The notes below the pieces were generated by a model, which worked only from the letters and a program-made list of their open reading frames with translations, searched no databases and was not told the DNA's origin. This document shows positions 1 through 64,000 of a stretch of DNA of 64,000 nucleotides, in pieces. Numbering within the stretch: position 1 is the first letter of the stretch; each line of letters begins with the position of its first letter. Location of the stretch: positions 1 to 64,000 of the forward strand of contig RDYN01000029.1 in the NCBI GenBank assembly GCA_004293365.1, written 5' to 3'. The stretch comes from Oscillatoriales cyanobacterium (lineage in GTDB: Bacteria; Cyanobacteriota; Cyanobacteriia; Cyanobacteriales; Microcoleaceae). The position numbers and the translations under genes are program-made.

Positions 1-14
1 TCCTCACTACAAAC

Positions 15-413
15 CTAGAGTTTAATAGATTCATGGACAGGTTCTGCAACTGCGGCTAATTCCGGTTCCTCTGCTTCGAGGTGCGCTTCCAAAAGCGCCA
101 GATTTCTCATATTTGATTTATAAAAAGCATCAAAGATATCTCCGACTAAAGGCACTGAGCCGATAACTGCTTCTAGACCGATATTGTAAATCATTTTACC
201 GAGGGTTTTTTGGGGAATGTTGAATTGAGTTGCTAAGTAAATTAGGTAAGCAGAAAACGCGGTATCTACTATATCCCCAGCACCCGGCACTAAACCGATA
301 ATGGGATCTAAACCAATGCGAAATTTAGTACCGGGGATGCCAATGGCGGTATCCATCAGGCGGCTGAGCTTGCGGATGCGGTTGAGGGTGGCGAGACGCT
401 CTATTTTGTTCAT
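15..413 (-). CDS. DUF4112 family small membrane-associated protein
   Basis: The 132-residue product matches what I know of the DUF4112 family: an N-terminal basic stretch, then LDPIIGLVPGAGD and a second copy-like motif, IGSVPLVGDIFDAF. These two Gly/Pro/Asp-rich loops separate hydrophobic segments (about residues 45-65 and 75-95), so membrane association is likely. The family has no established biochemical role. The C-terminal 25 residues are acidic and alanine-rich and probably disordered. It sits alone on the minus strand at the window edge, with a palindromic repeat behind its start codon. Family assignment comes from motif recognition; function is unknown. Confidence 0.8.
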   Translation of the reverse strand: MNKIERLATLNRIRKLSRLMDTAIGIPGTKFRIGLDPIIGLVPGAGDIVDTAFSAYLIYLATQFNIPQKTLGKMIYNIGLEAVIGSVPLVGDIFDAFYKSNMRNLALLEAHLEAEEPELAAVAEPVHESIKL

Positions 414-483
414 ATTATTATTGTTGGACTAGCTGGAAAAAGTGACATCAGTCGGAAGACAGAAAAAAGCATCGCCCTGACAG

Positions 484-541
484 GTTCGTAGTGAGGACTT
501 CAGTCCTCTCTGGTTGGAAGAGGACTGAAGTCCTCACTACT
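484..541. repeat. Palindromic GTTCGTAGT-type intergenic repeat (paired copies)
   Basis: A forward copy (GTAGTGAGGACTTCAGTCC) and an inverted copy ending GTCCTCACTAC flank a loop of about 10 bases, so the unit could fold into a long hairpin. Each arm also contains its own small palindrome, GGACTTCAGTCC. The same family recurs at least eight more times in the first 20 kb. Confidence 0.85.
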
Positions 542-614
542 AACTTTATAAGGGTTATTTTATGATATAATCGGCGGCGATCGCAAATTGGGAATTAGCT
601 AGACTTGAATAAAC

Positions 615-947
615 TTAACTATAGTTAATATGCTTAATTCCCCATTCGTGCATAGTATCAATAATCGGTTTGAGACTTTCGCCCAAAGGCGTGAGCGAAT
701 ATTCAACTTTCGGCGGAACTTGCAGGTAAATTTCCCGGTGCACAATCCCGTCTGACTCCATCTCCCGCAACTGCTGCGTCAGCATCTTCTGAGTAATGCC
801 GTTGACAGCTCGTTGCAGCTCGTTAAAACGCTTCACTCCTTGAAACAGCTCCCGCAGAATCAAGACTTTCCAGCGCCCGCCAATCACCTCTAAAGTTCTT
901 TCTACCGGGCAATTTGCGCGCTCAATAGTTCCTTCTTTAGCTTGCAT
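615..947 (-). CDS. HxlR-family winged-helix transcriptional regulator
   Basis: A 110-residue protein of the HxlR/MarR-like type. It has the family signature of an N-terminal cysteine followed by the helix ([14 protein letters not shown], residues 13-26), the LILREL helix, the FNELQRAV...[13 protein letters not shown] recognition helix, and a beta wing ([10 protein letters not shown]). Members often sense electrophiles or oxidants through this cysteine and repress a divergent gene. Here the divergent gene is a pirin, 138 bp away. The inverted repeat 22 bp upstream of its own start is a plausible operator. The length is normal for the family. Confidence 0.92.
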
Positions 948-968
948 AGTATCTTTGTGGTAACTACC

Positions 969-982
969 GCACTTTTAAGTGC
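969..982. promoter_or_regulatory. 14-bp inverted repeat, candidate HxlR operator
   Basis: GCACTTTTAAGTGC is a perfect inverted repeat (6-bp arms, 2-bp spacer) in the intergenic space between the hxlR-like gene and the divergent pirin gene, 22 bp from the regulator start. Its position and symmetry suit a dimeric winged-helix repressor. Binding is inferred only. Confidence 0.4.
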
Positions 983-1085
983 GTACTTCCCATAATAGCT
1001 TGACTTGGTTTAAATTAGAAACAGCCGAGAAATACCCGAAGTCATTCCCAAATCTAAAATCTCAAATTGAAGGAGGATTGAGAAA

Positions 1086-1784
1086 ATGATTGCAGTCAGA
1101 AAAAGTGAAGCAAGAGGACACGCTAATCATGGTTGGCTGGACAGTTACCACACATTTTCCTTTGCCAATTATTACGATCGCAATTTTATGAATTTTCGCT
1201 CGTTGCGGGTAATCAACGAGGATGTCATTAGCCCCGGAAAAGGTTTTGGCACTCACGGGCACAGCGACATGGAAATCATTACCTATGTGCTGGAAGGAGC
1301 ATTAGAACACAAAGACAGTTTGGGCACCGGTGCAGCGATCAAACCAGGTGAAGTGCAGCGGATGAGTGCAGGTACTGGCATCCAGCACAGCGAGTTCAAT
1401 CACTCGCAAACTGACCCGGTTCATTTGCTGCAAATCTGGATTTTACCAGATACAAATGGCTTGCCGCCGAGTTACGAACAGCGGGAGTTTCCCCTAGCAG
1501 AAAGGCGCGGAAAACTGCGCTTAGTGGCGGCGCGAGATGCCAGAGATGGTGCTGTAAAAGTGCATCAAGATGTCGATTTGTATGCGGCGGTTTTGGATAA
1601 AAACTCCCGGGTTTCTCATGTTTTGCAGCCAAATCGCCATGCTTGGGTGCAAGTTGCTCGCGGCGCTGTTTTGCTCAACGGTTTGACTTTAGAAAAGGGT
1701 GACGGTGCGGCGGTTAGCGGCGAGGCTGAGTTGGCGATCGAAGCGGTGGAAGATGCAGAATTTTTGCTGTTCGATCTAGCATAA
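1086..1784 (+). CDS. Pirin family bicupin protein
   Basis: The 232-residue product is a short pirin (YhaK-like bicupin). The N-terminal cupin carries the metal-binding set: H56/H58-type residues in [17 protein letters not shown] and the later HSEFNHS motif (about residues 100-106), as in quercetinase-type pirins. The start is well supported by an AAGGAGG ribosome binding site 9 bases before ATG. Family members are iron-binding proteins, some with quercetin 2,3-dioxygenase activity; the physiological substrate here is unknown. The divergent HxlR regulator suggests induction by a reactive compound. Confidence 0.93.
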
Positions 1785-1820
1785 AATAGCCAGACAAATT
1801 TAGCCGTAGGGTGCGTCAGG

Positions 1821-1868
1821 ATTCAGCCTTCCAAGCTAATTATGCGGGTTCGATTCCCGCTGCCCGCT
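1821..1868 (+). pseudogene. 3' half of a tRNA-Gly(UCC) gene (remnant)
   Basis: The sequence reads as the anticodon arm with loop CTTCCAA (anticodon TCC), a variable loop, a perfect T arm (GCGGG TTCGATT CCCGC) and the acceptor 3' strand TGCCCGC. No matching GCGGGCA acceptor 5' strand or D arm lies upstream, and the anticodon stem has a C-A mismatch (TCAGC against GCTAA). It is therefore a tRNA fragment, not a gene. 3' tRNA halves are typical att-site remnants left by tyrosine recombinases. Confidence 0.8.
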
Positions 1869-1881
1869 TACTCAGATAAAG

Positions 1882-1919
1882 ACCTCAAACAAACGAGAAA
1901 TCAAGGTTTGAGGTTTTTT
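1882..1919 (+). terminator. Rho-independent terminator after the tRNA-Gly remnant
   Basis: A perfect 9-bp stem (ACCTCAAAC / GTTTGAGGT) with a 15-base loop is followed directly by TTTTTTA. It lies 14 bases after the tRNA remnant, where a terminator would follow an intact tRNA gene, so both may have travelled together. Confidence 0.8.
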
Positions 1920-1952
1920 ATTGGCTAAAATACGGGCGAGTCGGGGGGCAGA

Positions 1953-2092
1953 TTGGAGACAATTTGGAGACAGAATGACTGCGAAATGACTGCGAAATAG
2001 CCCCATTGAGTATCAAGTGAGTATCAAATGACTGCCCGAGATCCCTTTTTGAACACAATTTGAATACAATTTGACTAGAATTTGACTAGAAA
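1953..2092. repeat. Cluster of short direct repeats beside the tRNA remnant
   Basis: Several different short units are each repeated twice in succession: TTGGAGACA, AATGACTGCGA, TGAGTATCAA, ACAATTTGA and AATTTGACTAGA. The stretch lacks a long open frame. Arrays of short direct repeats next to a tRNA attachment site resemble arm-type integrase binding sites, but no integrase gene is present here, so this remains a guess. Confidence 0.55.
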
Positions 2093-2279
2093 TATCCAGC
2101 CGACAGTCAATAGCGGTATGGTGCGGCGTGCATGGAACCCTAGATAATGGGAGTTGTGTGAGTCCTGTATCTAGAAGAATAATCGGTTAACACAGAGTGC
2201 CTCCAGTTGGCAAGATTGTCGATCGCACTCAGCTTGAGTTAAGACTGATTCGGAGTCGCATCAGTCACAAGGAGAACCC

Positions 2280-2957
2280 GTGAAATATTTTTCAGTAGTA
2301 ATGTATTTGCTGCGGGAACGGCAACAGTTTCTCGAAGAAATTCGCGAAGGTGTCAATCTCAAATCGAAAATTTTTGGTTTGTTAATTTCTAGTACCATAT
2401 TTTTTGGGATTTACGGAGCAATATTAGGCGCATCTAGTACGTGGATGCAATGTCTGGTTTCAGCAATCAAGCTGCCAGCACTTTACTTGCTGACACTGAT
2501 TATCTGCTTTCCCACACTATACTTTTTTAATGTCATGTTTGGTTCAAAACGAACTTTTGAACAGTATTTGACATTGTTGATGACATCAATGGCAATGATT
2601 AGCGTTTTGCTGTTTGGATTTGCACCTGTCAGCCTATTTTTTCTGATTAGCAGTACGAATTACAATTTTTATCTACTGTTGAATGTTGCTATCATGGCAA
2701 TTACAGGATTTTTGGGGGTAAGCTTCATTTATCAAGGAATGCACTTTATGTCCGAACAAGATGCCGAAGGCAAAGACATCAGGCTAAATATTTTGCGCTT
2801 CTGGTTGGGACTTTATGCGTTTGTGGGCAGTCAGTTGGGATGGACGTTGAGACCGTTTTTTGGCGCGCCCGGAAGAGCTTTTCAACTGTTCCGAGGCCGA
2901 GACAGCAATTTTTATCTGAGTCTGTGGGATTCAATTAGGTCTCTGGGAGGATTTTAA
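2280..2957 (+). CDS. Multi-pass membrane protein, Yip1-like (unknown function)
   Basis: The 225-residue product has four or five hydrophobic segments (about residues 32-50, 62-85, 98-125, 130-150 and 170-190). A basic, aromatic C-terminal tail (FFGAPGRAFQLFRGRDSNFY) is typical of a conserved cyanobacterial family that databases sometimes label actin-binding WH2; I see no support for that function. The GTG start follows AAGGAG by 4-5 bases. It lies 29 bp upstream of another membrane protein gene on the same strand, so the two probably form an operon. The topology resembles Yip1-domain proteins. Confidence 0.75.
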   Translation: MKYFSVVMYLLRERQQFLEEIREGVNLKSKIFGLLISSTIFFGIYGAILGASSTWMQCLVSAIKLPALYLLTLIICFPTLYFFNVMFGSKRTFEQYLTLLMTSMAMISVLLFGFAPVSLFFLISSTNYNFYLLLNVAIMAITGFLGVSFIYQGMHFMSEQDAEGKDIRLNILRFWLGLYAFVGSQLGWTLRPFFGAPGRAFQLFRGRDSNFYLSLWDSIRSLGGF

Positions 2958-2986
2958 TTAATGCCAATTTAAGGAGATTTGCCCTA

Positions 2987-3697
2987 GTGATACAAGCGGA
3001 TTTGGATGAGTTGAGAATTCCTGAAAAGGAGTTGGAAGATTTGAGCGGAATAGCTTTGAGCGACGGTTTTGCAGCGGATTTTTACCGACCTGCTGCACTC
3101 CGGGACGGCAAAAAGCTGTTTGCTCTTTTGTTGCATGAGTTGCTGATATTTTGCGTGACGCTTGTTGTCTCGCTTCCTGTTGCTTTGCTCGTCAATAAGC
3201 ATGAAGTTAGTTCAGCTAGCGATGCTGAAATATTTGTCCGGGTTTTACAAATAACTTTGGGTTTATCGCTGGCGATTACTGTTGCTTGGAATGTCTATCA
3301 ATGGGTGAAGGCAAAGCCTCTGGAAACGCTGGCGGGTCTGCTGGATGAAGTTGAGAAGTATCACGAGGTGATTCAGGCTTTAGATATTATCGATCGCCTA
3401 ACGGCTGCTGGCAACTTACAAGCCAATGTAATTAACCGACAAGATGCAATTGAGGCATTAAAAATTACTAGGGAAAGTTTAGTCTGTGCTTTGAAAACAG
3501 AAAGAATTCTCCGGGAAAATCAGAAATTTATCGGCCGCCGTTACGAGTTATTTGCTAATATTGAGAGTAATTTGGCGGCTCTGATGGCGCTGGATGTGAG
3601 CGATCGGGCGAGCGAATACGGGCGGTTGCTAAATGAGGCTTTGGAAATTGGGATGAGCGTACACAAAGAGGTAAGAAAACTGCAAAATGGCAAGTAA
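2987..3697 (+). CDS. Conserved hypothetical protein with two transmembrane helices
   Basis: The 236-residue protein has a soluble N-terminal 40 residues, two transmembrane helices (about residues 43-65 and 82-102) and a long helical C-terminal half rich in Leu, Glu and Arg, likely coiled-coil. The GTG start at 2987 has AAGGAGA about 10 bases upstream. It probably shares a transcript with the preceding Yip1-like gene. I do not recognise a named domain. A tandem repeat array begins 14 bp after the stop codon. Confidence 0.75.
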   Translation: MIQADLDELRIPEKELEDLSGIALSDGFAADFYRPAALRDGKKLFALLLHELLIFCVTLVVSLPVALLVNKHEVSSASDAEIFVRVLQITLGLSLAITVAWNVYQWVKAKPLETLAGLLDEVEKYHEVIQALDIIDRLTAAGNLQANVINRQDAIEALKITRESLVCALKTERILRENQKFIGRRYELFANIESNLAALMALDVSDRASEYGRLLNEALEIGMSVHKEVRKLQNGK

Positions 3698-3710
3698 ATT
3701 CAATTTGCAA

Positions 3711-3921
3711 GTTCGTAGTAAGGACTTTAGTCCTTCAGGTTCGTAGTGAGGACTTTAGTCCTTCAAGTTCGTAGTAAGGACTTTAGTCCTTCAGGTTCGT
3801 AGTAAGGACTTTAGTCCTTCAAGTTCGTAGTAAGGACTTTAGTCCTTCAAGTTCGTAGTAAGGACTTTAGTCCTTCAAGTTCGTAGTAAGGACGTTCGTA
3901 GTGAGGACTTTAGTCCTTCCA
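3711..3921. repeat. Tandem array of a 28-bp palindromic repeat (seven full units, one partial)
   Basis: Units begin at 3711, 3739, 3767, 3795, 3823 and 3851. A truncated 15-base unit starts at 3879 and a final full unit at 3894. Each reads GTTCGTAGTAAGGACTTTAG plus TCCTTCAA with one- or two-base variations. There are no spacers, so it is not CRISPR. The incomplete unit suggests slippage or unequal exchange. The internal palindrome AAGGACTTTAGTCCTT lets every unit form a small hairpin. Confidence 0.95.
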
Positions 3922-3977
3922 TCTGAGTTTTAAATGACAGGTTCGCCGTCAGAAATTTAGTCCTTAAATCTGAGTTT

Positions 3978-4012
3978 TAAAGGACTAAAGTCCTTACTAC
4001 GAACCTTTTTTG
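3978..4012 (+). terminator. Inverted repeat copy with T-run; possible terminator
   Basis: An inverted copy of the 28-bp repeat (AAGGACTAAAGTCC ... TACGAACC) is followed by TTTTTT. It can pair with the last forward unit at 3894, giving a long stem that closes the plus-strand transcript of the upstream membrane-protein pair just before the convergent mutS stop codon. Confidence 0.45.
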
Positions 4013-4021
4013 GTGATAATT

Positions 4022-6649
4022 TTAATCATCGAAAATATCCAACTGTTGTCCCTCCGACTCTTTTTTACCATCTTTTTTAACACCCTTCCGCAGCCCGATC
4101 GCAATTTTGCTGTGTTTCTCAATCTGCTTCATCACCTGTCTCGCCCTATCAATCACCGACGGCGGCAAACCAGCCAACCTCCCCGCTTCAATTCCGTAGG
4201 ACTTATCAGCACCGCCGGGGTGAACTTCGTGCAAAAATACGATTTGATCGGGCAATTCCTTCACAGTCACCTGATAATTTGCCACATTATCCAAAATAGA
4301 AGCTAACTCATTTAACTCGTGATAGTGAGTCGCAAAAATCGTCCGCGCCCGAATCTCGCTTGCTAAATATTCTGCCACAGACCAAGCAATCGAAAGTCCG
4401 TCAAACGTCGCCGTTCCCCTGCCAATTTCATCTAACAAAACCAATGATTTCGGCGTGGCGTGATTGAGAATATTGGCAGTTTCGTTCATTTCTACCATAA
4501 ACGTAGACTGACCGGTTGCCAAATCATCCACGGCGCCGACACGGGTAAAAATGCGATCGCAAATACCCAAAGTCGCAGCCTTCGCCGGGACAAAACTGCC
4601 CATCTGCGCCATTAACTGGATCAAACCCACCTGTCGCAAATAACAACTCTTCCCGCTAGCATTCGGCCCGGTTAAAATAATTAAATCTGGGCGATTTAGC
4701 GCTGCTTCCCGACCCAAAAAAGCCGAATTAGGGACAAAAAATCCCGGAGGTAAAGACTTTTCCACCACCGGATGACAACCTTCAATAATTTTAATTTCCC
4801 GACTTTCAACCATATTCGGGCGACAGTAATCTTGATAAACCGCTACTTCCGCTAAACCGCACAAAATATCCGCCGCCGCCACCGCGCGGGAAACGTTGCG
4901 AATAATTTCTGCGTGCTCTCCTACCTCCGATCGCAATTTCGCAAAAATATCGTACTCCAACTGATTCAAATCTTCCCGCGCCGTCAGAATGCGGACTTCT
5001 CTTTCTTTTAATTCTTCAGTGCTGTAGCGTTCTTCATTGGTAAGAGTTTGCTTGCGGGTGTAGTCGTTCGGTACTTGGTCAACTTTGGATTTGGTAATGC
5101 TGATATAATAGCCGAAAGCTTTATTGTAGCCTACTTTTAAATTAGAAATTCCGGTGCGTTTCCGTTCGTTAGCTTCTAAAGTGGCAATCCATTCTCGATC
5201 GGCTGATGCAGTTTGGCGCATCTCATCAAGCATGGCATTAATGCCCGATCGAATCAAACCTCCTTCTTTTAAATGAATCGGCGGTTCGTCAACTAAATAA
5301 GCGTGAATTTGAGTTGCTAATTCTTCTAAAATGGGCGGGACATTTTGCAGCGCTTTTAAATAGGGCGAGATTCCTTGAACTGCGATCGCGGCTAATTGAG
5401 GCAATTTCGAGAGAGAATCGGCTAAAGCGACCAAATCCCGGGCGCTAGCCGTTCCAGATCCTGCACGCCCCGTGAGTCTTTCGATGTCGTAAATTTGGCG
5501 CAGCAACTGCTGCAAATCTTGGCGCAGCGGATTGTTTTCTACTAATTCTTGAATCGTGTCGTGGCGGGCGCAAATGCCTTTAATGCTGAGCAAAGGTTGC
5601 AGCGCCCAGCGGCGCAAAGCGCGGCCTCCCATGGCGGTGCTGGTTTTGTCTATAGCCCACAGCAGCGAACCGTGAAACACGCCATCTCTCACTGTTTGAG
5701 TAATTTCGAGATTGCGGCGCGTTTGGTAGTCTAGTATCAGAAAATCGGTGAGAGTGTAAGTGTGCAATCTTTGCAAAGCAACTGCTTTTTCCTTTTGAGT
5801 TTCTTCGAGATATTGCAGCAAACCCCCGGCGGCGCGCACTGCGAGGGAAAGGTGCCCGCATCCCATACCTTCGAGCGATCGCACTTTGAACTTTTGCAGG
5901 ATGCGCTGTTTTGCTTCGGACAAAGTAAACGGAATTTGCGATCGCAAAGAATAGCAAAACGAATTCGGCAAACAATCGGGTAAATGCTCGGATTTCTCTC
6001 CGGGCCTCAACATCGTCACCAAATCCGGCGCATTAGTAGGAACCAGGACTTCCGAAGGCTGCAAGCGCAGCAATTCTAGGGTTAATTGTTCTAAACTGTC
6101 GGCTTGGGTAGTGACGAATTCTCCTGTAGAAATATCAGTATAAGCCAATCCCCAATGTTCTCCAGCGATGACTACTGCTGCTAAAAAGTTATTTTGTCGG
6201 GGCTTGAGCATTCCGTCATCCGTCAAAGTTCCGGGAGTGAGAATGCGGGTAATTTCGCGCTTGACTTGGCGACCTTCTTTTGCTGCAATTGAGGCATCTT
6301 CAACTTGGTCGCAAACTACTACAGCATAGCCTTTTTCTACTAACTGAGAAGTGTAGCGATCGAGGGCGTGGTGCGGCACTCCTGTCATCGGCACTCGACC
6401 GATTTCTTTGCCGCTTTCTTTGCTAGTACAAACGAGTTCTAATTCCCGGGAAATCGTCACTGCATCTTGGAAAAAACACTCAAAGAAATCTCCGACTCGA
6501 AACAATAAAAGTGCGTGGGGATACTGTTCTTTCACTTCCACATACCGCTGCATCATCGGCGTCAGCTTGGTGAATTCTAGTAGGCGGTGGTCGGCATTGG
6601 GGATGTTGGCTTGACTGGGGTCTGTTGGGGTAGATGCAGTGTAAGGCAT
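4022..6649 (-). CDS. mutS: DNA mismatch repair protein MutS
   Basis: This is full-length MutS. It recognises mismatches and small loops and starts repair with MutL. Visible motifs are the mismatch-reading GDFFECF near the N-terminus (Phe-X-Glu), the Walker [10 protein letters not shown], the Walker [17 protein letters not shown], and the ATHYHEL switch. The [13 protein letters not shown] form in place of GPNMSGKST is, as I recall, normal in cyanobacteria. I chose ATG 6649 (875 residues, beginning MPYTASTP); an in-frame TTG at 6682 would add 11 residues. No clear ribosome binding site separates the two. It stands alone between repeat clusters. Confidence 0.97.
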
Positions 6650-6788
6650 AAAAGGCGATCGATAAATTTTTATCTTTAACAACTTTAGCGCAAGCTCGGC
6701 TTTTAGCTATAGCTAATGATACAATTTTTGACGATTAATCCTCCTCCAGCAGGTTGCGCGATTCTCGATATGCGGGCGCAGTTACATG

Positions 6789-6978
6789 GTTCGTAGTGCC
6801 GTTCGTAGTGCGGACTTCAGTCCGCTCTTATCGGAGCGGACTGAAGTCCGCACTACGAACGGCGAGGGGGATCTCCGGCGCATAAATAGTGTTAAGTAAA
6901 CTGTATTGAGTTATATGGTTCGTAGTGCGGACTTCAGTCCGCTCTTATCGGAGCGGACTGAAGTCCGCACTACGAACC
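6789..6978. repeat. Two long palindromic repeats, GTAGTGCGGAC subtype
   Basis: Two hairpin units (about 6789-6860 and 6917-6978) share the arms GTAGTGCGGACTTCAGTCCG and its complement around the loop TCTTATCGGA. A partial copy, GTTCGTAGTGCC, precedes the first unit. They belong to the same family as the repeats at 484 and 3711, but with compensating C/G changes in both arms of each hairpin, which argues for selection on, or copying of, the folded structure. Confidence 0.9.
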
Positions 6979-7292
6979 GCGCGTGCGGTTAATCGAGCGG
7001 ACGCGATATGAAAGAGCAGCGACTGGCGATCGCCAAAAACAACCTCAGCCATCCCCTGTTAGCTGTTAAAACAATAATGCGAAATCTACTGCAATTTAGT
7101 CTGGGATAAGCTCTACATTTTTTATTATTGAAAACAGCCAAAAGATAGATTTATAAATTATACCTCCGATAGAGAGATACCACATTTTATATGCTTAAAA
7201 TCAAAACATCCAGGCAAGTGATTTAGCTGCGGAGTAAATTTAAGATTTAGAATCAAAAATCTGCTAGTAGTTAACTAGAGGAGAACAAAATA
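6979..7292. other. Upstream region of the alcohol dehydrogenase gene
   Basis: About 310 bp without a gene. It is AT-rich towards the right and ends in a GAGGAGA ribosome binding site for the gene at 7293. I see no convincing promoter pair, RNA gene or further repeat. Confidence 0.5.
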
Positions 7293-8459
7293 ATGAAAGC
7301 TCTTTGCTGGCACGGAGCAAATGACGTGCGAGTTGATAATGTACCCGACCCAACAATTATCAATCCGCGCGATGCCATAGTTAAAATCACGTCTACAGCA
7401 ATCTGCGGCTCAGATTTGCACCTCTACAACGGCTTCATCCCGACAATGCAATCGGGCGACATCATGGGGCACGAATTCATGGGGGAAGTAGTCGAACTCG
7501 GCAGCCAAGTCAAGAACTTGAAAAAGGGCGATCGCGTTGTCATTCCTTTTACAATTTCTTGCGGTAGTTGCTTCTTTTGCAACCAGGATTTGTGGTCGCT
7601 GTGCGACAATTCTAATCCCAATGCAGGATTGGCTGAAAAAATGTTCGGTCATTCACCGGCGGGACTGTTTGGCTACTCGCATTTAACGGGCGGCTATGCA
7701 GGCGGTCAAGCAGAATACGCGCGGGTTCCGTTTGCAGATGTCGGCCCTTTGAAAATTCCTGACGGACTTTCTGACGAGCAAGTATTGTTCCTCACTGATA
7801 TCTTTCCTACCGGTTACATGGCTGCGGAAAACTGCAATATTAAACCGGGAGATACTGTTGCTGTTTGGGGATGCGGGCCTGTCGGACAGTTTGCGATCAG
7901 AAGCGCGTTTATGTTGGGGGCCGATCGAGTAATTGCGATCGACAGAGTACCGGAACGCTTGCAAATGGCGGCCGCGGCTAAGGCCCAAATCATCAACTAC
8001 GAAGAAATGGACGCGGGGGTAGCCGTCACCGAAATGACGGGCGGACGCGGCCCTGACGCCTGTATTGACGCGGTGGGGATGGAAGCCCACGGTACCGGTC
8101 TCGATGCTTTGTACGACAAAGCTAAGCAAGCTGTGCGCTTGGAGAGCGATCGGCCTACAGCGCTGCGACAAGTCATCCTCGCCTGTCGCAAAGGCGGCAC
8201 AGTGTCAATTCCCGGCGTTTACGGCGGTTTTGTTGACAAGGTGCCCTTGGGTGCAGCGTTCAACAAAGGCCTGACTCTGAAAATGGGACAGACGCACGTT
8301 CACCGCTATTTGCGGCCTTTGCTCGATCGCGTTCAAAAAGGCGAAATTGACCCAACCTTCGTGATTACACACCGCATGAAATTGGATGAAGCGCCCCACG
8401 CTTACGAAATTTTCAAACAGAAAAAAGACAACTGCATCAAAGTTGTGCTCAAACCATAA
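7293..8459 (+). CDS. Zinc-dependent alcohol dehydrogenase (glutathione-independent formaldehyde dehydrogenase-like)
   Basis: The 388-residue protein is a medium-chain dehydrogenase. Catalytic zinc ligands are C38 and H60-E61 (MGHEFMGE). The structural zinc lobe has C90, C93, C96 and C104. The Rossmann motif GCGPVG is at 193-198. The long insert after the structural zinc and the extended C-terminal half are typical of the formaldehyde dehydrogenase/'alcohol dehydrogenase catalytic domain' group that dismutates or oxidises aldehydes with bound NAD. The start has GAGGAGA 8 bases upstream. A small gene follows 27 bp downstream and probably shares its transcript. Confidence 0.93.
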
Positions 8460-8486
8460 CTCACCATTAATTGAGAAGGAGAAACT

Positions 8487-8702
8487 ATGCTTTTACAAGA
8501 AAAAGAATCCGGCGACTTGGTAGAAATTCTCGATATCGAGACTTTAATCAGCCCCACCCAAAATCAAGTACCGGGACGAATTCAAGCTGGTGAAGAAGAG
8601 CAAGATCCGGCACATTTTGAGAAGGATAAATTAGTTTTTCCTTCCGGCGAAGTCCTGCCGCGCTGCTGGACTGAGGAAAATTATAAAACTCAAGGTTCGT
8701 AG
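8487..8702 (+). CDS. Small conserved protein downstream of the alcohol dehydrogenase
   Basis: The 71-residue acidic protein (LVEILDIETL near the start, IQAGEEEQDP and LVFPSGEVLPRCW later) follows a strong GAAGGAGAAACT ribosome binding site. Similar small proteins occur beside this dehydrogenase type in other cyanobacteria, from memory; the function is unknown. The last two codons and the stop (GGT TCG TAG) are supplied by an inserted GTTCGTAGT palindromic repeat, so the natural C-terminus may have been altered by that insertion. Confidence 0.75.
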   Translation: MLLQEKESGDLVEILDIETLISPTQNQVPGRIQAGEEEQDPAHFEKDKLVFPSGEVLPRCWTEENYKTQGS

Positions 8703-8720
8703 TAGGGACTTCAGTCCCAG
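8695..8720. repeat. GTTCGTAGT repeat overlapping a gene end
   Basis: A single-arm copy of the palindromic family (GTTCGTAGTAGGGAC plus TTCAGTCCC). Its TAG is the stop codon of the gene ending at 8702. Confidence 0.85.
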
Positions 8721-8761
8721 ATTTACTCATTAAGTCCTAGACGAACTGTCACCTTAATCAA

Positions 8762-8935
8762 GGTACGTAGTTGCGCTTCAGCGCTCTTTGAGATATAGTG
8801 GTTCTCAAAAAGATTCGCGGACGTTGTTAGGCTTTAGCCCTTCTTAGTTTAGTGGTTATATAAGCTGTCAGTCATACCAGATCTTTTTGAGAAATGCTAT
8901 ATATAATAAAGAGCGCTGAAGCGCAACTACGTACC
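8762..8935. repeat. Palindromic repeat with 28-bp perfect arms, interrupted by a MITE
   Basis: The left arm (8762-8789, GGTACGTAGTTGCGCTTCAG...) and right arm (8908-8935) are exact reverse complements over 28 bp. The space between them is filled by a MITE-like element at 8794-8903, leaving only a few bases of original loop. The arms also contain the inner palindrome AGCGCT. Confidence 0.9.
8794..8903. mobile_element. MITE-like element, about 110 bp, nested in a palindrome
   Basis: The terminal inverted repeats begin TATAGTGGTTCTCAAAAAGA and TATAGCATTTCTCAAAAAGA (the latter read on the minus strand). The same termini bound the element at 16446. There is no room for a transposase. The flanking TA is compatible with IS630/Tc1-type target choice, but this is inference. 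Confidence 0.75.
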
Positions 8936-8971
8936 TAAGAAAGATTTGAATCCCCGATCAGTTAATTATTT

Positions 8972-8992
8972 AAGGACTGAAGTCCTTACTAC
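8972..8992. repeat. Single inverted-orientation copy of the GGACT palindromic repeat
   Basis: AAGGACTGAAGTCCTTACTA is the reverse-orientation form of the family. It lies immediately before a decayed HAD hydrolase start. Confidence 0.8.
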
Positions 8993-9038
8993 AAAACTGA
9001 CGCGGGCAATAAGTCTCATCATTAACAGCAAATAATTT

Positions 9039-9137
9039 ATGGATTTGCAAGCAGTAATTCTCGATATTGACGGCACTTTCGTACTCAGCAATGACGCTCA
9101 CCCTCAAGCTTGGGTAGAGGCGTTTGCCACTTATTGA
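9039..9137 (+). pseudogene. Truncated HAD-family hydrolase remnant
   Basis: A 32-codon frame begins [19 protein letters not shown] and ends in two tandem TGA codons. DxDGT is motif I of haloacid dehalogenase-like phosphatases, with the nucleophile Asp (residue 9) intact. HAQAW-like sequence follows (HPQAWVEAF), and then all similarity stops. The rest of the roughly 220-residue protein is missing, so this is a 5' gene fragment, probably left by a deletion whose far end lies near the hairpin at 9182. Confidence 0.75.
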
Positions 9138-9181
9138 TGAAATAACGGCGATTCATCGAGAGGGATAGCTTCTCTAATAGC

Positions 9182-9208
9182 TAGGACGATGCTCAGAGCA
9201 TCGTCCTA
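9182..9208. repeat. Perfect hairpin TAGGACGATGCTC / GAGCATCGTCCTA
   Basis: The 13-bp arms are separated by one base. It lies 9 bp after the stop codon of the minus-strand HD-Pnk gene. There is no T-run on either strand, so it could be a repeat unit or a weak transcription end. Confidence 0.7.
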
Positions 9209-9216
9209 AGATTTGA

Positions 9217-10386
9217 TTAAAAAGACTGAGGCAAGAGGTCTACAATCCATTCTACCTGATGCGCTTCCGTGCGATCGGGAATATCCAGGCGATTAGCCAA
9301 TCGTTGAATTACCGCTTCTGGGACTGCTGCGGTGCGCTCACGATTCCGCCGCAAGATTTGCTCCAAGGGAACTTCCAGGTAAACAATCCGAATGCGCCCT
9401 TGATAACCAGCAAAAAAATTAATTAATTGCTGGCGCATTTGTTTGGTCGTATTGGTAGCATTCCACACAAAAGAACGTCCAGATTTCATGTATTCCCGCG
9501 CTCGATTTTTAGCTTCCACGATGACATTTCCGGGAGTTTCATCGGGAGGAACGTTCATCTCTTTTCGCAGCGCATCCAAGGAAATAACAGGCAAATTGAG
9601 CAGATTTTCTTTAATCCAATAATCTTTACCGCTTCCCGGCAATCCCGACATCAAAACAACTTCGCATCGAGTATCGTCAAATGCTTCATAATCGGGGTTG
9701 CCGTTGTCTTTGCGGAAGTAGATAAATCGGCTGTGGGCTGATGGGAATTGTCGCGGAGAATTCAAACAATTATTTTCTTGACAAAACTCCCGAAATAGCT
9801 GTATTTTATCCAGAATTTCTTGTCTGTCAGCACACTCTCGCCCGCGCACGTCTGCTTCTGCTAAAAGTGCGAGGAAATCGCAGCGCACAACTTGACTGGC
9901 TTTAATGACAGACTGCTGCGGGTTGGGTTTTTCCAGCAGCCAGATGGGTAAACTGCCGAATTGGACGATCGCGCAAACAGTCTCCCGAATGCTAAACTGC
10001 ACAGGCGGGTCAAATTGAGATAAAATTTGTCTGACCATCCTCGCACCTTGGCGGGCGTGACCTTTCGAGCTAATTCTGCCATTTTCTTCTATCTTTGTAA
10101 AAGCAGGTTTTGCGACATCGTGCAGCAAAGCCGCAGCAAAAAGCATAGAACGTTCTTTGACGGGAAGCTGCCGCCAATTGGGGGAAGATATTAACGCTTC
10201 GCAGACCATTTTGGTGTGAATTAAGACATCACCTTCAGCGTGATAAATCGGGTCTTGCTGACATCCTTCTAAGTTTTGAATCCAATCAAAATGATTGTAA
10301 ATGCTGTCCCAATCCAAGAACCAATCGGGCGGTTCCGGACAAAAAGGAAAAGTCCAAGTTGCAGAATGTGATAATAAAGCAGTCAT
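9217..10386 (-). CDS. HD-Pnk-like nucleic acid end-healing enzyme (HD phosphoesterase + polynucleotide kinase)
   Basis: The 389-residue protein has an N-terminal HD domain (H57, H89-D90, K93, and H110 in KGHARQG) and a C-terminal P-loop kinase domain: GLPGSGKD at 248-255, D271 and R274 in SLDALRKE, and a lid RRNRERT at 346-352. This order matches the bacterial HD-Pnk family (Runella slithyformis type), in which the HD domain removes 2',3'-cyclic or 3' phosphates and the kinase phosphorylates 5'-OH ends. The gene upstream on the same strand encodes an RNA ligase, so together they would heal and seal cleaved RNA. A 249-bp repeat-filled spacer separates them. The domain calls are firm; the substrate is inferred. 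Confidence 0.88.
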   Translation of the reverse strand: MTALLSHSATWTFPFCPEPPDWFLDWDSIYNHFDWIQNLEGCQQDPIYHAEGDVLIHTKMVCEALISSPNWRQLPVKERSMLFAAALLHDVAKPAFTKIEENGRISSKGHARQGARMVRQILSQFDPPVQFSIRETVCAIVQFGSLPIWLLEKPNPQQSVIKASQVVRCDFLALLAEADVRGRECADRQEILDKIQLFREFCQENNCLNSPRQFPSAHSRFIYFRKDNGNPDYEAFDDTRCEVVLMSGLPGSGKDYWIKENLLNLPVISLDALRKEMNVPPDETPGNVIVEAKNRAREYMKSGRSFVWNATNTTKQMRQQLINFFAGYQGRIRIVYLEVPLEQILRRNRERTAAVPEAVIQRLANRLDIPDRTEAHQVEWIVDLLPQSF

Positions 10387-10420
10387 AGTTTCACCTATTT
10401 GTTAATTTCTTAATTTCTTA

Positions 10421-10509
10421 GTCCGCGCACCATCCGGACATTGTCTTTATAGCAGCGGTTTCAACCGCCGACTCTCAGCGGACATTGTTTGTATAGTCGC
10501 GGTTTCAAT
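10421..10509. repeat. Dispersed repeat GTCCGCGCACCATCCGGAC with GCGGTTTCAACCGC
   Basis: The unit has a hairpin GTCCG...CGGAC, then a TTTATAG linker and the palindrome GCGGTTTCAACCGC. Related copies occur at 23644, 23772 and 24232 in this window. Confidence 0.8.
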
Positions 10510-10511
10510 AT

Positions 10512-10628
10512 CGTAAGGTGCGCAATGCGCACCCGACATTTATTTCCTAGGCGTAAGGTGCGCAATGCGCACCCGACATTTATTTCCTAGGCGTAAGGTG
10601 CGCAATGCGCTGCGCAATGCGCACCCTA
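10512..10628. repeat. Three tandem 40-bp units containing GGTGCGCAATGCGCACC
   Basis: The units start at 10512, 10552 and 10592. The first two are identical; the third carries a slipped duplication of TGCGCAATGCGC. Each unit contains a 17-base hairpin. The array fills the spacer between the RNA ligase and HD-Pnk genes and may affect their cotranscription. Confidence 0.9.
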
Positions 10629-10635
10629 CTATCGG

Positions 10636-11424
10636 TCAACTAAAATTAAATAAATCTGCACCCGCACGCAAAATATTCGGTACAATGGGGCGATTCAGCC
10701 AATGTCCCTCCGCATTTTTAATCGCAGTCAAAAAGCTAGCGCGCACGTACTTGTAACGCGCCTTGACAATTCCATCTGCTTCGACTTTAATATACAGACC
10801 CTCCATGCGATCGCTATTATCAGTCTCCTTCAAACAGCGCTCTTCATCCAATCCCAATTCCCGGCACTGCAATCGCAACCGCTTCAAATGTCCCGCTTGA
10901 ATAAAATTAGATTTATCCATAAAGTGCATCATGTGCTTGGGCGATTTCAACACTCCCGAAAACAGAACAGGAACTGACACTAACGGCAGTCCGATTAACA
11001 ACTGGCGGCGGGCTTCTGTACTCAAAAACAGACTTGTTTCTAAGTCCAGCACGTCGTATTCCATAAAATAGTGCGGCAGAAAATCATAAAAAACAGTGTG
11101 TTTGGCATAAAGCCATTCGCCGTACAAAATATAACGATTTCCCAGCACTTCTCCCAGGACTCCGCTGAGACTGAAAGCCCACTGTTTGAATAAGTTAAAA
11201 TGTTTTTCTCGCGGCCCGCCGGTGAGATAGTGGCCGCGACTTTGCAGCAGCATTTGCCCGTCTGGCGCGAAGCTGATGCCTGTATTGGCGCCGTCTACCT
11301 TTTCTTCGATAATTAAAGGGCGATCGGCAATAGCGCTAAAAGGCACGCTGTCGAGGTCTTCATCTCCCGGCTGGAAACGCGAACCTTCGATGTGATAAGT
11401 TCTAGGATATTTGACAATTTCCAT
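10636..11424 (-). CDS. RNA ligase family protein (nucleotidyltransferase)
   Basis: The protein has the covalent nucleotidyltransferase signature of RNA ligases: motif I EKVDGAN with the AMP-accepting lysine at about residue 42, LQSRGHYL after it, motif III GEWLYAKH at about 102, motif IV EGLYIKV at about 208, and motif V VKARYKYVR at about 220. It lacks the NAD-ligase extras and is short (262 residues), like the Rnl2/Rnl5 type. I start it at ATG 11424 (MEIVKYPRTYHIEGSR); an upstream ATG at 11466 would add 14 residues from low-complexity DNA. The HD-Pnk gene follows on the same strand, which predicts a joint role in RNA repair. Confidence 0.85.
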   Translation of the reverse strand: MEIVKYPRTYHIEGSRFQPGDEDLDSVPFSAIADRPLIIEEKVDGANTGISFAPDGQMLLQSRGHYLTGGPREKHFNLFKQWAFSLSGVLGEVLGNRYILYGEWLYAKHTVFYDFLPHYFMEYDVLDLETSLFLSTEARRQLLIGLPLVSVPVLFSGVLKSPKHMMHFMDKSNFIQAGHLKRLRLQCRELGLDEERCLKETDNSDRMEGLYIKVEADGIVKARYKYVRASFLTAIKNAEGHWLNRPIVPNILRAGADLFNFS

Positions 11425-11514
11425 AACCGATTTTATATTTGAGATTTTAGAGGCCAGCCAATTCATTAGACTAGATTGTAAAAGTCTTTTGAATCAAATT
11501 TTCGGACAATGATT

Positions 11515-11542
11515 TTCACAAGAGGTATATTACCATTATAAT
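11515..11542 (+). promoter_or_regulatory. Sigma70-type promoter for the prohibitin-like gene
   Basis: TTCACA (11515-11520), a 16-base spacer and TATAAT (11537-11542). The predicted transcription start near 11549 lies after the ATG at 11545, which supports TTG 11569 as the true start codon. Confidence 0.55.
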
Positions 11543-11568
11543 AGATGCATCACAAAGGAGCGTATATT

Positions 11569-12438
11569 TTGAAAAGTCAAAGTTTCCAGAGCGTAACGTC
11601 AGCGATCGCTGGAATTCTATTAGTAGTCGCGCTACTCCTGGGCTTCAACTCTTTTGTTGTCATCAATCCAGGTGAAGCAGGAGTGGTCAGCGTTTTAGGA
11701 AAAGCCACAGATGGAGCATTGTTAGAGGGATTTCACCTCAGACCCCCGCTGATATCCAAGGTAGATATATACGATGTAACAGTGCAAAAATTTGAAGTTC
11801 CTGCCCAGAGTGCTACTAAAGACCTTCAGGATTTAAATGCTAGTTTTGCGATCAATTTTCGCCTCGATCCTGCCAAAGTAGTAGATGTCAGAAGGACTCA
11901 AGGAACTTTAGAGAATATAGTTTCTAAAATTATTGCTCCTCAGACGCAAGAAGCATTTAAAACAGCCGCTGCGCTGAGAACCGCCGAACAATCTATTACT
12001 CAAAGAAGCGAACTGAAACGAGACTTTGATAGTGCACTTAAGGAAAGGTTATCAAAGTACGATGTAATTGTCCTGGACACGAGCGTTGTCAACATTCGAT
12101 TCTCCACAGATTTTGCGAAAGCAGTTGAGGAAAAACAGGTGGCTGAACAGCGGGCGCAAAGGGCAGTCTATGTTGCTCAAGAAGCTGAACAACAAGCTCA
12201 AGCTGATATTAACCGCGCTCAAGGTAGGGCTGAAGCTCAAAGGCTTTTGGCGGAAACTCTGAAGGCTAAAGGGGGCGATTTGGTTCTGCAAAAAGAGGCG
12301 ATCGAAGCTTGGAGAAGCGGCGGCGCTCAGATGCCAAAGGTATTGGTTATGGGTAGCAATTCGAGTCGGGTTCCTTTCATTTTTAATATGAACGATATGC
12401 AGGAAGAACCCGATCGCCCAAAAGCGATCGACAATTAA
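11569..12438 (+). CDS. Prohibitin/SPFH-domain membrane protein
   Basis: An N-terminal transmembrane helix (about residues 10-30) is followed by an SPFH/prohibitin domain (INPGEAGVVSVLGK, EGFHLRPPLI, VQKFEVPAQSATKD). A C-terminal Ala/Glu/Gln-rich coiled coil (VAEQRAQRAVYVAQEAEQQA, then a similar stretch) mediates ring oligomerisation in this family. Such proteins organise membrane microdomains and modulate membrane proteases; the partner here is unknown. I chose TTG 11569 (289 residues) because AAAGGAG lies 8 bases upstream and a TATAAT box lies just before it. An ATG at 11545 would add 8 residues. Confidence 0.9.
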   Translation: MKSQSFQSVTSAIAGILLVVALLLGFNSFVVINPGEAGVVSVLGKATDGALLEGFHLRPPLISKVDIYDVTVQKFEVPAQSATKDLQDLNASFAINFRLDPAKVVDVRRTQGTLENIVSKIIAPQTQEAFKTAAALRTAEQSITQRSELKRDFDSALKERLSKYDVIVLDTSVVNIRFSTDFAKAVEEKQVAEQRAQRAVYVAQEAEQQAQADINRAQGRAEAQRLLAETLKAKGGDLVLQKEAIEAWRSGGAQMPKVLVMGSNSSRVPFIFNMNDMQEEPDRPKAIDN

Positions 12439-12674
12439 AATAGCACTTACCCTCTGAACCCTTGTTTCTGGGAAAATGTTGGCTTTGCTAACCACAAATC
12501 TCGCCCGAAACCGGGTTTGCTCAGAAAGCCTGCCGAAGTCCTATGAGATTTGCCGGAGTATGCTACACTTCTGAAAGTCAAAATATAGCGACAGCTTAAA
12601 ACCTTTCGCTATTAAACCAAAGTCCGCAATTAAAACGCAGACAGCACACTCATTTTAGGAAGCAAGGAGAAATT

Positions 12675-13094
12675 ATGACCCGCGCTATTATGGAAACCGA
12701 CAAAGGTACAATCAATTTAGAACTGTTCGATGCGGATGCGCCGAATACAGTGAAAAATTTTGTTGACTTGGCGGAAAAAGGTTTTTACGACGGATTGGGC
12801 TTTCACCGAGTCATTCCTAACTTTATGGTTCAAGGCGGCTGTCCCAAAGGCACTGGAATGGGCGGGCCCGGCTACAAAATCAAGTGTGAAATCAACTCAA
12901 ACAAACATTTGGCAGGCACTTTATCGATGGCTCACGCAGGCCGCGATACTGGTGGGAGCCAATTCTTTATTTGCCATTCTCCCCAGTCTCATTTAGACGG
13001 AGTTCACACAACTTTTGGCAAAACTGAGGATATGTCTGTCGTGAATGCGATCCGCCAAGGCGACAAGATTATTTCGCTCAAAATCGAGCATTAA
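12675..13094 (+). CDS. Cyclophilin-type peptidyl-prolyl cis-trans isomerase
   Basis: A 139-residue single-domain cyclophilin. The active-site signature is complete: [13 protein letters not shown] (catalytic Arg), GGSQFFI and [11 protein letters not shown]. There is no signal peptide, so it should be cytoplasmic and assist protein folding. The length is normal for small bacterial cyclophilins. The start has AAGGAGA 7 bases upstream. It is monocistronic, with a palindromic repeat immediately after the stop. Confidence 0.95.
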
Positions 13095-13112
13095 TTTTCA
13101 GTAATTAGTGAT

Positions 13113-13146
13113 GTTTGTAGTAAGGACTTTAGTCCTTATTGCAAAC
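13113..13146. repeat. Palindromic repeat GTTTGTAGTAAGGAC / complement
   Basis: This one unit of the GGACTTTAGTCC family has an outer GTTTG...CAAAC extension. It lies between the convergent cyclophilin and putative restriction genes. Confidence 0.8.
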
Positions 13147-13165
13147 AATATTAGTTGAAATTGAA

Positions 13166-13765
13166 TCATTCATCTTCGAGGGAAGTGTCTAACAGTTCAA
13201 TTTCTAAATTTTCTTCATCATCCTCATAATTAAATTCCAATTTTCTCTGCTTGATAATTTCATTTAATATATTATTTAAATACCCTTTGGCAACAGCTTC
13301 TTCAAATCTGTCTATCAGAATAGCAACATTGATTATTTCTTCTATACATTCCATATAACGCGAGACGATCGCATTTATTGAATACTGTTTTCGAGCCTGC
13401 GCTTCAATTTTACGTCTAATCTCAATATCGGAATCTGAAGATTTAACTACAAATGTTATCGGATACCTTTCAATTTTATCAATGTCTAGGAAATATTTAT
13501 TCATATCTACAGTTTCTGTTACCTGAAAAAAACGTCCTAGAGGCTTCATTACAAAATCAATTCCGCCATCATTTGCATTTGTCCGACCTGTTTTAAACAG
13601 TTGTAAATTTTCTTGCTGGAGCCTATCAAGCTCATAACCCCAATAGATATATATGTCACTATAGTAGTATTTTAAGATACTGTAGCTGACTATCTCGAAT
13701 ATTCTAGCATCTACAGTTGGTGCAACTATTTGTTTGATAAATTGTATTACTTGCTTCTGGGTCAA
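13166..13765 (-). CDS. Putative restriction endonuclease, C-terminal part (frameshifted)
   Basis: The frame encodes 199 residues from a TTG, but it is open 46 codons further upstream (to 13903) without an ATG or GTG start, and it overlaps the end of the preceding 139-residue frame. This fits one longer endonuclease interrupted by a -1 shift near 13885-13900. A stretch GRTNANDGGIDFV...FFQVTE has the D...(E)xK-like spacing of PD-(D/E)XK nucleases, which is only suggestive. Its place directly after a type II DNA methylase is the main reason for the call. The C-terminus is very acidic. Confidence 0.55.
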   Translation of the reverse strand: MTQKQVIQFIKQIVAPTVDARIFEIVSYSILKYYYSDIYIYWGYELDRLQQENLQLFKTGRTNANDGGIDFVMKPLGRFFQVTETVDMNKYFLDIDKIERYPITFVVKSSDSDIEIRRKIEAQARKQYSINAIVSRYMECIEEIINVAILIDRFEEAVAKGYLNNILNEIIKQRKLEFNYEDDEENLEIELLDTSLEDE

Positions 13766-13890
13766 TGCTTGAGCCTCTTTACAAAGTTGCAGAAACTTGT
13801 CAAAGCTATCTCTCTTAGCTTCAACGTAAGCATCAATGATTTGAATTACTGTTTCTGCTATATTATGTACATTTTCCTGAATTTTAACTT

Positions 13891-14310
13891 TTAATAAATT
13901 TCGTTAAACCAATACCTGTTAGTTTTGGGATTTCTCAGAACTGGGATAAAGTCACAAGTAGGAAAATATCTTTTAAATTCTTCATTAAGCCTGTGGTTCA
14001 AAGCATGGTTTTGAAGCTTTTGTCCAAACGGTAATTCGCGCTGTCTCTTAAAAATATTTGTATAAACTGCACCTGCATAATCTGAATACATATCGCTTTG
14101 ATGAAAACCTCTTAAAAAATAGTCTTCAACTAAAACATAGATAGCATATAAATTCGCAAAACTCCCTCTTGATTTTGATCCTCTATTTGCAGATTTAGTT
14201 TTGATATTCAAATATTGAATTAGCTCGCTTCCAGTAAATATTTGCTCGCCAGACGCGCCCAAATTTTCTGCTAAAATTTGCTTGATTGTTTTAGTAAACT
14301 CGTGTTCCAT
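13891..14310 (-). CDS. Putative restriction endonuclease, N-terminal part
   Basis: A 139-residue frame with a normal ATG only 4 bp after the methylase stop codon, so the two are probably translationally coupled. It is rich in Asn, Tyr and Phe and has no family motif I recognise. It ends at TAA in an A/T-rich run (positions about 13887-13895), while the next frame carries on with protein-like sequence. I read this as the first third of a nuclease of about 380 residues; it could also be an independent small subunit. Confidence 0.55.
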   Translation of the reverse strand: MEHEFTKTIKQILAENLGASGEQIFTGSELIQYLNIKTKSANRGSKSRGSFANLYAIYVLVEDYFLRGFHQSDMYSDYAGAVYTNIFKRQRELPFGQKLQNHALNHRLNEEFKRYFPTCDFIPVLRNPKTNRYWFNEIY

Positions 14311-14314
14311 TGAA

Positions 14315-15166
14315 TCAAAGTTGTAAGTTAAGTGTTAACTGTGTGGGTGAAGTTTCACCAGGATTTATTTCCGATGTTTGCTGCTCTTTTTTGTCATTAT
14401 AAGTAGCTTGTAACCTATTTAATCCTATTTCTACATACTTGTTTTGTAATTCTATTCCGATTGACTTTCTCTTAAGCTGTTTGGCAACAAATGATGTGGT
14501 AAAAGTCCCAGAAAATACGTCTAATACAACGTCTCCCTCATTACTACTTGCTTTGACAATTCGTTCTAACAAAGATGTTGGTTTTTGGGTAGGGTGATCT
14601 TCGTACTCAGGCATACGATATCTGACTCTCGGAAACTCCCATACATTACCTGGAACTTTTTGAGAATTATATACTGATGGTGTAGACTTGCGGTAATCAA
14701 TTAGTTTTCTGACTGAGCCGGTTTTTGCCTCTACCAGAATATCGGAGGAATTAAATGTATAATTTCGTTTGTCTTTGACACAATATAAAATAGGTTCGTA
14801 CAGAGAACCGTAGTATTTTTTTGCTTGGACTCCCGAACTGTCATAGTACCACACTATTCGTGAAAGAATTGTCAAACGATCGCGCAAATATAAATCGAAG
14901 TAAGGCATACATTGAGTTGAAGCCATCAGATACAAGCTGCCGTTGTGCTTGAGCTTATCAATACATAAATTCAACCAGGTATAACTCCATTCTAAATAAT
15001 CGCTCTCTGATTCCCACTTGTCTTTAAAACCATTGAAGTCTTTGCCAATATTATAGGGAGGATCGGCAAAAATCAAATCGACTGAGTTGTCTTTAATTTC
15101 ATGAGAAAGGACTTCTAACACATCTCCCAATATGAGCTTGTGTCTGTCTACTTCAAAGATTTTCAT
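14315..15166 (-). CDS. DNA adenine methyltransferase, YhdJ-like (predicted ATGCAT)
   Basis: A 283-residue beta-class DNA methylase: DPPYNIGKDFNG at 35-46, SRIVWYYDSSGVQAKKYYGS at 102-121, HPTQKP at 191-196 and FSGTFTTS (the FxGxG-like AdoMet site) at 218-225. The stretches DSSGVQAKK, VEAKTGS and KVPGNVWEFPRVRY match my recollection of E. coli YhdJ closely; YhdJ modifies the second A of ATGCAT. This predicts an AvaIII/NsiI-type specificity. The adjacent split gene pair would be the cognate endonuclease. If that is broken, this enzyme would act as an orphan methylase. Confidence 0.9.
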   Translation of the reverse strand: MKIFEVDRHKLILGDVLEVLSHEIKDNSVDLIFADPPYNIGKDFNGFKDKWESESDYLEWSYTWLNLCIDKLKHNGSLYLMASTQCMPYFDLYLRDRLTILSRIVWYYDSSGVQAKKYYGSLYEPILYCVKDKRNYTFNSSDILVEAKTGSVRKLIDYRKSTPSVYNSQKVPGNVWEFPRVRYRMPEYEDHPTQKPTSLLERIVKASSNEGDVVLDVFSGTFTTSFVAKQLKRKSIGIELQNKYVEIGLNRLQATYNDKKEQQTSEINPGETSPTQLTLNLQL

Positions 15167-15231
15167 TTTGCCTAATCTTTTCCAATCAATACGTCATTTT
15201 GTCAGCTAGAGTTGATATTTACTAGAACTCC

Positions 15232-16356
15232 TCAATACAGTTCATACTTGAGCAAAGTACAGGGAATCGAGCCATTGAAAACCGGAATTCGCTTCGATGT
15301 TCTGAGTCCAACCTGTTTACCCAACTCCTTATTCCCAGTCAAAATAAACGCATTCCAACCTTTAAAACGCTGCTTGAAAATATCGCCCAACATCTTGTAC
15401 AAATCTCCCAATTCGCTAGCATCTCCCAGGCGCTCTCCGTAGGGAGGATTGCAAATCAGAACGCCTCTATCTGTCGGTGCTTCCAACTCGGATAACTCGG
15501 TACGAGCAAACTTGATTTTACCTGAAATACCTGCTTGCTGGGCGTTGGTGCGAGCTTGATCTAACATATCAGAATCGCGATCGCACCCGGCGATTATTTC
15601 TTTAAGTTCGGGCAATTCGCTGTTTTCAGCTTCAGCCCACAATTTATCCCACAAAGGTTCGTCAAAATCGCGCCACGTCATAAATCCAAACTTGTCTCGA
15701 AACAATCCAGGCGCAATGTTCAAAGCCTTTAAACTGGCTTCCAGGGGCAATGTTCCCGAACCGCACATCGGGTCTAAAAATGGTAAATCTGGCGTCCATT
15801 CGGCCATCTCTAACAGGGCCGCAGCGAGGGTTTCTTTGAGCGGAGCCAGCCCCATTGCGGGGCGATATCCCCGGCGGTGCAAACTGCCGCCGGAACTGTC
15901 TAAGCTCAAAATAGCGCGGTCTCGATGGATGTGAAGGTTAATTAGTAAGTCGGGATTTTCGACATCAACATTAGAACGTTTGTTAAATTGCAGGCGCTGT
16001 TGGTCGGCGATCGCATTTTTGACCTGCAATGCTGTAAAGTGGGTGTGATTTAAATTTTCGTTGCCACCGGTACAGTTGACTGCTAAAGTATTGTCAGGAT
16101 CTAAGTATTCGTCCCAAGGAATTTTCTGGACTTCGCGGTAGAGCATATTTGAGTCGTAACACCGGAATTCGGCGATCGGCATTAGCACTCGAAAAATTGT
16201 TCTCGACCACAGATTGACGCGGTACAATAAAGCGCGATCGCCCGCGAAGTAAACTCCTGTAAAATCGGGCTTGACATCTTGCGCCCCTAAACTTTCTAAT
16301 TCTTGGGCGGCGATAGTTTCTAAACCGCGCGCAACTGTAGCAAAATATTGATTCAT
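15232..16356 (-). CDS. THUMP-domain class I RNA methyltransferase (RlmL/Trm14-like)
   Basis: The 374-residue protein starts with a ferredoxin-like/THUMP module (about residues 1-155) and continues with an RNA guanine-N2 methyltransferase fold. The AdoMet loop is FLDPMCGSGTLPLEA (about 193-207) and the catalytic NPPYGERLG is near 304. This is the architecture of the N-terminal half of E. coli RlmL, which makes m2G2445 in 23S rRNA. The cyanobacterial form lacks the RlmK half. The upstream region contains a 9-bp tandem repeat that could vary in copy number. Confidence 0.92.
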   Translation of the reverse strand: MNQYFATVARGLETIAAQELESLGAQDVKPDFTGVYFAGDRALLYRVNLWSRTIFRVLMPIAEFRCYDSNMLYREVQKIPWDEYLDPDNTLAVNCTGGNENLNHTHFTALQVKNAIADQQRLQFNKRSNVDVENPDLLINLHIHRDRAILSLDSSGGSLHRRGYRPAMGLAPLKETLAAALLEMAEWTPDLPFLDPMCGSGTLPLEASLKALNIAPGLFRDKFGFMTWRDFDEPLWDKLWAEAENSELPELKEIIAGCDRDSDMLDQARTNAQQAGISGKIKFARTELSELEAPTDRGVLICNPPYGERLGDASELGDLYKMLGDIFKQRFKGWNAFILTGNKELGKQVGLRTSKRIPVFNGSIPCTLLKYELY

Positions 16357-16391
16357 TGATAATTACGAAGGAAGTTCGGCAGCGGATTTTT

Positions 16392-16427
16392 TAACGGATG
16401 TAACGGATGTAACGGATGTAACGGATG
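16392..16427. repeat. Four tandem copies of TAACGGATG
   Basis: A perfect 9-bp minisatellite with four units, 36 bp upstream of the minus-strand RNA methyltransferase start. Copy-number change would shift promoter or leader spacing. Confidence 0.9.
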
Positions 16428-16445
16428 TAGCAGGGAAGAAACAGC

Positions 16446-16553
16446 TATAGCGGTTCTCAAAAAAATGAGGTAGGCCCGCAAGCCCTATGCCCGCAAGCCC
16501 TATGCCCTATCCCCTAGGCCGGATAGTACCTCATCTTTCTGAGAAATGCTATA
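16446..16553. mobile_element. MITE-like element, 108 bp
   Basis: The ends TATAGCGGTTCTCAAAAAAA and TATAGCATTTCTCAGAAAGA (minus strand) match over most positions and extend into ATGAGGTA on both sides. They are the same termini as the element at 8794. The centre differs completely and contains direct repeats of GCCCGCAAGCCCTAT. Shared ends with unrelated centres are typical of non-autonomous elements mobilised by one transposase. Confidence 0.78.
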
Positions 16554-17016
16554 TGTGTGTATGCGTGACTTGTCGATTGTGAAGACAGGTGGTTGGGGAT
16601 GGGGAATGGGTTTTTCTCGATCGCCCAAATTAGATAGTAGCTCGTTTTAATCCTAAGTTTCACAAACAATACTCTACCTTAAGGTAGATGCCTCTGTTCA
16701 ACAAGACTGATATTCACAAGTATTATCAAAAGGCGATCGCTAGTCTAGCACTGTATGTGTAAGGGCGATCGGGCCAGCCCGCACCCGCTAAATGCCCAGG
16801 ATCGAGCACCCGAGAGGATTCATGCTTGATTTTTAACTGGTTGGCAACGGGCATGATGTGCGATCGCCGGCTACTTATTGCAAAAATTTGTTAACTACTT
16901 GCACAGTTTATTGACTTTATGTTAGGCTTCTACTCAAAGTTGAGAATTCAAGCCCTAACGTCACAGTCAGGGAAAATTTCAGCTAAACGGGTGTACTACA
17001 ACAATTGGAGACAATT
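16554..17016. other. Gene-free region before the small peptide gene
   Basis: About 460 bp with several GCGATCGC-type sites but no credible long frame, RNA gene or strong promoter pair. The last 60 bases lead into a GGAGA ribosome binding site. A long leader for the peptide operon is possible but not demonstrated by sequence. Confidence 0.4.
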
Positions 17017-17169
17017 ATGTCAAAGCAAATCAACGGATCGGCTCTCAAACTGTCCCGCGCCAGCAAAATCCAAGTAGAAGTCAAGGAAATTGCCAAGCAC
17101 GCCACAGCTAAAACAATCTCTTCTGCGCTTAATGTTGATGCCGATGGCAGCGATGTTACCAACGAGTAA
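17017..17169 (+). CDS. 50-residue peptide, candidate substrate of the downstream oxygenase
   Basis: The frame runs ATG to TAA and follows TTGGAGACAATT, a good ribosome binding site. The peptide begins MSKQINGSALKLSRASK, is basic and helical-looking through about residue 34, then ends with a polar, Asp/Asn-rich tail, LNVDADGSDVTNE. That is the leader-plus-core shape of many ribosomally made peptides. It precedes, in order, a hairpin attenuator, a JmjC-type oxygenase and a thioredoxin-like ferredoxin on the same strand. I recognise no known peptide family. It could also be an ordinary small protein, and the modification is inferred from context alone. Confidence 0.6.
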   Translation: MSKQINGSALKLSRASKIQVEVKEIAKHATAKTISSALNVDADGSDVTNE

Positions 17170-17249
17170 TAGCAGGTTTTTCAGATAGACTTCCCATCTC
17201 CAAGCAAGAAGTAATAAATTTTACTCTTGTATGTCGGGAAGTATGTAGT

Positions 17250-17295
17250 AATTGAGGACAATCCTTTGCGCTTGTCCTCAATTATTAAATTTTTA
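17250..17295 (+). terminator. Hairpin with weak T-run between peptide and oxygenase genes
   Basis: A perfect 12-bp stem, AATTGAGGACAA / TTGTCCTCAATT, with a 10-base loop is followed by ATTAAATTTTTAA. Partial terminators after a precursor gene commonly make the peptide more abundant than its modifying enzymes. Confidence 0.7.
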
Positions 17296-17334
17296 ACGTT
17301 TATTGACAAATCTTCTCGTTTATTTCTGTAAATT

Positions 17335-18483
17335 ATGCGATCGATCGCGAATCTACTCAAACCATACAATCTCGAAGATTTTCTAAATAACAACTGGACA
17401 AACAAAGCAGTTGTCATTCCCAGCGAAGGGAAAAAAGACTTTGCACATTTATTTTCCTGGGAAAAACTCAACTACCTGCTAAACTTTCACGAATTAAAAT
17501 ATCCCGACATTCGCTTAGCAGTCGAAGGAAAAGTTCTCGACGCCAGCGAAAACGCCAATCTGATAAAACTGTGCCAATCTGGAGCAACTTTAATCATCAA
17601 TCAAGTTCACAAACTAATTCCCGAAATAGCTGAATTTGCGGCAGAAATAAAAGTAGATTTAGGTTATCCAAACCAAGTAAATGCCTACTGTTCTTGGCCG
17701 GAAAAACAGGGATTTTCTTCCCACTACGACACCCACGAAGTTTTCATATTGCAAACAGACGGCATCAAGCAGTGGTATGTATTTGCAGACACAATTAAAT
17801 ACCCGCTGACAGAGCAAAAATCCTCCGCATTTCCACCGCCCGAAACCCCACCGTATTTAACCTGCACTTTGCACCCCGGAGATGTGCTTTACATACCGCG
17901 CGGGCATTGGCATTATGCAGTTGCTTCAGATGAACCGTCGCTGCATTTAACATTAGGAATTCACTGCAAAACCGGAATTGATCTTTTAGAATGGTTGGTG
18001 GGTGAATTGCGGCAGAAAGAAGAGTGGCGTCAAAGTTTACCGCTGCGAATAAGTTCAGATTCCATTGATGTAAGTGTAAATAATCTAATCGCTGAATTGC
18101 ACCGCTACGCAAAAAATAAAAATCTTGGAGAAGAGTACAGCAGCTACCTTGACAGTTTAGCAAAACCAGTGGCGAAATATTCTCTCCCTCATCAAGCAGG
18201 CTTCAACATTTTTCCCTACGGGATTCAAACTAAGTTTAGAATTCCCAAGTTTCTGCGGGTGAGAATTCGCGAATTACCTGACGGGTGCGGCTACAAAGTT
18301 GTTGTTGGAGGCAAAGAAGTATCTCTGAAAGGAGTAACGGAAAAATTTATGGAGAATTTATTCCGTACAGAATTTTTTACAGGAGAGGATGTGATGGATT
18401 GGTTGCCAGATTATGATTGGGAAATAGATGTAGTGCCGCTTTTGTCGAGGCTAGTAGTTGACGGAGTGATCTTTGTTAGTTAA
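17335..18483 (+). CDS. JmjC/cupin_8 Fe(II)/2-oxoglutarate oxygenase (RoxA/YcfD-like)
   Basis: A 382-residue protein with the iron triad H130-x-D132 (FSSHYDTHEVF) and a distal histidine in YIPRGHWHYA (about H193). The sequence KQWYVF after the first strand fits a 2-oxoglutarate-binding position. The length and C-terminal winged-helix-like region (VTEKFMENLFRTEFFTGEDVMDWL) match bacterial ribosomal oxygenases such as YcfD/RoxA, which hydroxylates ribosomal protein uL16. A ribosomal target is therefore one option; hydroxylation of the adjacent 50-residue peptide is the other, suggested by gene order. The ATG at 17335 has no strong ribosome binding site. The next gene is 73 bp downstream. Confidence 0.85.
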   Translation: MRSIANLLKPYNLEDFLNNNWTNKAVVIPSEGKKDFAHLFSWEKLNYLLNFHELKYPDIRLAVEGKVLDASENANLIKLCQSGATLIINQVHKLIPEIAEFAAEIKVDLGYPNQVNAYCSWPEKQGFSSHYDTHEVFILQTDGIKQWYVFADTIKYPLTEQKSSAFPPPETPPYLTCTLHPGDVLYIPRGHWHYAVASDEPSLHLTLGIHCKTGIDLLEWLVGELRQKEEWRQSLPLRISSDSIDVSVNNLIAELHRYAKNKNLGEEYSSYLDSLAKPVAKYSLPHQAGFNIFPYGIQTKFRIPKFLRVRIRELPDGCGYKVVVGGKEVSLKGVTEKFMENLFRTEFFTGEDVMDWLPDYDWEIDVVPLLSRLVVDGVIFVS

Positions 18484-18556
18484 AACTAGAGAAGGGTACT
18501 AACTGTAATGAATGGGTTGTTAAAAGAGTAATTTATGACACATAACGAGGTAGAAA

Positions 18557-19579
18557 ATGCCGGATACTTTTTTTTGCGCCGATGCTTCTAAATGCGTTCA
18601 AGAGGATATTATTGGTACTGGTACGAATTACCAAACCTATGTATTAATTGAATGTTGTTTGCCTTGGGAATCAGAAGCTTTTAATTCCAAACAAGTCCCC
18701 CAGAATCTCAGGGATTTGGTGGAGGAAGTAGAGCATTCAAAGCAAAAAATCCGATTCTTGTTGATAAATAGCGACAAACACAAATGTGCTAACAACCGCA
18801 AAGTGTTGATTTATGACAATAAAAGTCAAGAACTTTTTGAGGGTTACGAAAAGCACGAATTTAACGCGAGTAATATTTACGAAGTAGCAGGAATTGTCAA
18901 AAGCTATTTAGCTGGGGAAGTCCCGGATTGCGAAGTGGGAAATAACCAAAGTAGAGATATTTTGGTTTGCACTCACGGGAGTCATGATAGATGTTGCGCG
19001 AGATATGGCAATCCTTTTTACGCGCAAGCAACGGCTTTGGTTTCGGAGTTAGAATTGAGTGATGTTCGTGTTTGGAAATCCAGTCATTTTGGCGGACACC
19101 GCATGGCACCGACTGCGATTGATTTGCCTGACGGTAGATATTACGGAAATCTCGATCGCATTTCGTTCAAATCTATTCTAACGCGATCGGGCGATATTGA
19201 ATGTTTGAATCAGGTTTATCGGGGTTGGGGGATTTTGCCGAACCAAATTCAGGTTTTGGAACGAGAGTTTATTATCCGCTACGGGTGGGATTGGTTCAAC
19301 TATAAAGTTTCAGGCTGTATTGTTGAAAAACATCTCGAAAATGATGGTTTTGTGGCTGAATTGACTTTTGAAAAGGTAGATGGTACGTATATCTATCGGG
19401 CTGAGTTGGTTAAAGATGAAGCTAAAACAGTCAAGTTGAAAGGTTCGTGCGGCGCTAAGCAAGAATCAGAGTTTGTCAAGTATTTGGTAAAGGATTCTTA
19501 CTTTTACTCGAAGAAAGATGAGTCAAGGTTTGTAATTTATCCTGGAATTCCGCAGCCAATATTAGTCGAGATTATGTGA
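18557..19579 (+). CDS. Sucrase/ferredoxin-like (thioredoxin-like [2Fe-2S]) family protein
   Basis: The 340-residue protein carries the Suc_Fer-like family hallmarks: CTHGSHDRCC at about 138-147, a thioredoxin-like ferredoxin cysteine pair, and HFGGHRMAP at 177-185 (the family's HxxGH-type ligand motif). Members are thought to bind a [2Fe-2S] cluster. The N-terminal ECCLPW (residues 32-37) is also conserved in cyanobacterial members as I recall. It lies 73 bp behind the JmjC oxygenase on the same strand, so it could pass electrons in the same pathway. This is inference; the family's substrate is generally unknown. Confidence 0.88.
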   Translation: MPDTFFCADASKCVQEDIIGTGTNYQTYVLIECCLPWESEAFNSKQVPQNLRDLVEEVEHSKQKIRFLLINSDKHKCANNRKVLIYDNKSQELFEGYEKHEFNASNIYEVAGIVKSYLAGEVPDCEVGNNQSRDILVCTHGSHDRCCARYGNPFYAQATALVSELELSDVRVWKSSHFGGHRMAPTAIDLPDGRYYGNLDRISFKSILTRSGDIECLNQVYRGWGILPNQIQVLEREFIIRYGWDWFNYKVSGCIVEKHLENDGFVAELTFEKVDGTYIYRAELVKDEAKTVKLKGSCGAKQESEFVKYLVKDSYFYSKKDESRFVIYPGIPQPILVEIM

Positions 19580-19627
19580 TATTGAATCTAAATGTTTGGG
19601 CTAGATTAAACAATTACAATCAAATAG

Positions 19628-19804
19628 GTTCGTAGTGAGGACTTTAGTCCGCATCCATCCCAAGACTAAAGTCTTCACTACGAACGTTTTGATGGCGGGT
19701 AATTTTTTTTATCACAAAGAAGGACTAAAGTCCTCACTACGAACCAATTATTTGTAAGAACTCAATGTCTCGCATCAAGAAGGACTAAAGTCCTCACTAC
19801 GAAC
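19628..19804. repeat. Three palindromic GTTCGTAGT-family units
   Basis: A paired hairpin unit (19628-19685) is followed by two single inverted copies (19720-19745 and 19780-19804), each containing AAGGACTAAAGTCC. They fill most of the space between convergent genes. Confidence 0.9.
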
Positions 19805-19822
19805 GTTATATTATGACAGAAA

Positions 19823-20257
19823 TTAGAATTCTAGCTGCATGAATATGTGGGGAATTGTCAGATATTCAAAGGGATTGTCTTTTTCGACAAATCCGAGATT
19901 TTTGTAGAATTTCACGGCGTTAATGCGAGACATCAGTCTCACAGTTTTGAAATTCTTTTCCTTAGCTTGTGCTATCAATCTTTCCATCATTTTAGTGCCG
20001 ATTCCCTGGTTTTGAAATTCAGGAAGTACGGCAATATAAGAGATGCTTCCAAATTCTGGGGATAATTCTCGGAGTCTGCCCGAGCCGATAATTTTGCGAT
20101 CGCCCTTTGCTATGATATGACAAGCACCGTTTTCGCGATCGTCTCTTTCGCTGCCCCTTTCCATGCCCAGGGGCGATCGCAAAACCAACCACCGCTGGTA
20201 AAACATATCTTCTAATTCTTGTGCGTTTTTGACTGGACGTATATCTATATTTGGCAT
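19823..20257 (-). CDS. GNAT family N-acetyltransferase
   Basis: A 144-residue single-domain GNAT protein. The acetyl-CoA binding beta4-alpha3 region is YIAVLPEFQNQGIGTKMMERL (about residues 76-96), with the pyrophosphate loop QNQGIG. The C-terminal KFYKNLGF motif is also standard. The N-terminal IDIRPVKNAQELEDMFYQRWLVLR resembles the ElaA/YjcF-like subgroup. The substrate cannot be predicted. It is monocistronic, flanked by palindromic repeats on both sides. Confidence 0.92.
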   Translation of the reverse strand: MPNIDIRPVKNAQELEDMFYQRWLVLRSPLGMERGSERDDRENGACHIIAKGDRKIIGSGRLRELSPEFGSISYIAVLPEFQNQGIGTKMMERLIAQAKEKNFKTVRLMSRINAVKFYKNLGFVEKDNPFEYLTIPHIFMQLEF

Positions 20258-20363
20258 TGTTTGGGTGAATTACAGTTATATTATCTAAAAGTATAATTAC
20301 CTGCAAAGGATTGAAAATCTGGTTGTATCGAGTCGGGAAGTCCTTTCGTAAACGTTGGGGCCG

Positions 20364-20498
20364 CCAGGGGTTTAAACCCCTGGCTAATAGCTAAAGTCGG
20401 TTAAAACCGACTAAGAAATGCGATCCATATTAATTTGGAGATATCTATTTAGTCCTCTTTAGAGGACTTTAGCTATGAGACAGGGGTTTAAACCCCTG
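20364..20498. repeat. Compound palindromic repeat built on AGGGGTTTAAACCCCT
   Basis: Outer hairpins CCAGGGGTTTAAACCCCTGG (20364-20383) and CAGGGGTTTAAACCCCTG (20481-20498) flank two more, AGTCGGTTAAAACCGACT (near 20396) and AGTCCTCTTTAGAGGACT (20451-20468). The whole forms a four-hairpin structure between the GNAT and PmbA genes. Confidence 0.88.
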
Positions 20499-20538
20499 TC
20501 GGACTCTCGGAGTGGCGGAGTCATTCAATAATTCCGAA

Positions 20539-21885
20539 TTACAAACTGTCAGTAATACTCGTGAAATTAAAAGCTTTGACGCGCACTCCGGGCACGACAT
20601 TACCGCCGTAACGTTTCGCCTCGGTAACTGCATCGATATCGCGCAACATATCAGGTAAAACTTGATTGAAACGGAAATTTTTAATCGGATAAACAATCTT
20701 ACCATTTTCAATCCAGAAAGTACCGTCGCGAGTCATTCCCGTTACTTCCGATGTTTTCGGATTCACGTAGTTAACATACCAAGCTCGACTGACGAAAATT
20801 CCGCGATCGGTTTGAGCGATTAAATCTGCTAAACTTTGGTCGGAACCTGTCATCACGATCGGGTAATAAGCACCTTTTGCCTCTTTACCTTTTTGGGCGG
20901 CCCAATAGCGGGAATAAGACAAGCTTTGAGGAACGCCGTTTTTGATGATTTCCAAATAGCTATTGCTCAATCCGTCGCCGAAAAAAGTATTCGATCGCAA
21001 CAAAGGATGACTCGGATCGCGCTGTACCTGCACTAACGGGCTGAAAAGCTGTTCTCCTGCGCGGTTTCCGGCGGGTTTTCCGGCTGCATCCGCGATCGAC
21101 ATAAACGATCGCCCCTCATCCGCCGCCCGCGCATCCATACCCCAAGTTATCCACGGTAGCAAATCCGCAAACGCAGCGCCATCAAAGATTACAGGATACA
21201 CGCCGGGAGTAATGGAGCGGGGGTTGCGGGAGGATTTCGCGCGATCGACAACTTGTGCTGCTAATGCCGCTACTTGTAGTTCATTGATACCCCAAGCCGT
21301 GCTTTCCGTCCAGCTAGAACCGTCTCCAATGCGGGCTGTAAAGCCGAAATTCGCCTCTGTAGAAGAGTTGCAGGCGCGGAGTCCGGTTGATGAGGCGATC
21401 GCGTACAGGGAAGCCTCAGCGCTCAAAGTGCCCGAAGCATCCGCGCCTTCTTGGGAGGCGATCGCACAAGCTTGTCGCACCATTTCTGCGCGGGCTAGGG
21501 GCGATACAGCGGCTGTTGCTTCATCAAACGCGGGCAGGGGTAAACCGTAGGTTTGAGGGGGCAGCAAGGGCATCCATTCGGGGTCTGCGGGGGCAATTCG
21601 AGCTAGTTCTTCCGATCGCTTGATGGTTTGGGCGATCGTATCTTCATCAAATTCGGTAACAGATGCAGAAGCGCTTTTATTGCCGAAATAGCTAGTAATG
21701 TTGAGGCTAAATACAGTCTTGCTAATATTTTGACTGATTTGATTTTCCGAAAATCTCGAAAGAGATTCTTCGCCAGTTGAGAGACTGACAAATACTGCTT
21801 CGGCTTCGGATTGTTTGACTGCTTTTTCTAGCAAAGATAAGGCTTGGTCTTCACTTAAAATTGCGGGCGATGTTGTTACAAGCAT
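20539..21885 (-). CDS. TldD/PmbA family protein (PmbA/TldE-like subunit)
   Basis: The protein is about 448 residues and shows the TldE/PmbA pattern: N-terminal FSENQISQNISKT, a middle with GASSTGLRACNSS-like blocks, and a C-terminal TGSDQSLADLIAQTDRGIFVSRAWYVNYVNPKTSE segment. It lacks the HExxxH metal site, as TldE subunits do. TldD and TldE form a heterodimeric zinc protease that degrades unfolded peptides and, in enterobacteria, trims microcin B17 and CcdA. I start it at ATG 21885 (MLVTTSPAILSED); the longer frame to 22011 runs through a dispersed intergenic repeat. TldD lies 109 bp upstream. Confidence 0.9.
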   Translation of the reverse strand: MLVTTSPAILSEDQALSLLEKAVKQSEAEAVFVSLSTGEESLSRFSENQISQNISKTVFSLNITSYFGNKSASASVTEFDEDTIAQTIKRSEELARIAPADPEWMPLLPPQTYGLPLPAFDEATAAVSPLARAEMVRQACAIASQEGADASGTLSAEASLYAIASSTGLRACNSSTEANFGFTARIGDGSSWTESTAWGINELQVAALAAQVVDRAKSSRNPRSITPGVYPVIFDGAAFADLLPWITWGMDARAADEGRSFMSIADAAGKPAGNRAGEQLFSPLVQVQRDPSHPLLRSNTFFGDGLSNSYLEIIKNGVPQSLSYSRYWAAQKGKEAKGAYYPIVMTGSDQSLADLIAQTDRGIFVSRAWYVNYVNPKTSEVTGMTRDGTFWIENGKIVYPIKNFRFNQVLPDMLRDIDAVTEAKRYGGNVVPGVRVKAFNFTSITDSL

Positions 21886-21950
21886 AATCTTAAAAGCCGG
21901 GTAAATTTGTAGGTATTTGAAAACAGACTTATTCGCGATCGGATCAGAAC

Positions 21951-21990
21951 TCTCTCTGTGTTCTCTGCGCCCTCTGTGGTTAAAAAAATC
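21951..21990. repeat. Dispersed CTCTGTGTTCTCTGCG-type sequence
   Basis: The stretch CTCTCTCTGTGTTCTCTGCG followed by CCCTCTGTGGTT between tldD and pmbA is a kind of sequence I recall as dispersed in many cyanobacterial genomes. Only one copy is in this window. Confidence 0.4.
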
Positions 21991-21994
21991 CGAA

Positions 21995-23482
21995 TTAAGC
22001 GCTTCCCCCAATTTGAATATCCCTCACCCGCACCGGCACACAAGCATGAGTCATCTGAGCTACCTGCATCGGTTCACCTTTTCCGCACATATTAGTACCG
22101 CACTGAACCCGTTCGGAAGCTGGCCCGATCGCATCTACTTGATTCCAGAAATCAGTGCTCATCGAATGATAAGTTACATCCTTCAACATTCCGACAACTT
22201 TACCTTTTTCCACCTTCCAAAAAGCATTCCCACCGAATTGGAAATTGCGCCGCTGTTGGTCAATGGAAAAACTGCCAATACCATCAATTAAAATCCCATC
22301 TTCCGTATCAGCAATCATCTCATCCAAAGTAGCAGTATGACTGCCGCCATCCGGGCCAGGTTCCAATCCCAAATTAGGAATTCTCACCATCGGTACGCTC
22401 GACCAACTGTCAGCGCACGCAGAACCGTTGCTGCTACCGCGTCCGAGGCGATAAGCTGTTTCTCTGTCAGTGAGATAATCGACTAAAATTCCATCCTTGA
22501 CAACGTACCAATCCTGCGATTTTACCCCCTCATCGTCGTAACCCATTGTACCTCGGCCGTGGGGTTGAGTGCGATCGCACTTAAAGTTCACCCAAGGCGC
22601 AGCGTATTGCAGCTTATTCAGCTTATCAGTAGTAGCAAAACTCGTGCCAGCAAAATTTGACTCGTAGCCGTAAACCCGGTCTAATTCCGTGGGATGTCCG
22701 ACAGATTCGTGGATTGTCAGAAACAAATTTGTCGGCTTGAGAATCAGGGATTTGCAAATACCGGCCGGGACTTTCGGCGCAGCGACTTTCTCAATCGCTT
22801 CGGCTGCAACTCTGTCTATTTGACTAAGCAAATCATCGGGATTAATGTGTTCGTAACCGATATTTAGCGGCGGGCGTTCGTAACTGCGACTTTGAGCATC
22901 CCCGCCCGCAATTGCCGTACAGCCAAAACCCGGATAGCTGCGGTAGATTGTTTGTTCGATTAGCGAGCCTCCTGTGGACGCAAAAACCTTGTCTTCGCGG
23001 TTAAATGTCAAAAAAGAATATGCTTTTTTGATGCCTTGTGAATCCTGGGCTAGCAGGCGCTCGTTGATGGTTAATAGGAGTTCGGCTTTGTCAGCGACTG
23101 GTACAGAAAACGGGTCAATTGCGATCGGAGTAATGTAAGTATCGACATATTTTTCGACGGGAACTAAGCGCACCGGTTCCTTTTGAGTCAAGCGACTGCC
23201 CTTAGCGATTTCAACAGCCAAACTGACAATTCTGGCAACCTCTGCGGGTGTTTTGCTGTGACTGGCGGCAAAGCCCCAAGCGCCGTCTAGCAGCACTCGC
23301 ACGCCAAAACCGGAACTTACATTATCGGAGATATTGCTTAAAGATCGATCGCGCGCATACAAACTCTGCCGTCGGTAACTGCAAAAACGGACATCACCGT
23401 ATTCGCATCCAGATTTCTGAATTAACTCTACAGCCAAGTTTGCTAACTCGTTAGCAGAGATTTTTGCAGTTAAGAGTACCAT
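21995..23482 (-). CDS. tldD: TldD family metalloprotease subunit
   Basis: The product is about 495 residues, with the TldD zinc motif HESVGHPTELDR (HExxxH, about residue 255) and the conserved YDDEGVKSQD and CGTNMCGKGEP blocks near the C-terminus. This is the catalytic partner of the PmbA-like product encoded immediately downstream. I chose ATG 23482 (MVLLTAKISANELA); the frame extends upstream to 23512 without a better start. The pair lies 2.4 kb from the peptide/JmjC operon, but tldD/pmbA are common housekeeping genes in cyanobacteria, so no link should be assumed. Confidence 0.92.
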   Translation of the reverse strand: MVLLTAKISANELANLAVELIQKSGCEYGDVRFCSYRRQSLYARDRSLSNISDNVSSGFGVRVLLDGAWGFAASHSKTPAEVARIVSLAVEIAKGSRLTQKEPVRLVPVEKYVDTYITPIAIDPFSVPVADKAELLLTINERLLAQDSQGIKKAYSFLTFNREDKVFASTGGSLIEQTIYRSYPGFGCTAIAGGDAQSRSYERPPLNIGYEHINPDDLLSQIDRVAAEAIEKVAAPKVPAGICKSLILKPTNLFLTIHESVGHPTELDRVYGYESNFAGTSFATTDKLNKLQYAAPWVNFKCDRTQPHGRGTMGYDDEGVKSQDWYVVKDGILVDYLTDRETAYRLGRGSSNGSACADSWSSVPMVRIPNLGLEPGPDGGSHTATLDEMIADTEDGILIDGIGSFSIDQQRRNFQFGGNAFWKVEKGKVVGMLKDVTYHSMSTDFWNQVDAIGPASERVQCGTNMCGKGEPMQVAQMTHACVPVRVRDIQIGGSA

Positions 23483-23584
23483 AGTTATTCGTCGTTCGTC
23501 GTTGGTTATCAATCATTATAGCGCTGTTTAAGGATTTGAACGAACCGCGAAGACGCAAAGAGAAGAAGCTTGGCGAATAGAATT

Positions 23585-23925
23585 CGCAGCTCTACGAACA
23601 TGCACGTGCCTACGCAGGTTAAATAAATGCTGATTTCTCTTAAGTCCGCGCACCATCCGGACATCGTTTGTATAGCCGCGAATTCTATTCGCCGAGGCTT
23701 GGCGGTTTCAACCGCAGCTCTACGAACATGCACGTGCCTACGCAGGTTGAATAAATGCTGATTTTTCTTAATTCCGCGCACCATCCGGACATCGTTTGTA
23801 TAGCCGCGAATTCTATTCGCCGGGGCTTGGCGGTTTCAACCGCTGTATAGCCGCGAATTCTATTCGCCGAGGCTTGGCGGTTTCAACCGCTGTACAGCCG
23901 CGAATTATATTCGCCTTCGCGGTTC
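23585..23925. repeat. Two 128-bp direct repeats plus shorter tandem copies
   Basis: Near-identical 128-bp units begin at 23585 and 23713. Each contains CGCAGCTCTACGAACATGCA, the GCGCACCATCCGGACATCG hairpin block and the block TAGCCGCGAATTCTATTCGC. Further partial copies of the last block follow to 23925. This accounts for most of the 450 bp between tldD and the aminotransferase remnant; no gene is visible. Confidence 0.9.
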
Positions 23926-23933
23926 GTTAAATC

Positions 23934-24212
23934 TTACTCCAATTCCTGCAAAACAGCAGTTAAGATTTCCAAAAGGCGATCGATATGTTCCTTCTCAATA
24001 ATCAACGGAGGCGACAAAGCAATAATATCACCAGTAGTCCGAACCAGCAACCCCTTTTCAAAGCACTGCAAGAAACAATCAAAAGCCCGTTTCCCCGGCT
24101 TAAGAGGAATAGATTCCAACTCAATCCCCGCCACAAGTCCCAGATTCCGAACATCAATGACGTGGCGCACCCCCTTCAAAGAGTGAACCGCATTTTCCCA
24201 ATAAGCGGTGGA
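23934..24212 (-). pseudogene. C-terminal fragment of a class III aminotransferase
   Basis: The frame reads STAYWENAVHSLKGVRHVID ... NLGLVAGIEL ... FEKGLLVRTTGDIIALSPPL ... ITAVLQEL-like to its stop. This is the last roughly 95 residues of an omega-amino acid:pyruvate-type (PLP fold I, class III) aminotransferase. The catalytic lysine and the N-terminal 350 residues are absent. Upstream of 24212 the similarity stops inside dispersed repeats, so a deletion between repeats probably removed the rest of the gene. Confidence 0.82.
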
Positions 24213-24231
24213 TATTACCTTATTTTATTCA

Positions 24232-24283
24232 GTCCGCGCACCATCCGGACTTCCTTTGTGTAGACGCGGTTTCAACCGCCGTC
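24232..24283. repeat. Copy of the GTCCGCGCACCATCCGGAC dispersed repeat
   Basis: The same hairpin block as at 10421, 23644 and 23772, followed by the related GCGGTTTCAACCGC palindrome. Confidence 0.8.
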
Positions 24284-24288
24284 TCACC

Positions 24289-24342
24289 TTAATTCACGAT
24301 CGCATCTTAATTCACGATCGCATCTTAATTCACGATCGCACC
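24289..24342. repeat. 18-bp tandem triplication covering a gene's 3' end
   Basis: The unit TTAATTCACGATCGCATC is present three times. The third unit contains the stop codon and last five codons of the adenosine deaminase gene (complement), so the two outer units are extra copies of that gene terminus. Confidence 0.9.
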
Positions 24343-25362
24343 AACCGACTCGTGCTGCAACAAACCGGTCAGCATTTTCACGGGCCTTTCGCCGTAGGGC
24401 CACGCAAAAGCATGACGGAAAGCAGCATCTTGACACGCTTGTAACTGCCGAAAATCAATGATATCCAGAGTCAACAAATTCTCGTACTCAAAAGGCAGCC
24501 GCACGTTGTGCAATCCCGCATTGTCGGTGCAAATGGCAATATCGACACCAGCCTCAAAACATCGATCGAATACCACCTTCAATTCGCGCATATCCTGCAA
24601 CGTCCCCGTTTTGAGATAGGTAGTCGGGCAAACCTCCAAGCATTGACCCCTGCGCGCGACTTCTGGCAGCAGTTCGGGATATTTTAGGGGAATTTGAATC
24701 CCGTGACCGATACGCATCAGATAGGGCAGAAGTTCGGGGTAACAGCCCGAGGTAGTTTCGTAGAGGTGTCCGGTTGTTTTGATGCCGATCGACCTTGCGT
24801 ACTGGTACAATCCGACAAATTCGTCCAGGCGATCGCCAATAGCAGCATCGCCGCCCGCAAGATCGATCGCACAAACATACTCTCCCATTTGTGCAGCCAA
24901 ATCTACGATCGCCCAATTCACCTCATAGGGTAAACGCGAGTGCATGCACAAAATTTGGCTGGTAACAATCGGACAATCGCTAATTTGACTTGCCTTACCC
25001 ACAACCTGTACAATCTCTGCCATCAAATCAATGCGTTCCGACTGAGACAAATGTTCTGGAGTCCGCAAATAAGGCGTATAGCGCAACTCCAAATAAGCCA
25101 GATTTTCAAACACGTAAGCGCCCCGCATCAACCGATAGATGAAATAAGGCAAAGTCTCAACAGTTTGAACGCTTTCTACCAGCGTGTGCAGTTCCAAATA
25201 CTCATTGAGAGTATTGCGCGGACGAGTGTAAAATTCCTCAAACGCGGCATATTGTTGAAAGCGATCGACCATCTCAGCATTATGGCGATCGAAATATCGC
25301 CACAAAATCCGAGGAACCACAGAACCGCCTAGATGTCGGTGCAACTCAGCGTGTAAAGTCAT
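24325..25362 (-). CDS. Adenosine deaminase family protein
   Basis: The 345-residue TIM-barrel deaminase has the metal ligands H8 and H10 in ELHRHLGGS, a C-terminal GHGIQIP loop, LEVCPTTYLKTG and the terminal CTDNAGLHN block carrying the metal-binding Asp. This order matches adenosine/adenine deaminases, but TDNAG in place of TDDP makes the exact purine substrate uncertain. It would convert adenosine (or a related aminopurine) to inosine in purine salvage. purA, which acts on IMP, is divergent on the other side of a 386-bp spacer. Confidence 0.85.
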   Translation of the reverse strand: MTLHAELHRHLGGSVVPRILWRYFDRHNAEMVDRFQQYAAFEEFYTRPRNTLNEYLELHTLVESVQTVETLPYFIYRLMRGAYVFENLAYLELRYTPYLRTPEHLSQSERIDLMAEIVQVVGKASQISDCPIVTSQILCMHSRLPYEVNWAIVDLAAQMGEYVCAIDLAGGDAAIGDRLDEFVGLYQYARSIGIKTTGHLYETTSGCYPELLPYLMRIGHGIQIPLKYPELLPEVARRGQCLEVCPTTYLKTGTLQDMRELKVVFDRCFEAGVDIAICTDNAGLHNVRLPFEYENLLTLDIIDFRQLQACQDAAFRHAFAWPYGERPVKMLTGLLQHESVGAIVN

Positions 25363-25364
25363 GG

Positions 25365-25613
25365 GATTTTAGATTTTAGATTTTAGATTTTAGATTTTGG
25401 ATTGAAAAATTGAAGAATTGAAGGATTGAAGAATTGAAGGATTGAAGAATTTGTAATTTAGTCCTAGGCGCATCGGTGCCCAGAAATCGGGCTTTCCCAA
25501 ATACTAGCCAACAACCTCAAGCAGGTAAAGTGTTCCACATTTAAGCTACGCATTGGATTCCCATAAAAACTCATCAAATTCTCTCCCCCTCTCCCCCTCT
25601 CCCCCTCTCCCCG
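25365..25613. repeat. Simple-sequence repeats upstream of the deaminase gene
   Basis: Five copies of GATTTTA (25365-25400) are followed by GAAGAATTGAAGGATT twice (about 25410-25445), and CTCTCCCC-type octamers repeat near 25579-25613. The rest of the 386-bp spacer before purA holds the promoter at 25682 and no gene. Confidence 0.8.
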
Positions 25614-25681
25614 GATCGTCCTTGGAGTCTTTTACTGAGCGCAATACAGCCTCAAGTCTCTCAATTGTAACAAAAATATAT

Positions 25682-25710
25682 TTGACATCCGGGACGCATT
25701 CGTAGATAAT
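25682..25710 (+). promoter_or_regulatory. Sigma70-type promoter of purA
   Basis: A perfect -35 TTGACA (25682-25687), a 17-base spacer and GATAAT (25705-25710) place the transcript start near 25717, 32 bp before the purA start codon. Confidence 0.75.
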
Positions 25711-25730
25711 CGGAGTTTGTGTCAACCTGA

Positions 25731-27077
<1,347 letters not shown>

Positions 27078-27178
27078 TGTTGCCTTTAAAATAGATTTTG
27101 GGTATCAACCAATCATACTCAAAGCTTTTGGCAGTCTTGCCGCTACCTACTTAGTTTAAGGTTCCAGCAGATTTAGTG

Positions 27179-27204
27179 CACTTGACCCACAGCGAGGTCA
27201 AGTG
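27179..27204. promoter_or_regulatory. Inverted repeat CACTTGACC / GGTCAAGTG
   Basis: Perfect 9-bp arms with an 8-base loop lie 102 bp after purA and 27 bp before the next start codon. Without a T-run it could be an operator for the small-gene cluster, or a weak stem at the end of the purA transcript. Confidence 0.4.
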
Positions 27205-27231
27205 TATCGTTATTTACAGGGAGTCAAGTAA

Positions 27232-27438
27232 ATGACTGACGAAGATGAACTGATAGCACGGCTAGAAGTTCATAGAGATATGATGGGATGGCTTATAATG
27301 GAATTAAGCAAAGAAGGAATACAAGCCAAAAGAACAACCGGAAACAATCCCAAAGGTGATATTTTGATAGTCAACCAGCAAGATGTTCCGCGAGTTAAAC
27401 AGCTACTCCGCAATTTTAATATCGAATTCAATGGTTAA
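27232..27438 (+). CDS. Small hypothetical protein (68 residues)
   Basis: It begins MTDEDELIARLEVHRDMM. The first half is charged and helical, and the second is basic (GIQAKRTTGNNPKGD) with a final VPRVKQLLRNFNIEF. No family is recognised. A GGGAG lies 10 bases before the ATG. It is the first of four small same-strand genes with short gaps (31, -1 and 37 bp), so cotranscription is likely. Confidence 0.6.
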   Translation: MTDEDELIARLEVHRDMMGWLIMELSKEGIQAKRTTGNNPKGDILIVNQQDVPRVKQLLRNFNIEFNG

Positions 27439-27469
27439 TTTAGCAAAACAATAAAAAGTATAAACAATC

Positions 27470-27688
27470 ATGAATGAACCGCATATTGAAATCAAAGCCT
27501 GGAAAAACAAAAAAATAGATTCCACAAAAGCTAAGGAAATATGTCAAAAAGGAACTGTAATTGGAGTTATTACCACAGGGGGAATTACTAAACCAGCTAA
27601 GGTTGTATTCGACAAAGCAGATGTAGCTTGGGTAGAAAATTTTCCAGAGAGTAAGTTGTTGAATCAGGAAGGTCAGGAGGAAAGCTAA
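27470..27688 (+). CDS. Small hypothetical protein (72 residues)
   Basis: A lysine-rich N-terminal half (KAWKNKKIDSTKAKEICQKG) is followed by a short beta-rich stretch (TVIGVITTGGITKPAKVVF) and an acidic tail. No family is recognised. Its TAA overlaps the next ATG (TAATG), indicating translational coupling with the first of the two paralogous genes downstream. A link such as toxin-antidote or immunity is conceivable but has no motif support. Confidence 0.6.
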   Translation: MNEPHIEIKAWKNKKIDSTKAKEICQKGTVIGVITTGGITKPAKVVFDKADVAWVENFPESKLLNQEGQEES

Positions 27689-28059
27689 TGTTAGACATGA
27701 TTTTTTATGCCTTCAAAACTGATCGGCCACCCCACTATGTCGGAATGTCTGAAGATGTTTACGAGTGGTTGGCAAAATCGGAATTTACCAAAATCGGCAA
27801 ATCGGTTCCCAGAAATATTTTGATAGATGAAGAAGAGGAGAAGCTACCTGTAGTTGAGTTAGATCGAGATATTCGCCAGAAGCTCAGAACTTTTTTCCGC
27901 GATGCAATCATCTGCGAAAGCGATACCGTCCTCACCAAGCTGGGAGATTCCCCTCTCAAAGAAGAGTATCAAGCAGGAACCTACCGTTTGAGGAAATTGC
28001 TGGACTTGCTAAAATGTGTTGAAAACGAAGATTATCAGTATCTTCAGCGAGTCCTTTGA
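27688..28059 (+). CDS. Hypothetical protein, first of a tandem paralog pair
   Basis: A 123-residue acidic protein with YEWLAKSEFTKIG near residue 26 and the C-terminal block LTKLGDSPLKEEYQ followed by GTYRLRKLLDLLKCVENE. The following gene shares these blocks at roughly half identity overall and nearly complete identity in the last 40 residues. A GGAGGAAAG ribosome binding site sits inside the end of the previous gene. Function unknown; no membrane segment or signal peptide. Confidence 0.7.
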   Translation: MLDMIFYAFKTDRPPHYVGMSEDVYEWLAKSEFTKIGKSVPRNILIDEEEEKLPVVELDRDIRQKLRTFFRDAIICESDTVLTKLGDSPLKEEYQAGTYRLRKLLDLLKCVENEDYQYLQRVL

Positions 28060-28096
28060 ATGAGTTTCGGGATGTGGGCGAGAAGGAGTAATCCCC

Positions 28097-28465
28097 ATGT
28101 TTGACATCAGTTTTTATTCAGCCAAGGGTGAACCGTCCGATAGTGTAAGAATAACAGCAGCTACTTACGAGTGGTTAGCAAAATCAGCATTTTCCAAAAT
28201 AGGTGGCGAATCAATTGACACCCAAATTTACCTAGATGAAGAAAATGTAATTCTGCCTCTAGTTGAATTAAATCAAGAGATTCGCCAGCAGTTAAAGAAA
28301 ATTTTCAGCGAAGCAATCATCAGTGAAAGCGATGTAGTTCTGACTAAGCTTGGTGATTCCCCTTCAAAAGAAGAGTATCAATCAGGAACTTATCGTCTGA
28401 GGAAAATGCTGGAATTGCTCAAGTGTGTGGAAAACGAAAACTATCAATACCTTCAGCGAATTTAA
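28097..28465 (+). CDS. Hypothetical protein, second of the tandem paralog pair
   Basis: A 122-residue paralog of the preceding gene (YEWLAKSAFSKIG, LTKLGDSPSKEEYQ, GTYRLRKMLELLKCVENE). The divergent first half and conserved C-terminal block suggest that the C-terminus binds a common partner while the N-terminus varies. A GAAGGAG lies 12 bases before ATG. It probably ends the four-gene unit, since the L25 gene 64 bp later is a separate housekeeping function. Confidence 0.7.
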   Translation: MFDISFYSAKGEPSDSVRITAATYEWLAKSAFSKIGGESIDTQIYLDEENVILPLVELNQEIRQQLKKIFSEAIISESDVVLTKLGDSPSKEEYQSGTYRLRKMLELLKCVENENYQYLQRI

Positions 28466-28529
28466 TTAAGCGCGATCGCAATATCACAATTCTGGTAAAA
28501 TGTGAAAACAATCAACAGAAAGTCAGAAA

Positions 28530-29135
28530 ATGGAACTCGCAGTAGAATGTCAAAAGCGGGCAGAAGGCAGCAAACCTAACGCCCTCCGCCGCTCCGGATT
28601 GATTCCCGCCGTCCTCTACGGGCACAAAGGAGCGGAATCCATTGCCCTTACCGTCAAAGCCAAAACAGTTGAAACCCTGCTCAAAAAACACGCAGTCAAC
28701 AACACCCTAATTGACCTCAGCATTCCCGAACTCTCTTGGAGCGGAAAAACCTTGCTCCGAGAAGTTCAAGTTCATCCTTGGAAAGGCTTTCCTTACCACC
28801 TGAGCTTTTTCTCCGTAGCAACTCAAGACAGCCTGGAAGTTGAAGTGTCGCTGCATTTTGTCGGCGAATCTGTCGGCGTCAAGTTAGAAGGCGGTATGTT
28901 GGAAACTGTGTTGACGCAAATCGCAGTTAAGTGCAAACCAGACAGCATTCCTGATGCGATTGAAGTAGATATTTCTAATTTGAAGGTAGGGGATGCGCTG
29001 CACATTCACGAATTAGTTTTGCCTGCGGGAGCAGTAGCTCTCGGCGACCCAAGTCAGGTGGTTGTTACCGTGGTAGCAACTAAAGCCGCTGCTGAAGAAG
29101 ATGCAGCAGCAGCAGCAGCAGCAGCAGGAGCTTGA
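28530..29135 (+). CDS. rplY: Ribosomal protein L25/general stress protein Ctc (TL5 type)
   Basis: A 201-residue two-domain protein. The N-terminal L25 fold ([20 protein letters not shown], binding 5S rRNA) is followed by the Ctc/TL5 C-terminal beta domain ([22 protein letters not shown], then [17 protein letters not shown]). The length is normal for the Ctc form. The C-terminus is a run of alanines coded by a GCA microsatellite (about 29102-29132), so its length may vary between strains. The ATG at 28530 has only a weak ribosome binding site. Confidence 0.95.
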
Positions 29136-29168
29136 TTAGTAATTGCTAAGAGTTGTTAACTAATTGTT

Positions 29169-29213
29169 AAAAAAAAGGCGATCGCTTTTTAGGAAAAGGG
29201 CGATCGTTTTTTG
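29169..29213 (+). terminator. Double HIP1-centred hairpin after rplY
   Basis: AAAAAGGCGATCGCTTTTT and, directly after it, AAAAGGGCGATCGTTTTTTG each form a stem centred on CGATCG and end in a T-run. The pair probably terminates the rplY transcript. Confidence 0.65.
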
Positions 29214-29256
29214 CTAAAAAGCTGTTAGAGTTTTTGTGCGATCGCACTTTCTCTCG

Positions 29257-29898
29257 TCAGCCTTGAATCTGCTGTCGCACCCATTGACTAAAATCAATCT
29301 GTGCGCCAATTTCATCAATGAAAGCCGCTTCTAGAAATCGGTATAAATCAGTTTTTTCAATAATGGGAAAAGTCGGAGATCGATCGCGCTCGACATAGGC
29401 CCCATCGACTAATTGCAGAATCCGCCATACCCGCCCGTTAAACCGCCAAAACTCCGGCACGCCCATACTGGCATAAAGTGTATTTTTATTGAGATCTGTA
29501 TGGGTAATATCTACTTCCACGACTAAATCCGGGGCAGGATCGACATTCAAATTAACCGGGCGATCGGCAACTAAGGCATAATTCTGAATGTAATATCCAT
29601 TATCTGGCTCGGCGCTCTTGAGTAGGTCTTCGCGATCGAGCGTAGTCGATCCCATCGTCTTCATTCTCATCCCCATCTCAACGATCAGGATTAAGATGAA
29701 TCGTTCAATCAAGCGAGCAGAGCGTTCGTGTCCTTCGAGGGGCATGGTGATTTCTAACACTCCGTGATCGTAGGTAAAGCGGGCGCGAGTGCGCTCGATC
29801 AGCAAACTTTGAATCTGCTTGAAGGCCTGCCAATCGAGGTCGCGAAAGGTGAGGCGCTTTTCTCCGACAAGTTGAGGTGGTGGCTCTAACAACATCAC
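29257..29898 (-). CDS. Uma2 family (DUF820) restriction-fold nuclease-like protein
   Basis: The 213-residue protein matches the Uma2 family, which is very abundant in cyanobacteria: RFTYDHGVLEITMPLEGHE near the N-terminus, PAPDLVVEVDIT (the PD...ExD/K-like core) at about 121-132, NKNTLYASMGVPEFWRF and a C-terminal FSQWVRQQ. The fold is PD-(D/E)XK but cleavage activity is largely untested in this family. It is monocistronic, convergent with rplY, and its copy number in the genome is probably high. Confidence 0.93.
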   Translation of the reverse strand: MMLLEPPPQLVGEKRLTFRDLDWQAFKQIQSLLIERTRARFTYDHGVLEITMPLEGHERSARLIERFILILIVEMGMRMKTMGSTTLDREDLLKSAEPDNGYYIQNYALVADRPVNLNVDPAPDLVVEVDITHTDLNKNTLYASMGVPEFWRFNGRVWRILQLVDGAYVERDRSPTFPIIEKTDLYRFLEAAFIDEIGAQIDFSQWVRQQIQG

Positions 29899-30370
29899 AA
29901 TTACCGCAATTTAAGCGAAAGTTCACAGAACATTTACTGTTAATTATTTTAATATATTTCTTCAATAAGTCTTGTGGTGCAGGCAGGATACCTGCGATCG
30001 ATTTTGGTGCGCGAGGAACTATTGCCGCTGCATCGTCGTCTGCGGCACTATCGCCTTTCTCAGGTTTCTGGAGGTACAAACCAAACCTCCAAAATCCTGA
30101 GATTCGCCGAATCTGGCATCCCTCATAGGGCGTGAAAACCTCTCTCTCCGGTGCAAGCAGCAGAATGCCTGGAAAAAACCGAGGGGCATAAGGCCGATCG
30201 CGCATTTGCCGGAGTTGCCCGATCGCGATCGTATTCTGCTATTGTTGAACCTTTCCATCACATTATCGACAGCTTGGGTGAGACGGCAATTGTTTGTGTC
30301 AAACCGCTGTATAATTGTGAAACATTTTGAATCCTATAATTTACTTGCTACTTGTGGAGCCGCCGCCCCT
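29899..30370. other. Gene-free spacer with small hairpins
   Basis: About 470 bp between the divergent Uma2 and TPR genes. It contains TGGAGGTACAAACCAAACCTCCA-like (split) and GAGATTCGCCGAATCT hairpins but no convincing protein-coding frame or RNA gene. The open frame upstream of 30371 is continuous back to 30206, but its product has no TPR character and was not included. Confidence 0.45.
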
Positions 30371-33064
30371 ATGCCATCAACAGTCAATACAGAATCAACA
30401 GCGGTTCAATTTAACCAACAGGGAGAAATATACTTATCCCAAGGGAAATTAGCAGAAGCGATCGCCTCCTGCGAGCAAGCTTTAAAGATTGACCCCAATT
30501 TTGCACCGGCTTACAAAACTTTGGGCAATGCGCTGCAAGCTCAAGGCAGAATGGAAGAGGCGCGGCACTGGTACGCTAAAGCTATTGAAATTGCACCGAA
30601 TTTTGCGGAAGTATACGCGAATTTAGGCAGCATTGGCGCGCAGCAGGAAAAATGGTCGGAGGCGATCGAGTTTTACCAAAAGGCGATCGCGCTTAAGCCT
30701 AATTTCGCCGGAGTTTACCGGAATTTAGCCAAAGTATTCGGACAAATTGGCAAGTCGGCAGAAGCTCAGGAATGCTGGTATCGCGCATTTAGTTTAGAAC
30801 CGGAAAAAGCATCCCCGGCAGAACACTTAAGTATGGGTGATGCTTTTTTTAGGCAAGAAAAATACCCGGAGGCGATCGGCTGTTACGATCGCGCCATAAA
30901 ATTAAATCCTAATCTACCTCAAGCTTACCAAAACTTGGGCGAAGCGCTGAAAAAAGAAGGCAAATTACAGGAAGCAACAGTATATTATCGCAAAGCTATT
31001 GAACTGAACGCAGCTAATGCTAGAAACGGCAGCGAGGGGGAGCAAACTTTGGCGGGTGCAAACGGGACAAACGGCGCAGCAGTTAAGCAGCAGCCGGCAG
31101 CAACCCCCGCCAAGCCGCCAGTTAAGCCGCCAGTGCAGCAGGCAGTTAATTCTACAATTAATATAGAAGATCCAGAAGCATACAAAATACTCGCAGAAGG
31201 CTATTTGGCTCAGGGAAAATTGGAACAGGCAATTTCTGCTTGCAAGAAAGCTCTGCAAATTAAGCCGGAAGCGCCGCTTTACAAAATGCTCGGCAAGGCG
31301 CTGCAAGCAGGTGGCAAAATAGATGAAGCTAAAACTTGCTATGTCAGAGCAATCGAAATTAACCCGAATTTTGCCGAAGCCTACGCTAATTACGGCAGCA
31401 TTTGCGCGCAGCAGGAACAGTGGCAGCAAGCGGTTTCTGCTTACGAAAAGGCGATCGCCCTGAAACCGGATTTTGCCGGTGCTTTCCGCAATTTTGCGAA
31501 ATTGTTAACTCAGTTAGGCAAGTCGGAGGCGGCAGCCGAAGCCTGGTATCGAGCATTTGCGATCGACCCGAAATCGGGCACCGCCCAGGAACACGAGAAT
31601 TTAGCCAAAACTTTGATCGAGCAAGGTAAGATTGAGCAAGGAATTGATTGTTACCGGCGCGCGGTTGAGTTAAACCCAAATGCTGGCGAAGCTTATCACG
31701 AATTGGGCGAAATTCTCAAGAATCAAGAACAGTGGGAAGCGGCAGTAAATGCTTACACCAATGCAATTAAAACTAATCCCGAACTTTCTTGGTCGCACAA
31801 CAATTTAGCTGAGTCGCTGGTTAAGTTGGAACGGTGGGAGGAAGCTATAAATGCTTACCGAAAGGCGATCGACTTAAATCCAGATTTTAGCTGGTCTCAC
31901 AACAATTTAGCGGATGTTTTGCTGAAGTTGGAACGGTGGGATGAGGCTGTAGAAGCATACCGGAAAGCAACAGAATTAAATCCAGATTTCAGTTGGTCGC
32001 ACAACTATCTAGCCGACGCGCTGATTAAACTGGAACGCTGGGATGAGGCTATTTCTGCTTACCAAAGGTCGATCGAACTTAACCCCGACCATTTCTGGGC
32101 GCACAACAATTTAGCAGAAGCGCTGGTGAATTTGGAACGCTGGGATGAGGCGGTGGTTGCGTACCGCCGCGCTAACGAACTCAATCCGAGTTTCTTCTGG
32201 TCTCACAGCAAGTTGGGCGACGCGCTGCTAGAAATGGAAAGGTGGGACGAGGCGATCGAGGTTTACCGACGCGCGGCCGAGTTAAATCGCGATTTTCCGT
32301 GGACTTATTACAACATGGGGACGGCTTTTGAGAAGCTGGAACGGTGGGATGAGTCGATCGCTGCTTACCGCCGCGCTGTCGAAATTCAGCCGGATTTGCC
32401 GTGGATTTCGCAAAAGTTGGCTGATGCTTTGAGGATGCGATCGCAGTGGGATTTGCAGGATGCGATGCGTTTGTACCAGCGCGCGATTGATGAGAATCGC
32501 GATGACTTGCAGTTGTATCACAAGGCGCTGGAGATTGCACCGAATGATGCTGACCTTTATGTGGGTTTGGCTGATGCTTTGGTGCGGCAGGGCTGGGTTG
32601 ATGGGGCGATCGTATTTTATCAGATGGCGTTGCAGGTAAATCCCGAATGCGGCAAGGCGCACTTGCAGTTGGGGTTGATGTTAGCACAAAAGAATGATTT
32701 GAATGGGGCGATCGCTTGTTACCGCCGCGCTATTGAGGTGCAACCGCATGAGTATAAACCTTACCAATTGTTAGGCGATGCTCTGGTAACACAGGGTAAG
32801 CGGGAGGAAGCAATGAACTGTTACCGCCGCGCGATCGAGTTAAAACCTGACGATCCTTATATCCAGAACAATTTAGGGGATATGCTGCGACATCAAGGAG
32901 ATTTGGAAGGAGCGATCGCAGCTTACCGCCGCGCCATAGAACTCAAGTCAGATTTCTCATGGTTCCACTATAATTTAGGGGAAGTCTTGACCAAAAAAGG
33001 GCGAATAGATGAGGCGAGTTCTTGTTACCGTCACGCCTTAGAGCTAGAACCCAAAATTTTCTAA
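30371..33064 (+). CDS. TPR-repeat protein (about 24 repeats)
   Basis: The 897-residue product is almost entirely tetratricopeptide repeats (AEAIASCEQALKIDPNF-type units, 34-residue period). An Ala/Pro/Lys-rich linker (about residues 180-200) separates a first array from a second one that repeats it closely (YANLGSIGAQQEKW against YANYGSICAQQEQW), so the gene arose partly by internal duplication. A central run of WSHNNLA...LERWDEA units is highly uniform. No enzyme domain or signal peptide is seen; it probably scaffolds the glycan enzymes encoded downstream. I start it at ATG 30371 (MPSTVNTES). Confidence 0.9.
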   Translation: MPSTVNTESTAVQFNQQGEIYLSQGKLAEAIASCEQALKIDPNFAPAYKTLGNALQAQGRMEEARHWYAKAIEIAPNFAEVYANLGSIGAQQEKWSEAIEFYQKAIALKPNFAGVYRNLAKVFGQIGKSAEAQECWYRAFSLEPEKASPAEHLSMGDAFFRQEKYPEAIGCYDRAIKLNPNLPQAYQNLGEALKKEGKLQEATVYYRKAIELNAANARNGSEGEQTLAGANGTNGAAVKQQPAATPAKPPVKPPVQQAVNSTINIEDPEAYKILAEGYLAQGKLEQAISACKKALQIKPEAPLYKMLGKALQAGGKIDEAKTCYVRAIEINPNFAEAYANYGSICAQQEQWQQAVSAYEKAIALKPDFAGAFRNFAKLLTQLGKSEAAAEAWYRAFAIDPKSGTAQEHENLAKTLIEQGKIEQGIDCYRRAVELNPNAGEAYHELGEILKNQEQWEAAVNAYTNAIKTNPELSWSHNNLAESLVKLERWEEAINAYRKAIDLNPDFSWSHNNLADVLLKLERWDEAVEAYRKATELNPDFSWSHNYLADALIKLERWDEAISAYQRSIELNPDHFWAHNNLAEALVNLERWDEAVVAYRRANELNPSFFWSHSKLGDALLEMERWDEAIEVYRRAAELNRDFPWTYYNMGTAFEKLERWDESIAAYRRAVEIQPDLPWISQKLADALRMRSQWDLQDAMRLYQRAIDENRDDLQLYHKALEIAPNDADLYVGLADALVRQGWVDGAIVFYQMALQVNPECGKAHLQLGLMLAQKNDLNGAIACYRRAIEVQPHEYKPYQLLGDALVTQGKREEAMNCYRRAIELKPDDPYIQNNLGDMLRHQGDLEGAIAAYRRAIELKSDFSWFHYNLGEVLTKKGRIDEASSCYRHALELEPKIF

Positions 33065-33159
33065 TTTTCCGTGTAATCGAGCCTGTATTTCCTAAGTCGA
33101 TGCAGGCTGATAGAGCTTATATGCCTTAAAATAATATCAACGAGATTAGAGGAACTACC

Positions 33160-33402
33160 ATGAACCCTGAAGCAACTCAACGCTTGCAAGAATCCATTCA
33201 AAAAACTTTATCCACTCATGCTAAAAGTGACAAAAGTTATCTCTGGATGGCCTATTGGGTAATCTTTGAGCGCGAAGCAGATGCTGATGGATTAGAAGGT
33301 TGGTTAAACGATATCAAGTCAGGTTTGAGTCGGGCAGATGTTATTAAAAAAATGGTAGAGTCAAGTGAATTTAAAAAACGCCTTTCAGATGTAACCAGCT
33401 GA
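33160..33402 (+). CDS. DUF4214-domain small protein
   Basis: The 80-residue product contains a DUF4214-like unit, YWVIFEREADADGLEGWL followed by a GLSRADVIKKMVESSEF helix. This unit is common in cyanobacterial surface and glycosyltransferase proteins; a related segment occurs inside the 779-residue protein encoded at 61048-63387. The start has TTAGAGGAAC upstream. A broken second copy follows immediately. Function unknown; association with glycan or cell-surface proteins is inferred from context. Confidence 0.85.
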   Translation: MNPEATQRLQESIQKTLSTHAKSDKSYLWMAYWVIFEREADADGLEGWLNDIKSGLSRADVIKKMVESSEFKKRLSDVTS

Positions 33403-33433
33403 GAAGCCAGTCGAAATTAGAGGAAGCTCCACC

Positions 33434-33697
33434 ATGAAATCGGAACAAAAAAAACGCCTGCAAGAAAGTATCCAAAATAGTTTATCCACTCATGCTAAAA
33501 GCGACAAAAGTTATCTCTGGATGGCCTATTGGGTAATATTTGAGCGCGAAGCCGATCCCGATGGGCTGGAAGGTTGGTTAAACTAACTCAATACAGGTGC
33601 GTCTCGAGCTACTGTTATCAAAAAAATGATTGAGGCGCATGAATTTCAACAAAAATTGACAGGTGTAGAAGGCGGCGATCGTAGCTTTCCTGAATAA
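33434..33697 (+). pseudogene. DUF4214 paralog with an in-frame stop
   Basis: A tandem copy of the previous gene (SDKSYLWMAYWVIFEREAD is nearly identical) with TAA at 33584-33586 replacing the Asp codon after WLN. Translation in the same frame continues to TAA 33695 with recognisable sequence (SRATVIKKMIEAHEFQQKL). The nonsense change is the only break I see, so loss is recent, or a truncated 50-residue product is made. Confidence 0.85.
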
Positions 33698-33709
33698 AAT
33701 ATCAACTGT

Positions 33710-34387
33710 ATGTTGGATAATAAACTTCATAGTGCTCGCATGAAAATGGTGAGAACGCTGCTACCGCCTGCTAACGCGATCTTAGATTTGGGAGGTTATT
33801 CTGCATCAGATCGAAGAGGCGCTCTATTACAGCTCGGCTATCCTCATCTTCCCGAAAATTTATATATTAGAGATTTCCCGCCCGATAAAATGATGTTCCC
33901 AGGGCCAGAGTGGCCAATAAAAGTTAAGCACCAAAATTGCAGTATTGAATATGTTTATGGAAGCATGACCGACTTAAGCGACTTTCAAGAAAGTAGTTTT
34001 GACTTAGTTTGGTCTGGAGAGTCAATCGAACACATCACCATAGAAGAAGCAGAACAACTATTTGACCAAGTTTATAAATTGTTAAAGCCGGGTGGTAAGT
34101 TTGCTCTAGACACTCCTAACAGGAAAGCTACCAAGCTACAGTTTCCCAATAATTATATTCATCCAGAACACAAACTAGAATACTATTTTGATGATTTGTG
34201 CAAACTGTTGGAGAAGCATAATTTCAAGATAGTCGAAACCAAGGGTATTATCGATCTCTCACAATCCATTGAAACATCAAGCCAGGAAACTCTCAATCAT
34301 GAATTTCTTCACAGCCAACTATTAAACGATAATCCCGATCGATCTTATTGTTTTTACATTTGCTGTATGCGAGCGGAAGATTTGTAG
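33710..34387 (+). CDS. Class I SAM-dependent methyltransferase
   Basis: A 225-residue methyltransferase: AILDLGGYSASDRR (motif I, about residues 23-36), SSFDLVWSGESIEHIT (motif IV region) and LLKPGGKFALDTPNR. The type resembles small methyltransferases in lipopolysaccharide and capsule loci. The ATG is 12 bp after the DUF4214 pseudogene, on the same strand. The acceptor, sugar or lipid, is unknown. It converges with the three GT4 genes. Confidence 0.88.
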   Translation: MLDNKLHSARMKMVRTLLPPANAILDLGGYSASDRRGALLQLGYPHLPENLYIRDFPPDKMMFPGPEWPIKVKHQNCSIEYVYGSMTDLSDFQESSFDLVWSGESIEHITIEEAEQLFDQVYKLLKPGGKFALDTPNRKATKLQFPNNYIHPEHKLEYYFDDLCKLLEKHNFKIVETKGIIDLSQSIETSSQETLNHEFLHSQLLNDNPDRSYCFYICCMRAEDL

Positions 34388-34444
34388 GCTCATTTATCAG
34401 AAAACGAACCATAAATCATCAAGGAAGCCCGTCAGTTGCTAGTA

Positions 34445-35650
34445 TCAAAATTGAAGCCTTGCTCTGTCCAGTTCCCTTTGAGCTTGGAGAGCCGCTTGTT
34501 TCCAAGCTTGAGCTTGGGATTCATACCAGCCTTTCTCTTCTATTGTCCTGGTAATATATTCCAGGCGATGTCTAATTTTTTGACCAATAACCTCAGGACT
34601 GAATAAAGACCTAATCTCCTTAGCTGCTCTGGCTCCTACTTGCTGTGCTTGCGGATAATTCTGAAAAACATACTCCATCAGAGAAGCCGCGTGATTGATA
34701 TCCGGCTCAGCCCAGATACTCCCTTTTGGGTAAAGTCCGTAAGCTTCAGTAGTTGCCACTAAATCGTATTTCACCAAAAAACTATTACCGACATTCATAA
34801 AATCGGTATTCGATGAATAGGCGGTAGCGATGACGGGCTTGCCGTAATACATCGCCTCCGCCATAGTCAAACCAAAACCCTCAGCCCGATGCAGCGATAC
34901 ATAGCAGTTGCAATTATCTACTAAGGCATGAACCTCTTCCTTGCTCAAATGCCCTTCGATAAATTGAATAGATGGCCAATCTTCTGCCAGTGCTTTTAGT
35001 TGCTCGTACTGATTTTGATAAGCTGGATGAGGTCTAAACTTAATAATCAGTAAAACATCTTCATTAGACTTCCCAAAAGCTTTTTTAAACGCCTCAATGG
35101 TGGCAAAAGGATTTTTGCGCTCAAAGCCGCTACCCATGTCGAACATGAACAGAAAAATAAATTTATCTTTGGGCAATCCTAAAGCTTCTCTATCCAATGA
35201 ATTGGGGGGCAAATAAATGCTAGGAGGTAACTTAACAACGGGAAGAGGCGAGACATCAGAAATAGTTTCAGCAGTGTAATTGCTGTAAGTCCAAACTTCA
35301 TCAAATCGCTTAAACGCCCCCATGAAAAAATCAGGAAATACGGGTAGTTCCCAAATCCAAAAACCAATATTATAGCGGTTATGAAAAAAGTCGGGATCGA
35401 TACAATTCAACAGTGACTCGTGAGGGTTGGTATGGACGATATTAACGGGATAAGAGTGAGCGCTGGAAAAACTTGTATATGTATCATCTAAGTTGCGTTG
35501 CGAATCTTCTTTCAAATCCTTGATCGTGAAAGGAATGTTTGCAGCTTCTAGGGCTCTGATAGTGCCTCGCACCCCTCCGCCCAGACCAAACTCTCCACTT
35601 ACATGACCGATAATATTAACTCCAAAGTTAGACTTGGGACTATTCAACAT
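34445..35650 (-). CDS. GT4-family glycosyltransferase (third of three paralogs)
   Basis: A 401-residue GT-B fold enzyme with FGVNIIGHVSGEFGLGGGVR at the N-terminus (Gly-rich acceptor loop), FIFLFMFDMGS before the C-domain, LHRAEGFGLTMAEAMYYGKP (the E-x7-E donor-sugar motif) and VIATAYSSN. A C-terminal basic coiled region (AQAWKQAALQAQRELDRA) is shared with the next two genes. It should transfer a sugar from a nucleotide donor to a glycan chain on the cytoplasmic side. It lies 48 bp behind its paralog. Confidence 0.92.
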   Translation of the reverse strand: MLNSPKSNFGVNIIGHVSGEFGLGGGVRGTIRALEAANIPFTIKDLKEDSQRNLDDTYTSFSSAHSYPVNIVHTNPHESLLNCIDPDFFHNRYNIGFWIWELPVFPDFFMGAFKRFDEVWTYSNYTAETISDVSPLPVVKLPPSIYLPPNSLDREALGLPKDKFIFLFMFDMGSGFERKNPFATIEAFKKAFGKSNEDVLLIIKFRPHPAYQNQYEQLKALAEDWPSIQFIEGHLSKEEVHALVDNCNCYVSLHRAEGFGLTMAEAMYYGKPVIATAYSSNTDFMNVGNSFLVKYDLVATTEAYGLYPKGSIWAEPDINHAASLMEYVFQNYPQAQQVGARAAKEIRSLFSPEVIGQKIRHRLEYITRTIEEKGWYESQAQAWKQAALQAQRELDRARLQF

Positions 35651-35698
35651 AGCTAATTTGTTTTCCTGATAATAAGTATTTTCGGTAAATTCAACTTT

Positions 35699-36952
35699 TC
35701 AAGTATTAACGAGCCTTTGATGTTGTGCTAGTTCAGATTGAACTTGCTGTGCTGTCTGCCTCCAAACTTGGATTTCTGACTGCACCCCAGCCGTCTCTTG
35801 CTGAAGCTGATGGATGCGGGTAGACCAATTTGTAGATTGGCTCATTCTGTTTCTGATGATTTCCAATCTATTTTTGATTTTGATGCCTTGAAGTTGAGGG
35901 TTCAGTAAAGACTTTATTTCCTCAGAGGCTCTAGATCCTACTTGTTGCGCTTCCTGCGGATTCTCAAAAACGTACCTCATTAACGATGCTGCATGATCGA
36001 CATCGGGATCTGCCCAGTAATTTCCTTTAAAGTAAGGCCCGTAATCTTCTGTCAGCGTCACTATGTCATATTTTACTGGCAAACTATTGCCGACATTCAT
36101 AAATTCCATATTAGATGAGTAGGCGGTCGCGATTACCGGTTTGCCGTAGTACATCGCTTCCGCCATTGTCAAGCCAAACCCTTCTGCCCGATGCAGGGAA
36201 ACATAGCAGTCGCAATTTGCAACTAAAGCATGAAGTTCGTCTCTTTTTAAATGCCCGTCAATAAAGTGAACCGGCCAGCCCTTTGCTTGCGCTTTGAGCC
36301 GATCGCGTTCTTCGGGAAAAAAGCTGCCGTTAGAAAACTTTAGCACCAGTAAAACATCCTGGTTTGATTGAGCAAAAGCTCGCTTAAATGCCTCTAGGGT
36401 AGCAAAGGGATTTTTGCGACCTACGGTACTGTGGAAGTCAAACATGAATAAAAAAATACATTTGTTTTCGGGCAATCCCAATGCTTCTCGATCGAACGAT
36501 GGTGTGGGAAGATCGAGGCTGGACATCATCTTAATCACGGGCACGGGCGATACGGGCGCGATCGCCTCAGCGCAGTAATTGCTATAAGTCCATATCTCGT
36601 CAAATAAAGAAAAAGCGTACAGCCACCCCGGAGGAAATATCGGCAGTTCCCAAGCCCAGAAGCCAATATTGTATCGACCTTTAAAGCATTCGCGATCGAT
36701 CATGTTGAAAACAATCGGTTCCGGCAGAGTGTGTATCAGGTTAATGGGATAGGGATTTTGATCGGAAAAACTTGTATAGCTGTTGTCTAAGTTGCGATGC
36801 CAATCTACCTTAATATCTTTGAGTGCAAAGGGAATCCCAGCAGCTTCAATCGCTCTGAGAGTGGCTCTCGATCCTTCTCCCAGGCCGTATTCACCGCTGA
36901 GGTGTCCGATAAAGTTGATACCGAAATTAGAATCTGGCGTTTGATTTAACAT
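35699..36952 (-). CDS. GT4-family glycosyltransferase (second of three paralogs)
   Basis: A 417-residue paralog of its neighbours: FGINFIGHLSGEYGLGEGSR, FLFMFDFHSTVGRKNPFA, LHRAEGFGLTMAEAMYYGKP and the same C-terminal Gln-rich coiled coil (QQETAGVQSEIQVWRQTAQQ). The three arose by tandem duplication and have since diverged in the N-terminal, acceptor-binding half. They may add successive residues of one repeating unit. The ATG is 36952; spacers are 46-48 bp and transcription runs from the methyltransferase at 39204. Confidence 0.92.
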   Translation of the reverse strand: MLNQTPDSNFGINFIGHLSGEYGLGEGSRATLRAIEAAGIPFALKDIKVDWHRNLDNSYTSFSDQNPYPINLIHTLPEPIVFNMIDRECFKGRYNIGFWAWELPIFPPGWLYAFSLFDEIWTYSNYCAEAIAPVSPVPVIKMMSSLDLPTPSFDREALGLPENKCIFLFMFDFHSTVGRKNPFATLEAFKRAFAQSNQDVLLVLKFSNGSFFPEERDRLKAQAKGWPVHFIDGHLKRDELHALVANCDCYVSLHRAEGFGLTMAEAMYYGKPVIATAYSSNMEFMNVGNSLPVKYDIVTLTEDYGPYFKGNYWADPDVDHAASLMRYVFENPQEAQQVGSRASEEIKSLLNPQLQGIKIKNRLEIIRNRMSQSTNWSTRIHQLQQETAGVQSEIQVWRQTAQQVQSELAQHQRLVNT

Positions 36953-36998
36953 AGTAAGTCTTCTGCTTAATAAACATCTAGAATCAAGCCTTGAAAAT

Positions 36999-38327
36999 TC
37001 AGCGCTGTTGCAGTGGAAAATGGGATTGTTTTGCTAAATCTTGCTGTACCTGCAATGCTGTTTGCCTCCAAGCTTGGGCTTGACGAGCCAATAAATCTCT
37101 TTCTACCTGAAGCTCGTGGAAACGACTTGACAAGTGGGACTGATTGATATTCCCCATGATAAATTCAAGGCGATTTTTTATTTTTATGCCCACTGTTTGA
37201 GGGCCCAGCAAAGCTCTAATTTCCTGAGCAGCTTTAGCTCCTACTTGCCGTGCTTCCCGATGGTTTTCAAAAGTGTACTTCATCAGAGAGGCAGCATGGT
37301 CAATATCTGCTTGGGCCCAGACACTGCCTTTGGGGTAAGCTCCATAATCTTCAGTGGTTGTCACCAGATCGTATTTAACCGGAAAACTATTGCCAACATT
37401 CATAAATTCCATATTAGATGAATAGGCTGTCGCTATTACTGGTTTCCCGTAGTACATGGCTTCAGATATTGTTAAACCAAACCCCTCAGCCCGATGTAGA
37501 GATACATAACAGTCACAACTATTCACCAGAGCGTGAATTTCTGCTTTTGGCAAATGCCCGTCTATAAATTGAATCGATGACCAGCCTTCTGTCAATTGGG
37601 CGAGCTGCTCTCGCAGGTGCGGGAAATAATGGGTATTGGCAAACTTGAGCACGAGTAAAACATCTTGATTGGATTTTCCAAAAGCTTGTTTAAACGCCTC
37701 AACGGTGGCAAAAGGATTTTTTCTTTCAAAGGAACTCGCAAAGTCAAACATGAACAGAAAAATAAACTTATCTTTGGGCAAGTTTAGGTTTTCTCTTGTC
37801 AGGGAAGGCTTAGGAAAAGCGAGGCTCACAGGAATTTTGAGCACGGGAACTCGGGAGACAGCCGAAAATGCTTCTGCACAAAAATTGCTGGGCGTCCAAA
37901 TTTCATCAAATAAATCAAATGCCCACTGCCACTCCTTCGGAAATACGGGCAGTTCCCACAACCAGACACCTATATTGTATTTGCCTTTGAAATATTCAGA
38001 ACCAATACCGGGAAAGTATCCTGCTAAAATTTGCTCGACCCAATTGGGGTTAGTTTGGACTATATTGATCGGATAGGGGTTATCGTTGGAAAAATTTTTG
38101 TAGGTGGAATCTGAGTTAGGTTGCCCGCCTACCTTTAAATCTGTCAGAGTAAAGGGAATTTTAGCTGCTTCCATGGCTCTGATCGTGCCTCTGGCTGCTT
38201 CTGCTAGCCCAAAGTCACCGGTTATGTGACCGGCAACATTTACACCAAAAGAATTATTTAATGTATTATTTAACATTTGTTTTGCTGTTTGCTTTGTGGA
38301 AATCTCAGAAGAGGATTTAACAACCAT
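36999..38327 (-). CDS. GT4-family glycosyltransferase (first of three paralogs)
   Basis: The 442-residue product has FGVNVAGHITGDFGLAEAAR, FLFMFDFASSFERKNPFA and the donor motif LHRAEGFGLTISEAMYYGKP. By alignment with the other two, translation could also start at ATG 38276 (MLNNTLNNSFG), which would remove 17 residues. I kept 38327 because no ribosome binding site favours either. It begins 5 bp after the end of the frameshifted methyltransferase frame, so the four genes were built as one operon. Confidence 0.92.
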   Translation of the reverse strand: MVVKSSSEISTKQTAKQMLNNTLNNSFGVNVAGHITGDFGLAEAARGTIRAMEAAKIPFTLTDLKVGGQPNSDSTYKNFSNDNPYPINIVQTNPNWVEQILAGYFPGIGSEYFKGKYNIGVWLWELPVFPKEWQWAFDLFDEIWTPSNFCAEAFSAVSRVPVLKIPVSLAFPKPSLTRENLNLPKDKFIFLFMFDFASSFERKNPFATVEAFKQAFGKSNQDVLLVLKFANTHYFPHLREQLAQLTEGWSSIQFIDGHLPKAEIHALVNSCDCYVSLHRAEGFGLTISEAMYYGKPVIATAYSSNMEFMNVGNSFPVKYDLVTTTEDYGAYPKGSVWAQADIDHAASLMKYTFENHREARQVGAKAAQEIRALLGPQTVGIKIKNRLEFIMGNINQSHLSSRFHELQVERDLLARQAQAWRQTALQVQQDLAKQSHFPLQQR

Positions 38328-38332
38328 TTAGT

Positions 38333-39204
38333 CTATGAAGCCTTCTTAATGAGCAGCCCCAAGGATGTTGTGACATATTGTTCTAACTGAAGCTTTAAGT
38401 GTATCCCTGACCAGGGCGGTACGTCTATATGACGGTCAAACGGCCCGCTTCCAGCGTTGTAGTTGAGGACTATTTCGTGGCCCTGGCTTAGCAACTCTGC
38501 GGCCAGCCGATCGATGTCCTGCCGTCGAAATAGTACAGTCTGTTGGTGGTCGATCGTCGCATCATTAGACAAAACGTTGAATTCGGTGGTGTGGACTGCT
38601 ATGCCGCCCGGACGCAGGCACTTAAGGCTGTTTTTGACGAATTCGAGCACCTAGGCTCGATCGAGCCTAGGTGCTCGAAAGCGCAAGAGGAATAGACAAA
38701 ATCGAAGCCCACCAAATCCCCATCTATCTTGTTCATGTCTGCCACGCGGTAAATCACTTTGGAGGCGAAGCGTTCGGGGGGGCAGATGCCGCGATCGTTA
38801 AGCGCCTCCAGCGTTGCTGCATATTCACCGCTACCGGCCCATCCTTGCTTTGTCGCTTCGTCTATATCTAGGTCTGTGGCGACGATATCGCAGCCGCGAG
38901 CGGCCATTACTGCTACTAACGGTTCCTTGCCAACGCCGAAACCCAGTCCGCGCCTGCCCGGTGACATCATGCCCGTCTCGGACAGACACTGGAGGATGTA
39001 GGCGTACTCCCACAGTTTTCGATGGAAGATGGGCTCGTGTGGAAGACGAGTTTGCTCGCACCAATAGTAGAAGGCATCCGATCGGCACTGGGCCTCCGTG
39101 GCCATTTGCGAGACTGGATTGGTTAAGCAGGGCTCTTTGTCGATGACTGGTGCCACGCCCTGGCGACCCGCATTCTGGGACTTCAAATTAGATATGGGAA
39201 TCAC
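38333..39204 (-). pseudogene. SAM-dependent methyltransferase broken by a frameshift
   Basis: Two overlapping frames form one methyltransferase. The 5' frame (39204 to 38599) contains GLGFGVGKEPLVAVMAARGC (motif I) and ends sensibly at SSCAFEHLGSIE. The 3' frame (from about 38650 to 38333) resumes with LEFVKNSLKCLRPGGIAVHTTEF. A one-base shift lies between them, exactly within a perfect 38-bp palindrome. The intact protein would be about 285 residues. GTG 39204 is the open-frame start; an internal ATG at 39105 is also possible. If the shift is real, the product is inactive. Confidence 0.85.
38642..38679. repeat. Perfect 38-bp palindrome with no loop
   Basis: TTCGAGCACCTAGGCTCGA (38642-38660) is followed directly by its exact reverse complement. 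It lies inside a methyltransferase coding region at the point of a frameshift. Confidence 0.95.
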
Positions 39205-39335
39205 AACTTAGTGTTTAGCGCTGGGCGACGAACTGGTACAGCTACTTATTGTACAATGGAGCGAGTGTTGCCGGGTGGAACGCTGTTGAGTTTAAACTCT
39301 CTTCTTGATAAACTGACAAAAAAAGTAATAGATTT

Positions 39336-40325
39336 ATGAGTGCAGAGTCGGCTGTAACGGAATTAGATAAAGGCGATCGACTTCTAGAGTCCGGGAAGAT
39401 CGAGGAGGCGATCGCAGCCTACCGCCGTGCCATTGAACTCAATCCCGATGACGTGCAGGCTTGCCATCAGCTCCTAGAGATTAAACCAGATAACTGGGAA
39501 GTTTGGTTGCAGTTAGGGAAAGCTTTATCAAAACAAAGCGACTTAGAGGGTGCGATTGCTTGTTATAGACGGGCAATTGAATTTAACCACAGTTCAGAAG
39601 ATAATTCAGAAAATGAAAATCGAATTGCAATAGATATAGAGCAATCACAATTGCAGCTCAAACAAATTGATGCCGACATTCAAGAATTACAAGTGCGGCG
39701 CGAGCGGGTTTGTTTAGAGTTAGACAAATTGGAATACAACAGCCATGTCAAGCAAATAGGCTATTATTATACTACTGATTGGTTCAGTCACAATATTCCG
39801 AATTGGCGAAAATATTTGAACAGGTTTGTAAATATTCCTGAAGTAAATGTTTTAGAAATAGGCAGTTGGGAAGGTAGGTCAACTTGCTGGCTGTTAGATA
39901 ATATTCTTACCCACGAATCTGCGAAAATTAGTTGTGTAGATACTTGGCAAGGAGGTATAGAACATCAAAACATGAAAGGGAATGTCCTACTTCTTTGCCA
40001 ATCGCGTTTTGATGTTAATGTCTTCCTAACTGGTCATTCACATAAGGTTACTAAGAAGGTGGGATTTTCCTCTGATGTAATGCGTTTGCTGCCCGTGAAT
40101 TCCTACGATTTTATCTATGTCGATGGCTCTCACGAGGCGGAAGATGTCTTAGTGGATGCAATACTGGCTTGGGGACTTCTTAAAGTAGGCGGTCTGGTAG
40201 TTTTTGATGATTACGGCCTGGGTGGAGGAGTTAAAGAGGGTGTAGATGTGTTTTTGAGATTCTTTTCCCCTAAGCTAAATCTGCTTCATATCTCATTTCA
40301 AGTGTTTGTTGAAAAAACGGCTTGA
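39336..40325 (+). CDS. TPR plus class I methyltransferase (Methyltransf_24-like)
   Basis: A 329-residue fusion. Residues 1-90 carry two or three TPR units (EEAIAAYRRAIELNPDD), about 95-135 a coiled coil, and 145-325 a methyltransferase of the Methyltransf_24/CmcI-like class (VNVLEIGSWEGRSTCWLL as motif I, FIYVDGSHEAEDVLVDAILA, and GGLVVFDDYG). The VDGSH and FDDYG motifs mark a metal-dependent O-methyltransferase subclass. TPR-tethering to the other TPR proteins of the cluster is likely. It is divergent from the broken methyltransferase operon. Confidence 0.88.
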   Translation: MSAESAVTELDKGDRLLESGKIEEAIAAYRRAIELNPDDVQACHQLLEIKPDNWEVWLQLGKALSKQSDLEGAIACYRRAIEFNHSSEDNSENENRIAIDIEQSQLQLKQIDADIQELQVRRERVCLELDKLEYNSHVKQIGYYYTTDWFSHNIPNWRKYLNRFVNIPEVNVLEIGSWEGRSTCWLLDNILTHESAKISCVDTWQGGIEHQNMKGNVLLLCQSRFDVNVFLTGHSHKVTKKVGFSSDVMRLLPVNSYDFIYVDGSHEAEDVLVDAILAWGLLKVGGLVVFDDYGLGGGVKEGVDVFLRFFSPKLNLLHISFQVFVEKTA

Positions 40326-40458
40326 GCGACAATAAAATAGCTAATTAAGTGGTGTTAAGTCGGTGGCAAAAAACGCTATCGATGCTTTTTAAACCCCCTA
40401 AAATTGACAATTTGCTTCCCGACTCGTTACATCCATAATACAGACATAACTTAGGAAC

Positions 40459-43400
40459 ATGGAAACAGCTATGACTCAATTAAATAAAGCAACTCAATAT
40501 CTCGAAGCAGGTATGCTCGAAGAGGCGATCGCATCCTTCCATGCTGTGATTGAGTTAGAACCAAATCAGTCTTGGGCTTATCATTACTTGGGGGAAGCTT
40601 TAGGGAGACTGGGAAAATTGGAGGAATCAGTCACGGCCTATCGCAAAGCAGTGGAACTGAAACCCGACTTCTCATGGTCTTATCACCACTTAGGAGATAT
40701 CCTAGAGCGACAAGAGCAATGGGAAGAAGCGATTGCTGCATTTCGTCAAGCGATTGAATTGAATCCCGAGCATTTTGGTTCATATGTGGGATTAGGAAAA
40801 AGTTTAGAAAAATTGTGTCTGCTAGATGAGGCGATCGCGGCTTATCGCCGTGCCAGCAAACTTGAACCAGATGCAGATTGGATTCGGTATAGACTGGGGG
40901 AATTACTGCAACACCGAACTCAGTTAGATGCGGAGGAGGCGATCGCTTCTTATCGCCGTACCCTAGAGATAAATCCAGACGATGTGCAAGCATATCGCAA
41001 GCTCCTACAGATACAGCCAGATAACTTAGAAGTCTTGTTGCAGTTAGGGAAGGCATTGGTGAAACAAGAGCTTTGGGAAGAGGCTATCGATTCTTATCGC
41101 CACATTACTGACTTAAATCCAGATGATGTGCAAGCTCATTATCGCTTAGGGGAATTATTAATTAAACATGGGGATTTAGAGGGCGCGATCGATACTTTGC
41201 GTCATGCTCTTGAACTGAGTCCTAACTCAGACGAATCTTACTATAACTTAGGAGAAGCACTAGCAGCTAAAGGAAACAAAACTGAGGCCAGCCTCTGTTA
41301 CTACAAGGCTTTCAAGATTAATCCCAATAATATGCAAGCCAATCAAAAGCGACCTCGCATTTATGACTGCTTTGCCTTTTTTAATGAACTAGATGTTCTC
41401 AGAATTAGGATAGAAGAACTCAAAGATGTTGTAGATAAGTTTATTTTAGTAGAAGCTACAAAAACGTTTAGTGGCAACCCCAAACCCCTTTATTACCAAG
41501 AATTTAGCCATGAGTTTGCTGAGTATCAGGATCGAATCATTCACTATGTTGTTGATGATATGCCGGAGATTGACTACACTCAACCCATTCATCTCCAAGC
41601 ATGGCCGCTTGACGTTCACCAAAAAAACTGTATAAGTAGGGTATTAAATTCTCTTGATTGCCAAGATGAGGATATTATCCTGGTAAATGACTGTGATGAA
41701 ATTCCCAGAAAGGAAAAACTGAGTGAAGCCATTGAATTACTTAAAGAGCATGAATTTGTGATATTTGTTCAAGATTTGTATCACGGTCATTTAGATAACC
41801 TTTTCAGTGAGTGGTGGTGCGGAACAGTTGCTTGTAAGTATAAAGATTTTAAAGTTAGAACTTATACAAAAGTCAGGTATTCAGACAAAATAAACACAGG
41901 GTTAGACATGGGGGAGGGTGGTTACAAGCGATCGGGTTACATCAATAGCGATCGGTATTTTGAACATCCATACATATTTAAGAGTGGCTGGTCATTTAGT
42001 TGGTTTGGTTCCGAATTATCCCGTCGCTACAAATTGCAAAGTTTTGCACATAAAGAAGGGGATGATTCACAAGCAAGAGGTATTGAAAAAATTAAATATG
42101 ATGTGTGTAGACCGACTTTGGACATGGAATCATCGGGAGAGTTTTATTTCGATGTCACAGACATAGAAGGTAAAGACGTGCCGGAATTCTTGATCGACAA
42201 TATCTGCAAGTATCGGCACTTTCTTCAGCCCAGACAGACAGCACTGATGGCTCAAATGGGCGGAGAATTTAAACAAATTGAAAATCAACTCTATCTTGTT
42301 AATAATGAAGCCATAAAAGTAAAAGAGCAACTAGAAAAAGGGATGGAAAATCTGCTGAGAATTTGCGATATATTGGCAGAAAAGGGTGAATTAGTAGAAG
42401 CGATCGCGCAATGGCAGCAGTTAGTAGAACTTTACCCAAAATTCACCAGCAACAAATGCTTTTTAAGCAAATTATATGGGATAAAAAATTGGCGAATTAA
42501 CCCAGAAGATTTAACTTTAATTTCAGGACAGCTTGTGCAAACACAAGCTGGTAAGCAGCTAGTTATCCCGGTAGGAAATTATGGTCAAGTGTGCTACGGA
42601 CCTTATATCAGTTTGTTACCTGGGTTATACAGAGTTAAGATAGCTATGGAAAACGCAGATTTTAGAGGAATTCAAGGAAACGGCTCGGAACAACTTTGGT
42701 TTAAGTTTGATGTTGCTGTAAATAAGGGCTGGGTAGTTTATGAAGAAAATGTCTATCTGGCAAATCAAAAAGAACATGAATTTTTTATAGATTTTGCGTG
42801 TGCCAAAGATTTAGAAGTTCGGTTATGGGCAACAGGTCAATTCTTTGCGGTGAAGTTTATAGAACTGACTTTAATTCATCAAAGTGATTTACACAAAAAT
42901 AACGAAATTTACGAAAAGAACTGGAACAACTTAAATCAACCAGAAGATATTGAGGAATATCGTCCAGATAGCCTAACAGAAATCGAACCAGAAGCCGCGT
43001 TTCAATATTTCCAAAGAGCAAGCAAATATAGATCTCTCCTCCTGCAATTCTTAACCGAAGACGACAAAAAATATTTGGAAAGCCTGGGTTTATCCTTAGC
43101 GAATCTGGAATTAATAGCACAAGATAACTTTGCTTTGGAAGAAAGCTATATAAATAGTTTTGAAGAAGACCTACAAAAAAAGCTGCTCCCTGAAATTAAC
43201 TTCACCCTTCCTTACCAACAAGTTCTAGTAGAAACCGGTTATATTTATTCGGTTTGCCCTTTCAGCGGTAAGGTAATTAGATCTAATCAGTCCTTTGTCA
43301 TCAATCATCAGGAGATCGGGCATCACGACTTGCAGGGTTTTATTTATCGCTTTGTCGGCAGTGAAATATTCTATTTGATGCATGGCTGTCCTATGGGAGA

Positions 43401-44484
43401 AAAGCTTTTGATTTATTTGCCAAAACAAGAGCTAATTATTAATTTTAGTCACGTATTAGTACCTTTTGCCCGTCCCGAACAAAGTATAAATAAGTTCAAG
43501 AGTTATATGGTTAGTTATTGGTCAAAAGTCAAATCTTATTTAGAAAATCCCGAAAAAAAAATAGTTGATGTTGTAGGTTTAGGTTTCAACATCGGGCATT
43601 ATTTATGGCAGGACATGGCAGCTATTGATAGTCTCTATAGAAGTGGTATATTATCCAAGGTCGATCAATTTTTAATTGGTGCTGGCGAATACTTCAGTAT
43701 AGGAGATGTTTTTCCAGAAATTATGCCGGAAAATTTGATTTATGTTAATGATGTTTGGGATGTGTTTAAAACAGTAGTAGATAATAATTATGTTGCTTTC
43801 AGGGCTAATGCGAGATTTATAGAAGAGTCATTAATAAACAGAATATGTGAGGTTTCAGTTAAAAAATGCACTCCTGATTGTTTGAAAGAAATAGAAATAG
43901 CTAAGGAGTGTTTTCCGCTTTTGGGTGTCCAGATTCGCACCAGTAGCAGAGTATGGCTAAGTCAGGCAGAAGGAATAGCAAATATCATCAACAGTCTGTA
44001 TTCGGATTTTCCGAATTTGGGAGTTGTATTTGATGGGTGGTCTCTGAGCGGCAAAGAAGATTCTCTTAGTAGCAGTTGGTCTATGATAGAAAGTGAGAAA
44101 GCAGTAATGGCAGAAATACTTTCTGTGATAGATCCCGGGATCGCTACATTCAGAGCGATCGGTTCTACAACTTACGAAACAGTCGTTTGGGCTAAGGCTA
44201 TAGATTTGCACATATCACCAGTAGGGGCTGGACTGATTTATCCCTCATGGATAGCTAACAAACCAGGCGTGTTGCATGCACACACTCAAGTTCTCAATTA
44301 TCAGGATGTCAGAAAACTTCAGTCGGGGCGCTCTGAGCTACCCTATTTTGACAAGCTAATACCACAAGTGTTTATACCAAATGAGAGTGTCGTTGATTAC
44401 GCTGATTGCAATTATGATTGTGATTGGAAAGTAATTTATAATGAAGCGGTTAAACTAATACAAAAGTTAAGTCAGGAGCGCTAA
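40459..44484 (+). CDS. Four-part fusion: TPR, GT17 glycosyltransferase, beta-sandwich, second GT-like domain
   Basis: The 1341-residue protein has about eight TPRs (residues 1-290). A GT17-type domain (295-580) carries RIYDCFAFFNELDVLRIRIE, LVEATKTFSGNPKPLYY and VNDCDEIPR, which resemble the beta-1,4-N-acetylglucosaminyltransferase III family. A TPR-like hinge (about 635-665) is followed by a beta-rich region (680-810, GQLVQTQAGKQLVIPVGNYG) that could bind carbohydrate. The last 500 residues (850-1341) end in ISPVGAGLIYPSWIANKPGV and look like a GT61-type transferase. The last assignment is weak. Such a protein could add two sugars in succession. Confidence 0.82.
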   Translation: METAMTQLNKATQYLEAGMLEEAIASFHAVIELEPNQSWAYHYLGEALGRLGKLEESVTAYRKAVELKPDFSWSYHHLGDILERQEQWEEAIAAFRQAIELNPEHFGSYVGLGKSLEKLCLLDEAIAAYRRASKLEPDADWIRYRLGELLQHRTQLDAEEAIASYRRTLEINPDDVQAYRKLLQIQPDNLEVLLQLGKALVKQELWEEAIDSYRHITDLNPDDVQAHYRLGELLIKHGDLEGAIDTLRHALELSPNSDESYYNLGEALAAKGNKTEASLCYYKAFKINPNNMQANQKRPRIYDCFAFFNELDVLRIRIEELKDVVDKFILVEATKTFSGNPKPLYYQEFSHEFAEYQDRIIHYVVDDMPEIDYTQPIHLQAWPLDVHQKNCISRVLNSLDCQDEDIILVNDCDEIPRKEKLSEAIELLKEHEFVIFVQDLYHGHLDNLFSEWWCGTVACKYKDFKVRTYTKVRYSDKINTGLDMGEGGYKRSGYINSDRYFEHPYIFKSGWSFSWFGSELSRRYKLQSFAHKEGDDSQARGIEKIKYDVCRPTLDMESSGEFYFDVTDIEGKDVPEFLIDNICKYRHFLQPRQTALMAQMGGEFKQIENQLYLVNNEAIKVKEQLEKGMENLLRICDILAEKGELVEAIAQWQQLVELYPKFTSNKCFLSKLYGIKNWRINPEDLTLISGQLVQTQAGKQLVIPVGNYGQVCYGPYISLLPGLYRVKIAMENADFRGIQGNGSEQLWFKFDVAVNKGWVVYEENVYLANQKEHEFFIDFACAKDLEVRLWATGQFFAVKFIELTLIHQSDLHKNNEIYEKNWNNLNQPEDIEEYRPDSLTEIEPEAAFQYFQRASKYRSLLLQFLTEDDKKYLESLGLSLANLELIAQDNFALEESYINSFEEDLQKKLLPEINFTLPYQQVLVETGYIYSVCPFSGKVIRSNQSFVINHQEIGHHDLQGFIYRFVGSEIFYLMHGCPMGEKLLIYLPKQELIINFSHVLVPFARPEQSINKFKSYMVSYWSKVKSYLENPEKKIVDVVGLGFNIGHYLWQDMAAIDSLYRSGILSKVDQFLIGAGEYFSIGDVFPEIMPENLIYVNDVWDVFKTVVDNNYVAFRANARFIEESLINRICEVSVKKCTPDCLKEIEIAKECFPLLGVQIRTSSRVWLSQAEGIANIINSLYSDFPNLGVVFDGWSLSGKEDSLSSSWSMIESEKAVMAEILSVIDPGIATFRAIGSTTYETVVWAKAIDLHISPVGAGLIYPSWIANKPGVLHAHTQVLNYQDVRKLQSGRSELPYFDKLIPQVFIPNESVVDYADCNYDCDWKVIYNEAVKLIQKLSQER

Positions 44485-44541
44485 TAATCTTCCCAAATAC
44501 GAGCGAGCGCAGCCAAGTTTGCCATTTCTCAACTCTATGCT

Positions 44542-45306
44542 CTACGATCGTCGCAACCAAGCCCCAGGCCAGTGAGTCACATTCTCCGTCAAATCACTCT
44601 CGCTAAACGGCCACTTAGGTTGCTCCAACACAAACTCAGGGTGCTTTTCTGCAAACTCCGCCGCCGCCGCAGTAGGATGATCCCAAGTCCATTCAGGATT
44701 TCCCCTCGGCACATCATACAAATCCTTCATAATCCCATCTGTAGCAATAATATAGGAGCCTGGTGTGACAAAACTGGAATAAGCCTCTAACTCATCAGCA
44801 ACGTGCTGTTTTGTGTGACACGAGTCAAGACTCACCAACACAGTCTCCCCTGGATTTACCAGGTTTTTAACTTGCTCTACAATACTCGTATCTGTAGAAC
44901 TGCCTTCAACTAAAGTAATGAACGATGACAGTTCGTGTTCCTCTATAGCCTTGCGGTTGTGCGGGCGAATTTCAATATCAATTCCTACAACCCTACCCTT
45001 GCCCATTGCTTTAAAAAGGCTAGCGTAATAAATCAGAGAGCCGCCGTGAGCTACCCCGGTTTCAATAATGACATGGGGTTTAACCTGATAAATAACTTCC
45101 TGAATGCGAATCATGTCTTCAGGGAGTTGAATAATAGGTCTTCCCATCCAGCTAAATGTATAGGTGTATTTTTGATTCCAGCCTAATTTCAGCCAGTATT
45201 GAGAAATGATTTCAAAAGCTTCCTTAGAATAGAGCGGGATAGTTTGACACTCACCGTCTATTTCTTGAATCAATTTTTGGGCATCTGTATCTAGCGTTAA
45301 CTTCAT
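44542..45306 (-). CDS. CmcI-type (cephalosporin hydroxylase family) O-methyltransferase
   Basis: A 254-residue protein of the CmcI/rhamnosyl O-methyltransferase family: IIETGVAHGGSLIYYASLF (AdoMet-binding loop, about residues 78-96), VVGIDIEIRPHNR, VLVSLDSCHTKQHVADEL and a C-terminal TWDHPTAAAAEF. In cell-surface loci these enzymes methylate sugar hydroxyls rather than hydroxylating cephalosporins. It is the last gene of the minus-strand deoxysugar operon, 52 bp behind the epimerase/reductase. Confidence 0.9.
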   Translation of the reverse strand: MKLTLDTDAQKLIQEIDGECQTIPLYSKEAFEIISQYWLKLGWNQKYTYTFSWMGRPIIQLPEDMIRIQEVIYQVKPHVIIETGVAHGGSLIYYASLFKAMGKGRVVGIDIEIRPHNRKAIEEHELSSFITLVEGSSTDTSIVEQVKNLVNPGETVLVSLDSCHTKQHVADELEAYSSFVTPGSYIIATDGIMKDLYDVPRGNPEWTWDHPTAAAAEFAEKHPEFVLEQPKWPFSESDLTENVTHWPGAWLRRS

Positions 45307-45358
45307 GATTTTTCCTAGTTATAATTGGATTTAGGTAACGAATCTTAGACAGCAATTT

Positions 45359-46270
45359 TTAGGACAAAAGCTGATTTTCCCACCAGATGATAGCTTGCCT
45401 TAATCCGCTTTCTAAGTTTGATTGGGGCCGCCAACCTACCTCATTAGATAAACGAGTCACATCAGCTACTAATAAAGGCGCTTCTTTCGGAGCAGAGGGA
45501 ATAGCACCTAACTGCACTAAATCCGATCGCCCGATTAGATCCGCTATTTTATACACAACATCTTTAATGGCGATCGCCCTTCCCGATCCAATATTAACAG
45601 CTCCCGTCACCTCACTCTCCAAAAGAGCCACAAAAGCATCAGCCACATCCTGTACATACATAAAATCCCGAATTTGATTGCCGTGAGAGCAGCGAGCAGG
45701 CTCTCCCTTCAAGAGAGAAAGCATCACCGAAGAAACCAGCCGATTTGGGTACTCGCCAGCACCGTAGGGAAAGAAAATACGTCCCCAAGCACTGCTGAGA
45801 CTTGTCGTCTCACCATAGCAATTTACTATCTCCTGCAAAGCATTTTTACAAATACCGTAGGGAGTATCTGGATTTCTCGGCGTGATAAATTCCGAGCAAT
45901 ACCCGTACTTCCAATCATACTCCGCGCAGGTTCCACCCATGACCACCCGATCGCCACCTTGCTCTCGAAATTGTCTCAACAATTCCAAACTAGCCTGTAC
46001 CCACAAAAAGTTATCCTCAGACTTCCAGTATTGTCCAGGTACTGTATAACACCAGGCAAAATGCAGCAAATGTGTAGGTTTTACTTGACAAACTAACTCC
46101 TTAATGGATGTATGGTCTAACAAATTTGCCAGATGCCACGTACAGTCAGAACTTAAAGTCGGCAAAGTCTTAGAAGTGACAGCATGAACCTCAAAGCCGC
46201 GTTCCACCAGCGTCTTTAAAGCGTGTCTGCCAACAAAACCCCCCGCACCCGTAACCAGCACTTTTTTCAT
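45359..46270 (-). CDS. NAD-dependent epimerase/dehydratase (nucleotide-sugar 4-ketoreductase-like)
   Basis: The 303-residue extended SDR has the NAD loop GAGGFVGRH and the active-site YGICK. Given its position after a 4,6-dehydratase, C-methyltransferase and 3,5-epimerase, it should be the final 4-ketoreductase of the sugar pathway. The ATG overlaps the rfbC-like stop by 4 bp (ATGA), so the two are translationally coupled. The C-terminal GWRPQSNLESGLRQAIIWW is normal for the family. Confidence 0.9.
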   Translation of the reverse strand: MKKVLVTGAGGFVGRHALKTLVERGFEVHAVTSKTLPTLSSDCTWHLANLLDHTSIKELVCQVKPTHLLHFAWCYTVPGQYWKSEDNFLWVQASLELLRQFREQGGDRVVMGGTCAEYDWKYGYCSEFITPRNPDTPYGICKNALQEIVNCYGETTSLSSAWGRIFFPYGAGEYPNRLVSSVMLSLLKGEPARCSHGNQIRDFMYVQDVADAFVALLESEVTGAVNIGSGRAIAIKDVVYKIADLIGRSDLVQLGAIPSAPKEAPLLVADVTRLSNEVGWRPQSNLESGLRQAIIWWENQLLS

Positions 46271-46800
46271 AGCAAGAAATCTGGATAACTCCGGTCTTTT
46301 TCAGAAATCACGCGCTGAGATATCTCCGGCCAATCAATCCCAAATATCGGGTCATCCCACCGCACTCCCCTAGCAGATTCCGAGCAATAAAACTCCGACA
46401 TCTGATAGAAAACCTCAGTATTGTCCGCCAAAGTTTGACACCCGTGAGCCATACCTTCAGGGATATATATCATCTTGCGATTCTCAGAATTTAGCTCAAC
46501 TGAAAACCAGCTTTTAAAAGTGGGCGAATCGGCACGCAAATCTATAATTACATCATAAATTCCCCCTTTTACACATCTAACTAACTTTGCTTCTTCGTGC
46601 GGTTGTGCCTGATAGTGCATCCCCCGCAAAGTACCTTTATTGAGGTTAAAAGAAATATTGCACTGCACTAAATTAGGATTCAAACCGTGTTCGGCAAATT
46701 CTTTTTGACACCAAGAACGCGCAAAAAATCCCCTCTCATCGCTTAAGGGTTCTACCTCAATAACATAAGCTCCTTTAAGTTTGGTTTCGGTAAATTTCAC
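46267..46800 (-). CDS. rfbC: dTDP-4-dehydrorhamnose 3,5-epimerase family protein
   Basis: A 178-residue cupin-like epimerase: GMHYQAQPHEEAKLVRCVKG (the HYQ catalytic region), YIPEGMAHGCQTLADN and the aromatic VFYQMSEFY. It should epimerise C3 and/or C5 of an NDP-4-keto-6-deoxysugar. I chose GTG 46800 because it overlaps the methyltransferase stop (GTGA) and has GGAGGTAATA just upstream; the open frame continues to 46848 without a better start. The neighbours suggest that its substrate is CDP- rather than dTDP-linked. Confidence 0.92.
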   Translation of the reverse strand: MKFTETKLKGAYVIEVEPLSDERGFFARSWCQKEFAEHGLNPNLVQCNISFNLNKGTLRGMHYQAQPHEEAKLVRCVKGGIYDVIIDLRADSPTFKSWFSVELNSENRKMIYIPEGMAHGCQTLADNTEVFYQMSEFYCSESARGVRWDDPIFGIDWPEISQRVISEKDRSYPDFLL

Positions 46801-48029
46801 CCTATTACCTCCACTTGAGGAATCAGCACCACAAATTTCCCTCCCCACTCGCGGATATAACCCATCTGACTTACTATCTCATCTTTGATGTTCCAAGGCA
46901 ATATCGCCAAATAATCTGGCTTAGTTTCCCGAATTTTATCTGGATGATATATCGGAATCTGAGTTCCCGGCAAGAACAAACCCTGCTTGTGCGGGCTTAA
47001 ATCCACGGTATAATCAATCAAATCCGTGCGGATACCGCAATAGTTCAGCAGCGTATTAGCCTTTGCCGGCGCACCGTAGCCCGCAATTGATTTGCCCTGG
47101 TTTTTGGCATCTATTAAGAAACTGAGCATTTGGCGTTTGGTAGACTTCACCTGTTCGCCAAATCCTAGATAAATTTCAATTTGGTTGAGGCCGGCTTGGA
47201 CTTCCTTAGCTTTCAGTTGGGAAGTGCGATCGCCAACCTGTATACTCTCACAATCTGCGTGCCTCCCGTAAATCCGCAGAGAACCGCCGTGCGTCGGTAG
47301 CTCTTCGACATCAAACAAAGTTAAACCGTGACGAGCAAAAATTTTCTCAACCGTCAGCAACGAAAAATAAGAGAAATGCTCGTGGTAAATCGTGTCAAAC
47401 AGATTGTCTTGAATGAGTTGCAATACATGAGGAAACTCCATTGTCAAAACACCCTTTGGCTTCAGGACAATTTTCATCCCCGCCACAAAGTCATTCAAAT
47501 CTGGTACGTGAGCCAACACATTATTGCCCAGCAATAAATCCGCCTGCTTCCCTTTTGCAACCAACTCTTTAGCCGTTTCCACTCCAAAAAACTTAACTAA
47601 AGTGGGAATGCCTTTTTCCTCAGCTACTTTGGCTACATTTGCCGCCGGTTCAATTCCCAATACGGGAATTCCTTTCTGCTGAAAATACTGGAGCAAATAG
47701 CCGTCATTACTTGCGAGTTCAATTACCTGACTGTTGGCGTCAAATCCAAACCTCTCCACCATCAAATCAGTGTAATTCTTGGCGTGGCGCAGCCAAGAGT
47801 CTGAATAGGAAGAAAAGTAAGCATAATCGCTGAAGATGCTATCCGGCGATTCAAATTCTTCTAGCTGCACTAAAAAACAATTACCGCAGACATAAGTATG
47901 AAGCGGATAAAATTTCTCTGCACTATTCAGACGATCGCGATCGACAAAAGCATTGGCTAGTGGCGACATCCCCAGATTTACAAAAGTATGCTCCAACGGG
48001 TGACTGCAAAAACGACATTTAGATGGCAC
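46797..48029 (-). CDS. NDP-hexose C-methyltransferase (TylC3-like)
   Basis: A 410-residue enzyme with an N-terminal zinc ribbon (CRFCSHPLEHTF...YVCGNCFLVQ, CxxC...CxxC), a central AdoMet domain (VIELASNDGYLLQYF), YHEHFSYFSL and a C-terminal GYGAPAKANTLLNYCGI...PWNIKDEI domain. This set defines sugar C-methyltransferases such as TylC3, which add a methyl branch to C3 of a 4-keto-6-deoxysugar. The start is GTG 48029, nine bases after AAGGGGG; an upstream TTG at 48065 has no ribosome binding site. Confidence 0.92.
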   Translation of the reverse strand: MPSKCRFCSHPLEHTFVNLGMSPLANAFVDRDRLNSAEKFYPLHTYVCGNCFLVQLEEFESPDSIFSDYAYFSSYSDSWLRHAKNYTDLMVERFGFDANSQVIELASNDGYLLQYFQQKGIPVLGIEPAANVAKVAEEKGIPTLVKFFGVETAKELVAKGKQADLLLGNNVLAHVPDLNDFVAGMKIVLKPKGVLTMEFPHVLQLIQDNLFDTIYHEHFSYFSLLTVEKIFARHGLTLFDVEELPTHGGSLRIYGRHADCESIQVGDRTSQLKAKEVQAGLNQIEIYLGFGEQVKSTKRQMLSFLIDAKNQGKSIAGYGAPAKANTLLNYCGIRTDLIDYTVDLSPHKQGLFLPGTQIPIYHPDKIRETKPDYLAILPWNIKDEIVSQMGYIREWGGKFVVLIPQVEVIG

Positions 48030-48078
48030 AGAATTAGCCCCCTTGACTATGATTTTTTTTATCAACTGTCACCATAGA

Positions 48079-48124
48079 TACCCCCAACCCCCCTTGTAGG
48101 GGCGGTGCCCTAGTGTCCGCCCTG
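48079..48124. repeat. Dispersed CCCCTTGTAGGGGCGG-type repeat
   Basis: The sequence CCCCCTTGTAGGGGCGGTG followed by CCCTAGTGTCCGCCC matches a repeat type I recall as common in cyanobacterial intergenic DNA. It lies between the 4,6-dehydratase and C-methyltransferase genes and may separate their transcripts. Confidence 0.45.
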
Positions 48125-48230
48125 GAAAGCTATATTTGAGACTCTCGGTACGTAAATCCTGAAATTCATTTAGTAGCACTATAGCAACTAAGATAAAGAG
48201 AATTAGAATTTGAGTCTGAGAAAGCCTCAA

Positions 48231-49229
48231 TCACACGCTGATCGCACAGGTATCTTCATTCATCAAAAAGTTTTCATACCACTCTATTGTTTCTTTCAAC
48301 CCTTCTTCTAGAGGATACTTAGATTCCCAACCCAGCATTTTTCGCGCCTTATCTGCGGATAGATACTGATGTTTTATTTCATTCTTTGCCCGATTCAATA
48401 CTACTGGCTCCAAATCAGTCTTGTTCATCAATTTCAAAACCTTGTCTACCATGCCCCGCACCGAAATTTGCAGCTCGTTGCTGAAATTAAACGCTTCTCC
48501 CAAAATCTCTTTCCTGTCCATTTGCTCTGCCAAATGGAGATAAGCTAAAACCCCATCTTTTGCATAGAAATAGTCCCGGATAAAAGTGCCATCACTCCGG
48601 ATAACTACGGGCTTATCCTGCAAAGCCGAGCGAATTGTAGACGGAACGATGCGATTAAAATTCAAATCTCCACCGCCGTAAAAATTGCCGCAGCGAGTAA
48701 TGCACACGGGCAAACCATAGGAAACGTAGTAAGTCTGACTGATTAGATCGGCACAGCTTTTAGAAACATCGTAAGGATGTTGCCCTTGCAGCGCAGTTGT
48801 TTCGCTGTAAGGAAGCACTAGCTGGTCTCCATAGGCTTTATCGCTGGATGCTATGACAATTCGACTCACACCTCCAACGCGGCGGCAAGCTTCTAGAATA
48901 TTCCAAGTACCTTTAATATTGGTTTCAAAAGTTGCGAGCGGCTCTCTATTTGCAACTCCCACAATTGTCTGAGCTGCTAAGTGAAACACCGTATCTACTT
49001 CATACTCATTAATCGCTCGTTCTACTGTTGACAAATCCTCGACACAACCGCGAACGATATTAATCTGTCGGTACCAGTCTCCAGCATAAAGTCGGGATTG
49101 CGGCACTAAGTCCCGAACTAATCCCGTTACCCAAGCTCCTCTTTCCAGCAGCTCAGCTACTAACCAGTTGCCCAAAAGGCCGGTGCAGCCTGTCACCAAC
49201 ACAGATCGATCGCGCCAAAATTCACTCAT
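48231..49229 (-). CDS. rfbG: CDP-glucose 4,6-dehydratase-like SDR
   Basis: The 332-residue extended SDR has [15 protein letters not shown] (NAD loop), [22 protein letters not shown], the [12 protein letters not shown] active site (YxxxK) and GEAFNFSNE. The AAQTIV and SSDKAYG blocks are those of RfbG rather than RfbB. It would make CDP-4-keto-6-deoxyglucose. I chose ATG 49229 since GGAGG lies 8 bases before it; the frame extends to a TTG at 49244. The matching cytidylyltransferase rfbF is not in the window. Confidence 0.9.
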
Positions 49230-49503
49230 TCCCACAGCCTCCAAGGAGCATCACCATTATCCCTAAGTTCGTTCCAATATTTATACTCGCCGTAGGTATC
49301 ATCGCAAAAAAAAGAAACCTTCGTGCTGGTAAGCCATCAATTGCCCCTGGGCATCTCACCGCCCTAGAGGCTCTCACTCTACCATACAATCATTTGCCTC
49401 CAAATAATCAAATACGGTGTAGGAACGGCGGGGTCGAAAGGGGCTGCTTGCTCGATCGCACTATATCTAACCTATGTCTGTGGGACGGCCGATCGATCGG
49501 GCA

Positions 49504-51654
49504 TCAACTCCCTCTTTGCCTCAGTCCCAAATGGCAATACTTTTGCAGGAAAGAGCGTCCGATCCGGCTGTTGGCAGGATTTGGCCCGTAGGGCGATCGC
49601 AGAGAGTTAAACTGCAGCAGCAGAGCTTCGTCGTTTTCTGTATACTGCACTTTACCTTCGAGCCGATCGAACATTTCCAACACCAACTCATCGATCTCTT
49701 CTGGAGTATTATCGATTACTTGAATGCCCCAGGAATAAAGAAGTTTGCTGTTGAGATTGAAAAAGAAGCGAGGTAAGAGTGCTTCTTCAAACGTGAGATA
49801 GCGATTTTCTACGGACGATCGAGCTAGTTTGGGAATAAACAGATCCAAATTCGACTGCGGGCGCCCGGAAATCGGCCAAGTGTTGGTAATAGCGCTGGGA
49901 ACGCCAAATACCAAGGGAACGCAAGCGAGCCCGGAAGCGCTTCCCAGAAAGAAACGACACTCAGCAGACAAAAAAACATCCATCCAATCGCTTTTTGCGT
50001 CAGTGCGAGCGTAGTCAATTACCTGTTTCATCGGTGGCAGCGGTTTCATGGTACGATCGCCCATGCGGATGACCCAGCCGCCCCGCGCTACGATCGACTC
50101 GATAGCCAATGAGTAAGTATCAACATCAGCACTGCGGTGCGTAGTCATTCCTTCTCGGCGGAAGCCATCTTCTCGAACGTGGAGGCACACAAACCAAGCA
50201 TTTTTAGGCACTCCAAGCTGTTGCAAACAGTTCCATCCCCGCTCGAAATCCGAGGGCGACAGGCTCAGCAGCGGCGGTTTTGCTTCTGTTTGCCACTGTT
50301 TTTGCACTGTGGCAAAAGCATAACCCAGATCTACCATTTGTCCGCTGGCAAGTTTGATGTGGTAAAGGGTGTATTCCAAACAGCGCATCGTCTTCGCTAG
50401 CGGCAGCAGGCGATCGATTGTAGGGGGGTCGGTGATAATGTGGAGGTAGGGCCGCCAGTAGTCGAGCAAACAAGGATTGATAACTTGTTCCGGAGGCGCT
50501 AACAGAATTGTATGGCATTCAGGCCGCCAGCCGAGGATGCCCATTTTAATATAAAGATCTATATTGAGAGCTAGGTGGCCGATCGCTCCCAGCCAAGGCC
50601 AATTTGTGAAATATTCCGGCGTGATAAAGCGAATACCCAAATTTCCCAGGGGATGCTGGGCAAGCTGAGAGTTATATATTTCGATCGCCCCTTCCGCAGA
50701 GTCGATCGATTCGTATAATTTACCCGCATCGTAAAAATTCCAGCTCATTTTCATCCAAGCTTCTACCAGCTTGAGGCAAGCTTCCGTCCAATGTGGTTTT
50801 AGTTCGAGAACTTTTTGATAAATCTCGATCGCTTCTGCTAATTTTCCTTGCTGTATTAGTAAATTTCCCAGGTTAAACAGCGCCTCTTCCCCTACAGAAG
50901 GTTTGTTTTGTTTTTGCTTTTCCCCATCTATTTCGGCTTGCTCTATCAGTAAATTGACTAGGTTGGTACGCGATAATTCTCGATCGAAATTGAGGACGAT
51001 CGCTTTTTTATAGCTCTCAATTGCCTCGATCCGCCTGTTTTGTTGCGTTAATATTTCCCCGAGTTGGCAGTAATTTTCTGCCTGTTCTGGTGCGAGGTTA
51101 ATAGCTTTGCGGGTTGTGGCTATCGCAACTTCCAACTGCTGCTGTTTTGTCAGAGTTTCTGCTAAATTGCGGTAGGAATCTTTCACTGATGGATTAAGTT
51201 TAATCGCCTGAAAATAACAACTTTCCGCTTCATTCCACCGCTGCTGTTTTGCCAATATTTCCGCAGCTTGACAGTAGGAGGCTGCCGCTGCTTCGCGATC
51301 GCCCTGCTTGCATAGGGCTGCCCCCAAGCCGGTGTAAAATCTATAAAAATCAGGGGAAAGCTCGATCGCGCGGCGGTAAGAGGCGATCGCATCCTCCCAG
51401 CGACAGAGTTTTGCCAAAGCTTCGCCTAAATTGTAATAAGACCAAACCGAGTTAGGATTTAGTTGAATGGCGCGATCGCACGCCGTAACAGCTTCCTCCC
51501 AGCGATCGAGTTTAGCTAAGGTTTCCCCCAAATTGTGGTGAGACAAATAAAAATTGGGGTTAAGTGCGATCGCTTGGCGGTAACAGGCGATCGCTTCTGC
51601 CAACAAGCCTGCTTGCTTAAGTTTGTTTGCTTTCTGAAAATAACTTACTGTCAT
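49504..51654 (-). CDS. TPR protein with C-terminal TIGR04372-type glycosyltransferase domain
   Basis: A 716-residue protein. Residues 1-300 hold about eight TPRs (LAEAIACYRQAIALNPNF). Residues 340-700 form a transferase domain with GWRPECHTILLAPPEQVINP, WFVCLHVREDGF, the arginine-rich IVARGGWVIRMGDRTM and CRFFLGSASGLACVPLVFGVP. Roughly the same domain ends the 779-residue protein encoded at 61048-63387. It probably transfers a sugar onto a TPR-scaffolded glycan assembly. Its start overlaps the preceding SIS gene by 38 bp. Confidence 0.88.
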   Translation of the reverse strand: MTVSYFQKANKLKQAGLLAEAIACYRQAIALNPNFYLSHHNLGETLAKLDRWEEAVTACDRAIQLNPNSVWSYYNLGEALAKLCRWEDAIASYRRAIELSPDFYRFYTGLGAALCKQGDREAAAASYCQAAEILAKQQRWNEAESCYFQAIKLNPSVKDSYRNLAETLTKQQQLEVAIATTRKAINLAPEQAENYCQLGEILTQQNRRIEAIESYKKAIVLNFDRELSRTNLVNLLIEQAEIDGEKQKQNKPSVGEEALFNLGNLLIQQGKLAEAIEIYQKVLELKPHWTEACLKLVEAWMKMSWNFYDAGKLYESIDSAEGAIEIYNSQLAQHPLGNLGIRFITPEYFTNWPWLGAIGHLALNIDLYIKMGILGWRPECHTILLAPPEQVINPCLLDYWRPYLHIITDPPTIDRLLPLAKTMRCLEYTLYHIKLASGQMVDLGYAFATVQKQWQTEAKPPLLSLSPSDFERGWNCLQQLGVPKNAWFVCLHVREDGFRREGMTTHRSADVDTYSLAIESIVARGGWVIRMGDRTMKPLPPMKQVIDYARTDAKSDWMDVFLSAECRFFLGSASGLACVPLVFGVPSAITNTWPISGRPQSNLDLFIPKLARSSVENRYLTFEEALLPRFFFNLNSKLLYSWGIQVIDNTPEEIDELVLEMFDRLEGKVQYTENDEALLLQFNSLRSPYGPNPANSRIGRSFLQKYCHLGLRQRGS

Positions 51655-52276
51655 TAATTACCGAACGCTCAACATCTGTTTCTGGTAGCGAACCTTTCAT
51701 CAACCCATCTAGAATACAATGACAAATGCACAAATGGGTAATTTCAGCAAATCCATAGGCCATCGTGGGAACGTAAAAATTGAGATCTCCTAATTGACGC
51801 AGGGGATTATCCGGCGCAAAAGCTGAAAGCGTGATGACGTAACAGCCCATTTTAGCAGCTTGAGTTGCCCCAGCTAAAATATTAGCCGATTTTCCCGAAC
51901 TGCTGATGGCAAACACAATATCGCCCGATTGGGCAAAGGTGGCGATCGGCTTGCTAAAAACTTGTTCGTACCCAAAATCATTGCTGATGCAAGTGAGGAG
52001 GGCTCCGTCATTGAAAGCCATCGAGGGAAATCCTCCATTGCGCCAGTAATCTATTGCTTGGTGACTTGCTACCGCAGCGCTGCCGCCGTTACCAATGAAA
52101 ATTACTTTTCGTTGCTGTTTGCTTTGTTGGGATACTAAAGCAGCCGCCCGACTAACTGCTTCGGAAAAGGTGAGGGGATAAAGTTCTTTGTCACTCGCTT
52201 CAAAGTTTTCGCTTAAATTTGCAAGTTGGCGGAAATAGTCGGTAGCAAAGGGTAGTTCTGAGGCAAAATTTTGCAT
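51617..52276 (-). CDS. SIS-domain protein, phosphoheptose isomerase (GmhA)-like
   Basis: The 219-residue protein has the GmhA/DiaA-type SIS motifs IGNGGSAAVASH (about 60-71), LTCISNDFGYEQVF and AISSSGKSANIL. GmhA isomerises sedoheptulose 7-phosphate to D-glycero-manno-heptose 7-phosphate, so a heptose residue in the glycan is possible. The other heptose genes (hldE, gmhB) are not visible here, so this could also isomerise another phosphosugar. It is cotranscribed with the Nudix gene upstream (28-bp gap). Confidence 0.88.
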   Translation of the reverse strand: MQNFASELPFATDYFRQLANLSENFEASDKELYPLTFSEAVSRAAALVSQQSKQQRKVIFIGNGGSAAVASHQAIDYWRNGGFPSMAFNDGALLTCISNDFGYEQVFSKPIATFAQSGDIVFAISSSGKSANILAGATQAAKMGCYVITLSAFAPDNPLRQLGDLNFYVPTMAYGFAEITHLCICHCILDGLMKGSLPETDVERSVINDSKLFSESKQT

Positions 52277-52304
52277 ATTTTGTGTTCGATGGCGTAAGTT
52301 TTAA

Positions 52305-52790
52305 CTAATCTGAAACCGACCACTTTAACTTTTTTGTTGTGAATTCCTGCCAAGCCAAACTAAGTTCTGGAAAATCAATGGCTTCCACAACTTGCGGCAG
52401 CATCCGAGGAATTTTGGGCACTAAAGGCAGTTGAGTTAATTCCTCAAATGTAAATAGTTGGAAGGCTTGTCCTTCGGTTAAGGTTAATTGGCTAGTTCCA
52501 ACTGTCAGGGGAATGCCAAAAATATAGATGGTGCAAGCTCGATCGGGTACTTCCCAAGTCAGCAAGTATTTCGGTTCCGGCGGCATCCAGCAAAGTTCTT
52601 CTGCGATTTCTCGCTTCATCGCTTCGACAGGAGTTTCGCCTGCTTCCACGCTACCGCCGAACAATCCCCAGCGATCGGGGGCTATGATTTCAGGTATATT
52701 GTCTCGAAGTTGCAATAACAGGCGACTTCCTTGGTAGAGGAATGCTTTGGAAACCTGAAGATTCACCGTCGCAGCAGCATTTTGCACCAT
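52305..52790 (-). CDS. Nudix hydrolase
   Basis: The 161-residue protein carries the Nudix box at 46-66 (GSVEAGE then REIAEEL), lacking only the last Gly. It hydrolyses a nucleoside diphosphate linked to X; GDP-mannose or another sugar nucleotide is plausible in a glycan locus. The gap to the preceding SDR gene is 5 bp, so they are cotranscribed. The C-terminal KIPRMLPQVVEAIDFP is unusual but within family variation. Confidence 0.92.
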   Translation of the reverse strand: MVQNAAATVNLQVSKAFLYQGSRLLLQLRDNIPEIIAPDRWGLFGGSVEAGETPVEAMKREIAEELCWMPPEPKYLLTWEVPDRACTIYIFGIPLTVGTSQLTLTEGQAFQLFTFEELTQLPLVPKIPRMLPQVVEAIDFPELSLAWQEFTTKKLKWSVSD

Positions 52791-52795
52791 AAATT

Positions 52796-53791
52796 TTAGG
52801 TTTTTCCCAAATATTCAAACCATGCTTTTGTGGCTTCCTGAATCGAATCAGGCGTCCACACGGGTGCTTCTCGCCACAAGTCGATGTTCGCCAACATCTG
52901 CGCTACCCCTTCGGGGAAAGGAACTTTTGGTTCCCATCCCAAGAGAGTTTTAGCCTTGGTGATGTCTCCCCAAGTGCAATCAGGTTCTCCGGGGCGTTTG
53001 GGGATGTGGACGATGGGGCCGCCCAATAGTTCCACTAAGGTGAGGACGCTTTGAGGATTTCCCGATCCGATGTTGATAATTTCGCCGGTGACATCCGATG
53101 CTGCTGCGGTGACAAAAGCTTCTACCACGTCGCTGACAAAGGTAAAATCTCTGGTTTGCGTGCCATCTCCGACAAGGGTGAAGGGTTTACCTGCTAATTT
53201 TTGAGCTAAAAAGACGCCGAAAACTGCACCGTAGGCCCCTGTAGTTCTCGATCGGGGCCCGTAGACGTTAAACAAGCGCAGGGAGAGGGCGGGGAGTTTG
53301 TACACTTTTGCCCAGTGCATCACCATTTGCTCGCCTAAATATTTGGTCAAGCCGTAGGGGTGTTCGGGCTCACAGGGATAGGTTTCGGGTGTGGGATAGG
53401 TGTCTGGGATGCCGTAGCAGGTGGAGGATGCGGTGTAGACGAAGCGTTGGATTTGAGCGCTGCGGCAAGCGTCTAGCAGGCTAAAGGTGCCTTGAACGTT
53501 CGAGTGGTAGTATTGGCTGGGGTTTTCGATCGACGGTACTAAGTCGGCCAGCCCTGCTAGGTGGAATACCCAGTCTATTCCTTCTAGGGTTGAGGGGGCG
53601 ATCGCGGCTGCGTCTTGTTCTAGAAAGTTAAAGGTGTTGTAGGTTTTGGCTTGTTCTAAGTTGGCAAGGCGGCCGACAATCAGGCTGTCGAGGCCGGTGA
53701 CGGTGTGGCCGAGGGCTAAGAGGCGATCGCACAGGTGGCTGCCGATGAAGCCCGCAGCGCCGGTTACTAAGCAGTGTTTAGATGCAGTCAA
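52796..53791 (-). CDS. NAD-dependent nucleotide-sugar epimerase/dehydratase (SDR)
   Basis: A 331-residue extended SDR: GAAGFIGSHLCDRLL, VFHLAGLADLVPSIENP, YTASSTCYG and the active-site YGLTK (HPYGLTKYLGE). The C-terminal GDGTQTRDFTFVSDV is characteristic of UDP-sugar epimerases (GalE/WbpP-type) and NDP-sugar dehydratases. It starts with TTG 53791, ten bases after GAGGAG. It stands inside the long minus-strand operon between the FkbM and Nudix genes. Confidence 0.92.
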   Translation of the reverse strand: MTASKHCLVTGAAGFIGSHLCDRLLALGHTVTGLDSLIVGRLANLEQAKTYNTFNFLEQDAAAIAPSTLEGIDWVFHLAGLADLVPSIENPSQYYHSNVQGTFSLLDACRSAQIQRFVYTASSTCYGIPDTYPTPETYPCEPEHPYGLTKYLGEQMVMHWAKVYKLPALSLRLFNVYGPRSRTTGAYGAVFGVFLAQKLAGKPFTLVGDGTQTRDFTFVSDVVEAFVTAAASDVTGEIINIGSGNPQSVLTLVELLGGPIVHIPKRPGEPDCTWGDITKAKTLLGWEPKVPFPEGVAQMLANIDLWREAPVWTPDSIQEATKAWFEYLGKT

Positions 53792-53835
53792 TCAGTTTCT
53801 CCTCACATTTTGAGATGGTTTCACTTGCTTGAATT

Positions 53836-54831
53836 TTACAAGTTTTGGATCAATTCCCAATACTTGTTTCCCGCTTCGAGTTCCACATTAAAGATTTCTT
53901 TGAGCGTCGATCGCGCCGCATTCCACTGTACGTCTTCTGGATTGACGCGATAGCGTCCCAAATATTCCGTACAAATTCGCCTCAGAGCGCGGTAAATTTT
54001 AGTTTCCACAGTTGCAGGACTAAAATTGTGCGTGCCGACAAAGCTCATTAAAGTATCTAGAGCAACATCAGTGGCAGAGTTCAAAATACAGAAATAAGCA
54101 TATTTGAGGGTTGCTAGTTCCAAACTTTCCCCTTTGTAGCGATCGCGCACCCAATCGTACTTTCTCAGCCACACGCCATCCGTACCGATCAAAGTTCCGT
54201 AGCGATCGTTATCTGGAACTAAGGGATTCGGATTGCGAAACAAAGCATGGCGCGGCACTCCCCGACCGAAGTAATCGAAATTTATCAAAAAGAAATCCCG
54301 CGCTTTGAGGTGATTGAAAATTTCGGGAAACAGAGGAACATTTTTGTATATCTCCTCAAATAAAAGTTCTACCCGCAGCCCCAATACATTAGATGAAATT
54401 TGCTTTTCGGCTCCCTCTAAAATTTCTAATTCCGAACCTTCTGTATCTATTTTGAGAAAGTCAATATCTATGTTTCGCGAACTTGCCCAACTATCGAGGG
54501 ATGAAGTTTTCACGCGAATTACAGATTCTATTTCCCCTTCACCCGGTCTGTATCGTTTAAACCATTCCGAGTCGAGATTGGGAGGGTAAAAAGAACAATA
54601 TCCCCGGTGTTTGGTGATATAAAAATCTCTTTCTCCTTCTGCTTTTGCCAGAGCCAGCTCGACCACTTCAAAACCCGATCGAGAATTGTACTTTCTCAGG
54701 CGTTGGGCCTCTTCTGGATCTGGCTCAAAGGTCAGGTAAAGTAATTCTCCAGCAAATCCCGACCATGAGGGGTGCATCCCGTAACGACCGCCCACATCAA
54801 CGACGATCGTCGTGCTTTTATGAGGTTCCAT
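53836..54831 (-). CDS. FkbM family methyltransferase
   Basis: The product is about 331 residues with the FkbM motifs TTIVVDVGGRYG (AdoMet loop near residue 10), LTFEPDPEEAQRLRKYN and IDFLKIDTEGSELEILEGA (the family's D-x-E-G signature). It methylates a sugar hydroxyl in glycan or glycopeptide pathways. I chose ATG 54831 with AGGTG upstream; a TTG at 54849 overlaps the radical SAM stop as TTGA and is an alternative. The C-terminal 110 residues have no match that I recognise. Confidence 0.88.
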   Translation of the reverse strand: MEPHKSTTIVVDVGGRYGMHPSWSGFAGELLYLTFEPDPEEAQRLRKYNSRSGFEVVELALAKAEGERDFYITKHRGYCSFYPPNLDSEWFKRYRPGEGEIESVIRVKTSSLDSWASSRNIDIDFLKIDTEGSELEILEGAEKQISSNVLGLRVELLFEEIYKNVPLFPEIFNHLKARDFFLINFDYFGRGVPRHALFRNPNPLVPDNDRYGTLIGTDGVWLRKYDWVRDRYKGESLELATLKYAYFCILNSATDVALDTLMSFVGTHNFSPATVETKIYRALRRICTEYLGRYRVNPEDVQWNAARSTLKEIFNVELEAGNKYWELIQNL

Positions 54832-54845
54832 GCCAACACCTATTT

Positions 54846-55922
54846 TCAAAAGTTACTGTAGCAAGCCGTGCATATTTTAGGGATATTTCCCCCTAAATGA
54901 GCGCGTCTGAAGGCAATCATTTGTTCGCTATTCCACTCCTGTGTTAAGTTGCGCGCATCCCCGAGTTCGCAGACTTCTGGATTCGCCACCATGCAGCAAG
55001 GAACTATTTTCATATCTGATGAGATATAAAGTCGATCGAACGGCCAGGGGCAGAGTTTTTTGGGGTCGGTGGTATCGTATTTTTGGTCGATGAACCAGAA
55101 TGTAACTTCGACGTTGTGTTGTTTGCCAATAGCAATCAGCCGTTCTGCCATTGACAAATCAAACCGTCTGTGCACATCTACTTTTTGATTGACTTCCCGC
55201 CACTCGTCTTGACCCCAATCATTCACGTCAAGAGACAAAGTTAAACGCTCGAAACCCAAGTCAGCAGCGAGGACGGGAAACTGTTCCAATTCAGAAAAAT
55301 TATCTTGCTGAACTACCGTCCACATTCGAGTGCGCTTGCGGTTAGTATCGCGACAATACTCATTTAGCAAGCGACAGTTTTCGACCACCTTTTCAAAGCG
55401 ACCCCCGCGCCGAATTTTTTCGTAAGTTTCTTTCGCAGTTCCATCAACAGAAACCTGCAATTCGCAGATATCTGCATCGATCAGTCGCCGGTAATTGTCT
55501 TGGAAATGCAAGATTGAAGCATTGGTTGTTGACCTTACCCAAATATGTTTCGATCGGGCATACTCGATCATTTCAAAGTAGCATTTGCCCAACAATGGTT
55601 CGCCCATTCCTTGCAATTTGATTTCAATCAATCCGTACTGGCGATCGATCAAATCTTTGTAATCCTCAAAAGACATATCCTCCGCCCGTTTAAAACCCTC
55701 CCAATCACTGACCTGGCACATCGTACAGTGATAGTTACAGCGGCTGACATTTTCAATGTCAAGCATGACGGGTAAGTAGTCGAGAACTTCACCCCTTTGA
55801 GCCGCTTGGTACTTGAGATAATTCTCTTGTCGCTGCGGAAATGTTTTGAACCCGGCAGCCAGGGTCGCTTCGTACAAACTAGCGTCGCGGAACGGTCGGG
55901 GTAACGTGTTAAGTCTATCCAT
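54846..55922 (-). CDS. Radical SAM protein with SPASM-like C-terminal cluster
   Basis: The 358-residue enzyme has the radical SAM cluster CNYHCTMC (C62, C66, C69) and GMGEPLL. The C-terminal cysteine set CPWPFDRLYISSDMKIVPCC ... CELGD ... CTACY forms an auxiliary cluster of the SPASM/twitch type. Related enzymes in polysaccharide loci are annotated only as radical SAM/SPASM proteins; the reaction could be an epimerisation, deoxygenation or methyl transfer. No peptide precursor lies next to it, so a carbohydrate substrate is more likely. It overlaps the FkbM start by a few bases. Confidence 0.9.
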   Translation of the reverse strand: MDRLNTLPRPFRDASLYEATLAAGFKTFPQRQENYLKYQAAQRGEVLDYLPVMLDIENVSRCNYHCTMCQVSDWEGFKRAEDMSFEDYKDLIDRQYGLIEIKLQGMGEPLLGKCYFEMIEYARSKHIWVRSTTNASILHFQDNYRRLIDADICELQVSVDGTAKETYEKIRRGGRFEKVVENCRLLNEYCRDTNRKRTRMWTVVQQDNFSELEQFPVLAADLGFERLTLSLDVNDWGQDEWREVNQKVDVHRRFDLSMAERLIAIGKQHNVEVTFWFIDQKYDTTDPKKLCPWPFDRLYISSDMKIVPCCMVANPEVCELGDARNLTQEWNSEQMIAFRRAHLGGNIPKICTACYSNF

Positions 55923-55947
55923 AGTTGCAGTACCTTACTTTTTTTCT

Positions 55948-57051
55948 TCACAAATCCGCAGTAAAGCGCAAGGCTTCGTCAACAATCATGCCGATGTCGT
56001 AATAGCGGTAATTCCCCATCCGACCCACCGAAAAAACGTTGTCTGGCATCTCTTTGCGGTAGCGATCGGCTATTTCTTGCTGCTCTTTTATCGGATATGG
56101 ATAAAGTTTGTTGCTCGTAGAAGGAATTTCCATTCCTAACAAAGTCGTAGGAGATTTGTAGCCGGTAAGTTTTTTATATTCAACTACGCGGGTAAAAACT
56201 TCATCGTTGGCATAGTGCAAGAAAAAAGTCGGGTCGGGAATGACTTGTTCGACTGGCAATACCAGCTTAATAAAATCGCGACCGATATACTTGAGTTCCC
56301 CATACTCGAAGTCAAACAGCAAATCTGGGGAAAGAGAACTTACCAAAATATCTGACTTGATCCACTCTCCCTTAACTTGCACTGCTGCTTTTTGCACGTC
56401 AAAGGCTTCGATGTGGCAATTCATCCAAAGCGTTACTCCCGGAGTATTGGCGCAGATGTCGAAGTAGTCGTCCCAGCCGCGCAGCGAGATAGGATAAGAG
56501 ATGAAAAATTCCGGGCGAACTTCTTTGGTTCCCGTCCGCAATTGTACGCCTTTACCATCAAATTTGAAGTCAGTCAGTACCGTATTGGACTCTATTTGCC
56601 ACATCTTTTTCGAGTAGTTTTTAACAAACTTGTCGTACAGTGTGGCACCAACTGAGTAAATCCAATATTCCTCGAAGTTTCGCGCCGTACTCGGATCGGG
56701 CCTTTCGCTCAACTCCTGCTCTATTTTCTCTTTGTCTGGCATCAGGGGAATGTCATCGGCATGGATTGGGTAGGAGTAAAATTGACCGTCCCGTTCCACA
56801 TAAGTTAACAAGTAATGATCGAGCAGTCGTTGGGGAACTCGTTCCTGTAAAAAGTTGAAAACCGACTCGTGGGCCGTGAATAGGTGGCGCGGACCAAAAG
56901 TGTAAGGATGACCCCCATAATATAAGGTTTGACATCCGCCCCCGAGTTGGGACGCACACTCAATTAATGTAACTTGCCATCCTTTGTTAGCTAGTATGTG
57001 AGCCCAAGTACAGCCTGCAAAACCACCGCCAATAATTGTTGCTGTTTTCAC
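55948..57051 (-). CDS. glf: UDP-galactopyranose mutase
   Basis: The 367-residue flavoprotein has the FAD-binding GGGFAGCTWAHILANKGW near the N-terminus, GPRHLFTAHESVFNFL (near GPHIFHT of the family), ISLRGWDDYFD and the C-terminal GRMGNYRYYDIGMIV. These identify UDP-galactopyranose mutase, which interconverts UDP-Galp and UDP-Galf. Galactofuranose in the glycan is therefore predicted. The GPRHLF variant differs from the usual GPHIFHT, so a substrate other than UDP-Gal is possible. Confidence 0.9.
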   Translation of the reverse strand: MKTATIIGGGFAGCTWAHILANKGWQVTLIECASQLGGGCQTLYYGGHPYTFGPRHLFTAHESVFNFLQERVPQRLLDHYLLTYVERDGQFYSYPIHADDIPLMPDKEKIEQELSERPDPSTARNFEEYWIYSVGATLYDKFVKNYSKKMWQIESNTVLTDFKFDGKGVQLRTGTKEVRPEFFISYPISLRGWDDYFDICANTPGVTLWMNCHIEAFDVQKAAVQVKGEWIKSDILVSSLSPDLLFDFEYGELKYIGRDFIKLVLPVEQVIPDPTFFLHYANDEVFTRVVEYKKLTGYKSPTTLLGMEIPSTSNKLYPYPIKEQQEIADRYRKEMPDNVFSVGRMGNYRYYDIGMIVDEALRFTADL

Positions 57052-57126
57052 TGATTTTTCCTTAATTGTGCAACTGATTTTTTGTTTAGTTGTTAAACAA
57101 CTTTATTGTTGTTCGATCGCAAATTG

Positions 57127-57876
57127 CTAATCATCTAAGTAGGTGATGAAAGAGCGACCCCACCATCCTACTTGGATGTGTGGGGCAAATTTGAAGCGAC
57201 TTTTTTGCTGAAACTCTGCGAAGGCTTTGGCAACTCCTTTAACAGGCGAACCTTTGTAACCTGTAAATAAGTCGTCAATATATAACAAGCTACCTTCTTG
57301 CAGCAAGGGTTCTATAAATTCAAACACGGGGACTGCTGATTCGTATAAGTCGCAGTCAATACAAGCTAAAGCTATTTTATTGTTTTTCGCTAAAAAGCTT
57401 TGTTGTAACTCGGGGGTGAGCCTTTCTTTATAGAATCCTGCGATCGTTTGACAGCTATCTACATAAATCCCGTGTTCTTTGATTAAATGCCAGAATTCTT
57501 CTTGGGCAGTTTTGAGAGCGCCTTGTTGCCAAACTTGGTGGCTGGGTTGCGATTCGACTGCTGGAAGTCCCTCGAAACTGTCGAAGGCAAAGAATTTCAT
57601 TGATTCTAGGTTGTGCCTTCTGGCTTCGGTGAGCGCCATCCTAAAAGTTCTCACTCGGTGGCAGCCGTATTCGTGATAGTCTCCTTCTATTTTGTTGTCT
57701 GTCAAGAAATCAAAAGCTTGCATAAAAAAAGCTAGTTTTTGACATTGACGGTTGGTTTGATTGTAAGCGATTTCGTCCTGACGGCTCCAATTTTCTAAGT
57801 CAGAGCCGTTTGCGAGTTTGACCCAAGGTTCTTGAAGTATGGGTTGGGTTTGGGTGTATTCATTGCTGTTATTCAT
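57127..57876 (-). CDS. TylF/MycF-type O-methyltransferase
   Basis: A 249-residue methyltransferase with the TylF/macrocin-O-methyltransferase traits: DYHEYGCHRVRTFRMALTEA, FFAFDSFEGLP and IDCDLYESAVPVFEFIEPLL followed by YIDDLF. The family methylates sugar hydroxyls and usually needs Mg2+. Its ATG overlaps the epimerase stop (ATGA), and GGAGGTGA precedes it inside the epimerase gene. Confidence 0.92.
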   Translation of the reverse strand: MNNSNEYTQTQPILQEPWVKLANGSDLENWSRQDEIAYNQTNRQCQKLAFFMQAFDFLTDNKIEGDYHEYGCHRVRTFRMALTEARRHNLESMKFFAFDSFEGLPAVESQPSHQVWQQGALKTAQEEFWHLIKEHGIYVDSCQTIAGFYKERLTPELQQSFLAKNNKIALACIDCDLYESAVPVFEFIEPLLQEGSLLYIDDLFTGYKGSPVKGVAKAFAEFQQKSRFKFAPHIQVGWWGRSFITYLDD

Positions 57877-58760
57877 GTCAATTCACCTCCTGCAATTTGA
57901 TTGTCTGGCCGGAAGTAAGAACGGATACCTACCTCCAACTCCGTGAAACGAAAATTTGGCACTGCGGAATTTAGATAAGCGGTATCGAATAGCAAGTCAA
58001 AGTCTCTTCCTGCATCGGCTGCTTCGTAGATTGTTTCAAATTCCACGGCTCCGATCGCGCCCACTAAATTAGCTATGTCGATTATAGTACAACTTGTGCC
58101 GGTTGCTACATTTATAATTCCGTGAAGCTGCCCGGGTATTAATAGTTGGATTAGGCGGCAAATGTCCGTAATGTAAACGTAATCGCGCCGTTGCTTCCCG
58201 CTACCTTTAATAACTACTCGCTTGTCATTTTTTATGGCTGAGACTATTTTCTTAATAACGCTGCGATCGTTGGGCGCCGCACCGTAAATACCGGGAATTC
58301 GCAGGATTGTTACCGGACACTTTACTTCTCCTAAAGACATTAGCATTGATTCGCAGGAAGCTTTGGCAAGTCCGTACCAAGTGTCTGGATTTACGGGCGA
58401 TCGTTCGGTAAGCGGCAGACTCGGTTTGCTGCCGTAGACATCAACGGAACTAAAATAGATAATCGAGCGAGCATTTGTCAGTTTGGCACATTCTATTAAG
58501 TTGTTAACTATTTCTAAGTTATCTTTATAAGAGTTAAAGGAATTTTCTACTAATCTGCTGATGCCTGCAAAAAATACAATTGTCGGAGATGCCTCATTGC
58601 TAAAAGATTTAAAAAAATTAGAAACTTCCCCAGCTTTTAAAAAGTTACAATCTTTTGAGGACAATGAAAGCGCGCGAGCGATATTGCCACCAAGGTATTT
58701 AGTGAAGTAACCGCCTATGTAGCTATTTTTACCGATAATAATTATCTTTGGGTCCTTCAA
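57873..58760 (-). CDS. NAD(P)-dependent sugar epimerase/reductase (SDR)
   Basis: A 295-residue extended SDR with IIIIGKNSYIGGYFTKYLGG (a degenerate GxxGxxG loop, GKNSYIG), FAGISRLVENSFNS, SSVDVYG and WYGLAKAS (YxxxK). The unusual cofactor loop suggests a reductase of the RmlD/WcaG kind. The start is TTG 58760, nine bases after AAGGAG. It is translationally coupled to the TylF gene. Confidence 0.85.
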   Translation of the reverse strand: MKDPKIIIIGKNSYIGGYFTKYLGGNIARALSLSSKDCNFLKAGEVSNFFKSFSNEASPTIVFFAGISRLVENSFNSYKDNLEIVNNLIECAKLTNARSIIYFSSVDVYGSKPSLPLTERSPVNPDTWYGLAKASCESMLMSLGEVKCPVTILRIPGIYGAAPNDRSVIKKIVSAIKNDKRVVIKGSGKQRRDYVYITDICRLIQLLIPGQLHGIINVATGTSCTIIDIANLVGAIGAVEFETIYEAADAGRDFDLLFDTAYLNSAVPNFRFTELEVGIRSYFRPDNQIAGGELT

Positions 58761-58801
58761 AACAGTTTGCTCCTTTACCTTGTTTTATTCGATCGCCCTA
58801 A

Positions 58802-58900
58802 TTTTGCCAGTCAGGGTGGATCAGGGCGATCGCCCGCTTGCAGCTTTCCATTCCCTCCTCTAGTTTCCCCTGCTGTTGCAGTGCGACTCCGAGGCGATAG
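58802..58900. repeat. 99-bp segment identical to 59861-59959
   Basis: Both copies are identical over 99 bp and cover the 3' ends of two paralogous methyltransferase-TPR genes. Read in the third frame on the minus strand, the segment encodes YRLGVALQQQGKLEEGMESC... and ends shortly after HPDWQ, a further TPR helix pair. Confidence 0.92.
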
Positions 58901-59800
58901 AATTGCCTCTTCCAGCTTGCCAATTTTTGCCTGGGCGATTCCCATCAGTAAATATGCTTGCCCTGAGTGGGGGTTAGTTATAATCGCCTGTTGGTATTCA
59001 AAAATTGCCTCCTCAATTGTACCAGAATTCACAAGTTCATTACCAGAATTTATATAATCGCCGGACAGTTTTTGATAATTTCTATATTCCTCAACTGCGG
59101 GAGCGGTGGAGGCGCTGTTTGAAAGGTATTTACCGTCATAGGGTATCCGAAACTCTGAGTCGCTAAGTTTTTGTATTGCTACAAAAATTAACCGGGGTTC
59201 TTTAATAGAACTTGTTAAGGATTCTACCAAATACGGACTGTATGGCGTAACAGGTTTGACACTTTTTACATCCACAACTGACAGAGCGAGCAATTTATAA
59301 TTGTTAGCAGCGGCTAGCCCTACAAAAAAACATGGCTGATAGTTATAAAATCCGTGATTGAGCGAGCCGTGAAAAGGTAAGCCGTGAACCATCACTCCGC
59401 CTGCTTTGCACAAATTGTGAATATTTTTAAAGCATTGGTATTGATTAAAGCAATGTTCGGAACTTCCGTGATTTGTCACTAAATCGAATTGTTCTGAGTA
59501 TCCATAAGTGGCCTGCAAATCTTTATTCATATCAAAAACTAAAGAGTTTGACGAGTCACAAGTATCGATACAGTTATAAGTTTCTAATCCAAAGCTTTCG
59601 TATAGCGATCGAGCTGCGATCGGTGCGCCCGGAGTGTGGCTAAACTCTCCTAATTCTCGAACGATCGTAGCTGCAAAATCATCCCAACTTGCAACCATAA
59701 TACTCTGCTCGCCGATTTCAAGAACGCTTTTTAAATTATTGAAGCACCCCCGCTCTTTCAACAAACAGTAAAAATTAAATGTTGTGATGCCAATTCCCAT
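58811..59800 (-). CDS. SAM methyltransferase-like protein with C-terminal TPR (copy 2)
   Basis: A 329-residue paralog of the next gene. Residues 1-220 form a methyltransferase-like domain with the LVTNHGSSEHCFNQYQCFKNIH block, residues 235-285 hold TPRs (EEAIFEYQQAIITNPHSG), and the last 40 residues (LSPRSRTATAGETRGGNG) are out-of-frame translation of TPR sequence. The ancestral protein therefore continued further. The motif SSEHCFNQYQCF and the VHGLPFHGSLNHGFYNYQP block are shared between the two and unlike classical motif I. Function unknown, probably sugar methylation. Confidence 0.8.
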   Translation of the reverse strand: MGIGITTFNFYCLLKERGCFNNLKSVLEIGEQSIMVASWDDFAATIVRELGEFSHTPGAPIAARSLYESFGLETYNCIDTCDSSNSLVFDMNKDLQATYGYSEQFDLVTNHGSSEHCFNQYQCFKNIHNLCKAGGVMVHGLPFHGSLNHGFYNYQPCFFVGLAAANNYKLLALSVVDVKSVKPVTPYSPYLVESLTSSIKEPRLIFVAIQKLSDSEFRIPYDGKYLSNSASTAPAVEEYRNYQKLSGDYINSGNELVNSGTIEEAIFEYQQAIITNPHSGQAYLLMGIAQAKIGKLEEAILSPRSRTATAGETRGGNGKLQAGDRPDPP

Positions 59801-59860
59801 AATGACCCCTTCTCAAATATTGCAATACTTTAGAAAGTATGTTTCTCGATCGAAGTTTAC

Positions 59861-59959
59861 TTTTGCCAGTCAGGGTGGATCAGGGCGATCGCCCGCTTGC
59901 AGCTTTCCATTCCCTCCTCTAGTTTCCCCTGCTGTTGCAGTGCGACTCCGAGGCGATAG
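59861..59959. repeat. 99-bp segment identical to 58802-58900
   Basis: The second copy of the 99-bp segment. Its right end coincides with the last codons of the 316-residue gene and it also runs past that gene's stop at 59919. Exact identity over 99 bp, inside genes that are otherwise clearly diverged, points to recent copying or gene conversion. Confidence 0.92.
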
Positions 59960-60869
59960 TGTCGATCGCCTCGTCCAACTGACCTAATTTTTGCAGGGCA
60001 ACTCCCATCAGTATATATCCGTTCCAAGCGTATATATTAGTTATAATCGCTTGCTGGTATTCAAAAATTGCTTCTTCAATTTGACCTGACTCAACTAATT
60101 GATTGCCTCTATTTATATAATCGCTCGAGCTTTTTTGATAAGCTCGGTATTCACTTACTATAGCACCTGGTGAAACAGTGTTCGAGAGATATTGACCGTC
60201 ATAAGGCACGCGAAATTCTATGTCATCGAGTTTCTGGAAAGCAACAAAAATTAATCGGTGTTCTTGAGAACAAGTGACTAACGACCTGACAATATAATCG
60301 CTATACGGTATGAGAGATGTTACATTCGCCTCAGTGACAACCAGGGACAATAATTGATAGTTATTTGCAGCAGCCAGCCACATAAAGAAAGAGGCATGAT
60401 AGTTATAAAAACCGTGATTTAGCGCGCCTTGAAATGGCAGACAATGAATCATTAATTCACCGACTTTGCATAAATCGTGTATGTTGCTAAAGCACTGATA
60501 TTGGTGGAAACAATGTTCGGAAGTGCCGTGATTGGTGACGAGATCGAATTGTTGCGAGTATCCGTAGGTTTCCTTAAAGCTTTTATTTAGATCGAAAACC
60601 AGAGCATCGGGCGATTCATCAGTATCTATACATTTGTACAGCTCGAATCCCAACTTTTCGTAGAAAAACTTAGCGGCGATTGTTTGACGGTTACTGGGGT
60701 CAAAACCTTCTACTAATGGCTCGACTTGAGGGACGCGAGATGCAAAATCCTCCCAGTTTCTAACTACCACTTCCTGAGAACCGAGTTCGCAAACACTTTT
60801 TAAATCTTTGAAGTAGCCTCGATCGATCAGAATTGAGTAAAAATCCAATGTCGTGATTCCAATTGCCAT
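59919..60869 (-). CDS. SAM methyltransferase-like protein with C-terminal TPR (copy 1)
   Basis: The 316-residue paralog of 58811-59800: GIGITTLDFY-like start (MAIGITTLDFYSILI), LVTNHGTSEHCFHQYQCFSN, HCLPFQGALNHGFYNYHASF, then TPRs EEAIFEYQQAIITNIYAW. It ends in a short out-of-frame tail (IDTIASESHCNSRGN). The shared damage at the 3' end in both paralogs suggests it came before or spread through duplication. It lies upstream in the operon, after the 779-residue TPR transferase. Confidence 0.8.
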   Translation of the reverse strand: MAIGITTLDFYSILIDRGYFKDLKSVCELGSQEVVVRNWEDFASRVPQVEPLVEGFDPSNRQTIAAKFFYEKLGFELYKCIDTDESPDALVFDLNKSFKETYGYSQQFDLVTNHGTSEHCFHQYQCFSNIHDLCKVGELMIHCLPFQGALNHGFYNYHASFFMWLAAANNYQLLSLVVTEANVTSLIPYSDYIVRSLVTCSQEHRLIFVAFQKLDDIEFRVPYDGQYLSNTVSPGAIVSEYRAYQKSSSDYINRGNQLVESGQIEEAIFEYQQAIITNIYAWNGYILMGVALQKLGQLDEAIDTIASESHCNSRGN

Positions 60870-61047
60870 AATGCTTGCTTTCCCTTCGGCTGTATTGTGT
60901 ACTGCTTAAATTCCCAACAAGTCAAACTATTGTCGGTGACAAATCGAGTTCTCAAAAAATGGTTCGGTTTTTCGGAAACAATCGCCTGCTAGCTTTTTGC
61001 CGATCGGCCCGTGCATAGTTTAACAGAAAAGCTACTTCCCGATTTGT

Positions 61048-63387
61048 TTATGCTCGATCGCCCCGGGCCGGCAACAGCCCAGCGTACTTGCGCAAAAAAT
61101 TCATTCCCATGCGACTCGATCCGTAGCACTTATAACTGTCTGCCAGCGTCGCGAATTGATTTTGCAAGTCCTCATCTGCTTTTGCGTACTCAACTTTCCC
61201 CTCCAAACGTTCCAGCATTTCCACAACAACATCATTAATTTCTTCGGCGGTATTATCTACTACCGTAATGCCCATATCAGCAAGCACCTGGGTACTGAAA
61301 ACATGACCCACCGGAGGAGGGATTAACTCAGCAAATGTCAGCAAACGCTGTTTGCTCTCAGAGAAATAAAGCTTGGGAATCAAAATATTTTGACTGTACC
61401 AAGAACGGAAGGCTCCTAAAGGTACCCAATTTGTTAAAGCGCAGGGGACTCCAAAAATAGAAGGTACAAAACAAAGTCCCGAACTCGTGCCGATAAAAAA
61501 CCGACACTCAGCACAGAGAAACACATCCATCCAATCGCTTTTAACATCGGTGCAAGCATAGTCAATTATCTGCTTCATGGCGGGCAACGGCTGCATTGTG
61601 GTATCGCCCACGCGAATTACCCACCCACCGCGAGCGACGATCGACTCGATCGCCAACAGATATGTATTAATGTCAGCATTGCGGTATTTCTGACATTTTA
61701 GTCCTTGATGGTATCCGCCGTTAAAGCCATCCTCCCGAACGTGCAAACAAACAAACCAAGCATTTCGAGGTACGCCCAAAGATTGCAAACAGCGCCACCC
61801 TGCCTCGCGATCGGAATCTGACAGCGAGAGCAACGGAGAACGCCCTTCCAATTCCCATTGTTTTTGTACTGCGGCTCCTGCCTCAGTATAAAGCATGGTT
61901 TCTCCATTCGCTAAAGTAACCGAGTACAAACTCTCTTCGAGATATCGCGCATTGTTAGAGCATTGCTCTTGAATTTCTGGTTCCGAAACCATTTCTATAT
62001 AAGGGCGCCAGTAGTTAAGAAAATGAGGGTTAGCAATGTGCTGATTTGGCTTGAGCAACAACTGCCGGCGGTGAGGTGAAAGCCAGCCCAAGGCTTGCAT
62101 TTTTAGATGCCAATCTATCAAAGCTATGTGACCGATCGCCGCTGTCCAAATATTAGATAAAAACCGCACATTTAAGCGATCGAGATCGTGCGATCGAGCC
62201 AATTTTTGCTGTACTTGATGCGCTCTGACAAGCATATTCCGCCACTGTTCGCTTTGCCCGCGCAAGCAAAATCTCGCTCCAATAATAATGTATGCTTGCA
62301 GCCAGTCTGGCTCGATCTCGAACATCCGTTCCCAGCAAGCTATCGCTTCATCGTGACGGTCTAGTTCGTCGAGGGCAATGCCTTTTAGATAATATGCTTC
62401 CTGCCAATCAGGTCTGAGGCTCATTGCTTTCTGGTAACTTTCCAGCGCTTCGGCGAATCGACCTTCTTGCGCGAGCAGGCTGCCGCGATCGTAATGTGCA
62501 TTTGCCAAGCTGTGGCAATAGCCGATCGCTTGTTGGTAAATATCTATTGCCTCATCCGTGCGACCCCGCTCTTCTAGCGCTTTTCCCCAATGGGTCAAGG
62601 CCTCTCCCAAGAGTTCGGAATATTTATAATAATTTGGTTTCAGAGCCGTTAGGTGGCGGTAGGCTGCGATCGCTTCTTGAAGATATGCTGATTTGATTAA
62701 GAAAATTATTAAAGACTTACATTCTGGCGATTCTTGAATCTCAGCAACTATTTGCCGGCGTTCTGTGCCCTGGCGCAGATACTGAAGGAAGTGCTTTTTG
62801 CCGTCGGGATCTGGCTCGCGTTTCAGATAAGTTAAATATACTTTTTGGATAAAATCTGCGTCGCTCTGTTGGCTGCTTGTTTCTAAAAAGCCTTCGTTGC
62901 CGACATAACTTATTTGATTTATAGATTCAGCATTCTGACCTATCGACCGGATATTTTCCGCTAGTTTGCTGTATGTTTGTAAAGATTCCCCTAAATTTTC
63001 TAACGTTACTTCCCGGGCAAGTTTGTACAAGCTTTCGCCCAGCTTTTTGTGAAAGCCATAAAAATCCGGGTTCAGAACGCTAGCGCTGTGGTATTCGACG
63101 ATCGCCCGGGAAAGATCGCCCATTTTTAGCCAAATATCTCCTAGATTGTGGCGAGTCCAAGCCGATTTGGGGTGGAGCGCTAGGGCGCGATCGTAACAAT
63201 TCACAGCCTCCTCAAATCTGCCTATTTTTTCCCAGCATTCTCCTAAATTGTGATAGTGCCAATAATTATTCTCGTTTTCGTTAATAGCATCTTGATAATA
63301 GCCGATCGCTTCTTCATATTTACCCTCATGTTTGAGCTTGTTTGCTATTTGAAAACTCAGATTTTTCTGCAGAAACTCTTGATTCAT
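61048..63387 (-). CDS. TPR, DUF4214 and TIGR04372-type glycosyltransferase fusion
   Basis: The 779-residue protein has TPRs at 1-140, a DUF4214-like unit at about 185-235 (VYLTYLKREPDPDGKKHFLQ), a second TPR run at 235-370 (EEAIDIY-like, ALESYQKAMSLRPDWQ) and a transferase domain at 400-775 sharing WFVCLHVREDGF, IVARGGWVIRVGDTTM and CRFFIGTSSGLCFVPSIFGVP with the 716-residue protein encoded at 49504-51654. The DUF4214 insertion is unusual between TPR arrays. Transcription runs from the sulfotransferase gene 36 bp upstream. Confidence 0.9.
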   Translation of the reverse strand: MNQEFLQKNLSFQIANKLKHEGKYEEAIGYYQDAINENENNYWHYHNLGECWEKIGRFEEAVNCYDRALALHPKSAWTRHNLGDIWLKMGDLSRAIVEYHSASVLNPDFYGFHKKLGESLYKLAREVTLENLGESLQTYSKLAENIRSIGQNAESINQISYVGNEGFLETSSQQSDADFIQKVYLTYLKREPDPDGKKHFLQYLRQGTERRQIVAEIQESPECKSLIIFLIKSAYLQEAIAAYRHLTALKPNYYKYSELLGEALTHWGKALEERGRTDEAIDIYQQAIGYCHSLANAHYDRGSLLAQEGRFAEALESYQKAMSLRPDWQEAYYLKGIALDELDRHDEAIACWERMFEIEPDWLQAYIIIGARFCLRGQSEQWRNMLVRAHQVQQKLARSHDLDRLNVRFLSNIWTAAIGHIALIDWHLKMQALGWLSPHRRQLLLKPNQHIANPHFLNYWRPYIEMVSEPEIQEQCSNNARYLEESLYSVTLANGETMLYTEAGAAVQKQWELEGRSPLLSLSDSDREAGWRCLQSLGVPRNAWFVCLHVREDGFNGGYHQGLKCQKYRNADINTYLLAIESIVARGGWVIRVGDTTMQPLPAMKQIIDYACTDVKSDWMDVFLCAECRFFIGTSSGLCFVPSIFGVPCALTNWVPLGAFRSWYSQNILIPKLYFSESKQRLLTFAELIPPPVGHVFSTQVLADMGITVVDNTAEEINDVVVEMLERLEGKVEYAKADEDLQNQFATLADSYKCYGSSRMGMNFLRKYAGLLPARGDRA

Positions 63388-63423
63388 AACTTTACCTCAA
63401 CTGTATCTATATTTTCCACTTAA

Positions 63424-64000
63424 TTATGCTTGCCATCCAAATCTCTCCAACAGACGCTTTGGCATCAAACTCGAAGCCTTCTCGATTTGTTGGGGCGAAA
63501 ACACTTCCCGCCATTCGTCAACCCGTCCTTTTCGATAGTGAGTACCCTCCATGAATTTGGGCGGTTCGGGCAAAGGAAAATTTGACTTTTCCAGCTCGTA
63601 AAAATTTAGGATAGACTCAAACAAAGCTTTAGGATCGCTTACTAAATCTTCGTGTTTAGTAAAGAGTATTTCCGGATAAAATGATGGATTTTCTTCCGCA
63701 TCCAGCCACCCTTCTATCCATTGAATAGCCTTGGGCAAGAATCCGCTTTCTATTTCATGACTTATTTGCTCGCTAATTGACAGAGAGAAATAATCCGCCG
63801 GACAACATTTAAATTTGAAAAATAATTCTTCCTGAGTTGGTACGTCCCTAGATTGTTGAGTTCTGTTGAGATGATCCACCCAAGATAAAAGCGCTTGACG
63901 CGGATCGCGAACGTTCACCAGCAGTCTGTCTGCAATCCGCATTGTTGTGAATTGATTCCACTCGTGAGGATTCGTATGAACTGTGATGACGCACGATACT
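63424..64000 (-). CDS. Sulfotransferase family protein (partial, runs off the window)
   Basis: The frame is open to the window edge. Its readable part begins VITVHTNPHEWNQFTTMRIA and continues LLVNVRDPRQALLSWVDHL, the 3'-phosphate (PAPS) binding block of sulfotransferases (RDPR). The C-terminal LVSDPKALFESILNFYELE and HYRKGRVDEWREVFSPQQ also match. The 5'-phosphosulfate loop at the N-terminus is outside the window. Only the C-terminal 192 residues are seen. It predicts sulfation of the glycan. Confidence 0.88.
   Translation of the reverse strand, partial: VSCVITVHTNPHEWNQFTTMRIADRLLVNVRDPRQALLSWVDHLNRTQQSRDVPTQEELFFKFKCCPADYFSLSISEQISHEIESGFLPKAIQWIEGWLDAEENPSFYPEILFTKHEDLVSDPKALFESILNFYELEKSNFPLPEPPKFMEGTHYRKGRVDEWREVFSPQQIEKASSLMPKRLLERFGWQA

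What the first reader, a model, noticed from the sequence alone, without database searches (positions are those of the whole stretch)
17017..19579. Candidate peptide-modification operon: 50-residue peptide, attenuator, JmjC-type oxygenase, thioredoxin-like ferredoxin
Seen in sequence: a 50-codon gene with a good ribosome binding site, a 12-bp stem hairpin 80 bp later, a JmjC/cupin_8 protein with an intact H-x-D...H iron triad, and a Suc_Fer-like protein 73 bp further, all on one strand. Known: JmjC-type oxygenases hydroxylate residues in ribosomal proteins (YcfD/RoxA) and other peptides, and precursor genes are often followed by partial terminators. Inference: the Asp/Asn-rich tail of the peptide (LNVDADGSDVTNE) is the substrate of an Asp/Asn-type hydroxylation and the ferredoxin keeps the iron reduced or feeds another step. 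tldD and pmbA, proteases that trim some modified peptides, lie 2.4 kb downstream on the other strand, but they are common housekeeping genes, so I give this little weight.
Basis: partly seen in the sequence, partly recalled or inferred. Interest (0 to 1): 0.75.

Follow-up and report, generated by a model that had tools for sequence, protein, structure and literature searches.

The report
Aspartate-rich peptide and its hydroxylase
A small cyanobacterial gene appears to encode an aspartate-rich peptide that a neighbouring iron enzyme modifies, and the surrounding genes and DNA switches suggest that the finished peptide handles iron, which would be a new kind of gene-encoded iron-binding natural product.

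Summary
The 50-codon gene is under purifying selection (pN/pS 0.23). Its family occurs in 28 of 98 related genomes, always within 1.3 kb upstream of JmjC. In other genera the Asp-rich tail repeats two or three times, like multi-core RiPP precursors. The oxygenase's C-terminal domain resembles a RiPP recognition element (seven best PDB fold matches are RiPP enzymes; scores weak). A 70-locus census (39 genera) shows two exclusive architectures: A (the window's), DxDGGD peptides without signal sequence, Suc_Fer, often GNAT; B, signal-peptide Asp/Asn-repeat proteins with a nucleotidyltransferase. Iron link, type A only: 13 of 16 examined Suc_Fer copies away from JmjC sit in siderophore-like loci; a Fur-box-like palindrome precedes 26 of 38 type A peptide genes (1 of 17 type B, 7 of 150 controls); three genomes add TonB receptor, FecB-type protein and MFS exporter. 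Against a secreted siderophore here: the own genome has no TonB receptor or Peripla_BP_2 protein, and the window's own palindrome is weak. No modification or metal binding is shown. I read it as an iron-responsive, JmjC-modified, aspartyl-hydroxylated metallopeptide.

The parts
16878..16894 (.). Fur-box-like palindrome TTGCAAAAATTTGTTAA upstream of the peptide gene (weak in the window itself)
   Evidence: 7.8 bits, p=0.105 in the window; 12 of 13 relatives of the genus tested score 11.4-15.3 bits, 11 of 13 at -132 to -139
17005..17011 (+). ribosome binding site TTGGAGA
   Evidence: sequence; similar sites before most homologous peptides
17017..17169 (+). precursor peptide gene, 50 codons: beta-strand-like recognition segment SKIQVEVKEI and Asp-rich tail LNVDADGSDVTNE
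   Evidence: pN/pS 0.23
17246..17287 (+). hairpin between precursor and enzyme genes, 16-bp stem; may set precursor:enzyme ratio or mRNA stability (inference)
   Evidence: no U-run
17335..18483 (+). JmjC_2 oxygenase, ribosomal-oxygenase fold, H130/D132/H193 iron triad
   Evidence: Pfam, alignment, AlphaFold pLDDT 87, best PDB match NO66 E 3.7e-24
18223..18480 (+). C-terminal RRE-like winged-helix domain of the oxygenase
   Evidence: Foldseek top 7 all from RiPP enzyme structures, E 0.03-0.36 (model of a homologous stand-alone copy); profile comparison with PqqD weak: P 0.0035-0.008, hhalign probability only 4-5%
18557..19579 (+). Suc_Fer-like (PF06999) thioredoxin-like [2Fe-2S] protein, proposed reductase that releases iron
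   Evidence: C7, C138, C147 and H177 in all of 44 homologues, H140 and H181 in 98%; the only PF06999 protein found in the genome
19823..20257 (-). GNAT acetyltransferase, convergent, probably part of the type A system
   Evidence: beside 23 of 30 Suc_Fer-type loci and 0 of 21 NTase-type loci; in 15 of 15 JmjC-positive and 4 of 14 JmjC-negative genomes of the genus, on another contig in G014, G017 and G022

Best explanation
The operon makes a ribosomally encoded, post-translationally modified, iron-binding peptide. Steps: (1) low iron relieves repression at a Fur-like operator (inferred from motif). (2) The peptide is made in excess over the enzyme, perhaps helped by the intercistronic hairpin (inferred). 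(3) Its SKIQVEVKEI segment adds as a beta-strand to the RRE-like C-terminal domain of the JmjC enzyme (inferred from fold). (4) The JmjC domain, using Fe(II), O2 and 2-oxoglutarate, hydroxylates Asp residues of the DxDGxD tail, giving beta-hydroxyaspartate, a known bidentate Fe(III) ligand of siderophores (inferred; ligand chemistry recalled). (5) The modified peptide chelates iron, and the Suc_Fer [2Fe-2S] protein reduces the bound Fe(III) to release it (inferred from its siderophore-locus relatives). (6) The GNAT may acetylate the peptide (speculative). In three other genomes the same kind of set carries uptake and export genes and looks like a secreted siderophore system; in the window's strain, which lacks those receptors, it more likely acts inside the cell.
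For: Precursor: 28 of 98 genomes, 28 of 28 linked to JmjC, no orphan; multi-core tails in several genera; purifying selection. Enzyme: intact triad, ribosomal-oxygenase fold, RRE-like domain (weak sequence support), tandem stand-alone copies of that domain in Okeania/Trichodesmium-like genera; JmjC relatives sit in a YcaO/ThcOx RiPP cluster (G122) and a lasso-like cluster (G446, read by eye). Iron: of 17 Suc_Fer copies not next to JmjC, 16 were examined; 11 lie with a TonB receptor and/or FecB-type gene and 2 more with an MFS gene and NRPS/PKS-like genes; window-type JmjC-linked Suc_Fer branch next to siderophore-locus ones; TonB receptor, Peripla_BP_2 and MFS in L086, L088 (Pfam) and L187 (phmmer); Fur-like operator in 26 of 38 type A promoters at p<0.05, against 7 of 150 controls and 1 of 17 type B; JmjC and Suc_Fer co-occur in the genus, 15 of 15 against 1 of 14.
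Against: No chemistry is shown: neither hydroxylation nor metal binding. The own genome has no TonB receptor (PF00593, E<=1e-8) and no Peripla_BP_2 (PF01497, E<=1e-10); 5 of 15 JmjC-positive genomes of the genus have a TonB receptor. TonB-type genes lie near 3 of 70 JmjC loci, and in one of these (L187) the JmjC gene is truncated with a stop inside and no peptide was found. The operator is weak in the window itself (p=0.105) and not found in Moorena-, Symploca- and Coleofasciculus-like loci. RRE fold E-values are 0.03-0.36, none at or below 0.001, and the profile comparison had a probability of only 4-5%. Two Suc_Fer copies stand without JmjC or siderophore genes (L189, L204). DxDGxD also resembles Ca-binding loops (recalled). 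Counts share ancestry.
Confidence: 0.52

Rival explanations
1. A RiPP-like peptide modified by JmjC but without an iron role: the Suc_Fer protein is an electron donor or repair ferredoxin for the oxygenase or for a second redox step on the peptide, and the product is a signal, toxin or structural peptide.
For: The genes are tightly linked; type B systems use the same kind of enzyme without Suc_Fer and next to secreted Asp/Asn repeat proteins, so its chemistry need not serve iron; JmjC enzymes modify other RiPPs (biphenomycin-type clusters, PMC12257519, passages).
Against: 13 of 16 examined Suc_Fer copies away from JmjC lie in siderophore-like loci, and all 21 NTase-type JmjC loci lack Suc_Fer, so JmjC does not need it; Fur-like operators are enriched in type A only.
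Confidence: 0.22
2. A classical secreted siderophore made on the ribosome also in the window's organism, exported and taken up again as a ferric complex.
For: Three genomes of one family carry the same kind of set with TonB receptor, FecB-type protein and MFS exporter; multi-core precursors would suit a secreted ligand.
Against: No TonB receptor and no Peripla_BP_2 in the own genome; no exporter gene recognised beside the operon. For Trichodesmium, whose MAGs carry the operon (L123, L124), a paper states that the TonB-dependent outer-membrane transporter is absent (PMC11171426, passages), although one of these MAGs (G055) showed a receptor on a separate contig.
Confidence: 0.12
3. The Asp-rich tail, modified or not, binds calcium or another divalent metal (DxDGxD resembles EF-hand and dockerin loops, recalled), and the system serves calcium or manganese handling.
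For: Core sequences DADGGD and DSDGGD; type B tails are also acidic repeats, one fused to OB-fold (BOF) domains.
Against: Siderophore-type partners and Fur-like operators point to iron.
Confidence: 0.08
4. The oxygenase is a ribosomal-protein hydroxylase of the RoxA/NO66 type and the small gene is a regulatory leader or chance ORF.
For: Fold and best sequence match are NO66, MINA and YcfD.
Against: Patchy distribution: 15 of 29 genomes of the genus; strict peptide linkage; pN/pS 0.23 and protein-level repeats; weak similarity to RoxA.
Confidence: 0.03

Closest known systems
Ribosomal oxygenases (NO66, MINA53, YcfD/RoxA; JmjC_2, PF08007)
   Same: fold over most of the chain, HxD...H triad; C-terminal winged helix (for the known members recalled)
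   Different: dedicated small precursor upstream, patchy distribution, partners Suc_Fer/GNAT or NTase/BOF instead of a housekeeping setting
RRE-dependent RiPP pathways (McbBCD, TbiB1, TigE, PqqD)
   Same: RRE-like domain and short precursor with a beta-strand-like segment; multi-core precursors; stand-alone extra copies of the domain
   Different: the only core enzyme would be a JmjC oxygenase that itself carries the RRE-like domain; no macrocyclase, dedicated protease or transporter recognised in the operon; sequence-level homology to RRE not established
JmjC tailoring hydroxylases of RiPPs (BpmG/PbsQ of the biphenomycin group; PMC12257519, passages seen)
   Same: JmjC- or cupin-type protein that acts on a ribosomal peptide
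   Different: there one of several enzymes, acting with MNIO and others; here the only peptide-modifying enzyme of the operon apart from a possible GNAT
Bufferins and methanobactins (ribosomal metallophores; PMC12452194, passages seen)
   Same: ribosomal peptide plus non-haem iron oxygenase, metal handling
   Different: MNIO enzyme, Cys-containing cores, copper; here JmjC, Asp cores, iron (inferred)
beta-hydroxyaspartate siderophores made by NRPS (recalled)
   Same: an Fe(II)/2-oxoglutarate hydroxylase would make the Asp ligand; Suc_Fer, TonB, FecB and MFS partners in some genomes
   Different: ribosomal instead of NRPS scaffold
Apd1/Aim32 Suc_Fer proteins (PMC11126956, passages seen on Apd1)
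   Same: Apd1 binds [2Fe-2S] with a 2Cys2His site; conserved Cys and His here
   Different: bacterial, in siderophore-like or JmjC operons; role not tested

Membership tests
[quoted passage not shown]
   28 of 28 linked, 28 of 98 genomes
[quoted passage not shown]
   IQVEVKEI-type segment conserved across genera, tail present 1-3 times
[quoted passage not shown]
   no mass data
[quoted passage not shown]
   no dedicated protease recognised; TldD/PmbA-like neighbours only in the genus
RRE domain | PqqD-like winged-helix fold (strands, then three helices) | tested here: met
   model pLDDT 88 with strands then helices; Foldseek ranks 1-7 all from RiPP enzyme structures, prob 0.51-1.00, TMq 0.43-0.64, E 0.03-0.36
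RRE domain | sequence-profile homology to PqqD | tested here: inconclusive
   P 0.0035 global and 0.008 local but probability 4-5%; response-regulator control P 0.38 and 0.55 (ad hoc alignments, one wrong row L212)
RRE domain | binds the precursor leader | not testable with these tools
   only single chains can be folded here
Ribosomal oxygenase (RoxA/NO66) | JmjC fold with HxD...H triad | tested here: met
Ribosomal oxygenase (RoxA/NO66) | close relation to RoxA and a housekeeping distribution | tested here: not met
   27% identity over 110 aa; 41 of 98 relatives
Siderophore system | receptor and uptake genes | tested here: not met
   none in the own genome for PF00593 or PF01497; present at 3 of 70 JmjC loci
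Siderophore system | iron (Fur) regulation | tested here: inconclusive
   motif enriched in type A but p=0.105 in the window; no expression data
Siderophore system | ferric complex formation | not testable with these tools
   needs chemistry
MNIO bufferin/methanobactin | DUF692 enzyme and Cys-containing precursor | tested here: not met
   enzyme is JmjC_2 and the window peptide has no Cys

The most novel reading that the evidence does not exclude
A ribosomally encoded siderophore class: JmjC oxygenases with a built-in RRE-like domain turn Asp-rich multi-core precursors into poly-beta-hydroxyaspartate Fe(III) chelators, used as secreted siderophores by some cyanobacteria and as internal or uncharacterised iron ligands by Microcoleus, Okeania and Trichodesmium, the last a genus for which a paper reports no known siderophore pathway. 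Type B enzymes use the same chemistry on secreted Asp/Asn repeat proteins.
Probability: 0.35. Interest if true: 0.93.

Novelty: new variant of a known kind. Interest (0 to 1): 0.8.

Why it matters
If right, it adds a RiPP class whose defining enzyme is a JmjC oxygenase with its own RRE-like domain, shows that ribosomal-oxygenase-like folds can serve peptide natural products, and gives a gene-encoded route to the beta-hydroxyaspartate iron ligand that I know only from NRPS products (recalled). It would also give iron-limited cyanobacteria such as Trichodesmium, reported to have no known siderophore synthesis and no TonB-dependent outer-membrane transporter (PMC11171426, passages), an iron ligand that can be tested directly. 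Core repeats and simple two- to four-gene operons make it easy to reconstitute.

Tried and rejected
Rejected: RoxA-type ribosomal oxygenase (distribution). TldD/PmbA as dedicated proteases: linkage seen only in the genus. Secreted siderophore with TonB uptake in the window's strain: receptor and binding-protein families not found. Hairpin as intrinsic terminator: no U-run. Suc_Fer as obligate electron donor of the JmjC enzyme: all 21 NTase-type loci lack it.

Led nowhere or weak: paper search for YxbC, whose structure is a fold neighbour (four listings, none opened); Trichodesmium iron papers naming these genes (listing; PMC12090762 passages: no cupin, JmjC or sucrase word in the main text). 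PMC13381572 and PMC2922099, passages seen, did not describe this system. No peptide was recognised before JmjC in the Streptomyces, deltaproteobacterial and gammaproteobacterial relatives (L138, L155, L156; L152 gave one doubtful ORF), nor in several cyanobacterial ones (for example L058, L062, L100). Novelty searches; phrases such as 'RiPP siderophore' gave no relevant paper among the 25 of 46 listed; the library is open-access only.

Rows dropped before counts: one promoter with N runs (L115) left out of 39; L009 left out of pN/pS; one Suc_Fer hit of 17 (G049:C25, a fragment) not fetched, and L197 lies at a contig edge; Suc_Fer sequences of 250 aa or less left out of the tree. The 38 'type A' promoters include L060, which has the peptide and GNAT but no Suc_Fer, and about 14 from the window's genus or near kin. 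The rule-based census missed peptides that I had found otherwise: window, L048, L064, L085, L086, L088, L224, L234 (the last two under other locus ids of the same contigs), so Suc_Fer-type loci with a peptide are 20 of 30 by rule and 28 of 30 with these; L064's two peptides are divergent; L186 and L187 have none. Flanks cut by contig ends can hide partners.
Full report
What was checked. The window holds, on the + strand, a 50-codon gene (17017-17166), a hairpin (17246-17287), a 382-aa JmjC_2 protein (17335-18480) and a 340-aa Suc_Fer-like protein (18557-19576), followed by a convergent GNAT gene (19823-20257). The triad HxD...H is H130, D132, H193: the first two are invariant in 26 relatives, and H193 aligns with the third ligand in NO66 and YcfD. 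H191, also invariant, is not the aligned ligand. That these residues of NO66 and YcfD bind iron is recalled.

The peptide is a real gene tied to the oxygenase. A profile of 22 peptides found a match in 28 of 98 related genomes; all 28 lie within 1.3 kb upstream of the JmjC gene and none is an orphan. Thirteen of the 41 JmjC-positive genomes have no match to that profile; several carry a different precursor (below), one has a broken contig (G032), and in others (G047, G083, G089, G097) I found none. In 13 sequences of the genus pN/pS is 0.23: 0.20 in the leader, 0.39 in the linker, 0.11 in the acidic tail. In other genera the tail is repeated: NFDADGGDR three times in Okeania-type genomes, NTDADGGD-like units twice in Scytonema, Symploca and Brasilonema. 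Repeated cores behind one conserved segment (S-K/R-I-x-V/I-E-V-K-E/D-I) are what multi-core RiPP precursors look like (established knowledge of RiPPs). The hairpin is partly conserved (7 of 14 loci of the genus with a 12-16-bp stem at that place, with two unrelated stem sequences).

Two architectures. I fetched JmjC loci from the genome search samples (41 of 98 relatives; 23 of 386 in the phylum; 4 of 9 in one family; 87 of 388 in the order) and examined 70 loci of 39 genera, not every hit. Thirty loci (14 genera) have a Suc_Fer gene within 8 kb, 21 loci (14 genera) a nucleotidyltransferase-like gene, none both, 19 neither. Suc_Fer loci: GNAT in 23 of 30, BOF in 0; of the 20 with a rule-found peptide none is of the long signal-type and all have a DxDGG-like tail. 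NTase loci: GNAT in 0 of 21, BOF in 11; of 17 with a rule-found peptide 16 are long with a hydrophobic N-terminus and none has the DxDGG tail, but repeats such as QDYD, DYSRN, DQNV. Other loci, for example of Fischerella, Scytonema and Nostoc, have long NS or SSN repeats. One BOF-domain protein carries the same recognition segment and an Asp-rich end. The rule used for peptides is met upstream of 12 of 407 other genes against 40 of 70 JmjC genes. The NTase label rests on sequence resemblance read by eye (GSxxxG...SDxDS); Pfam gave no such family.

The oxygenase. AlphaFold2 with the 26-row alignment gave pLDDT 87. Foldseek best matches are NO66, MINA, YcfD, YxbC and FIH. The C-terminal domain occurs again as tandem stand-alone copies, some degenerate, behind the gene in Okeania/Trichodesmium-like genera. 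A model of such a copy, with the window's domain in its alignment (A3), gave as the seven best of 350,542 PDB chains only RiPP enzyme structures: McbBCD microcin synthetase (three chains), TigE, TbiB1 with leader, ThcOx (two chains); probabilities 0.51-1.00, E 0.03-0.36, none at E<=0.001. Which of these chains carry a true RRE is recalled. Profile comparison with PqqD-like proteins gave P 0.0035 (global) and 0.008 (local, in register) but a probability of only 4-5%, against P 0.38 and 0.55 for response-regulator winged helices (small ad hoc alignments). I call the domain RRE-like, not a proven RRE. A JmjC relative (52% identical) lies in a YcaO/ThcOx cluster with a Nif11-type peptide (G122; YcaO and ThcOx by Pfam; peptide read by eye), and a distant one in a lasso-like cluster (G446, read by eye). 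JmjC-type enzymes as RiPP tailoring hydroxylases have a precedent (PMC12257519, passages); cupin-8 proteins are proposed to hydroxylate Asn and Leu in laxaphycins (PMC7524897, passages).

Link to iron. (a) PF06999 proteins: 38 of 98 relatives have one or more. In the genus, 15 of 15 JmjC-positive and 1 of 14 JmjC-negative genomes have it (Fisher 2e-7, relatedness not corrected); the exception, G025, shows no peptide or JmjC but keeps Suc_Fer and GNAT at the same locus. The window's genome has just one, in this operon. Of 17 copies not next to JmjC I fetched 16: 11 lie with a TonB receptor and/or a FecB-type gene (L190-L196, L198, L199, L201, L202) and two more (L200, L203) with an MFS gene and NRPS/PKS-like genes; L189 and L204 have none of these, L197 is at a contig edge. 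TonB, FecB and MFS calls are phmmer matches to the genes of L086 and L088; NRPS/PKS and ABC genes were read by eye. In a tree of 44 the Suc_Fer proteins of the window's kind group beside siderophore-locus ones (L190, L193, L195, L202), while those of L086, L088/L186/L187 and L064 lie elsewhere, L086's among the other siderophore-locus set; L189 and L204 nest inside the JmjC-linked group, which suggests JmjC loss (support values not examined). Cys7, Cys138, Cys147 and His177 are in all 44, His140 and His181 in 98%, which fits the 2Cys2His site described for yeast Apd1 (PMC11126956, passages). (b) Three genomes of one family have TonB receptor, Peripla_BP_2 and MFS near the JmjC gene: L086 and L088 (Pfam) and L187 (phmmer). 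In L187 the JmjC gene is truncated with a stop, and no peptide was seen. (c) A 17-bp palindrome learned de novo from 36 upstream regions of siderophore-locus genes reads TTGAAAATaATTTTCAA and resembles the Anabaena FurA consensus AAATAAATTCTCAATAAAT (PMC4005646, passages). On peptide promoters, which were not in the training set, it gives p<0.05 in 26 of 38 type A promoters (17 at p<0.01), 21 of the 26 at -115 to -139; 0 of 4 type B. Controls: 7 of 150 other upstream regions of the same loci; 1 of 17 type B promoters; a second type A set overlapping the first gives 11 of 19. About fourteen of the 38 come from the window's genus or near kin. The window's own site scores only 7.8 bits (p=0.105), and Moorena-, Symploca- and Coleofasciculus-like loci show no site. 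That the motif is bound by Fur is inference.

Evidence against a plain siderophore. The own genome (99.99% complete) has no TonB receptor and no Peripla_BP_2 protein at the thresholds used; 5 of 15 JmjC-positive genomes of the genus have a receptor. I recognised no exporter in the operon. For Trichodesmium, whose MAGs carry the operon (L123, L124), a paper states that no siderophore synthesis pathway is known and that the TonB-dependent outer-membrane transporter is absent (PMC11171426, passages); one such MAG (G055) did show a receptor on another contig. So in these organisms an internal iron ligand, or another export and uptake route, is more likely.

Mechanism proposed. The recognition segment binds the RRE-like domain as a beta-strand; the JmjC centre hydroxylates tail Asp residues; the product binds Fe(III); Suc_Fer reduces and releases it; GNAT perhaps acetylates. 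Shown by computation: gene linkage, selection, repeats, enzyme fold, partner sets, operator enrichment. Inferred: every chemical step. Confidence: precursor-enzyme pair about 0.9; Asp (or Asn) hydroxylation about 0.65; iron role for type A about 0.6; the whole statement 0.52.

Novelty. Searches in the open-access library found no paper on a JmjC-defined RiPP class or on a ribosomal siderophore; subscription papers are mostly not covered. It works like a ribosomal metallophore, but is not a member of the MNIO families. I rate it a new variant of a known kind (RiPP); the siderophore reading, if proven, would be a new category.

Noticed in passing
L063:5501-6898 (G043; also L034, G038): A multi-domain BOF (OB-fold) protein ends in the same recognition segment plus an Asp-rich tail as the small precursors beside it, so the system may also mark whole proteins.
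   Followed up: partly
L049:8499-9125, L051, L053, L055 (Okeania/Trichodesmium-like genomes): Tandem, partly degenerate stand-alone copies of the JmjC C-terminal domain between the JmjC and Suc_Fer genes.
   Followed up: partly
L087:6061-12899 (G122): JmjC relative inside a YcaO/ThcOx-type cluster with a Nif11-type peptide and, by eye, a C39-like ABC transporter.
   Followed up: partly
L094:2258-13175 (G446): Distant JmjC relative in a lasso-like cluster with three KYGTMKEFT-type precursors, an HprK-like protein and a PqqD-like protein (read by eye).
   Followed up: no
L144 (Fischerella), L145 (Scytonema), L137 (Nostoc), L089, L248: Signal-peptide-like proteins with long (NS)n or (SSN)n repeats upstream of JmjC genes.
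   Followed up: partly
L102:6031-7111 (G033): Two related 102-104 aa proteins with alternating-Asp stretches (VDVDVDQDFNVDIDVDVDKDIDATL) before a JmjC gene and TPR genes.
   Followed up: no
L155:5309-7480 (deltaproteobacterial MAG): JmjC directly followed by Suc_Fer outside cyanobacteria; no peptide recognised upstream.
   Followed up: no
window 19658-19804: Three direct repeats of a 28-nt unit (AAGAAGGACTAAAGTCCTCACTACGAAC) spaced 59-60 nt, between Suc_Fer and GNAT.
   Followed up: no
L204:7296-8995 (G025): Same locus without peptide and JmjC but with Suc_Fer and GNAT kept: a likely natural loss.
   Followed up: partly
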